64,000 bases of DNA, taken from contig NC_088307.1 of assembly GCF_032854445.1 (NCBI RefSeq), forward strand, positions 26,114,046-26,178,045, given 5' to 3'. Both the position numbers and the translations under genes were made by a program. Positions 1 to 64,000 of the stretch are shown piece by piece. The notes under the pieces were generated by a model. That model saw nothing but the letters and a program-made list of their open reading frames with translations, had not been told where the DNA came from and did no database searches. Each line of letters opens with the position of its first letter. Positions within the stretch are counted from its first letter, which is position 1. The stretch is from Liolophura sinensis (Eukaryota; Mollusca; Polyplacophora; Chitonida; Chitonidae).

Positions 1-123
1 GGTGGCATTTATGGACCATATAGATGGAGGTTGAGTACTATTATAGCTGGGATAGCTGGTATTACCCTGGGGTCAATGATTACTTCTAAAATATATTCTA
101 AAACAATATTCTAAAAAATTCCT

Positions 124-280
124 GTGAATACATTAAAGGTGAATATATTAAAGGTGAATACATTAAAGATGAGTATAATAAAGGTGAATACATTAAAGGT
201 GAATAAATTAAAGGTGAATACATTAAAGGTGAATAAATTAAAGGTGAATACATTAAAGGTGAGTATATTAAAGAAAGAAA
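124..280. repeat. 15-bp minisatellite
   Basis: About ten tandem copies of a 15-bp AT-rich unit (aaggtgaatacatta and close variants). Because 15 is a multiple of three, both strands stay open and give low-complexity ORFs that are not genes. Confidence 0.9.
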
Positions 281-304
281 GGCAACATGTAGTCAGAGTA
301 CCAG

Positions 305-1275
305 AAAGTGGCCCATAAAGCCCACCTCCCACAAAACCCACCTACCATAAGGCCCACCTACCATAAACCCCACCTATCATAAAAGCCCATCTATCATAAA
401 GCTAACCTACCATAAAACCCACCTACCATAAAGCTCACCTCGCATAAAACCCACCTACCATAAATCTCACCTACCATAAAACCCACCTACCATAAAGCTC
501 ACCTACCATAAAACCCACCTACCATAAAGCTCACCTACCATAAAACCCACCTACTATAAGGCCCACCTACCATAAACTTCACCCACCATAAAGCTCACCT
601 ACCATAAAGCCCACCTACCATAAAGCTCACCTACCATAAACCCCACCTACCATAAGGCTCACCTACCATAAAACCCGCCTACCATAAGGCCCATCTACCA
701 TAAAACCCACCTACCATAAGGCCCACCTACCATAAACCCCACCTATCATAAAAGCCCATATATCATAAAGCTCACCTACCATAAAACCCACCTACCATAA
801 AGCTCACCTCTCATAAAACCCACCTACCATAAATCTCACCTACCATAAAACCCACCTACCATAAAGCTCACCTACCATAAAACCCACCTACCATAAAGCT
901 CACCTACCATAAAACCCACCTACTATAAGGCCCACCTACCATAAACTTCACCCACCATAAAGCTCACCTACCATAAAGCCCACCTACCATAAAGCTCACC
1001 TACCATAAACCCCACCTACCATAAGGCTCACCTACCATAAAACCCGCCTACCATAAGGCCCATCTACCATAAAACCCGCCTACCATAAGGCCCACCTACC
1101 ATACAACCCGCCTACCATAAGGCCCACCTACCATAAACCCTACCTACCATAAAGCTCACCTACCATAAAACCCTCCTACCATAAGGCCCACCTACCATAA
1201 ACCCCACCTACCATAAAGCTCTAATACCATGAATCCCACCTACCATAAAGCTCACCTACCATAAAGCCCACCTGT
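305..1275. repeat. 17-bp satellite with higher-order period
   Basis: Some 55 copies of a 17 to 18-bp unit of the form cccacctaccataaaac, alternating with gctcacctaccataaa variants. A marked variant run (aaaagcccat followed by a tatcataaagc string) at 381 recurs at 750. A block of about 369 bp has therefore been duplicated as a whole, giving a higher-order repeat. Confidence 0.92.
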
Positions 1276-1280
1276 CACAA

Positions 1281-1828
1281 ATTGAACAATTGACTGCATA
1301 TAATTCAGTGAAACTATCTATAAAAATAAACAAACATATTTCTACTAATTTTTTTGACTGGCCTTGTTGCTGATGCTTATTGCATTTTTATGCGGTCTTT
1401 TCCTTTAAGACGTCTTTTCAACATGCCATTTACTTCTGATCACCGAGAGCCTTGCATGTGTCCTTACAGGTAAAGTAGCTGGAGAGCTGCTGTTTGAGTT
1501 CACCATCATTTGGGGAAGAATTCTTCCCAAGATTACGCGTTCTACCTCCTATGTACGAGCTTGGGTACGAGCATGCGCACAATTGTTTGAGGAAGAAATG
1601 AAGTGCATATATTACATGCACAAGTCTTAGGACAAGCATGCAGATAAACTTCATAGAAATATTCACAATCTTTAGGTGTCAAAGTATACAGATAACTAAT
1701 AATAATAATTATAATTAATATAATAATTAATAATTATATTGTTAATGTGCAAGAAATAATTGATAGTTCTTGACCAGTCGGTGAGATTAGACATGCCTGA
1801 CAAACTCATTGTCGTTGAAAGGCAAAAA
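1281..1828. other. 3' flank of gene B, no gene seen
   Basis: This is the downstream flank and probable 3' UTR of gene B. It holds a short AT-rich simple repeat near 1698-1740. No further transporter exon or other coding similarity is visible. A canonical AATAAA on the minus strand was not found close to the stop codon. Confidence 0.5.
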
Positions 1829-20406
<18,578 letters not shown>

Positions 20407-20531
20407 CTGAAGGTTAAAGCTAGACCCGAATCCTCCTATATACCAATGTGTGCTTAGAAAAGAAATGATAACAAAATATGTTTATGCAATGGCATGAACA
20501 TTTATCATATTTCCAATGATGCATACTGTTA

Positions 20532-20806
20532 ATTAATTAATTAATTTATTTATTTCATTGATGTTTTACCCCGTACTCAAGAATATTTCACTTATACGAC
20601 GGCGGCTAGCATTATGGTAGGTGGAAATCGGGCAGAGCCCGGGAGAAACCCACGACCATCCGCAGGTTGCTGTCAGACCTTCCCATGTACGGCCGGAGAG
20701 GAAGCCAGCATGAGCTGGACTTGAACTCACACCGGCCGCATTGGTGAGAGACTCCTGTGTAATTGCGTTGCCCTAGCGCGCTAACAAACTGAGTCACGGA
20801 GGCCCC
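20532..20806 (-). mobile_element. SINE type 1, full length with 15-bp TSD
   Basis: Complete tRNA-derived SINE, head at the right. Flanked by identical tgatgcatactgtta at 20517-20531 and 20807-20821, showing insertion by target-primed reverse transcription. Confidence 0.93.
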
Positions 20807-23738
20807 TGATGCATACTGTTAGCAGGGCATCAACTGAAATGTATTTCCTTCTCAAAAATAGCATATATGGGTGTGCACAATGTTTAACTGACTAATTTAT
20901 AGTTTCATTTTTTTTAATCCATAATATATTTCGGAACTGGTTAGAATGCTAAAAATCATGGATTATTTCTTGCTGTTGTGAATATACATGTACATACAAC
21001 CATACCTACATATACATATATGTACTTGGAAAACAAATTTGTTCATAATGTATTTGAAAATACATATAATACAGTATCGTATTTATTGTCTTCATCTTAT
21101 ACATTGTCACCATTACCAGCTCACTGACAGTATGCATTGCCATTAGTGTAAAGCTACAGTTAAACCTTAGATTCTGTAAACGTCTGGAAGAAATTTCTTT
21201 TTTTGTTATACCTTAATCTTTTTGTTGTAGCGTTCAGATGAAAACTGGACAATTTCCCAAAGCCTTAACAGTAGAGAAACACTATACATCGGAAGTAAAA
21301 CATGATTCTGCAAAGTTGTACGTTCTTTACATACAGGTAACTCAAGCAGGATATGTATGTATATCAGTTTTACCCGGTGTTAACAAGGAGATAAATATAA
21401 TGATTTACCTTTCATTAATATTGTTGACGAGAGACGTTCACCTGAAAGAAGAGCACAAAACCTTTTTACGCATAACTGTTCTGTCCACAAAAATCGTCAG
21501 CAGTGTCCAAATAGAAACTCACACTCGAATGAAAACTTTGAGTCAGAGTCAAAAATGTGACAGCCGTCAATAGGTCACGTGAGTGTGGGCACATGCCTGA
21601 GATACCCGGCTGAACAGAGCATGGTAAGAGCTTGATCGCACTGCGCACAGTGTGAACTCACGAAGTGTCCAGGACATCTTGATCTCTGGAAAGGAGATAA
21701 CGCTGACTGATCTTAATCACCCCGCGTGAAAACAAAGTGCTGAGGAAATTCTTCAGAGAAAGCAGAACACGTTTTCATAAAAAGACAAAATAAAATGCAC
21801 AAAATGTTTATTTGCGCATCAGGCATTTGTTAGAATTTTTTCAAGACATTTTTTCAATTATACGTTTAAATTACAACTATTAGGCCAGAAATCCGTATGC
21901 TTTTACACGCAGGGAATCTGTAGCAGAGGTGCGTAATCTGCCGGATGTTTCCGCTCTCTGCTGTTCGGAAATACAACATGCTGTCGCTTACGAATGATTT
22001 GGAATATTGACCTTTTGATTACACGTCAGTAAGATTTAGGACTTGGTCGCAGTGCGTCCACAATGACTGAGCGAAATATACCAGGTCAAACAGACTCTTC
22101 TGTAAACCCTTTTCTTGATTGAATACGATCAGATTGGTTTGGGCCTCTGTTTAAGGTAGGTCAAACCAGACACACTTTGTTTACTTTATATACATGAAGC
22201 TGACTTGACATGCCGACACCAGTGCGAAATATTCTGAAAAATGTTGTCTTGAAAAAGTGTAGGTGTTTACACAAAAAAGTGCCCTGCATATAGTTTATTA
22301 GCAGAAATGAGCGCGTACACCCCTCCCATCAAATGTAGGCATGAAATAAAGACGTTTTACAAACAGGGTGAACACTATAGTGAAGTATTTATCAAGGACA
22401 GCACTGCTCGATCCTGACGATATGTCTGGTACTGATGTGGGTCGGAACATCCGCGTAGGAAGAGCGTAATGTCACAGGAAAATGTTCACATCGTCCGCCG
22501 ATCACGCAACCAAGATGGGTGTACCATCCGCGTTTTATGACGTGTTCAAAGAAATTGGAAACTCTTGCTTCCTGAAGATAGTTTTCAGTAGATTGTCAAT
22601 TGATACGAGAAGTGTTGCCTTTAACTGAAAACGTGAATGAGTTCGTCATCAAAACTTATTATGTAGGCGTTTTCACTGGCTGTGTAAAATGCAGCTCCAG
22701 TAGTTGTTTTTTACCCATTATCATGCATACAGATTCATAGATGATCCAATGATTACTACATAAAACATACATCAGAAAGCCAGGGCCGCCGAAACTACTC
22801 ACCCATTAATAAAGTAGTCTGTCTATATACCACTTTCTATGCTTTAAAACACTTTGCCAGAACTTATCATCTTTCAAGCCATCGTTGTAAATGCTGATTT
22901 ATTCTTAAGCAGGGTATATTATTCCACTCAAATATAAAATAAATTTATTACATAGCGTTGCAAAAAGACACGTTAGCCAAACCGTGGCCAACAGAGAGGA
23001 AAAGGTGGGTATTTGAAAAGGGTCAAATTAACGGAAAGTCATTTTTCATTCTTGTAATGTATGACGTTGTAAATTTACTGTGATTAGAAGAGTTACCCCC
23101 TTTTCATTTCAAAAGACGTTAAAGACAAAGTGAGGGGTGTATTTTTTAATTTGTTCTTTTTTTCTCATGACAACAGGAAATATACTGTGACGTTAACTTC
23201 TTTTTGTCATAATAATTTCCGTCGGGATGTATCTGCAAAGTTGGTAAATACCAAAGGCTAAAAAGCATGCAAAAAGGTAAAGTTACCAATGTAGAAAGAT
23301 GAGCACACAATACCAACTTTTCTGACCCAGTGCTGTGCGGTATTTCATAACAAATTCATTGCGCAATTTTCTCACCACATTTGTGACGCTGCCAACTAGC
23401 TTGTCAAATATTTCTACACAGTCAATGTATTTCATACAGAACATTATTACACTTTTGCATACGTGCTAAAACATGTAGTTGCATTTTATGCGCAACTAGA
23501 GATCCTATACTGCTTTATGTTGAGATAAATGAATCAAAGAAATCGAAGAATTTCTGGTCACAGTTCTGTATTGGCTTTTATTCTGGCCACACACTAGTGT
23601 GTACTTTGTTAGGGTATCGGTATAATAAGCAAAAATCAATTCTCGATAACGAGCCTAACCTAGGTCAGTAACACTCTCAAACACTCAAATGGTCGGTTTA
23701 ACAATTTAATAAATCAAAAAGGAAAATAATGATATAAA

Positions 23739-23741
<3 letters not shown>

Positions 23742-23826
<85 letters not shown>
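23742..23826. repeat. (TA)n tract
   Basis: About 85 bp of uninterrupted TA in the gene C/B intergenic region. Confidence 0.97.
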
Positions 23827-23828
<2 letters not shown>

Positions 23829-24139
23829 CAATAATTGGCGGCAGCGTACTCAAATCTACAAATACCTCAGGCCTGAGTTACGCTACAGTCCTTAACTTGA
23901 CTTTCCGTCGTTGTCCAATCGGCCCTGGAATATTCCAATCCTGTTTCTGGACTTCCGTTTCCCTTTTACTGGCACAGTGTATTGATCTCCCCAACCTTAA
24001 CCTGGTTGAATCTTCCGACTGGTCTTACGAGTGGAGGTTGATACTCTTCTGATATCGAGACCACAAATCCTCCAGCATGCAGTTAATATATATACACGAT
24101 AATAACAGTTCATAAACAGCAGAATGTACCAATCTAATA

Positions 24140-24355
24140 ATTTCAATGTGACTGCTATGGCATTCGACACTGTGTTTTTTTACTGCCTCCATAGTAACTT
24201 ACGATCCAGTGTTACGATCAATGCGACTGTTATGGATGTCGACGCTGAGTTTTCAGTGCCACTACCGTAACTTGTGTCTATTTGTTTTCACTGTAACACT
24301 ATGAATTTCGACACGGTGTATGCCATGCCACCATGGTAACTTACAAAATCGCGTG
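24140..24355. repeat. Three degenerate tandem copies, about 80 bp
   Basis: Recurrent order of tgcgactgttatgg, cgacgctgag and catagtaacttac-type blocks, directly downstream of gene C. Confidence 0.55.
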
Positions 24356-24453
24356 TTTTAAATGATCCACTGTAGAGACCACAAAACTAAATGTAACTAC
24401 CACATCGACAAGTGCAAAAAATATTTGTGTGAAATGTGGCCCAGTTCTCATTG

Positions 24454-24596
24454 TTACGTTTGTTTTGCACTGATGTCAATCTCCATGTTGCTGTATGACC
24501 GGACTCTCCCTCTGTACCTTCGCATGACAATGACCGTCAACAGGAAAGATGCTGCACAGGCCACAACCAGACCAGGGTACAACACATATAATGTCC
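24454..24596 (-). CDS. Gene C exon 8
   Basis: 143 nt, same length as gene D exon 8. Encodes TLYVLYPGLVVACAASF (TM12) and a basic tail ending AKQT-stop. Acceptor ctccttccag. Found by homology, as the minus-strand ORF is short. Confidence 0.87.
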
Positions 24597-27500
24597 CTGG
24601 AAGGAGATGAGAAACTTCATTACAAATGCACGTCCTTCCTTGGTTTTATATGATGTGTCATTTTTCTGTCAATGTACCAATAGTGTCAGATTTTACAAGC
24701 GGTCCCTTCGGTTAAACATAAACAAAACGTGGCACAAGGCCTATATCTCCTCTGGCTTCCATGTATGCATTGCAGGCATCATGTACAGGGGTACATTTAT
24801 AACGACACAATGTGCAGAACACGCCAATTAAAGTGCGTACTCCAACATTTATGTGACCAAAATTCCACACAAGATATTTCAAAAATAATAACCATAAAAC
24901 GTTTGATACTTAATATAATATCGTGTGAACGGCCAGCATCAATAACACAATGAAAACACAGCTTTGGTTATTTATGTCTGGATTTGACTTTCGCACATGG
25001 CGACATCACTATTTTTGCCTAATTTTTAAGTTCGGTCGATCGTAAAAAATACCTTTAACGCGATATTTTGAGTTTGTTTTTCTTAGAAGGTAAAATGGCG
25101 GTAAGATGTTTTACTTAATAATGTGAGGTTCAGAACCAAAAGTAATATTGTATGACGTTTATTTGCGTCTAAGAATGTCCATTGTAAGGTTAATGTTTCT
25201 GTAAATACAGTAAGTTTCTTGTTTGCGGAATGACTGTGGTAATATCTCTTGATTAATTTTCTTTACCAAGTTGTGGTAATACAAATTGTTTCTGACATAT
25301 TCATGTATAACATACGAGAGGTAAAATAAAAAAGACCTTACTTCTGAAGGCATCTGCCTTGGAGAAACCGCTGTTAAGAAAAGCTGTCTGTAGGGTTGGA
25401 ACTAGGAGTGGGACGGTTCCTCCAATGTTTGTGCTGATGAAAAGATAGACGGCCACAGCGGCTGTTCGTGATGTTGGGGGTACCAGCTCGATGACGACGG
25501 TCAGCGTCACCCCCACCCACATCTCACCTGTAGGGTAATATTAAAGACTTAAAGCATGGAGAGTAAAACCAAAGCAGCGGAGGGAGTGTGATAGCTGGTA
25601 AATGGTCACACATTACCGGTAAAATACGGCCTCTTGTCAATTTACCTCACGGTTTTATTCCAACAGTTCGTGTAAATGCCTAAACAATAGCAAATTATAC
25701 ACACTCCTAACACAACAATAATTGCATAACACAATATGAAACATGAACTAAACCCTGGACAACTGTTTATGTAAATGCCCAAATAGCAGCACATTACACA
25801 CTCCGTACCACCCTGACTTGAGCAGAAATAGGTAAAAAGAAATTGCATGGTAATATAAAAGACGTAGAGCATGGAAAGTAAAACCGGAGCATTGACGACA
25901 GTGTGATAGACGTACAGCATAGAGAGTAAGACCAGAGCAGCGACGACAGTGTGATAGACGTACAGCATAGGCAGTAAAGCCAGAGCAGCGACAACAGTGT
26001 GATAGACGTACAGCATAGAGAGTAAAACCAGAGCAACGGCGACAGTGTGATAGACGTACAGCATAGTGAGTAAAACCAGAGCAGCGACGACAGTGTGATA
26101 GACGTACAGCATAGTGAGTAAAATCAGAGCAGCGACAACAGTGTGATAGACGTACAGCATAGTGAGTAAAACCGGAGCAGCGACGACAGTGTGATAGACA
26201 TACAGCATAGAGAGTAAAACCAGAGCAGCGACGACAGTGTGATAGACGTACAGCATAGTGAGTAAAACCGGAGCAGCGACGACAGTGTGATAGACGTACA
26301 GCATAGTGAGTAAAACCAGAGCAGCGACGACAGCGTGATAGACATACAGCATAGAGAGTAAAGCCAGAGCAACGGCGACAGTGTGATAGACGTACAGCAT
26401 AGAGAGTAAAGGCAGAGCAACGGCGACAGTGTGATAGACGTACAGCATAGAGAGCAAGACCAGAGCAACGGCGACAGTGTGATAGCTGGCAAATGCTCAC
26501 ACGTAACCGGTGAAATAGGGCCTCTTGTCAATGTACCTCATTTTTATTCTAACTGTTCATGTAAATGCATAAATAGAAGTAATTTGCACACCCAATATCT
26601 TTCACAACATGCACATATTAAAGCGTATGAAATTTTGGTTTTAGCTGGTCACACTATGAATTTGTTTTATGATTTCCGGTTGTTCTGCTTACAGGTTTTA
26701 TTAGTCTGCTGTCAATCAAATAGCCCTATATTTTCAGTATCTGTATTATCCTTATATCAACCCCTGGACGAGATAAAACAAGCCCTTTGAGGTTTCTGTT
26801 CAAGCCAGTGAGTAGTACATCACTAATTTATACTTTCTATGCATGTCTTTTTGTTGTTGTTGTTGTTCATGTATACATCTAATGCAGAAATGACTTCATG
26901 TGTCTTGCCGCATATCTGGCGAAATGAAAAATGGAATGAACAAGAAATTTAGCCCAGTTATTTTAATCCAAAGCCATAGGCAGACTTGGAAATACTTTTG
27001 TGTTATATAAAAAAAGCCGGGGTTTAGGAGACGACTAGAGCAGCGAAGACAGAGTGATCATTAATGGCAACAGCTAAATGTCACACGTATAGGGTGAAAT
27101 ACTGCCTCTTTGCAATTTACGCTTTTGTGCCACTGTTTACAGAAATGCTTAAATAGTATCAACTTAAACGCCCAAAAACTCTTCTTCGGGAGCAATGCTA
27201 TTGGGTGCTCACAGCCATCTAGACTTTCTACAGAAAATATAGGAATTGTAGTCCACTAATGTAAATCCAAAACCATGAACAAATATGGCTCGATTTAGCA
27301 AAGCAGATTGACTTACCAATAACGTAACTAGGAATTTGAAAGAAGTAGGCAGTTGGTGGAGAGACCACCAGTGTAGCAAAGGCAAAGGGTGCGGCCAGAA
27401 GCTGAAACAGTAAATGGTAAAACTGTGTGGCTCGTTTATTAAAGGATGTGACATTTCTTTCTTATGACATCTTTTCTGTAGCATTACATTATGACTGCCA

Positions 27501-30500
27501 TGAAAACCAAAGTGGCCGATCTAGGTCTCATCTAGGTATCATCTAGGTCTCATCGCCACGGCAAATTGCCACCCGCAAGATCAAGCGCCATGACTAACAT
27601 ATACATGTACTACATTGTCTAAAGTTGGAACAGTTCCCTGCATCTGACTCATCCTATAGAGATTATTTTCCATGGCGGGATGAACGGTGACATCAGCGAT
27701 ACTTTTCGTTGATTTTGGGTGTATGAATGCGAAAAAAGTTATAGTGAAAAGATGTATGGTAAGTAACATATTAGGTTAACACTACTTCAACCGTTAGACA
27801 TGGCTGACATGCGACACAGTCACGTCTTCTTATTTGGCATCTGTATCCCGCTTATCTTGTTCATCGATGAAAACAACACTTAAAAGGCTACTGAATCTAA
27901 CACAGTGTTTCCCTGTCGTATGAACTGAGCTTAACGTTGCTCTAGATGTGTGCCCTTGGTTGGCTGATGTGGCAGTAACGTAAAAGCGTGTTGAGGCAAT
28001 ACACCAATCGATGTAAAAACCATCGCTGGAGAATACTCAATTAGCTTACCTGACTTATAACTATAACCAGTACACGTGCTTCCGAGCCTCTTTTCTTCAC
28101 GAAGTTATCCGAGATATAGCCGCCGAGTACGACGCCAACACTGCCGCCTACTAGCGGTATCCAGGACAAGTAGGCGCCTATTTCTGTCGGTGTCTGCCCA
28201 ATGGCCGAGAAGAATGGCTGTGTATTATACGCCCAAACGTAACCAGCTGAAAGAAGAGATTGATTGATTGGTTTTTATTTAGTCAATACGTCAAAGGAAA
28301 CATTCGAAAACCAACCCGCACACAAAATTAAAGTTTCTGGTCAACATTTACAAAGCCAAATCTCAAAACACAGAACCAAGAAAGTATATAAAGTACAGAA
28401 TTAGGAGAGATTCCTGCAAACAGACGAAGGATTTTTCACATATGCGATTGTGGTTAGCGCTGTGGGTTATAACATACAATGGTTTACAACCAATGAACGC
28501 AATCCCAAACATCATCAGCGCACAAAGATCGGTTGCTGTCTGACGTTCTCTGTGGATAAAATTTGAGTATTTTTGGAGTATTTATAACTGTACTTTATCA
28601 TAGATATGCCTTATGAGTTACAGTCCAAATGATCACATTGTTATTTTTTTTGCTAACACACTAACAATGAATCTAAATCAAGCTTCAACCAAAATAGATG
28701 TTCAGGGCCAATAATCACAAGACCAGCTCCGAAAAGGACGATTAACACAAATCTCGTTTAACTCAAAGAACGTATAAAGTATGCAGTGCGGACGGGATTG
28801 TGCAAATACAATCAATCAACATTTTTCAATGATGTTTGGAAAGAGGCAAGGAATGTAAATAGTATCCGAATCGTGTGTCGTGCTGGTATATAAGTTGTTG
28901 TTAATCAAAGCATGTATCTCAGTTGCGCTTTGACTTCAACTGATACACATTTAGAGGAGTTCATTGAGTTAGACGATAGACATGATTACCGGAATTCCTC
29001 AAGGATCCACTCAGTACGAGCAGGACTAGTGATGGGTTCAAGAATGGCACCAATGAAGAAATCAGTTTTTTTCGGATTCCGCTAACATTTCTGCTCTGTT
29101 GCCCAGTAGAGACTCCAGACTGTCCAACCACGGAACCAGTTGTGCCACTGTAAAAGACCATTTTGACCTGAGAGTTTTGAACATTCACTGAGGTCATCGT
29201 ATCATTTTCGCTTTGGTACAAATTGTTAGAGTAACTGTCTGCAGGTGTGCGTACGTCATGTGAATTATTTCCCGTGGCATCAGATTCTATCGACAGGTCA
29301 TTGGTTGAATAGGAGGCGCTGTAGCTTGGATTTGTAAATGCAAGAGTTGTCCTTTCCGTCTCTGGCTGCGGTAATCTCTTTTGACCGGAAGTGGAATTAC
29401 GGGAAACAGGAAGTGCTTTTTTACTGGACTGATAAACAACAGTATTTCGGAGTTCATCAGACTTGGTCGATGAATTATTAAATCCTTTTGAGTTCCTACT
29501 GACGTGTTTTGCAGTATGTTTAGGCTCCTTTACAACAAATATCATAACACAACCTAGAAGAATCCCCGGGCAGCCGGACGTAATAAAAGACCATCTCCAA
29601 CCCTGGATAAAAACAAAAATCAGTCAGACAGTCCTAGTAACAACTGTATCAAGCCTGCACGGCAAATGAATCCAGAAGCTTGTTTATGAATACATGCTTG
29701 TTTATAAACAAACTGCTCCATAAAAAAACAAGGCTTTGAGACTTAAATATAATCAAACAGTTAAAGATTAAACGTTATGGTAATACATTTGTTACAAGTA
29801 TAACTAGTGCATTTTACAATGACTGGGTTAAAAGTTTCTTATCTTCTTTCCTTTTGCTACATAACACTTTATGTCTCTGAATTGATGCAGCGATAAATAT
29901 AGACGAACAACAACACTTGTCCATATATTTGTGATAGATTATACATGGACGTAAATTGAGCATTTTTCCCCCCAGATTAGAGCAGAGGAATGTACAGAAC
30001 ACAACTATAATTGTTTCATGACCTGGAAACAACTAAACCCTAATGTTGCTTGTGGTATCGCACATGACCTATTGGTTTATTTTTATTTCTTGTTTCGTTT
30101 ATTTCATCTTGTAAAACCCTAATGTTGCTTGTGTTACCACCTGTTACCTTTTTGATTTATTTCCTATTTGTTTTATTTCCTATTTGATTTATTTCCTATT
30201 TGATTTATTTCCCATTTGATTTATTTCCTATTTGATTTATTTCGCTTTGTTGGCTTAAAGAGCTCTGTAATCAATTTTTTGCCCACTTATATGGCGTTGT
30301 TAAAGCTTATCAGTGGTTAATGGCTGAGAGATACAGGGGAGATAACACCTGATAAACCCTGAGGACACATGCTCGTTATGCAATTGAATATTACACTTAT
30401 ATAAGATCAGAGTTTTATCAAACGATTACATGGGGCGAGGAGGGGGAGTGGGTCGACACCCTTGTGCCAGATACCCTATCTTGCCTGTTCAAAATCGATC

Positions 30501-32915
30501 AGTCATTGAACTTTTTGCACTTGCCTGATTTAGTATGTTTCTGGCCGTGACAAAGTTACCAAGAGCAAAGGCAAGGCTGTAGCCCATGTAAATGCCCAAG
30601 TTGTAAACGCCCAAGGCCATCCCTCTGCGGTCTTTCCGGAAGTAGTCCGCGATTAAAGAAGTGGCAAAAGGAGTGCACCCTGCCTCACTGCAAAGGAATA
30701 GTGGAATTTAAGTTTAGGGGCCATGTCACTGTGGATCAACGTAACGGAAGGAAAAATACGATTATATAACCTGTCTGTATTAAGCACGAGCGTAATGTTC
30801 AGCGTGATTGTAGGGTAAATGAGATTACAAGACAGCATTTTTAGTATTTCTAGACCAAGACGTCTAATAAATTGAAATTTACATTACTTTTTACCAAATT
30901 TTGCTTAAGCCATGGTGCCGGTGGGTGGGGTGGGGGGTGGGGTGTGGGGTAGGGGGGATTAGCTACTATTTACATAGTAACATGAACGGTTAGAATAAAA
31001 CCCCGACTGAGGTAAATTGACAAGGAACCGTATTTCACCAGTTACGTGTGACCATTTGCCAGCTATCACACTGTCGTCGCTGCTATGATTTTACTCTCTA
31101 TGCCGTGCGTCTTTAATAGGGGAGTATAGAGTTCGAACTCTTTTATCGTTGAAGGCAAAAAAAAAGTCCAACTGTATCATGTGACCTGTCAAAAATGTTT
31201 AGCAACTATTTTTGATCCCATTCACCATAACATGGGTGCCTGTAAAAGGTGTCACAAAAGTAATTTAAAGTAGACGAATGAAAGAGAAAATTGAGAATCT
31301 GAACGTTTTCTGAAATTTCCAGAGGAAACAGCTGCCATTTGCCTCAGGAAAAGGGTGAGACAGTTGATCAGTAAATCAATTTCAGCAAGGTTCACTAACA
31401 TTTTTCACCATTCACATGGCACAGTGGGACTTTTTGCCTTTGACGACAAAAGAGTTTCCACTCGAAACTCCCCTATTATACGGATAGCAATATCATTTAG
31501 TATTGTCAAGTATGGCGTAGAACCATCTAACTTTTTCCAAGACTCAAGCTCTGCAAAGAACTGTCTCATGCACAGACATGTTACAAGCGAAATCAAGTGT
31601 AAAAACAACCAGTTTTTATGTATACTAGACAAAAATATAAAAGTACGAAGCAGTTTTATATTGTTTACTCTCAGTATTCAATAACGTATTAACTCAACAA
31701 ATACGGTAAGTATTCATTTTAAATTGTGGCTTCAATTTCCACCAGATTTTTACATTTTAGAGCAATAATACAGCAGTGATGTCAGTGTGAAAGCAGAGTA
31801 TTCGGTTATCACAGTTCAACATCACCTTCGCATGAAAGCTAACAGTCAAAGCGACAGCATATGGTAAGTGTAGCATTCAGCTGTTTTCGCGCGCTTTTTG
31901 TAGTTCGCCTCAACTGTTAAATGAAATCGCTGAATTAGAATTTCACTGATAAATTTCTTGTTATCACACCCATAGCCTGTGAGTTGATTCTCGCCACATA
32001 TGCAAACAACGACTTACCCTATTCCAAGAGCAAATCTCAGTAGCACCAGTTGCCAATAAGTGTTTATGAATCCAGTTAGGATTGTTGACGCCGACCAAAA
32101 CATCATACAGCAACAGAGGAAGTTTTTCCTGTTCAGTCCGTCGCCCGCAAAGCCGATTACGATCCCTGTTATAGTATAAACCACTGTGAAAACAGGCCCG
32201 GCCACGATTTGATATTGTAATCCTTGTCCATCATAATCCCAGATACAGACATTGGTGACGTTCCAATCGGTTGTGAATTCTTCGCAACTTGAAAAGAGAA
32301 AAGTAATTATCCGATTGGTTATATTACCGCGAGCGTTTGACGAAAGAAAAGAAAAAGTAAGTTCAAAAAATGGATCGCTGAATTATGACGCATGCATGTT
32401 TGTACATTTAGCTGCACGGGTTATTTTGGCAACACGGATGTTTCAATGTAAAAACTTACAGTTCTTTAACAAGTCATATAATACCATTTCCGCATTCAAA
32501 AGATTTAACCTTTTTACATTGAACTGGAATAATGTTTTGCATTTTTGTCCTATAGTATATCAGTGGTGTATGGAAGAAAGGAACAAAGTGGAAAATATAA
32601 GTCCAAACATTTTTAAGTATGGCGTTAAATACTAAGCACAAATAAATCAATGGTCAAGCGTCAGTTGGTGTGTGCAAGTCATACCTTGTTCGATTTTTGA
32701 AGTTGCAAGGGATTGTAGACGTGCCATGTTCAGGGATAGAACTGTTTCGTATACAGCTTTTGTCTCCGAATTGAAGCTCCTGAGCAATCGGTGTGATGGT
32801 AATGGCCATCATATAACGGTCCAGCTGGTTGAGGAGGTGTGCCAGAAGTAGTACAAACAGTACGAAATGTCTGTAAAAGAAACCACCTTGCACCTCCATC
32901 TTAAGATGGTTACAT
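24454..32915 (-). CDS. Gene C: Spinster-like MFS transporter with expanded central loop, 623 aa, 8 exons
   Basis: Spinster-like MFS paralogue, predicted 12 TM. Exons: 32899-32685 (ATG), 32287-32018, 30687-30525, 29602-28990, 28246-28050, 27401-27317, 25527-25342, 24596-24454 (TAA). Intron 3 starts with GC (AATCAG/gcaagt); the other introns are GT-AG. Motifs: NQLDRYMMAIT in TM1; loop Cys 49, 65, 73, 86 with sequons at Asn 52, 69, 81; WDYDGQG; GFAGDGLNRK (motif A altered); GIGEAGCTPFA; SDNFVKKRG instead of SDRIVKRRG; GEMWVGVTL. Exon 4 is 613 nt against 217-223 in the paralogues. This adds about 130 Ser/Thr/Asn-rich residues to the TM6-TM7 cytosolic loop. The tail has YSNM, a possible YxxPhi sorting signal. 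Other starts upstream are non-ATG. Substrate unknown; the changed motifs suggest altered gating or function. Confidence 0.9.
25342..25527 (-). CDS. Gene C exon 7
   Basis: 186 nt. Encodes GEMWVGVTLTVVIELVP and TAAVAVYLFISTNIGGT (TM10-TM11). Donor AGAA/gtaagg. Confidence 0.9.
25540..25830 (+). repeat. 48-bp-core element, short copies
   Basis: One core unit (gagagtaaaaccaaagcagc) plus tail (cctcttgtcaatttacctca) ending near 25710. A second tail fragment follows (aactgtttatgtaaatgccc ... accctgacttgagcagaaat). Confidence 0.7.
25855..26605 (+). mobile_element. 48-bp-core element, about 13 units plus tail
   Basis: Tandem 48-bp units (gagagtaaaaccagagcagc, gacgacagtgtgatagacgt, acagcata), then tail gtgtgatagctggcaaatgc through cataaatagaagtaatttgc. 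Same unit and tail as the 16117-16640 copy. Units of 16 codons keep all minus frames open, giving long false ORFs. Confidence 0.85.
27025..27185 (+). repeat. 48-bp-core element, diverged single-unit copy
   Basis: A core remnant (gactagagcagcgaagacag) is followed by the shared tail (actgcctctttgcaatttac, acagaaatgcttaaatagta). Confidence 0.65.
27317..27401 (-). CDS. Gene C exon 6
   Basis: 85 nt. Encodes LLAAPFAFATLVVSPPTAYFF and QIPSYVIG (TM9). It has Phe where B and D have Ile-Cys before QIP. Confidence 0.88.
28050..28246 (-). CDS. Gene C exon 5
   Basis: 197 nt. Encodes GYVWAYNTQPFFSAIGQT, WIPLVGGSVGVVLGG and SDNFVKKRGSEAR (TM7-TM8 and loop). Confidence 0.92.
28265..28860. repeat. Dispersed repeat family 3, two copies
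   Basis: Blocks aagaaagtatataaagtac near 28380 and aataatcacaagaccagctc ... cgattaacacaaatctcgtt near 28710-28760 match the order seen at 4335-4535 and 36945-37155. Lies in gene C intron 4. Confidence 0.6.
28990..29602 (-). CDS. Gene C exon 4 (expanded loop)
   Basis: 613 nt and fully open. Starts with GWRWSFITSGCPGILLG (TM6) and ends with NPSLVLLVLSGSLRNSG (TM7 start), both matching the paralogues. Between them lies a hydrophilic Ser/Thr/Asn-rich insert, including NPSYSASY, with no recognisable domain. It is likely disordered and cytosolic. Confidence 0.88.
30145..30245. repeat. 16-bp minisatellite
   Basis: About six copies of tttgatttatttccta in gene C intron 3. Confidence 0.88.
30525..30687 (-). 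CDS. Gene C exon 3 (GC donor)
   Basis: 163 nt, same as in B and D. Encodes GEAGCTPFATSLIADYF and YNLGIYMGYSLAFALGN. The donor is AATCAG/gcaagt, a strong GC-AG type; a GT donor at this point does not exist. Confidence 0.9.
30905..30958 (+). other. G-rich tract, possible G-quadruplex
   Basis: Successive G runs of 3 to 6 (gtgggtggggtggggggtgg, then ggtgtggggtagggggg) with 1-3-base spacers on the plus strand, the non-template strand relative to none of the genes but within gene C intron 2. Confidence 0.65.
30965..31113 (-). repeat. 48-bp-core element, reverse copy
   Basis: Reverse complement of the shared tail (ctgaggtaaattgacaagg, gccagctatcacactgtcgt) plus one core unit, ending directly before the MITE at 31114. 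Confidence 0.75.
31114..31477. mobile_element. MITE family 2, 364 bp, long terminal inverted repeats
   Basis: The left end taataggggagtatagagtt... and right end ...gaaactcccctatta are inverted repeats over about 50 bp, including actcttttatcgttgaaggc against gcctttgacgacaaaagagt. Non-coding inside. A worn relative lies at 3270-3540. Confidence 0.85.
32018..32287 (-). CDS. Gene C exon 2
   Basis: 270 nt. Encodes CEEFTTDWNVTNVCIWDYDG, TM2, GFAGDGLNRK and TM3 ending RFALGIG. Donor GG/gtaagt. Confidence 0.92.
32685..32915 (-). CDS. Gene C exon 1
   Basis: Coding part 32899-32685: MEVQGGFFYR, TM1 with NQLDRYMMAIT, first half of the loop (Cys 49, Asn 52, Cys 65, Asn 69). ATG context AAGATGG. The sequence catactttacag just upstream suggests a 5' UTR acceptor at 32916. 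Confidence 0.86.
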
Positions 32916-33354
32916 CTGTAAAGTATGATCGAGTTTATATCAGACTGTCGATGGCGAAACTGTTGTAAACACGGACACAACGATGTGCAAGTAATCCACA
33001 CACGCTCACATAGAAGCTCGAGAAGCCCTGGACCTTGTGAATGTTTAAGGACACGTCATCGTTGGTATCATAAGCTCCTAGACAACCTCATGGATATGAC
33101 CCTGTGAAAACTATATCGCACAGAACGCACGTGTCTTGATGATAATGATGGTGATAGTGATGCAACTCACGTGAGACATGTCCGGTTTGAAATGTCGTCC
33201 ACATTACATCAATGTAAGCGTGTTTTTATTTCAGCACACAAATCACTGGCCCAGTGCGCGCATGTATGGGCCTAGTTACTCGGCTGATCAGCGACAGATT
33301 GAACAATCAACCAAGTCGTGCAACTTTATCAAAGTTACAAAGGTTAGGAGCATA

Positions 33355-33570
33355 TACACTCAAAAAATGAATCTGTTAATTATAACAGAGACAGTTGTCT
33401 GAGTGATGCTAGAATGTATTCTGTTATTATAACATAACATTGTGTCCTATTCAACACTAATGTCCTGTTTATATTTAACAGAGCAATCTGCTCCAATAAC
33501 AGAATACATCCTAGCATCATCTAGACAACAGACTTTCTGTTAAAATTAACAGAATAATTTTTTGAGTGTA
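33355..33570. mobile_element. MITE family 1, 216 bp
   Basis: Terminal inverted repeats of about 35 bp: tacactcaaaaaatga...gttaattataacaga against its mirror ending ttttttgagtgta. Flanked by TA on both sides (33353-33354, 33571-33572), fitting a TA target-site duplication as in Tc1/mariner-type elements. Confidence 0.88.
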
Positions 33571-33869
33571 TATGTCATTGACTGTGCAATGGATTGCATG
33601 GAGCAATGGGCGTAGTTTTGGCGGTTTTCTGTCCAGCAAACTGAACTATATACAGACAATCAACAACATATGAAGTTATCAAAGTTATACAGGTCTGCAC
33701 AATGAATTTCATAGCACCGTATACAAATGTACGTGTTAGGATTCGGCAAGGACGATATCCTCATATTCCTGCAGGCACAATATCAGATTTCATTGCATAC
33801 ACATGTGCCTGCATAGAATTTTTCGCCCAACGAAGAATTCCCGGATACTGTTATACACGTACACCGACA

Positions 33870-34212
33870 AGAGTGCGTGAGTGAGTGAGTGCTTGGGGTG
33901 TGACGTCGTTCATTTATATGACGACGAAGGAATCCTTAGAGTGCATGTTATGTGCCTCCTTGTTGCAGGACTGATTTCCACCGCTCTTTTATCTAGTGCT
34001 GCTTCAATGAGATGCCTTACCGAAGGCAAATAAGGCGCCCCGTCCGAGCCATTATACTGACACGGGTCAACCAGTCGTTGCACTATCCTGTTCATGCTGA
34101 AAGCCAAGCGAGGAAGTTACAACTTCCTCTTTTTAAAATCTTAGGTGTGACTCGATCCAGGATTGACCCTGGATCTACCGCTCCCGAAGCGGATGCCCTA
34201 CCGCGGCCGGTC
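33870..34212 (-). mobile_element. SINE type 2, full length with 10-bp TSD
   Basis: Tail gagtgagtgagtgcttgggg at left, gaggaagttacaacttcctc palindrome, tRNA-like head at right. Flanked by tacaccgaca at 33860-33869 and 34213-34222. Confidence 0.9.
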
Positions 34213-34264
34213 TACACCGACAGGAAGACTCGTAACTCCCGCCTGTAAATCCTATCCTCCTAAG

Positions 34265-34412
34265 AGAAGGGATGTCAGCAACCTGCGGATTGTCGTGGTT
34301 TACCTCTGGGCTCTGCTACATTTAGGTTTCTTTTCACCATAATGCTAGCCGTTGTCATATAAGCGAAATATTGAGTATACGGTGTAAAACACCAATCAGA
34401 TAAATAAATAAA
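34265..34412 (+). repeat. SINE type 1, 3' part
   Basis: Gcaacctgcggattgtcgtg through tataagcgaaatattgagta and a (taaa)n tail. Confidence 0.8.
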
Positions 34413-35009
34413 TCAAATATCGTTTCAAGACCTTCTGCTTGTTCTCTCAGAGGTCAGTATAGAATGAATGAATGAATACTGTTTAACGCCAGCTCAGGAA
34501 TATTTCAGGTCAACATATAGAATCTCATCTACACCTACGTAAATTGTAAATTGCTGATTTTCCGCAATTACCACTGTCGTACTTCACAAAGAGAGCTGCC
34601 CAGGCGCATGCGCACTGCGGACAAGGTGTTGGTCATTTGGGCTATAGATAACCTTTGGATTCCTTATGAACGTACATATACATAGAGTGAGATATTGATA
34701 GTATATAACATGCTGAGGATGTGTGGATAAGTAAAACGACCTAGGTACGATCATCGAACTGACGCGCATGTAAACCGCGCGTGTATATCTGAGATTACAC
34801 ACGTGTGTTAAATATCCCAGTTTTATCTTTGCTATCAAAAGAACGATTTGCTAGGACAAGGAGAAGTTTGATACACGGCTAATACACATGTAAACCATTA
34901 AGTAGAACATAAACACAGATGGAGAGAAGAAATAGAAACTATACCCATAATAATGTTTAGTCATTACCCATAATCTCAGAATGCGTTGTTAAACACACAG
35001 GTTTTTTCA

Positions 35010-35168
35010 ATGAGATATTTATTAACTTGATTGGTGTTTTATGCCCTACTCAAGAATTTTTCACTTATACTACGGCGGCCAGCACTATCGTGGAAGGAAA
35101 CCGGACCAAGCCCGGGGGAAACTCACGACTATCCGCAGGTCGCTGGCAGACCTTCCCACGTGCGGCCG
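35010..35168 (-). repeat. SINE type 1, partial
   Basis: Tail gattggtgttttatgcccta through body ccgcaggtcgctggcagacc; truncated before the tRNA head. Confidence 0.83.
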
Positions 35169-35673
35169 TTTTATTTTCTTGGGATACGAATTTTGCGTAT
35201 TTGCGTATGTTTGGATGCGATGATTGTTTACGTGTTTGCACATTCCCTTATGCTCGGAAAGGTGATATTTAATTGAACATGTATGGCTGATAATTGAGTA
35301 ATGAATAAAATTGTAGCTGATCACATTGACAGGTCACCATTGTTTGCGTCGTGCAGTGTGTGTTTGGCATGCCATTCTCATGAATCAGTAGGTAAATAAG
35401 TCGGCATGGAGGCAATTTTCAGTTGAACAGAAACACTGTCAGGATACTATCGACATGCTTGATTTGGCATCATACTTAAACAAACACAAAGGATTTAAGA
35501 CCTTGAATGTGATAACATTAATGTTTTATAAACAAACCTATAGACCCTAGAACGTGTTTGTCGTACCTGTGAGCATCAGCATTTTCTCGGCAGAACTTGT
35601 GGCACATGATTCCATCATCTAGACATGTGAACAATCATTTACCCATTTCCATTCTAGACCATCTCCTGCCTGA

Positions 35674-36022
35674 ACATCTGCATCATTGTTTAGTTATCGT
35701 AACATCTACATCATCATTTAGTCATGAGAACATCTGCATCATCATTTAGTCATCTCAACATCTGCAGCATCGTTTAGTTATCGTAACATCTACATCATCA
35801 TTTAGTCATGAGAACATCTGCATCATCATTTAGTCATCTCAACATCTGCATCATCGTTTAGTTATCGTAACATCTACATCATCATTTAGTCATGAGAACA
35901 TCTGCATCATCATTTAGTCATCTCAACATCTGCATCATCGTTTAGTTATCGTAACATCTACATCATCATTTAGTCATGAGAACATCTGCATCATCATTTA
36001 GTCATCTCAACATCTGGACCAT
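35674..36022. repeat. 28-bp repeat with 84-bp higher-order unit
   Basis: Units of acatctgcatcatcatttag plus a variable eight bases. Three variants (ttatcgta, tcatgaga, tcatctca) cycle in fixed order, so the period is 84 bp, repeated about four times. Confidence 0.93.
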
Positions 36023-36484
36023 CGTTCAGTCACCTAGAGAACTGGACAATTGTTCAGACATTGAAAATCAGACAATCAGTCAGTCATCATTCATATCTCA
36101 GCCAACATTCAATAATTGTTGCCCTATTTAGGCATCTAAAACATATGTATCATCATCTCATCATCTCCACGGGTATTGTCATCTGTATATTGAGTGATGG
36201 ACATTCATTTGGTACCATTCATTTTAGTAACAGCCGGAAGATCACCTTGCGGTCATCGAAGTGTTTAGACCAGCATTTAGTCATTTTAATACATATACCA
36301 TCATTCCAATCATGAAAGATTCTGGAGTATGACGTTAAAAATTTGTTTGCAAAATTGCCCACGTTCCACCAATATCAGTCGTATCATGTTTGTGTTAAAT
36401 TCACCAGTGCAGGATTTACTATCAAGCGGATAATAAAACTTTTTCCGGACTTCTAAGAGTTTAAGGGCAGGCCTACTTGGACAT

Positions 36485-36795
36485 CTCTTTTTGATCACCA
36501 AAGAGTGTAAAAATGGTACCTGCTGCTGTCTGGCTTGGTGCTCAGCGCTGAGAGGCTAGAGAGAGGAACAGAACTGGCTGGCCAGATGTCAGTATAATGT
36601 GACCGGGTGGAGTGTCATGTTTGGTGTCTTCGGCATGATACGTGAGTGGCGGCAGCACTTTGGCGGCATGGACTCACTGTGCCATAAGAAGACACACCAT
36701 ACTTACACACACCTAATCACTCATTGTCGTCATCTGATTGAAAAATTGTTAAATACGGCGTTAAACCCTAAGTATTCATTCATTCAATTCTGTTT
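36485..36795 (+). repeat. SINE type 5
   Basis: Ggtacctgctgctgtctggc, agcgctgagaggctagagag and a tail gattgaaaaattgttaaata with cggcgttaaaccctaagtat. The tail matches SINE type 2, but the body differs. A related fragment lies at 46010-46115. Confidence 0.65.
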
Positions 36796-36944
36796 CTTGT
36801 TTCTACGAAAGACTATATTTTAAATGATTTGACTTATTCGAGAAATCAGTCTTATGGATGGAGTAAACCTGAATATCCAGGATAAAACCACTGACTTTTG
36901 GCTCTCAAGTTAACCTGTTTCAGTGAGTGAAGAACGTTTTCACC

Positions 36945-37155
36945 CACGCAGGGTGTGCGTCATTTTGGTGGAATCAAGGCTTCAAAACAGACATTCAAAT
37001 ACCAGCCGTCAACCATACGGAGGTTCCAGGTCAACAATCGTAAGGCCAATTCCCCAAGGACGTTTAACACAAACCACCAAAGAATTAAGAAAGTATAATG
37101 TACAAAATCAGCACGGATACATGCTTGAAAAAACAGTCAACACTTTTCAATGACT
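36945..37155. repeat. Dispersed repeat family 3
   Basis: Ccagccgtcaaccatacgga, caacaatcgtaaggccaatt and aagaaagtataatgtacaaa in order; the best-preserved copy in the window. Confidence 0.7.
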
Positions 37156-38019
37156 ATGAAAAGAAGCAATGTTTAAATCTTGCACCATCGTAACGATGTA
37201 TATGCAGGCATATATAGAATGTTTACATCTTGAAACATCGTAAACATGTGTACGCCCGCATATACCTTATGTCTAAATGTTGCAATATTAATGACAAAAC
37301 TGTACATCTACAAATACTATCAGAACTTGGTAAAAAATTGTATAGACTTCGTACCAAAACGCGGTATACAGCATTGTCAATTACTGCCATATGGGCAGTA
37401 TAACCTTTTCTACCATGTACTCATGTTCAGCAAGTTATTATATGCTCGCAGAAATGATATTAATGGTAAAAGAACATTTCCAATGCTAGGCAGCATGTTT
37501 ACTTTTCTCCATAAAAAGAATTTTCATTACAATAGTTTCTATACCAAATACCAAATAGGACAGAACAAGAATTTAATAAAGAATTTGCTTATCACACTAT
37601 TAGGATCAAAATGTGTCCACACAATTTACATAAATTTCAAAGCATATTATGTCAAAGTTTAGGTGTATTGATGCAAGGAGAATCCAAACATTCATGAGAT
37701 GATTTTTGAAACTTGTTCCTCCAATGAACACAGATAATGGTGCATACAAACTTTACCCTATGGTAATGACGATTTTAAGCCATAAGGTATACTCGTCCAA
37801 CACAATTAAGGTTCAGACTTTCAACAAGACTTGTTTTTCCGACGATATCAAGCAAGTCTCTGATTCACACATTCCTTTAGTATTTTCCGTATGTTTTTGG
37901 TTACTTTAAGAACTGATATCGACTTAAATTTTGTGGATCTTATATTATTGGCCAATTCTGCTATCACTGTTTTTTCGGACTTTCCCCAGTTATGGTATGC
38001 GTGGCTCTACATTACTACA

Positions 38020-38155
38020 TGTATGTGGAAAATCTCGTCAGAAACTCGCCAAAGATCGGTGGTTTACATCGCTCACTCTGGTTTCCTTCACTCACAGTAT
38101 AAACCACTAATGTATAAGTGAAATATTATGGAGCATGGTGTTATAAAGCAATGAT
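38020..38155 (+). repeat. SINE type 4 copy
   Basis: Ctcgccaaagatcggtggtt, tctggtttccttcactcaca and tgtataagtgaaatattatg followed by a SINE-type tail. Confidence 0.6.
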
Positions 38156-38455
38156 TAAATATAACAAAAACATATCAGTTAAAGCGCATGTCAAATGTGT
38201 TCATTCTACACATTTTTTACCCCGTATATATTACCCTCGGGATCTTTCTTGTACACACCATAAGGGAGGAATTCGTTTAATGCTGTGATGATCGTTACTT
38301 TATAAAACAAATTCACTTGACACTTCTGATCTTTGTGCGAATCATACAGAACTAACGAAGTATTACATATACATACAATGTTCTTGATGTAAGATACATG
38401 CACGCCATAACAATTCATTTAAATATGTTTACACAAATCTTAGTGATTTTTTTTC

Positions 38456-38477
38456 AAATATATATATATATATATAT
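38456..38477. repeat. Short (TA)n tract
   Basis: About 22 bp of TA dinucleotides. Confidence 0.85.
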
Positions 38478-39858
38478 TACAGTATAAAACGGTACCACCA
38501 TTTGTGGAATGTACAAAATTTGAGCAAATAGAGGTGTTTTGCATTTCATAAGTCTTCTGTCATAAAAAAAAATTTAGCCAGTAAGAGTACATTCCTAAAT
38601 GGAATTCGACACACACAAAAAAAAAAAGACAGGGTCTGAACAATACAAAACAGCATATTGGCATGATATTACTGGCGTGTCTTAGCTTGAGACATTGTCC
38701 AGTTTCTAGTCAGCATAGACACCTACAGTAATTGGTCTAAAATTTTGCCCCGTAGTTTTGCATTTCATAGGCAAACAAATGTCACAAAATATTACTTTTG
38801 CTGTTAAAACTCGCATTTTTCCAGCCGAAGATCATCCTACCTTCCAAAGCAAACCTGTGTACAACCTGTGTATGTGTGTGAGACCTTTCCTAAGATCAAC
38901 AGAACTCAGAATCAAGTAAAATCTACAGCTTAGTCTTGGGCGAAATTTTAGGTCATTTACTGTATGTACAGTGTAGTGTCTAGAAATCTACTCACTCATT
39001 AAATTCACATTACTTAATGACATGGTTCTATCTTTGCTTGCTTTAATGTAAACATGAACTTGTGAAGTGTTCATTGCAACTTGTCTTCCACTGTTTTGTC
39101 ACTATTATTTATGCATCCATCAGTTTGCTTTTGTAATCACACGACTGTCCATCCATCAACATCTGGCCACACTGAGGCTCTTCATCAATTTAAAACTCTC
39201 GTATATGCCATATAACGATACCACTAAACAGGAGTTGTCCTCCAGTCATTACCAGTTCAACCCAAAGTCCATCAGTGACGGGAACAACTGAGTATGACCA
39301 GTTGAGTTGAGCCGATCAACGTCTTAAGCTCACATGCATGCTGAGTGTAAACTATTACACTAAAAACACTGTATTCATTGAATTCTTGCATATTTTAGAG
39401 AAGGGATATCTTTATGATTGCAGTCATTTTTGTTCACGTAACATTATACAAAAACCTTACAGATAAATTATTATTTAATACTACGAAATGAGGTAGGCAG
39501 CTTGTCTGCTTATACATGTACAGTACACCCTGGTGCTTTATGTAAAATGACATGACTCTCAGTGTAGGATGTCTAAATGGTGTGAAACTTCTTTTATTAC
39601 ATTATTGGTGTAAGTCTTGAGACACCATGACTTCATAGAAAGGTTGAACATACAGTATGTAACCAATGTGTAGAGCATCTGGTTGAGCTTCTAGCACCAG
39701 TATTGATTTCAGAAAGGTTTTTTAAACCGCAATTCTGCAGAATAATCATCCCAGTTGAAGGTAAAGTGAGGATCAGCCCAAGCTGTATGCAATATACGGC
39801 AACTTGAGCATGTAGGGGAGACAACAATGAGTTTATAGTGAGTATTTAGGTGACTGAG

Positions 39859-40001
39859 TTATTCCCCTTTGCTCGTTCCGTCAATAGGTTGATATTCGCT
39901 TTGCTGCATCCTTCGTTGATCTCTTTTCAGTAAAAACATGGTAAGAAGGAAAAGGACTGATCCTCCCACATAAAGACCCGGGTACAAGATGTAGAGAGCA
40001 T
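39859..40001 (-). CDS. Gene D exon 8
   Basis: 143 nt. Encodes DALYILYPGLYVGGSVLFLL (TM12) and the tail LLKRDQRRMQQSEYQPIDG... to TAA at 39861-39859. Acceptor cattttcag. Confidence 0.92.
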
Positions 40002-43000
40002 CTGAAAATGTAACATCCATCATATTAAATGAATTGTCCACATACAATAAAAAGCATGGTAATGTACACTGGTATCCATTTTCTGCTTATTTAGAGTTTA
40101 CCTCGCTTTCATCATGATATCGTTTCTTTCTCAGCAGCAACAGACTTTTTCTGCACAGTATATATTTATTTATTTGACCGGTGTTAAAATGCCATGCTCC
40201 TGAATTTTTCACAAAAAATATCAAGGGAATCAGGTTTGGGGCGACTGAAGAGCCTGAAATAAATCAACAACCTTTGGCAACAACCTGACCGGTCTTGTGA
40301 TTTAAAAGCCACAACCAGTAAAAACAGAATTAAGACTTGATTGGTTAAAGACTGGACAGTCGCAACGGGCAAGCAATTTCTCTGTCTCAGCTTGCAAACC
40401 CCTCTTATTTTGTACAGCTAACTGACTTTAATAAAACCACACCAAAAGACAACAGTCTGAATACCTCACCCACTCACAAAGTATGACAAGTTTTTAAGCC
40501 CCTCTTTTTGTAGAGATAACTGACACTAATACAAACCACACCAAAAGACAACAGTCTGGACACCTCACCCACTCACAGTGTGACACTAAGTATTTAAGCC
40601 CCTCCTTTCTTGTAGAGATAATTGACTTGAATAAAAAAAAACCATCAAAAGACACCGGTCTGGACACCTCACCCACTCACAGTATGACCAGTATTTAAGC
40701 CTCTCTATTTTTGTAGAGATAACTGACTTCAACACAAAGCCATCTTAAGACACCTGTCTGGACACCTCACCCACTCACAGTATGACCAGTATTTAAGCCT
40801 CTCTATTTTTGTAGAGATAACTGACTTCAATAAAAAGCCATCTTAAGACACCAGCCTTGACACCCACTCACAGTATGAACCTAGTCAATAAGTACTAATT
40901 GGCACAATCAAAATACATTGAGACAAGAATGAAAAATTCATGTACATTTTATCTTGATAGACAAATTTTAACTTTAATGCCTAATACTAAGCATTGTGGT
41001 GCACTGTAAGATCTTTATCAATTTTTATTTATATCTGAAATGACTTCTTGGAACTGATCCAATCACAATGACCTTCTGATTTTCCACACTTTTCAAGGTC
41101 AGTAAAAGTAGATTTCAATTTCAAGGCTTTCCATTACATGTCCCGTGTGAAACCTGGTACCCACCTCGCAGAGCTGCAGCTTTGCTATTCCCTTGTGCCT
41201 CAAAAGCCTGCTGAAGAGGTGGAACCAGAAGGGGTAGAGCACCTCCTATATTTGTGATGATGAAGAGGTAGACAGCGACTGCACTGGCTCTGATTGACGA
41301 GGGCACTAACTCCACCACCACGGCCAAGGTGACCCCCACCCACATTTCACCTGGAAAACAAGATAATGCAAATGATAAAGACCCTGTGGACAATAAGATA
41401 AAGCAATTAATGACCATTGACCCCGGATAATAAGATAATGCAATTGATAATGACACTAACCTAAAATTGCTTTAACTAACAAAGTTCTACTGCTGTTAAT
41501 TAACCCAATCAACAACTCTATAAAAGGGTCACTGAAGTACTTTTTTTTTTCAATATGCCCAACAAAGTTCATTATCTGAAGAAATTTAGGACCATCAGAA
41601 TGCATTAGCCATAATTTTTTTTCCATCAATTGGACTTCTTGATATACATGAATATTGATTCCTTTGACATAAATGAATCACTGAATGGGTATAATTCAGT
41701 GATGCAATATAGGTATAGCACAGTGTAACTTTATGGAAATTCTTTCAATCTGCAAAATCTATACTTTGACACACATTTGCTGTAGGTAATTTTGCGGAGA
41801 CTTTCATCACAGTTATATACTTACACTCAACTGAGCTCAACACATGCAGTTCTCTTTGAGATGCCGATCTTATCATAATACCATAACATCAATTCTAACA
41901 AAAATCAAGAGATATAGGCTAAGTCAATGAATTCTGGGATTTATGGTAATCAGTATGTATTGAGGGCATCAACAGTGAACAGTGTCCAACTCATGGAATT
42001 CAGCTTCACATGTACCCAAAACCTGACTGCTATATAAACAGCGTGCTTGTAACACCACCCTTTCATTTATGAGTACCCTTTTTCTTCTCATTTTCAGGAC
42101 ACATATTAGCAGAGCTGAAAGCCAAAAAATTACATTTCTCTCCCAGTGTTTTTGAAAAGTAAAGATATGAATATGTTGTTCATTAGATGGACTAATCATG
42201 TAAAAAAAAAAAAGAAACTAATATCCCTGCTAAAATTACAAGTATATCGGCTGCAAAAAGCAGACTAGGTGTCCCAAAAGTCAGATTTGATTTGATTTGA
42301 TTTGATTGGTGTTTTATGCCGTACTCAAGAATATTTCGCTTATACGATGGTGTCCGGTATTGTAGTGGGAGGAAACCGGGCAGAGCCCGGGGGAAACCCA
42401 CAACCATCTGCAGGTTGCTGGCAGACTTCCCCATGTATGGCCGGAGACGAAGCCAGTACCAGCTGGACTTGAACTCACAATGACAGCATAGGTGAGAGGC
42501 TCATGGGTCATTGCGCTGCGCTAGAGCGCTAACCAACTGAGCCACGGAGGTCCCCCCAAAAATTAGAAGAAATAGGTAGCTCAACATTCCTGTCAATGCT
42601 ATTGCACATGGACACCAGGGGGTTAGAAGTGATTTAGGCCTAATCAGACTTATACCCTAATGCACAATCTTTTCACACATAAAGAGTGAATTTCAGTGCA
42701 ATTTATACACCTTTTTCATTTGATTTGGAAGACAAAACAACATTTGTTATATTGGCCAATTTCAGGGCTTCACAAAAAACAGAAGTTCATCAGTGTACAC
42801 AGACTAATACCCTCAGAATAAGCTTGAATAAAAACCTTGCACTTGCGAAAAAGGTTGAAGAATTACAGTAACTGAACATTACGCCTCAAAATACTTTATT
42901 TATATATTTGTTTGTTTATTTTTTTCTTTACATCATTTAAGAAAGTAAGTAAAATGCATTCAGCTATTGGAATTCTAAGGTGGGTTCTATAAGCCATGAT

Positions 43001-46000
43001 GACCTCACAATACCTTCTTGTCATGTTTGTGGGCATAAGTTAACTAATCTTTCACTAGTAGGCATTAAAGGTTATTCCTGCATTAAGAATCTATAGTCTC
43101 TACACTGATTAGCCTTTCATACACAAACTTTATCTTTAACTCTTTTCTAAGCACAGGAAAGGTTTGGCCACTTATTGGTAAATGCTTTTCATCAATTTTT
43201 TCTTAACCCATATAAATAAAGGTACATGTGTACTAGTACACAGCTCATAGTATTAATTTCTACGTGCATGTGCTTTTTTTAGCAACGATTTATACACGTA
43301 ACTGAAACACTCACCCAATAAGTATGTTGGTATTTGGCAGATGTATCCATAAGGTGGGTCAAAAAATAAAGTACCCGCTGCAAAAGGAGCAGCGCAAATC
43401 TGCAAACAGAAAGTCAGTGGAAGTTTGCAATGTAACTTAAAAGAATCTAACACATTACTGGATGAGAAACAACATTACTGGATGAGAAACAAACATTACT
43501 GGATGAGAAACAAACATTACTGGATGACAAACAAACATTACTGGATGACAAACAAATATTACTGGATGACAAACAAATATTACTGGAAGACAAACAAACA
43601 TTGCCAGATGAGAAACAAACATTACTGGATGAGAAACAAACATTACTGCATGAGGAAGAAACATTACTGAATGAGAAACAAACATTACTGAATGAGAAAC
43701 AAACATTACTGAATGAGAAGCAAATATTGTGGTCAAAATATCTATAAAGTGCATTGACATAAACAGAGATTAAGCTTATTGTAGTAGATGTGCTTATTTT
43801 ATTGGAGCTTAAAGTTGTACCCTAGAATACCTGACTAAATTCAGGTTAAACTATGTGAGGAGGGATCACGATGGAAAACACACTGCACACGACAAAATTT
43901 CCAAAGTCGTCCAAATCAACAAAATCAGAAAGAAAAACAAATTCAGGTACTTCAGAAATCTACATCCCATGCTAAAAATCAAAAGTTTATGTAGGGATCA
44001 ACTGATTCAAGATGGTTTTAAAACATGATCTGAATGGCCACAAAATGAATATGAACACAAAATTTTAATTAAATTAGGACAAAATTTGATGCATATATTG
44101 CATTGATTTATTTATTTATTTTTGATTGGTGTTTCATGCCGTACTCAAGAATATTTCACTTATCTGACGATGGCCAGCATTATGGTGGGAGAAAAGCAGC
44201 GGAGCCTGAGGGAAACCACAACTATCCGAATGATGCTGGCAGACCTTCCAACTTACGGCCAGACATAGCACTGAAGCCAACAAACTGTTAAAACACCCGT
44301 CACCACAGAGCTTTGAAATAAGCTCATCATAGATACATGTACTTAGGGAATAATTATAAAACTGAATGTTACCAGTACCTGACTAACAACTAAGACAAAA
44401 ACTCTGGCGTAAAGTCCCCGCCTCTTGACTATCCTGTCCGAGATAAAGCCGCCAGCGACCACACCCAAACTTCCTCCCACCAGAGGAATCCATCCCATAT
44501 AGGTGGCAATCTGGTCCGGGGTTTGCTGAATGGCCTGGAAGTAAGGCTGTGTGTTGTAGGCCCACACATATCCAGCTGTGGATAGGCAAAAAAGAAATTT
44601 AAGCAGGAATATTACAAAACACGAAATTGGTCTACTGCTCTACACAAAATGAACGATATTTGTTTTTCATCTTTTTTTAGATGCCTTGATGATTTTTTAC
44701 ACTTCAATGTGCCCGGCTGCACAGAAAAGTTTCCAAACATCTGACAGCACGAAAAACCAAAACAGTACGAAATGAGCTAAAATTTGAACAAAAGATGCCA
44801 AACAAATGCATTTTTAGAGCTATATGTAAATGAATGTCATAAAATCTTACTTACGATAGTGAATCTCACATTTCTCAAAAAGGAATCATCCTACATGTAC
44901 CTCAAAACACCTTTCAAAAGCTAAGATCAAAAGTACTCTGAGAATCAGGAAATTTGTGAAGCTCAGTGATGAACAAAATTTTAGATCGCTTACTGCACCC
45001 TTATATGAGACAGAGTATATAAAAGTGCAGTGTCATGAGATATGTTATCATTCAAGGTCGGCTGATCGTGTAATCTAATCAGTCCAATGACACAGCATGA
45101 ATTACTACCATAACAATAGTACAAGTATTACACTACAAACATAAACTTTCTATAAAAGAATGAAGAACACGGAATTATGTTCTTTGCTCCAATTGTTTGT
45201 GAGGTTTTGCTGACAAGAAGCGATCAACGGAGCTTGTGTGTTGCTTAGTGCAGTACAGTGTTTGTGGAAAAACCACGTGTATATTTGACTGGTGTTTCAC
45301 ACCACTCTTACATGTAAGAATATTTCACTTACACGACGACAACCATCATTATGGTGGGCCGAAACTGAGTAAAGCCCAGAGGAAAACCCACGACCATCCG
45401 CAGGTTGCTGACAGACCTTGTCACGTACGGCTGGAGAGGAAGCAAGGACAATCTGGACTTGAACTCAAAGCGACAGCATTGGTGAGAGGCTCCTTGGGTC
45501 ACTCTTGTTACGGAGGCCCCCTATTAACTGAATAAACAATAATGATGATATTCTTTTTTCACCTGCATTCCTGATAGACCCAGCTATGCACAGCATGATC
45601 AGCGATGGACTCAGAAACGGCTTCAGAATTGATGCCAGTTTGTGGCAAACTCCGCCCTCAACAGTCTGTAGATGGCCACTCCCCAAAGCCTTATTAGGGC
45701 GTAAGGGTTCTTTGAGTGACAGTATTATAACCAAGCCCAGAAGTACACCTGGTGCTCCACACAAATAAAATGCCCAGCGCCAACTCTGGAAAAAGGAAAA
45801 CAAAACATAAAAGAAATATTTCAGGAGTTAAAAATAAGATTTGATTTCGCTAATATATCAAGTCCAAGTCCAGTTTTAAAATTGCAAAAACAAAGTACTG
45901 TACACAGCTCATAAAGATTTTCTGACCGTTTCGATGGCCTACATGTAATTGTGAGAGAATGTGCCTTGAAGTAGAGAGATACGGGCTCAAATCTGGGCCA

Positions 46001-48695
46001 GGTGATATTTAAGACTTTAAACATGGTACTTGTTGCTGTATCACTTGGCACTCGGCAATGAGAGGTTAGAGCAAGGAAACAGGACAGGTTTACCTACATT
46101 TTGACAATGTGATACTGCAGAAGAGATAAAGTCACGTATATATTTGAAATTGTTCATGGCCACAGCTGCCACAGCTTACATCTGAGTACTCTTGTTTACT
46201 GACTGAGGAAACAAACTAGCAATTTAAATATAAAATTAAATTAACTCAAATTAAATTTTAGTATTTGTATACCATGATGATATTGACTGGAACAGTATCC
46301 AAATACTAAATCTTCAAAAGCATAAAACTTTGATCATATTCAATTTACCTGGCCCAGTATATTGAACTCCACAATTTTGTTGCCGAGTGCGTAAGACAGA
46401 CTGTAGCCAGTGTAAATACCCCAGTTGTAGACCCCCAAGGCTAGACCCCGAGTAGCTTCCTCAAAGTAGTCAGCAATCAGTGACGTGGCAAACGGGGTGC
46501 AGCCGGCTTCCCTACAGGTTAAAATCGCTTTACCATTATACTCTTGGAAGAAGATCAGGTGGTGTATTTCCTGGCTTGGCCAAGTTACATGCATTCATTG
46601 TCACACATTAATTTATTCATTTATTTTATTGGTATTAAATGTTGTACTCAAGAATTGTTCACTTAATACTGATATATGATGGTGGTCTGGTTTATGACTG
46701 AAGGAAACCAGAGTGCTCGGAGAACCCAATATTTGAGTGAAACCAGAGTGCCTGTAGTAACCCAATGTTCGAGGGCAACCAGAGTGCCCTGAGTAACCCA
46801 GTGCCTGCAGGAAACCAGAGCCCGGAGTAACCCAGTGCTCAAAGAAACCAGAGTGCCTGGAGTAAGCCAGTGCTCAAAGGAAACCAGAGTGGCTGGAGTA
46901 ATCCAGTGCCCAAAGGAAACCAGAGTGCCCCGAGTAACCCAGTCTCCGAAGGAAACCAGAGTGCCTCGAGTAAACCAGAGCGCCCCGAGTAACCCTGAAC
47001 CTGCAGGAAGTCAGAGTGCCTGGGGTAACCCAGTGCCCTAAGGAAACCAGAGTGCCCTGAGTAACCCAGTGCCTGCAGGAAATCAGAGTGCTCTAAGTAA
47101 ATCACCAACATTCAGTTTGTACATTAAGCTAGTGTACATGTATTTGTAAACATCATGGTCAGAAGAACAAAATCACCTATGATGCCTATAGTAGACCTAC
47201 CCAAACCCCAGGCCAAATCTGAGAATGACCAACTGCCAGTACGTGTTGATAGCTCCGGTCAATACTGTCATCACTGACCAGAATATCAGACAGATAGCCA
47301 GCAGTATCTTGCGATTGTAGCGGTCAGCGGCAAACCCGATGAAAATGCCCGCAAAGGTGTAGACCAGGGTAAAGACTGGACCAGCTACTGCCTGGTACTC
47401 GTAACCCTGGCCGTTGTAGTCCCATTTACAGATGTGCTCCGTGCCATTCACTTCTATTGATGAACATCTAAGTGTATAAAGAATTTGAACAATCATTAAA
47501 CATTTACTCAGAAAGGAAGGAAAGAAACTTACAGGTACTTATTCCTTCAAGGTATAAATATACATGAAATTGTTCTGAATTGTTTATACTACCGGCACTG
47601 TTATTCATTAACCTTTTCACATGTTTGCAAGGTGTTCATTCAAGCATGCTATGAACGCATTATGTTGTATGGACAAATTTACTTATTTTATTTATTTGAT
47701 TGGTGTTTTACACTGTACTCGAGAATATTTGACTCATATGACGGTGGCCAGCACAACGGTGGGAGGAAACTGGGCAGAGCCCAGGGGAAACCCACGACCA
47801 TCCACAAGTTGCTGCAGACCTTCCCACATATGGCCGGAGAGGAAACCAGCTTGAGCTGGACTTGAACTCATAGCGACCGCATTGGTGAGAGGCTCCTGGG
47901 TCACTGCGCTGCGCTTGCGTGCTAACCAACTGAGCCACGGAGGCCCCTGTATAGACAGTTAAAATTTTACTGCTTGTGAAGCAATGAAATCTGCCAATCC
48001 AACCAATGTACTTATGTCTCCAAAATCGAAGGCAAAAATTTCCATAAATTGCCATTTCATATGTGAAAAGTTTAGCATTTTTAAAAGACACATTTTGAAT
48101 GATTCTGATTGATTCATTTGCCTTTTAGGACCACTGAAGAGTTTTTTGTGATCTTTGATCGATGTATTCTTACAAAAAGTGATCTGCCAACAGCACTGAA
48201 TGCGACAGAATTTACAATTAAATTCCTTGCCCAAGTCTGGTTTTGATCCCACACACTGAAATACATGTACCTTTATCACAGAAACATAATACAACAATCA
48301 CATACATAAATGTGAATTTATTTATTATCTGATTGGTGTTTTAGCTTGTACTCAAGAATATTATACTAATACATGTATGACAGCAGTCTGTTACGACGCC
48401 AGCATAATTATAGAAACCAAACAGATCATGAAAATCATGAAAAAAACTAAATCGTTACAACGAAACTCACGTGTCTGAAGAAGTACCATTGCACTTTCGT
48501 CCCTCCAGATCCTTGTCAGTGTATGATGTGTTCAGCATGCAGGCCTGGTCACCAAAGTGAATGTCCTGAGCCATGGGTTTGGCCGTAATGGCCAGCATGT
48601 AGCGGTCAAGTTGGTTGAACAGGTATGCAAACAGCAGAAGCAGTAGGACGTACACGCTGTACGGAGTACAACCCTTCCACACCATTTTTCCTCGG
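39859..48695 (-). CDS. Gene D: Spinster-like MFS transporter, 492 aa, 8 exons
   Basis: Spinster-like MFS paralogue, predicted 12 TM; the best match to the Spns consensus of the three. Exons: 48685-48471 (ATG), 47467-47201, 46511-46349, 45785-45563, 44575-44379, 43399-43315, 41350-41165, 40001-39859 (TAA). All are GT-AG and in frame. Motifs: NQLDRYMLAIT in TM1; loop Cys 49, 65, 73, 85 with sequons at Asn 52, 66, 79; WDYNGQG; GFAADRYNRK, the intact motif A seen in Spns proteins; GFGEAGCTPFA in TM4; GGFISDRIVKRRGLYAR; GEMWVGVTL in TM10. The short tail contains YQPI, a possible YxxPhi endosome/lysosome sorting signal. Introns hold a roughly 100-bp array, a 21-bp array, a 36-bp minisatellite and several SINEs. 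Location is probably a cell or endolysosomal membrane; substrate unknown. Confidence 0.92.
40393..40885. repeat. Tandem repeat, about 100-bp unit
   Basis: Five diverged copies carrying tatttaagcccctct, tgtagagataactgac and cacctcacccactcacagt, spaced about 100 bp apart, in gene D intron 7. Confidence 0.9.
41165..41350 (-). CDS. Gene D exon 7
   Basis: 186 nt. Encodes GEMWVGVTLAVVVELVP and ASAVAVYLFIITNIGGALPL (TM10-TM11). Confidence 0.94.
42282..42556 (-). mobile_element. SINE type 1, full length
   Basis: Tail (ttgattt)n and gattggtgttttatgccgta at left; tRNA-like head with ccaactgagccacggagg at right. Possible short duplication cccaaaa at each side. Confidence 0.88.
43315..43399 (-). CDS. 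Gene D exon 6
   Basis: 85 nt. Encodes ICAAPFAAGTLFFDPPYGYI and CQIPTYLLG (TM9). Confidence 0.92.
43445..43730. repeat. 21-bp minisatellite
   Basis: About 13 copies of acattactggatgagaaaca plus one base. The seven-codon period produces open frames on both strands that are not genes. Confidence 0.94.
44100..44285 (-). repeat. SINE type 1, partial
   Basis: Tail gattggtgtttcatgccgta through atgctggcagaccttccaac; the tRNA head is missing. Confidence 0.83.
44379..44575 (-). CDS. Gene D exon 5
   Basis: 197 nt. Encodes GYVWAYNTQPYFQAIQQT, WIPLVGGSLGVVAGGFISDR and the basic loop IVKRRGLYAR. Confidence 0.94.
45280..45525 (-). repeat. SINE type 1, near full
   Basis: Tail gactggtgtttcacaccact through ggacttgaactcaaagcgac and head gtcactcttgttacggaggc; the A-box area is damaged. 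Confidence 0.82.
45563..45785 (-). CDS. Gene D exon 4
   Basis: 223 nt. Encodes SWRWAFYLCGAPGVLLGLVI (TM6), a short central loop, and SPSLIMLCIAGSIRNA (TM7 start). Confidence 0.94.
45920..46120 (+). repeat. SINE type 5 fragment
   Basis: A tRNA-like stretch (gggctcaaatctgg, B-box-like) leads into aaacatggtacttgttgctg and gcaatgagaggttagagcaa, shared with 36485-36795. Confidence 0.55.
46349..46511 (-). CDS. Gene D exon 3
   Basis: 163 nt. Encodes GEAGCTPFATSLIADYF and YNWGIYTGYSLSYALGN (TM4-TM5). Confidence 0.94.
46610..47105. repeat. 36-bp minisatellite grown from a SINE
   Basis: A SINE type 4 tail in minus orientation (46613-46700) runs into ggaaaccagagtgctcggag. This segment is then repeated about 11 times with period near 36 bp (gaaaccagagtgcctggagt, aacccagtgcc). 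Confidence 0.85.
47201..47467 (-). CDS. Gene D exon 2
   Basis: 267 nt. Encodes CSSIEVNGTEHICKWDYNGQ, TM2, GFAADRYNRK and TM3 ending RFGLGFG. Confidence 0.94.
47676..47947 (-). mobile_element. SINE type 1, full length
   Basis: Complete SINE; imperfect flanking duplication tgtatggaca (about 47666) and tgtatagaca (47948). In gene D intron 1. Confidence 0.9.
48315..48410 (-). repeat. SINE type 1/4 tail fragment
   Basis: Gattggtgttttagcttgta followed by ctcaagaatattatactaat; only the tail remains. Confidence 0.65.
48471..48695 (-). CDS. Gene D exon 1
   Basis: Coding part 48685-48471: MVWKGCTPYS, TM1 with NQLDRYMLAIT and the first loop half. A ggtcacag just upstream (48696) suggests a 5' UTR splice acceptor. 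Confidence 0.9.
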
Positions 48696-48714
48696 CTGTG
48701 ACCAAAAAATATAT

Positions 48715-48935
48715 ATTTATTTAGCTATTTGATTGGTGTTTTATGCCGTATTTTAGAATATTTCAATTACATGATGGCAGCCAGCATTATCGTTGGATGA
48801 AACCGGGCAGAGCCCGGGAGACACCCATGACCATCCGCAAGATGTTGACAGGCCTTTCCATGTACAGCTGGAAAGGAAGCCAGCATGAGCTGGACATAAC
48901 TCACAGCGACTGATTTGGTCACAGGGTGCTACATA
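48715..48935 (-). repeat. SINE type 1, partial
   Basis: Tail gattggtgttttatgccgta through gccagcatgagctggacata; the A-box part is missing. Confidence 0.83.
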
Positions 48936-49106
48936 AGCAAGCACATGTGGACAAGCCTATTATACATAGTTCAATAAAATAAACCGTTGATTGTAGTGAT
49001 ATTTGACAACATGGTAGTTGAAGACTATGTCAGATAGTAGCGCTGCTATCAGGCAGTCAGTCAAATATTGCCAGAATCCACGTTTAATTTATAATTGAAC
49101 TTGCAT

Positions 49107-49335
49107 GGGGCCTCCATTGCCTATGGGGTTAGCATGACCCACGAGCCTCTCACTAATCAGGTGGCTCTGAGTTCAAGTCCAGCTCATGCTGGCTAATTCT
49201 CTGGCCATAAGTGAGAAGGTCTGCCAGCAACCTGCGCATAGCCATGGGTTTCCCAGGGCTCTGCTGGGATTCATCCCGCCATAATTCTTGCCGCTGTTGC
49301 GTAAAACACGCGAAACTTTTCTTGAGATGCTTGAT
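49107..49335 (+). repeat. SINE type 1, diverged
   Basis: Head ggggcctccattgcctatgg, B-box gagttcaagtccagctcatg, body and a damaged tail (gttgcgtaaaacacgcgaa). Confidence 0.8.
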
Positions 49336-50593
49336 GAACACAATGAGTGGATGGACCAGTACAACAACAACATAATAATCATGTCAGGCCTTTACAAATG
49401 AGCTATATTCAATAACATGTCATTACGCTACCTATATCCTAGTAGGGCTGTGATAAAGTGACTATCACGTAATACGCTGCCATACATAAGTTTACATAAA
49501 GTAGTAACGCCTGACCTCAGTACATGACTACATGACCATCAAATTTATCACATATTCATTGCCTTTTCTTACCGTATAATTTCCGCTGTTTCGTAAGCTA
49601 AGTTGTAACTTCAACTGTTGAACGTTGTTCTAGTGGTAAACTCGCATTTTCTTTTTTTCCCTCCCAAAATTAAGAAAAGTTGAATGTTGACTAAGTAGTC
49701 CAGAGACTAGGGGCAACTAGTCCAATAATATCAAGCACAATAGCTAGACATGTGACCGTGTAATGTTGTCATAACTTTCCTGTCACAAGTTACAAAACAT
49801 TTCCACGTGATACCGTTGTTGTTGGCGTCACTGTCAAACGTAGCCTAGTATAGCAGCCGCACCCACGGTCAGGTAAAGATCAAAATGTGTGACCTGGACT
49901 CTATATGTGACGGATGACGGATTCAGTTGTGTGCATTTCATTAATGGAACACCATAGTTATTAGATTTCGTTAACCGTGATCAGTTTCACTTCCAAATTG
50001 CCAGCGCGTAAGCCCTATAATACAGGCCTAGTAATTTTAGCGATTTATCCTTCAAGAAATACATAATAAAAGAAATATACATATAAACACGTAATTTACT
50101 AAAAAAGTTAATTACTCTTTTGAAAAAGACAACGGCTCCTTCCCTTTTTCGTCTCTGTTGTTCATTTCAGTCCCCGACGTTTGCTTTGCCTGCAACTCGG
50201 TCCCCTGTAACAACATTGAAGTCGGATAGCTGCATGATATTTAGAATTATTCCTGGTAATGATGCAGTTCATTATATACCTATACAATACATGCATGGAA
50301 GTTTGATTGGTTTTCTTTAACATCGTGTTCAAGAATTGTTCACGCATCTCTACAGATCTAACATACATATAGGGCGGCCAATTTCTTGGTATACTATGAT
50401 GAAAGGCGGCCGTATAGGGCTGATACTGAGTGAAACTCCAACGTCTGGCATATTAGTCCCAAGTACAAGTCGCTGATAAATTTTTTTTTCATGTCTGTGC
50501 CACACGGGTGCAGATTATTATCAATATTTAATTGCAGTTATACGCATGTAGGTAACGATGCATTATTATATTTATAATTTATTTATTCATATC

Positions 50594-50852
50594 GGGGCAT
50601 CCGTGACTCAGTTGCTTAGCGCGCTAACGCAGCGTGATGACCTAGCAGTCTCTCACCAATGCGGTCTAGCTCATGCTGGCTTCCTCTCCGGCCGTACGTG
50701 GGACGGTCATGCAGCAACCTGCGGATGGTCGTGGGTTTCCACCGGGCTCTGCCCGGTTTCAACCCACCATAATGCTGGCCGCCGTCGTATAAGTGAAATA
50801 TTCCTGAGTAGGGGCCTACGGCATAAAACACCAATCAAATAAAGAAATAAAT
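50594..50852 (+). mobile_element. SINE type 1, full length
   Basis: Starts ggggcatccgtgactcagtt and ends caatcaaataaagaaataaa. Flanked by atttattcatatc (50581-50593) and atttattcatttc (50853-50865), a 13-bp duplication with one mismatch. Confidence 0.9.
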
Positions 50853-51334
50853 ATTTATTCATTTCACTGTTACTTAACTACTTAACCCCATACTCGACAA
50901 CAAGTTTTCACTTTTACGATATATATATATACACGTGGCGTATAAAGACATATACTCATTACACAAAGTAACTGTGCATAGATATAGATATGCATGCATT
51001 GTTCTTCCATTTTCGAAATAGGTGATAAATTCGTCCCAATAGGTGATAAATCAGGTAAATTTGCAGGTCAAGGGTCCGCATAAAATTTGTTTGCATCCAT
51101 AAATGCTCTTGTTATTCGAGCCGTGCCCATGGGGAAGAGTATTGTCTTGCTAAAATGTGACCCCCGGGGCCGTGACGCTGCAAGAAAGGGACGACAATGG
51201 GCAGAAGGGTCTGGCCGCGGTGGCCCACGGTTTGTGGGTTTATGCCACTATAGTCTGGAATGATTCGGGCAGTTTCTACGTCTGTTTGACGTCTGTTTTT
51301 GAGGTACGCGTGTCAAACCGATTTTGTGCAGGTA

Positions 51335-51482
51335 CCGTTACCCGTGGACGTCCAGAACCCGAACGATTCCTTAAGGAGTTCTGCCTGGTTCCCTCTCACC
51401 ATAACGTTGACCGCCGTCGTAGGCCTGAATGTGAAATATTCATGAGAACTGCGTAAAACACCAATCAAATAACTAAATAAAT
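51335..51482 (+). repeat. SINE type 1 tail
   Basis: Tggttccctctcaccataac, gccgccgtcgt and caccaatcaaataactaaat. Confidence 0.68.
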
Positions 51483-52589
51483 ACAGATTTTGTACCTGGG
51501 GCAAATGTTGGTAAAACTAGTATACATACGATTTAAACATAAAGCCAACGTCAGGAATTCAACGGGAGATGGGTTTGAACCCCTGTCCCAGTCGCCAAAG
51601 CCACATATATGTTTACAAATGTACATCTTTCTTCCCAAGCGACAACACACTGTACTGATAGTTACAGCAACGTACAAGCATATATGTCTATATAACTGTT
51701 GCTGATTGTGTCGCACCCAACCTATTGTTCAATAATAGATAAAGGTGTATACTTGCCGGTTGGTTTTCCATATTTGTAGGTAGATCCAGTGCAAATTTGC
51801 CTATATCTCGAGCACTTAAAGCATCGCTTGCATGTTGACGAGTCAATATACATATAACTCATATACAAATATTGATTATCGCAGCGATGGTAATTGCCCA
51901 TATAAAAAAATTAAATCAACATATACGTGTGTGTTGGTTATATGAAAGTATATTATACAGGTATGCAGACCTATATATACCCATATCTATATGAAACTGA
52001 CTTTCGTGCATGTACATCTACAATATAATGTCAACACACATATGTATTATCTTTAGCAATATACCGATACCCAGTATGTATGCTATATGTTAGGTTCTGA
52101 GTATAATATAGGAAAACATATCAATGTAGGCCATCACCTTTATCTTAATAGAATAGATCTATCCAGTATACGTATGTACCCGTCATTGTTTTACTTACCG
52201 TTATTCCTCTGTAAGCTACAGTCGTTGACATATAATATCAGCTTGAACAATGGTAAAGGAATATAGTCGTTTGTCACGTGATTTTGTCAGGTGGATTATA
52301 TAGGTCTGCGTTCTTCCATATCTGTTGTCAGACATCACGTGGTGTATTTATACACATACATATCAAAATACAATCTCACTTTATCGGGCATAATATGTCT
52401 CTGTACAGTTAGGTCTGTTTTTATCACAAAGTATATACATGTATCTTGTGTTAATTCAGTCTAACCCCTTGTTGACAAGAAAGGGTAGATAGCATACATT
52501 TATATAGTTTGTTGAAAATTAAGCATGCGCTATTTTAATTGTCTTCCACCACATGTGGTATGCATAATATGTATATCTGTGTGTCGCGC

Positions 52590-52740
52590 GTGGGAACTTT
52601 CGTCAGTAACTGTCCAACGGTCGGTGGTTTAACTCGGTGACGCCATATACCGGTATAATATACGTATGTATGCTTGGATACTGTGTTAAACAAATTTACC
52701 CAAATAAGTCCAAAGATAAATGAATAAATAAATAAACGAA
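52590..52740 (+). repeat. SINE type 4 fragment
   Basis: Cgtcagtaactgtccaacgg and tcggtggtttaactcggtga, then a worn tail ending aaataaataaac. Confidence 0.55.
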
Positions 52741-52847
52741 CTGTAACCCTGCAAGCAATTAATGCATGCATACCTGTGCATGAGAATAAATTTTCATTAA
52801 GTTCATTAATTTTAAGTACATATACTTTTAATAATTAGAGAGAGAGA

Positions 52848-52955
52848 TGTATTTATTTGATTGGTGTTTTATGCAGTGCTCAGGAATATTTCACTTATTG
52901 CATGGCGGTCAGCATTATTGTGGGAGGAAACGGGGAAGAGTCCGGGGAATAACCC
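52848..52955 (-). repeat. SINE type 1 tail
   Basis: Tttgattggtgttttatgca through gtgggaggaaacggggaaga. Confidence 0.78.
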
Positions 52956-53129
52956 AGAGAATTAAAGTGAATTTTAAATCATTGGCGACATATTTAAAAT
53001 TGTTTCTTTATACAGTGTAATTAAAAATTTGGCTGCAGCGAGAAAAAAAATGGTAGGGCTATAATATATATATAATCTGATAATTTAACAGAAAGTCTGT
53101 GCCGTCAGAATGTACTTCTGAGTGACGCT

Positions 53130-53405
53130 AGAGGCAGCGTAGCCGAATGCTTAGGGTGCTAGCGGAGCTCAATGACTCAGGAGCCTCTCACCAATGTGGT
53201 CAGTGCGAGTCCTAATGCAGCCCGTGCTGGCTTCCTCTACGGTTGTCAGTGATATAAGGTCCTGTACGCCAGCGGATGGTCCTTGGTTTTCCCCAGGCTC
53301 TGTCGGATTTCCTCCCACAATAATGCTGGCGTCACCTTAGTATAAATGAAACATTCTTGAGTGTGGCGTAAAACACCAGTGAAATAAAAATAAATAAACA
53401 AACCA
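53130..53405 (+). repeat. SINE type 1, diverged subfamily
   Basis: Head ggcagcgtagccgaatgctt, caggagcctctcaccaatgt, body and tail gagtgtggcgtaaaacacca; the head differs from the main type. Confidence 0.78.
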
Positions 53406-53500
53406 GTAAACGTGTAGGGGCCTACAGTGTACGTACGTGTAAACCAGTTTTATCGAGGCTGTGTAACAAAATTTTCAAGGTACCTCTGTGTAACACGACC

Positions 53501-53530
53501 CCATATATATATATATATATATATATATAA
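53501..53530. repeat. Short (TA)n tract
   Basis: About 28 bp of TA dinucleotides. Confidence 0.9.
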
Positions 53531-53670
53531 ATTGCATGCAATTATAAAATAAGCGCATATTGGTAAAAGAGATGAGGTGATCTTGGATGATTGCAAACCG
53601 TATTGTTAACCTTCCCACGTGCGACCGGAGATGAAACCAGCATGATGCTCTGGCTAGAATAAGACACAGT

Positions 53671-53947
53671 GTTTATTTATTTATTTGATTGGTGTTTTAC
53701 GCCGTACTCAAGTATTTTTCACTTATACGATGGCGACCAGCATTACGGTGGGAGGAAACCGGGCAGAGCCCGGGGGAAGCCCACGACCATCCGCAGGTTG
53801 CTGCAGGACCTTCCCACGTACGGCCGAAGAGGAAGCCAGCATGAGCTGGACTTGAACTCACAGCGACCGCATTGATGAGAGACTCCTGGGTCATTGCGTT
53901 GCGCTAGCGCGCTAACCAACTGAGCCAAGGAGGCCCCCCCCCCCCCC
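53671..53947 (-). mobile_element. SINE type 1, full length, young copy
   Basis: Best-preserved copy. A box (minus strand TGGCTCAGTTGG) at 53927-53916 and B box (GAGTTCAAGTCC) at 53859-53848. Its 5' end is a run of 14 C on the plus strand. Exact 10-bp target duplication aagacacagt at 53661-53670 and 53948-53957. Confidence 0.95.
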
Positions 53948-54804
53948 AAGACACAGTACATGCACGATGAAGGAATACATGTATTTTTTTTTACATATTA
54001 AAATATATTTCACATATGTAAATGTTTTTCTCGCTAGACATGGTTTATTTGTCACATTTCTCGTTCACAATGTTTGTTTTCAATGATTCCGATCGCTTGA
54101 TACTGCTGTTTGCTTAATCTTTCATTTATCCTACAAATTTTTCCTATTTTTTTCCCATTTTCCTGCAATTCAAAATTTAAACTTTGATGTAATTAATGTT
54201 TATTTTGGGAATGAAACAGTAAAAATTCTAGTTAACTTAAGGCCAGTCTATGACAGTTTGAACTTTTTGGGTCGTAAAGAATTTATAACATTGAGTTTTT
54301 AAAGTTTGTCTGAAGTCAAAAAAAAAACGACTCGGCTGAAGTTGGACCTTGAAGGCCACCCTTTCTGTCAGAAGTTGTCTCCCCTGATTGGCCTGGGTTT
54401 GTCATAGCATATGATAATCCTATAGAGGATCACGACAACGACATCGGCAACCGATGCATAATGACAATAATTGTCAAGCGGCTGAGTAGGTTTGAGTCTG
54501 CTGTAGACACCGGTTTTCTTTTTTTTGTTTTTTGCCCGCAATTGTGTAAAACTACAGTTAGTTCACGGTCATTTTTTGGACATGTCAGTTGTCACCCTTG
54601 TGGTTTAATTCAACAACAACACCATGGTAAAACAGTAATACCAGTACAGACTTTATGCTAACCTGTGACAGTACCGGTATATTCGTAGGGCATCGTAATA
54701 TTAGCAAAGATTTTTAGGACGGCAGTGGTCAGAATTTGTTGCTAATCTAATCTAATCTAATCTAATCTGATTTAAAAGCATTGCTGTAGTTTAAAATCAT
54801 CTCA

Positions 54805-54985
54805 ACTTGGTTAGCATGACCCTGGAGCCTCCGACCGTATGTGAAAGGTCTTCCGGCAACCTGCAGATAGTCGTGGGTTTCCCTCGTGCTCTGCCCGGTT
54901 TCTTCACACCTTATTGCTAATCGCCGTCCTACAAGTGGAATATTCTTGAGTACGGCGTAAAACACCAATCAAATCTTTGACGTTA
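54805..54985 (+). repeat. SINE type 1, partial
   Basis: Ttggttagcatgaccctgga, ggcaacctgcagatagtcgt and tail gagtacggcgtaaaacacca; internally deleted. Confidence 0.8.
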
Positions 54986-55128
54986 TATCAATACCGGTCT
55001 GTCAACATCTGAATACTACCATCTTCAGTTGTCTTAAGGTTTACCGAATTGTCCTTTCTTTTAAGATAAATGACCAAGGATGTGTTCCATGGGCAAGCTG
55101 TGCATTTCCTGAACTGAGGTGCACAGTC

Positions 55129-55169
55129 ATGGGAAAGTTCTTCAGCAAACCCAAGAAGAACAAATACAG
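55129..55169 (+). CDS. WDR31: WDR31-like exon 1
   Basis: 41 nt: MGKFFSKPKKNKY plus two bases; donor ACAG/gtatgt. ATG context gtcATGG. Too short for ordinary ORF calls. Confidence 0.8.
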
Positions 55170-58100
55170 GTATGTGTGCCAGGCAGGTGTGCCAGACAGA
55201 TACCGGTAAACATATAGCCCAAGCTATATGTTCGACAATTGAGGACAACTGCACTAAAAACACAAAAAAACAACTCGAACCCTACCTTATTTTTTGCTAT
55301 CCACTGATTCCCTGAATCGAACAAACTGTAAACATGTCAAAGCTGGCATCGGTAGATCATATTTCTACATTAATCCAGCCATTTAACTTTTTAATCAGAC
55401 AACTCAGACCAGTGTCCACCATGTTTGGATTTCCACTTCGAGCAGGGTAATGGGCAGTGAAAATTTTATCCCAGGCAACAGTCTCTTTACAGGGCATGCA
55501 GTTCTGAGCACTTGTTCTGAATTTGTGCCTTTCATTCACTATGACACAAAAGATGTAGGTTCAAAACCCACCTTGAACAGGGAATCTGTAGATCTCTCAT
55601 TGTTTGTGATGCCTTGATGACAATAAGCTTTGATCCACACTCCTGTTTGTGCAGTCTAATGTTCCTGGTCATCCACAAATATGGTGTACAGATAGCATAG
55701 GAAAGTCTGTCAGCATCCTGTGGATGGTCGTGAATTTCCCCCATGCTCTGCCTGGTTTTCCCCACCACAATGCTATTGTATAGATAAAATGGTATGTTCT
55801 TTTGTCAGTAGTAGGGAGGTGGGGTTGTCCGGAGGAGACATGGGTGTGGCAGAGTCCCATCTCACAGGCAGCTCCCCATCGGCGACAGAGTTTCACCCTC
55901 ACATCCATGAGGACGCAGTCACAGCAGTTGCTGCTGTTAGGCCAGGAGTCTGCTTATCAGGAAGTAAAGATAAGGTACACGTACATGTATTATTTGGGTC
56001 TCACCTGCCACAATTAAAAGATTGAGGGAAAAGTTAAACAAGTATAATGAATGTGCAGATAAAACCCTTCCTTAATACTTTGTGTACTTTGCTAGTCTTT
56101 AAGATGCACTTTTTAGGACAGATTTGTAGGGAAAATACAGTTTATCCTGTTTCATCCATCGTGTTGGTGTCATGCATGTATTAGTGAATTAATTGAGGGG
56201 TAAGACATCAAACGCGCTATAAATCAAGCCTGGAAGTATTTTTTAAGGTGCTGCAGGACATAAAGAGCAAATCTTCCAGCTATTCACGTTGTTAAAAAAG
56301 TTACAATGTTAAGAAAGTTACAGTGTTAAAAAGTTATATTGTTACTGTAATACATCGAAGATTTGCCGTGTTTTGAACAGTTATCAAAATACTACTGTTC
56401 TGGTACTTATTTTAATGCTTGCTAATGACTGATTTATGTTGATCTGCAGGCTGTAATCCTTTATGACTTCAATTCCCATCAAGAACTACAAAGGTGGTTA
56501 GGCCACGAGAAGGAAGTGACCAAGGTAAGTCAGGTTTGTATGGCAACCTTGTTCCCCTCTATATTGTTACCATTGTCAGTGAATGTCATCTGACTAGGAG
56601 ACTTCATCTCATCGTATTCAAAGTTTCCTGACTGGCCCCAGTGGCTCATAGATCCAGGGTCAATCCAAGGTACAGTCACGACAAAGACCTTAAAAGAGGA
56701 AGTTGTAGCTTCATTGCTTCATTCACAGCCTGAAGGGAATAGTGCATTGACTGGTTGACCCGTATCTGTATAATAGCTCGGGTGGGGCGCCTTACTTGCT
56801 TTAGGTAAATCATCTTATTGAAGAGGCACTAGATAAAAGAGCAGTGGAAATCCATCTTGCAACAGGGAGACAGATTACATGTACATGCACACTTTGGACT
56901 CCTCATATGACTGAAAAATTGTAAAGTACAGTATTAAACCTTAAGCATTCACGCTCACTCACTCAAAGTTTCTTCAGGCATGAAATTCATGAGCACAGAA
57001 TCATGCATTAGAGCAAAATTTTTCTGTTATCAGATAGACCCAGGCTCATGTGTCAGTCCTATCACTTTGAAGAAAATTCACATTTGGTCCAAATATTTCA
57101 GCTTCCTCACATAGGCAGTTAGTCTATTTAGAATTCAGGAATTTGTGGTTTGTGAGCCTGCACGGCATAGTGGTTAGCATGCTAGCTCAGAACAATGACT
57201 CAGGAGCCTCTCACTTATGCAGTTGCTGTGAGTTAAGTCCAGATCATGCTGTCTTACTCTCTGAGCTGAGTCCAAGTAAATTATTTTTGAGTACGATCTA
57301 ACACACCATTTAGATAAACAAATAAACAGACTCAGGAGATGTGTGATCCTCAGTATAAATTACAAAGTACCTGTGATTAATTTTTCATAATGTTTGCGTG
57401 ATGAATTCGTTTATTTTATTTTTATTTACGCCATACTCAAGAGTATTTCACATACATGTATGTGGCAGTGGCCATCATTATGACGAAACCACAAAACCAG
57501 GCAGATCCTTGTGGAAAAGAGTAATCCACAAGTTAGTGGTAGACCTTCCCACATATGAACGGAGAGGCAGTCGGCATGACTTGGACTCACACCGACGGCA
57601 TCCGTGAATTTGTTCGTAATATGATTATTAACAGTAAGAAAGCACATGTAATGTCATTTAAAGTATGTTTTTTGTTTTGTAGGTGTTGTATGGCTCGTTG
57701 TCTGACCGGGTGTTCAGCGCATCACGTGACACGTCTATTCAAGTTTGGTCCCTGGGGTCAAAGGAGAGTCTGAGAAGTTTCACAGGACACAGCCTTGTGG
57801 TGACGTCTATTGATCTCAGTCCAGGTAAATAGTTAGGTGCTTCTTCAAATCATTGACCATGTATGTAAATTTTTTCTGCTTTTTATCTAGTTCAAGTAAA
57901 CAGTTAATACCTCTTCATATGGTCGTGGATTTCCCCCACGCTCTAACTGGTTTCCTCTCACCATAATGCTGGCCCCATCGTATAAGTGAAATATTCTTGA
58001 GTGCGGCATAACACACCATTCAAATAAGTAAATCAAACTCACATCTTCAGTCACGTCCATGCTTGTAAATATTACTGCCTTATATCTTAGCCCCTGTAAA

Positions 58101-61100
58101 TGCTACTTCTGGTCTGATTATTGTATTTCACCTAATGTTTTGGCTTTTTTCAGGTGACCAGTTTTGCTTGATTCTAGGTGATTTGTCCACCTTATAGGCT
58201 GGGTAACTAAAGAGTTTTTTGTAATGTTTGATTAATTTGTTACTAGAAAAACATAAGTGTTGACATATGAAGTATGATTTTAAGGCCTTTGTGTGTTTAT
58301 GAAAGTGCATTTTTAAGTATGACACTTTAGGTGAAATTCAGTACCACTGCTTTACGCCTTAGTTCAGGTACATGTAAATGGTTAAATGCTCTTGTCCAGA
58401 TCTTAGTCTAAGTCTCATGTAGGTATTAAAATGGTACTACTTTTGATCTTTTGTCAAGTAAATTTTACATCTTTACACCTTTCAAAAATAGTTAAGGGAA
58501 CTGCTACTTCGTAGATCTTTTACTTACATTTTCCAGAGATAGATATCAGTTCAGGTAATGCGACTTCATTGCATCCTACACTATACCATTTAAATACATT
58601 AAAAAAAAAGCTAGGTCTTCAGATCTTTATTTGGACATGTCAGGTAACTGTGACTTCTTTTGAGCTTCGTTCATGTACCTTACCAAATGTTTAGAGATTA
58701 GTTCTCGTAAATGGCACATGTTTGGATTAATGTATTAATTTGATTGGTGTTACTTTGTACTCAAGAATATTTCATGTACCCTCATTCTTCAACCTTTTCA
58801 ACCACCACTGCGACCAATATTTTGAACCATTCTGAGAGAGCTATGGGGTGGAGAAGAATTCTTTGCACCGTTTAATGAAGCTTGCATCTTTAGTGATACA
58901 AACAAACCATTTTTGGCATCATTTACGTGATAATTATATGCATAAAGCTCCACTGGAAAAAGTGTTTTAGTTGTGAAAAAGGTTGAAGATTTGCAGTAAG
59001 TATGCCCTTTCAGAAGCATATATAGGCTTCAAAATGATACTTTTTATGCCTGTGCTTTAGTTTTTCTGGTAACAAATTGATCAGACTTTACCAAAAACTC
59101 TTTAATGACTCTATAAGATGAATGTTTCAGCTAGAATCAAGCAAAATGTGTCACTTGGAAAATGGTGAAGTTTAGGTAAAATACAACGTATCATGGCAGC
59201 CAGCATTATGGATGGAAAACAAATAGGCAGGAACTAGTTAAACCCAGGAACATGGGCAGGTTGCTGACATACTTATTTCTTTAGATCTTAATGCAGGTAG
59301 TCATTTTTAGACATCTGTATATGGTAGCTGATACAGCAGTATGTTGGATTGTACATTTTCATGTAACACTTTAATATACAAGAAATAAATGTGTAACAGT
59401 ATAAAGCGTATCAGTACAATCTTGACCTCCTTTCGATATTTTCAGACGAGAAGCAACTGATATCGGGCTCACGGGATAACTCTGTCAGACTCTGGGATGT
59501 GGAAGCTTGTCAGCAGATACGACAGAACTGCATCTCACGTAACCTGGTCAGTCGTGCTCTTACCTTCATTCCTCAACCTTTTCGCTCGCCATGATACGGC
59601 TGAAATATTGCCAATGTGACATTCAGCCATAATCATTCATTCAACCTTTTCGCATTTGAAAGGGCAAGTTTCAGTGTGATTTAAGCTCCTTTTTTGATTT
59701 GACTCTGGAAACAAAGCTACATGTACATTGGTTGCCTTGGCCGAAAATGAGCCAAGTCTTGGCGCTTCACAGAAAGCACTATAATTTTGATAATCTACAA
59801 ATAAGAATTACTTCTGTATAGACTTGAGTAAGCACATTTGAAAAGTTGAAGAATCCTGAAAGCCTTGTTGTCTGCGCAGTCAGCCATAACATACATGTAC
59901 ATGTAGAAGTGTCACTGTTGCATATGCCTTATGGACTGTAGTGAGCGCAGTGTACTAGTCAGGCTACATCAGGCTTTCAGTTTCTCTAATGTTGTGGGGG
60001 TAGGCTTTCGTAGCGCATGCTGGCTTCCTCATGCTGGCCGTAGGTGGGAAGGTCTATCAGCAACCTGCAGATGGTCATGCGTTTTCCGCGGGCTCTGCCC
60101 GGTTTCCTCCCACCATAATGCTGGCTCCTATTGTATAAGTGAAATATTCTTGAGTACGGTGTAAAAACACCAATAAAATAGATAAATAAATAAATAAACC
60201 TAATATTGTGCTTCCTATGGCCTCGTAAGAAACACACGAATGCATGGATAACTGCTTCACATTTCAGGTGAACACGGTAAAGTGGGTTCCTGGCTCTGAC
60301 CTAGTAGTGCAAGGTGGAGAAGACAAGGAAGTCAGGTATGAGTTTGTAACTAGAATTTATATAATTTTGGAGGAAGTGCAGTCCAGAGTTTTGTTATGTC
60401 ATTCAAAATTACTTCTCAAAAACACCTAAAAGGGGAAAAAATCAGACAGAAACAAATTAAATTCAGCCTTTTTTATATATATTTAAAACCATGAATAGTT
60501 TTTCACCCTGAGTTTTAGTTCCTGTTGAAAACCCCATAAAAGAATGTACATGCATGTAGATTTTGCAGCTTTCATTTTCCTGTTTGAATCATTTTAGAGT
60601 TGTGAATGGAACCTTCTAATTGTCTGTTGTCTTAAAATCTTTTCTCACAAAAAAGTGAAATAAGGACCCTTGAAAAAGCATAACCTGCAAGCTGAAACTG
60701 CAAATCACGGGGGGCGTTGGGGGGTAGGGGACTCTATGGACTAGTGGTTAGTGTGCTAGCACACCAGAAAAAGCCAGGAGCCTTTCAGCAGTGCGATCAC
60801 TGTGAGTGTCCAGATCATGTACGCTTCCTGTCCAGTCATGTGTGTAGGAAGGTCTGCCAGCAACCTGAGGATACTCTTGGAGTTCCACAATTTCTTCTCA
60901 CCATTTTGCTGGTCGCCGTCATATAACAGAAATATTCTTGACTCAAGCATATACCGGCAGTCATGTAATTACAGTTTAAATACTGAATAAAATGTGTCTT
61001 GTTTTCAGAGTGTTTGATACCCGTACAATGGAAGTGGCCTTCTGTTTTCCCCGTAAGCAGTATATCCAGATGTGCAGTGATGTCAGCATTGACGGGCAGT

Positions 61101-62904
61101 ACTGTCTGACGTGTAGTAACGGGTTTGGGGGCAGCGGATGTGAGGCAACAGTAGGTGTGATAAATACATGTAGCCCTATATATCCTTGATTAATCCCATT
61201 TTCTGTTTGGCAGTTTTTGAGGATTTCACAGCTCCATCTTGGCTGGGACCTTGCTGATATTATTATAAGAAAAGACAACACAACAAATGTATATATGCAT
61301 TGATATAGGATACAACACCATCCACATAAACTTTCAAAAGCAAACCCTCTTTTTTTTTGATGTTACATAACAGAGATATTGCAATTCAAAGTAAGCAAAT
61401 CTGGCCACTTTGAGAAATCAGAAGCGCCACCATGGTGTCAAGTTCATCCACTCAGGTGGAAGTTATTTCTATAACCAAAAATGCAACTGTTTCTGTTGAC
61501 ATCACCTGGAACTTTTTTTGCCTTTTAGCGGTAAGAAAGGTAAGGTATGAGTGATGCAGCGCCATATTTCCACTTTCTCTAACATGATAGATCCCATCAT
61601 GCCATGGCTTCATAAGAATTCCTTCCAGTCCCGATAGCTCAGCTGGTAGAGCGTCCATAGGATGGTAGATCCAGGGTCAATCCTGGCGTGGGTCACACCT
61701 AAGACCTTGAAAGAGAAATTTGCAACTTCCTCGCTTGGCGGTCAACATTATCATGATAGTGCGACGACTGGGTGAATTACATTACCAGGTTCAATCCTGG
61801 GTCGGGTCACCACATAGACTTTGAAAGAGGAAGTTGTAACTTCCTTGCTTGGCGTTCAGCATTAAGGGCACAATGCAACGACTTGGTTGACCCGTATCAG
61901 TATGATGGCTCAGGTAGGGCGGCTTACTTTCCTTCGTTAAGTCGTCTCGATAAAAGACTAGATAAAAGAGCAGTGGAAATCTGTCTTGCAACAAGGAGGC
62001 ACATTACATGCACTCTTTGGACTCCTTCATTGTCATATGACTGAAAAATTGTTAAGTACGACGTTAAACTCCAGGCACTCACTCGCTCACTCGCTCATAA
62101 GAATTCCAGATTGGATTTAAAGGGTTAACAAATTTGACAGAACAAAATGCTGCCTCCGTTTACGCGGGTTTTCACCTTTCTCAAGAAATGTTAACGTTAA
62201 TTCATTTGTTGTCTTTTATTTCGGAGTTCACCTCTTTGCGCTCTTGTGTCTTCTTCATGAAGTTCTGTGGATATGACTTTAATAATTTCCTCCAATATTA
62301 TGTGTCACCTGTGGGAGAGTTCACCAGTTATTTACCAAAGGTCAGTGGTTTAGCACTGACGCTCTAGTTTCCTTCACCCATAACCCTGTTTGCCATCCTG
62401 TAAGATAAAAAAAGAATTCTTGAGTATGACATTAAGCAATGATCAAATAAGTTAAATTACTCACCATCTAATATGTAAATAACACAATATGCAACTAGAT
62501 AACAATCTTCTTTGTGTGTTGGTCAAATTCAGCTCTGGCTGTGACTTTAAAGTCAACAGGCTTGTCAGGTACCAAGCGAAGTTTTGTGGTTTATTCTTGG
62601 TCACTTCAGTTCCCTCCACCCATAATCCTATTTGCTGTCATGTACATCACCAATTAATAATAATAATTAGTAATCAAATTAATAAATATCAATGAAAGTT
62701 TCTCGAGTATGACGTTATACACCAGTCAAATCAATCTTGTATTGTTACAGCTGTGGGATCTACGGACAAGGAGCCTAGTATCAGAGTACAGAGGTCACAC
62801 GGAGGCTGTTGAGGGCTGTGCTTTTCTCCCCCACAGGGATGGCAAGTTACTGGTGACCAGCTCTCGGGACTGCAGTGTGAGAATCTGGGATCGCAGTACT
62901 AAGG
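55129..62904 (+). CDS. WDR31: WDR31-like WD40-repeat protein, 8 visible exons, 3' end unresolved
   Basis: WD40 beta-propeller protein. Order and spacing of motifs match WDR31, a protein linked to cilia in animals. Exons: 55129-55169 (ATG), 55809-55974, 56450-56524, 57683-57824, 59446-59546, 60268-60335, 61009-61150, 62751-62904 or further. All junctions are GT-AG and in frame, giving about 296 residues. The start MGKFFSKPKKNK has Gly2, Ser6 and a basic run, an N-myristoylation pattern. WD-like blades: KDKAVILYDF (about 67-76), SRDTSIQVWSL, SRDNSVRLWDV, EDKEVRVFDT and SRDCSVRIWD, with GH dipeptides before several. GFGGSGCEATLWDL spans the last junction and is a WDR31 hallmark. Human WDR31 goes on for about 60 residues; those are not seen before exon 8 sequence is tandemly repeated. 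Introns hold SINEs. Transcribed away from gene D. Confidence 0.85.
55700..55800 (+). repeat. SINE type 1 remnant beside exon 2
   Basis: Ggaaagtctgtcagcatcct, ggatggtcgtgaatttcccc and ctctgcctggttttccccac match the SINE body; it ends about 10 bp before the exon 2 acceptor. Confidence 0.75.
55809..55974 (+). CDS. WDR31: WDR31-like exon 2
   Basis: 166 nt. Encodes a low-complexity linker, then HIHEDAVTAVAAVRPGVCLS and GSKDK (first blade). An alternative acceptor three bases on (cagtag) would keep frame. Confidence 0.85.
56450..56524 (+). CDS. WDR31: WDR31-like exon 3
   Basis: 75 nt, phase 0 both sides. Encodes AVILYDFNSHQELQRWLGHE and KEVTK; acceptor gatctgcag, donor AAG/gtaagt. Confidence 0.88.
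56628..56962 (+). mobile_element. SINE type 2, full length with 10-bp TSD
   Basis: tRNA-like head (ccccagtggctcatag), ctggttgacccgtatc body, tail gactgaaaaattgtaaagta. Flanked by tcaaagtttc at 56618-56627 and 56963-56972. In intron 3 of the WDR31-like gene. Confidence 0.9.
57155..57325 (+). repeat. SINE type 1, internally deleted
   Basis: Head agcctgcacggcatagtggt, caggagcctctcacttatgc, then directly gagtacgatctaacacacca tail; the body is missing. Confidence 0.78.
57405..57615 (-). repeat. SINE type 1, diverged
   Basis: Tail cgccatactcaagagtattt, body ggtagaccttcccacatatg and gacttggactcacaccgac. Confidence 0.78.
57683..57824 (+). CDS. WDR31: WDR31-like exon 4
   Basis: 142 nt. Encodes VLYGSLSDRVFSASRDTSIQ, VWSL, and GHSLVVTSIDLSP. 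Confidence 0.9.
57910..58035 (+). repeat. SINE type 1 tail
   Basis: Atggtcgtggatttccccca through gtataagtgaaatattcttg and gagtgcggcataacacacca. Confidence 0.8.
58040..59445. other. Rest of WDR31-like intron 4
   Basis: AT-rich. A small SINE tail sits near 58735-58780 (tgattggtgttactttgtac). Nothing else recognised. Confidence 0.45.
59446..59546 (+). CDS. WDR31: WDR31-like exon 5
   Basis: 101 nt. Encodes DEKQLISGSRDNSVRLWDVE and ACQQIRQNCISRNL; donor CTG/gtcagt. Confidence 0.9.
59995..60205 (+). repeat. SINE type 1, 3' part
   Basis: Gcatgctggcttcctcatgc, atcagcaacctgcagatggt, tataagtgaaatattcttga and a (taaa)n end. Confidence 0.85.
60268..60335 (+). CDS. WDR31: WDR31-like exon 6
   Basis: 68 nt. 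Encodes VNTVKWVPGSDLVVQGGEDK and EV plus two bases; acceptor catttcag, donor TCAG/gtatga. Confidence 0.88.
60722..60990 (+). repeat. SINE type 1, diverged
   Basis: Head ggggactctatggactagtg, aggagcctttcagcagtgcg, body ccagcaacctgaggatactc and tail tcatataacagaaatattct. Confidence 0.75.
61009..61150 (+). CDS. WDR31: WDR31-like exon 7
   Basis: 142 nt. Encodes VFDTRTMEVAFCFPRKQYIQ, then CSDVSIDGQYCLTCSNGFGG and SGCEAT; donor ACA/gtaggt. Confidence 0.92.
61623..62095 (+). mobile_element. SINE type 2 with internal duplication, 12-bp TSD
   Basis: Head ccgatagctcagctggtaga (good A box) and ggtcaatcctgg B-box-like. The segment with gtaacttcc and cttggcgttcagcatta occurs twice, about 110 bp apart. 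Flanked by cataagaattcc at 61611-61622 and 62096-62107. Confidence 0.9.
62310..62455 (+). repeat. SINE type 4 copy
   Basis: Ttaccaaaggtcagtggttt, ctctagtttccttcacccat and ttcttgagtatgacattaag; tail related to SINE type 1. Confidence 0.65.
62550..62740 (+). repeat. SINE type 4 copy, diverged
   Basis: Cacttcagttccctccaccc, then (taat)n, then tcgagtatgacgttatacac and cagtcaaatcaatc. Ends about 10 bp before the exon 8 acceptor. Confidence 0.55.
62751..62904 (+). CDS. WDR31: WDR31-like exon 8 (first unit of array)
   Basis: Encodes LWDLRTRSLVSEYRGHTEAV, EGCAFLPHRDGKLLVTSSRD and CSVRIWDRSTK. Possible donor AAGG/gtaagg at 62905; without splicing the frame reads on through a second unit to a TGA at 63095. 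Confidence 0.75.
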
Positions 62905-64000
62905 GTAAGGGGTGCCCAGCGTGTGGGAATGAAGGGTTGTGTCAGGTCTGCAAGGGTCACACAGAGGCTGTTAAGGACTGTGCTTTTCTCGCCCACAGGG
63001 ATTGCAAGTTACTAGTGACCAGCTTCCGAGACTGCAGTGTGAGAATCTGGGGTCACAGTACTAAGGGTAAGGGGTGCCCAAACGGGTGGGAATGAAGGTT
63101 GTGTCAGTCTGCAGGACAGAGGCTGTTAAGGGCTTTCCTTTTCTCCCCCACAGAGATGACAAATTACTAGTGACCATCTCCCGGGACTGGAGTGTGACAA
63201 TCTGGGATCACAGTACCAAGGGTGAGGATGTCCGTGGGCTGGGGTTGTGTCAGTGGACGGGGGTCACAAACAGGTTGTTGAGGGCTGTGCTTTTCTCCCG
63301 CAACAGGGATGTCAAGTTATTAGTGACCAGCTCATGGGACTGGAGTGTGACAATCTGGGATTGCAGTAGTAAGGGTATTAAGAGTGCCCATAGAGTGAGC
63401 ATGGGGTTTGTGTGAGTGTACAGAACTCACACAGATGATGTTGTGGGCTATGCCTTTCTCCCCCCACAGGATGTCAAGTTATTAGTGACCATCTCATGGG
63501 ACTGGAGTGTGACAATCTGGATTGCAGTAGTAAGGGTATTAAGAGTGCCCATGGAGTGGGCATGGGGTTTGTGTGAGGGTACAGAACTCACACACATGAT
63601 GTTGTGGGCTATGCCTTTCTCCCCCACAGGGATGTCAAGTTATTAGTGACCAGCTCATGGGACCTGGAGTGTGACAATCTGGGACTGCAGTAGTAAGGGT
63701 ATTAAGAGTGCCCATGTAGTGGGCATGGGGTTTGTGTGAGGGTACAGAACTCACACCACATGATGTTGTGGGCTATGCCTTTCTCCCCCACAAGGATGTC
63801 AAGTTATTAGTGACCAGCTCATGGGACTGGAGTGTGACAGTCTGGGACTGCAGTAGTAAGGGTATTAAGAGTGCCTATGGAGTGGGCATGAGGTTTGTGT
63901 GAGGGTACAGAACTCACACAGATGATGTTGTGGGCTATGCCTTTCTCCCCACAGGGATGTCAAGTTATTAGTGACCAGGCTCATGGGACTGGAGTGTGAC
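62790..64000 (+). repeat. Tandem array of a WD40-coding exon-intron unit, about 160 bp
   Basis: Eight units; the equivalent ggat(g) points lie near 62837, 62998, 63153, 63306, 63468, 63629, 63793 and 63954, giving periods of 153 to 164 bp. Each unit has a Gly-His-Thr-type start, tttctcccccacag, the WD blade (agctc, gggactg, agtgtgac or agtgtgag, atctggga) and an aagggta run. Units 5 to 8 are more alike than units 1 to 4. The array continues past the window. Confidence 0.93.

Follow-up and report, generated by a model that had tools for sequence, protein, structure and literature searches.

The tandem unit of the LPA kringle IV type 2 VNTR includes introns. According to the published accounts, its units are 5.6 kb long and generate protein isoforms (PMC6314250, PMC11462820); intronic minisatellites are represented by VNTR6-1 in intron 6 of TERT, which has a 38-bp unit (PMC11830802), and by CeRep25B of C. 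elegans, which is enriched beside multiple alternative splicing sites (PMC4039745); and, in the case of tandem exon duplications, the copies found outside the annotated exons are intronic (Ivanov and Pervouchine 2022, PMC9013439). The array analysed here, found at the end of a stretch of 64,000 nucleotides (the window) of the chiton Liolophura sinensis and hosted by a probable WDR31-like cilia gene, is likely an ordinary intronic, exon-derived minisatellite that took in the edge of an exon and whose copies are passed over by normal splicing. No description of this array was found in the literature searched, even though a printed account may still exist.

The host gene was modelled on the forward strand, as are all the features reported below, as nine exons: exon 1 (55840..55974, with a putative start at an in-frame ATG), exon 2 (56450..56524), exon 3 (57683..57824), exon 4 (59446..59546), exon 5 (60268..60335), exon 6 (61009..61150), exon 7 (62751..62904, with the donor AGG/GTAAGG at 62904/62905) and, 3' of the array and with the window numbering continued, exon 8 (64646-64715) and exon 9 (67380-67464). 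In this predicted model the phases are consistent and give an uninterrupted protein of 323 residues. The whole predicted protein matches the Pfam WD40 family PF00400 with 120.5 bits (cut-off 27), as expected of a WD40 beta-propeller. In our reading of the sequence it would have seven blades, the sixth being encoded by exon 7; Pfam counts only three WD40 stretches in the whole protein, a point against the explanation preferred here. When compared with what we take to be the human WDR31 sequence, the predicted protein is identical at 138/300 positions (46%), with 5 gap positions, and presumably colinear with it, no blade being missing or extra. Among the 60 PDB sequences listed, out of 640, none is named WDR31. 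The original prediction of a WDR31-like gene is borne out as a likeness; the array exon, which had been regarded as the last visible one, is instead number seven of nine in the model.

Tandem Repeats Finder located the array at 62786-64000 in the window (period 162, 7.6 copies, 85% matches, 4% indels, score 1385) and, in the sequence extended past the window end, recovered 8.4 copies of 163 bp (score 1603). The decomposition by alignment, for which the assembly was also read past the window end, disclosed ten head-to-tail units (62786-64284), i.e., eight full units of 148-163 bp followed by two broken ones. The full units are unit 1 (62786..62947, 162 bp), containing the exon copy in use and the intron start, unit 2 (62948..63109, 162 bp), unit 3 (63110..63257, 148 bp), unit 4 (63258..63417, 160 bp), unit 5 (63418..63578, 161 bp), unit 6 (63579..63741, 163 bp), unit 7 (63742..63904, 163 bp) and unit 8 (63905..64000 in the window, by whose end it is cut, and up to 64067 as a full unit of 163 bp); the broken units 9 and 10 occupy the region from there to 64284. 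The repeat unit goes back to a stretch made up of the final 119 coding bases of exon 7 (62786-62904 in unit 1) plus the first 43 bases of the following intron. The first 35 bases of the exon (62751-62785), located behind its true acceptor, fall outside the repeat; as its start lies 35 bases into the exon, the unit does not contain the acceptor of exon 7 itself. The starts of successive copies are separated by 162, 155, 153, 162, 161, 164 and 161 bp. These data agree with most of the original prediction, which had envisaged a unit of about 160 bp, made of exon and intron sequence, 153 to 164 bp long and copied at least eight times; the start proposed for the repeat, 62751, had to be moved to 62786.

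Pairwise identity reaches 94-99% among units 5-8; units 1, 2, 3 and 10 share 70-84% identity with the other units, but 62-68% with unit 9. A DNA search of the same assembly, which gives a lower bound, found no further copies elsewhere in the genome. The claim that such an array is unusual is weakened by the dense background of the same contig, in which minisatellites (period of at least 10) cover 20,959 of 200,000 sampled bases (10.5%) and 26 of the 78 arrays of the sample have at least five copies. As for functional RNA, the window contains neither an Rfam match at gathering thresholds nor a tRNA gene.

It can be proposed that the exon 7 end and the adjoining intron start of the WDR31-like gene were duplicated in tandem and that the array then grew to about ten units, probably through unequal exchange; the central units 5-8, nearly alike, would be young, and the outer ones older. 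The donor of unit 1 would most likely be spliced to exon 8 at 64646, with which unit 1 is in phase, and units 2-10 would be removed together with the 1,741-base intron, leaving the protein a normal propeller and the copies close to neutrality. Unit 1 joined directly to exons 8 and 9 gives an uninterrupted protein, and the array thus lies in one predicted intron and is dispensable for that protein. Because the phase is also correct where the further exons beyond the array connect with unit 1, the non-coding satellite is the best supported of the three possibilities originally considered; a ladder of cassette exons finds little support, both because the true acceptor is absent from the units and because single cassettes, combining unit acceptors and unit donors, leave the frame open in just one case out of 26 (unit 5 alone) and break it in the other 25. 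In a wider count, including intron donors of at least 5/9, acceptors of at least 9/16 and cassettes of 20-600 nt, the frame was kept by 4 of 242 cassettes and broken by 238.

The inner acceptor-like site of unit 1 sits within the Phe-Leu-Pro-His-Arg coding sequence and delimits, with the donor, a segment (62837..62904) whose copies are 68-nt pseudo-exon bodies. This acceptor had been thought to be the same in every unit: the motif can indeed be recognised in 10/10 units, but it is exactly tttctcccccacag only in units 1, 3 and 6, and its CAG is lost in unit 7 (cacaagg) and unit 9 (ccaaaggg). Concerning the donors, the expected change from GTAAG in the early units to a weaker gtatt in the later ones was recovered, the usual position being occupied by GTAAGG in units 1 and 2 (at 63067 in the latter), by GTGAGG in unit 3 and by GTATTA in units 4-8. 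This donor was not found in either of the broken units, 9 and 10, although unit 9 has a different donor-like sequence, GAG/GTAGGC. Agreement with the consensus amounts to 7/9 positions for the unit 2 and unit 3 donors, as for that of unit 1, and to 5/9 for those of units 4-8, compared with 6-9 of 9 in the eight real donors of the gene. The acceptor-like sites of eight units contain 12-16 pyrimidines out of 16, versus 9-13 of 16 in the eight real acceptors. Since the unit acceptors exceed the real ones in pyrimidine content and units 2 and 3 have donors that score like that of unit 1, a clean skipping of the array is not guaranteed, and these strong decoy sites could give rise to minor transcripts carrying a poison exon or an extra blade.

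If the inner acceptors were paired with the unit 2 and unit 3 donors, 68-nt pseudo-exons would be spliced in; they would cut the frame and reduce the output of WDR31, and this might be a regulated switch. The strength of these sites is in keeping with such an array of poison exons, as is the fact that inclusion of the pseudo-exon of unit 2 or unit 3 would leave 277 residues followed by a stop, and that none of the ten strong-site intron cassettes of the wider count keeps the frame. However, the weaker donors of units 4-8 and the loss of the CAG in units 7 and 9 point to decay rather than to a maintained device; this explanation is considered unlikely. A quite improbable alternative is an isoform in which the donor of unit 2 replaces that of unit 1, so that the first intron stub is translated as well and the protein is 54 residues longer, with an eighth WD40 repeat. 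As originally predicted, the frame of unit 1 continues in unit 2 (open frame 62667-63095); the two are exactly 162 bp apart without a stop and have identical donors (CTAAGG/GTAAGGG); the product, of 377 residues, is open up to the normal stop, and unit 2 reaches a WD40 score of 28.8 bits (62907-63092), against the Pfam cut-off of 27. On the other hand, the canonical exons already encode a full-length protein, which matches the human WDR31, as we assume it to be, without any additional blade. Moreover, the dN/dS of 0.45 between units 1 and 2 (9 nonsynonymous and 5 synonymous changes) involves unit 1, presumably constrained itself, and the blade frame of unit 2 is still open in 55.3% of the runs of a neutral simulation (starting from unit 1, with a tree support of 28 to 97), so that this frame is weak evidence. 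Read-through adds at most one blade, that of unit 2: the stop at 63093-63095 in its linker ends 6/7 read-through products, the longer ones, and read-through blades, as first envisaged, are therefore limited to this unit. In the wider count 2/71 read-through donors are in frame, the second one (62955) being weak (5/9) and adding only part of the stub. A coding array was also considered and rejected, on the basis of the stop behind unit 2, of the TGA in the linkers of units 4-8 (gtttgtgtgag in 5/5, in the blade frame), which appears as the end of the open frame in units 4 and 7, and of indels in several units, with single-base indels and broken frames in units 4-8. WD40 scores stay below the cut-off of 27 in the frame over units 3-4 (23.5 bits) and in unit 7 (19.2 bits), and the frame at 63416-63643 has no Pfam WD40 match. 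At low power, the copies gave no clear sign of constraint on their coding sequence. Units 2-8 form 21 pairs, and in the 18 with a defined dN/dS this ratio ranges from 0.32 to 2.83. Units 2-8 have no blade-frame stops caused by substitution, but this was not retained as a sign of selection, since 11.6% of the neutral runs give the same result. A blade more conserved than the linker, suggested by a first alignment, was likewise discarded, the pairwise realignment giving no consistent difference (blade and linker identities of 87% and 90% for units 1-2, 87% and 82% for units 2-3, 82% and 90% for units 3-4).

Assembly errors might also be supposed to account for the copy number or for the single-base indels. 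Such indels make up a high share of the variable columns among units 5-8 (6/17), 22/35 Tandem Repeats Finder rows of the window have 0% indels versus 4% for the array, and the HiFi depth is only 14x, if the PacBio HiFi assembly published for this species under the name L. japonica is the same one (PMC11068029). Nevertheless, the many substitutions between units make a spurious duplication unlikely, the 1.5 kb of the array are far below the 8,347 bp that a HiFi read measures on average (PMC11068029), there is no N in the window or in two further stretches read, and another long-unit array of the window (40399-40871) shows indels as well, at 5%; an artefact is thus highly improbable. A further reading, in which the array, as a young VNTR derived from an exon, would serve the probable cilia gene as a tunable decoy for splicing, is very doubtful, too; the number of units with strong acceptors and GTAAG/GTGAG donors would set the share of WDR31 transcripts that are poisoned or gain an eighth blade, and copy number would then tune the amount or the shape of WDR31 between individuals. 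The reading of the array as an exon-derived intronic minisatellite is preferred: the gene reads cleanly across the copies, and in a repeat-rich genome the array looks mostly inert rather than a new device for building proteins. It would illustrate how an exon edge can be taken up by a minisatellite with the gene left intact, the intronic copies drifting and yet being tolerated. Should RNA reveal that the units are used, the array would become a natural series relating repeat number to splicing.

The chiton array resembles VNTR6-1 and CeRep25B in being a head-to-tail intronic repeat that could affect splicing and for which copy-number variation is expected, units 2-10 lying between exons 7 and 8; unlike them, its unit itself holds coding sequence of the host gene and a splice donor. 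With the tandem exon duplications it shares the location of exon copies in their own gene; yet where such duplicates serve as alternative or as mutually exclusive exons they have working splice sites (PMC9013439), whereas here the exon is not duplicated whole with both splice sites and the frames mostly fail, one cassette in 26 keeping them. Like the kringle IV type 2 VNTR of LPA, it is built of tandem units with coding sequence, but most of its copies are out of frame and, probably, removed by splicing, and the stop at 63093-63095 is at odds with units that are all in frame and translated. Finally, in a published gene harboring a minisatellite, the duplicated exon copies are absent from the transcript, as is predicted for the chiton; in that account the minisatellite is presented as one feature and the exon copies as another, whereas in the chiton both are one and the same array.

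The tandem repeat that the original prediction had placed at the end of the window is real. TRF detected within the window, at 62786-64000, 7.6 copies of a repeat whose period is 162 bp (score 1385), the successive copy starts being 162, 155, 153, 162, 161, 164, and 161 bp apart (i.e., 153-164 bp). By alignment, and extending the reading past the window end, the array comprises ten head-to-tail units at 62786-64284 (continued window numbering), measuring, from unit 1 to unit 10, 162, 162, 148, 160, 161, 163, 163, 163, 120, and 97 bp. A search of the organism's own assembly with the window located it at 26114046-26178045 of contig 13 and returned at least eight matches, every one of them inside the array, and the N count is zero in the window and in the two stretches after it. 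The genome of Liolophura japonica, renamed L. sinensis by correction (PMC12441733), is described as obtained from PacBio HiFi reads with a mean length of 8,347 bp at 14x (PMC11068029), and this is very likely the assembly to which the window belongs. Reads of that mean length span the 1.5-kb array, which argues against a copy-number artefact.

The array lies in a WDR31-like gene, for which a nine-exon model with all phases consistent was obtained (55840-55974, 56450-56524, 57683-57824, 59446-59546, 60268-60335, 61009-61150, 62751-62904, 64646-64715, and 67380-67464), encoding, from a putative start codon, a product of 323 residues. This product matches Pfam WD40 in three stretches (120.5 bits), and on our own reading it would form seven blades, with exon 7 encoding the sixth. 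It appears to be colinear with human WDR31, with 138 identities over 300 aligned positions (46%), and the same alignment places one blade between the two landmarks flanking the array. The literature describes WDR31 as a WD40-repeat protein of cilia (PMC10200814). The best 60 of 640 PDB matches were other WD40 proteins and designed propellers, the name WDR31 being absent among them.

At its left edge the repeat unit leaves out the first 35 bases of exon 7, and on its right it takes in 43 bases of the following intron; hence, the true acceptor of exon 7 was not copied, and the splice features carried by the unit are the donor and an acceptor-like stretch that lies in coding sequence and reads Phe-Leu-Pro-His-Arg. 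This inner acceptor falls between the second and third bases of a codon and the donor between the first and second, so that an unaltered unit used as a cassette shifts the frame. When six acceptors with a donor behind and seven donors were combined (leaving out units 7 and 9, which have no CAG), just one of the 26 single-cassette combinations, unit 5 alone (66 nt), stayed in frame down to the regular stop codon; unit 10 has the acceptor and no copy of the donor. Over all the candidate sites of the intron, 4/242 cassettes are in frame (0/10 when both sites are strong), and inclusion of unit 2 or 3 as a poison exon would give 277 residues before a stop. By a crude count, eight array acceptors contain 12-16 pyrimidines of 16 versus 9-13 in the eight real ones, while donors match the consensus at seven of nine positions in units 1-3 and at five in units 4-8 (six to nine in the eight real donors of the gene, unit 1 included). 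The other introns of the gene (8.9 kb) harbor 15 YAG sites with at least 12 pyrimidines and 29 donors with at least seven matches, so that single decoys equally good occur elsewhere in it; eight such acceptors within the 1.5 kb of the array are dense.

As for extra blades gained by read-through, one of the seven donors at the usual unit place is in frame, that of unit 2, giving 377 residues; the wider count (2/71) adds the weak donor at 62955. Unit 2 exceeds the Pfam WD40 cut-off (28.8 bits), which is not reached, as read, by the frames over units 3-4 (23.5 bits) and unit 7 (19.2 bits), and the frame over units 5-6 has no match. No blade-frame stop created by substitution was seen in units 2-8; in a neutral simulation, the same occurred in 11.6% of runs, and unit 2 stayed open in 55.3%. 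In comparisons with unit 1, dN/dS lay at 0.37-0.71, values to be expected were unit 1 under constraint; for the pairs within units 2-8, the ratio was defined in 18 of 21 and ranged from 0.32 to 2.83. With about 39 codons per unit, these comparisons have little power, and weak constraint may be present. Units 5-8 share 94-99% identity, and unit 4 matches them at 87-90%; for units 1, 2, 3, and 10, identity to the other units is 70-84%, except to unit 9, which reaches 62-68% with units 1-4 and 10 and 77-80% with units 5-8. Such a young centre with older edges is the pattern that unequal exchange produces. The variable columns of units 5-8 comprise 11 substitutions and six single-base indels, the latter being either real or low-depth errors.

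Among the three options put forward originally, the satellite is favoured over additional blades and over a ladder of cassette exons. Most likely, splicing connects the unit-1 donor to exon 8, and the array is discarded as part of an intron of 1,741 bases; the copies would owe their persistence to this removal, and would decay. Two side products are possible: inclusion of unit 2 or 3 as a poison exon, and an eight-bladed protein made via unit 2.

Arrays are common along this contig. In 20 sampled stretches of 10 kb (one containing 200 N), those with a period of at least 10 cover 20,959 bases (10.5%), 26 of the 78 having five or more copies. A single one combines five or more copies with a period above 100, a 189-bp unit repeated seven times (98% match) at 1275-2603 of the sampled stretch L025; every one of the six frames is interrupted by at least 32 stops, so that it is not coding as a whole. 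The 28,010 coding genes, with a mean of 447 residues, reported for a 609.5-Mb genome (PMC11068029) imply a coding share of roughly 6%. Provided that one long-unit array per 200 kb is representative, which is very uncertain (n = 1), exon-touching arrays should, we infer, arise many times in the genome, even if selection removes most of them.

Other minisatellites occur at 9117-9669, 16107-16485, 25860-26485, and 43452-43728 (units of 42, 48 (96), 48, and 21 bp), each leaving at least one minus-strand frame free of stops. The second and third, about 9.4 kb apart, have a nearly common 48-bp unit (acgtacagcacagagagtaaaacc and so on) and perhaps represent a dispersed minisatellite family. Soon after the stop codon of the WDR31-like gene, a 75-bp direct duplication (98% match; 4970-5122 of L009, a stretch running past the window end) is a second, recent tandem duplication at the locus. 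A repeat at 61629-62090, presumably SINE-like, has a tRNA-like head, a tail with a cactcactc-type run at its end, and an internal 114-bp tandem duplication (61671-61887); ARAGORN found no tRNA gene in the window, and similar pieces lie near 56640-56970 and at L009:3960-4240.

The array behaves like an intronic minisatellite, with its unit taken from an exon edge. In C. elegans, intronic minisatellites are described as linked to splicing choices (PMC4039745). The array is also related to tandem exon duplications, as these are presented in PMC9013439; however, it differs from copies used as alternative exons, in which both splice sites should be copied and the frame kept, and from the LPA repeat, which is translated. 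The outcome is similar to that described for the earthworm metallothionein, whose exon copies are not represented in the transcript (PMC12783039).
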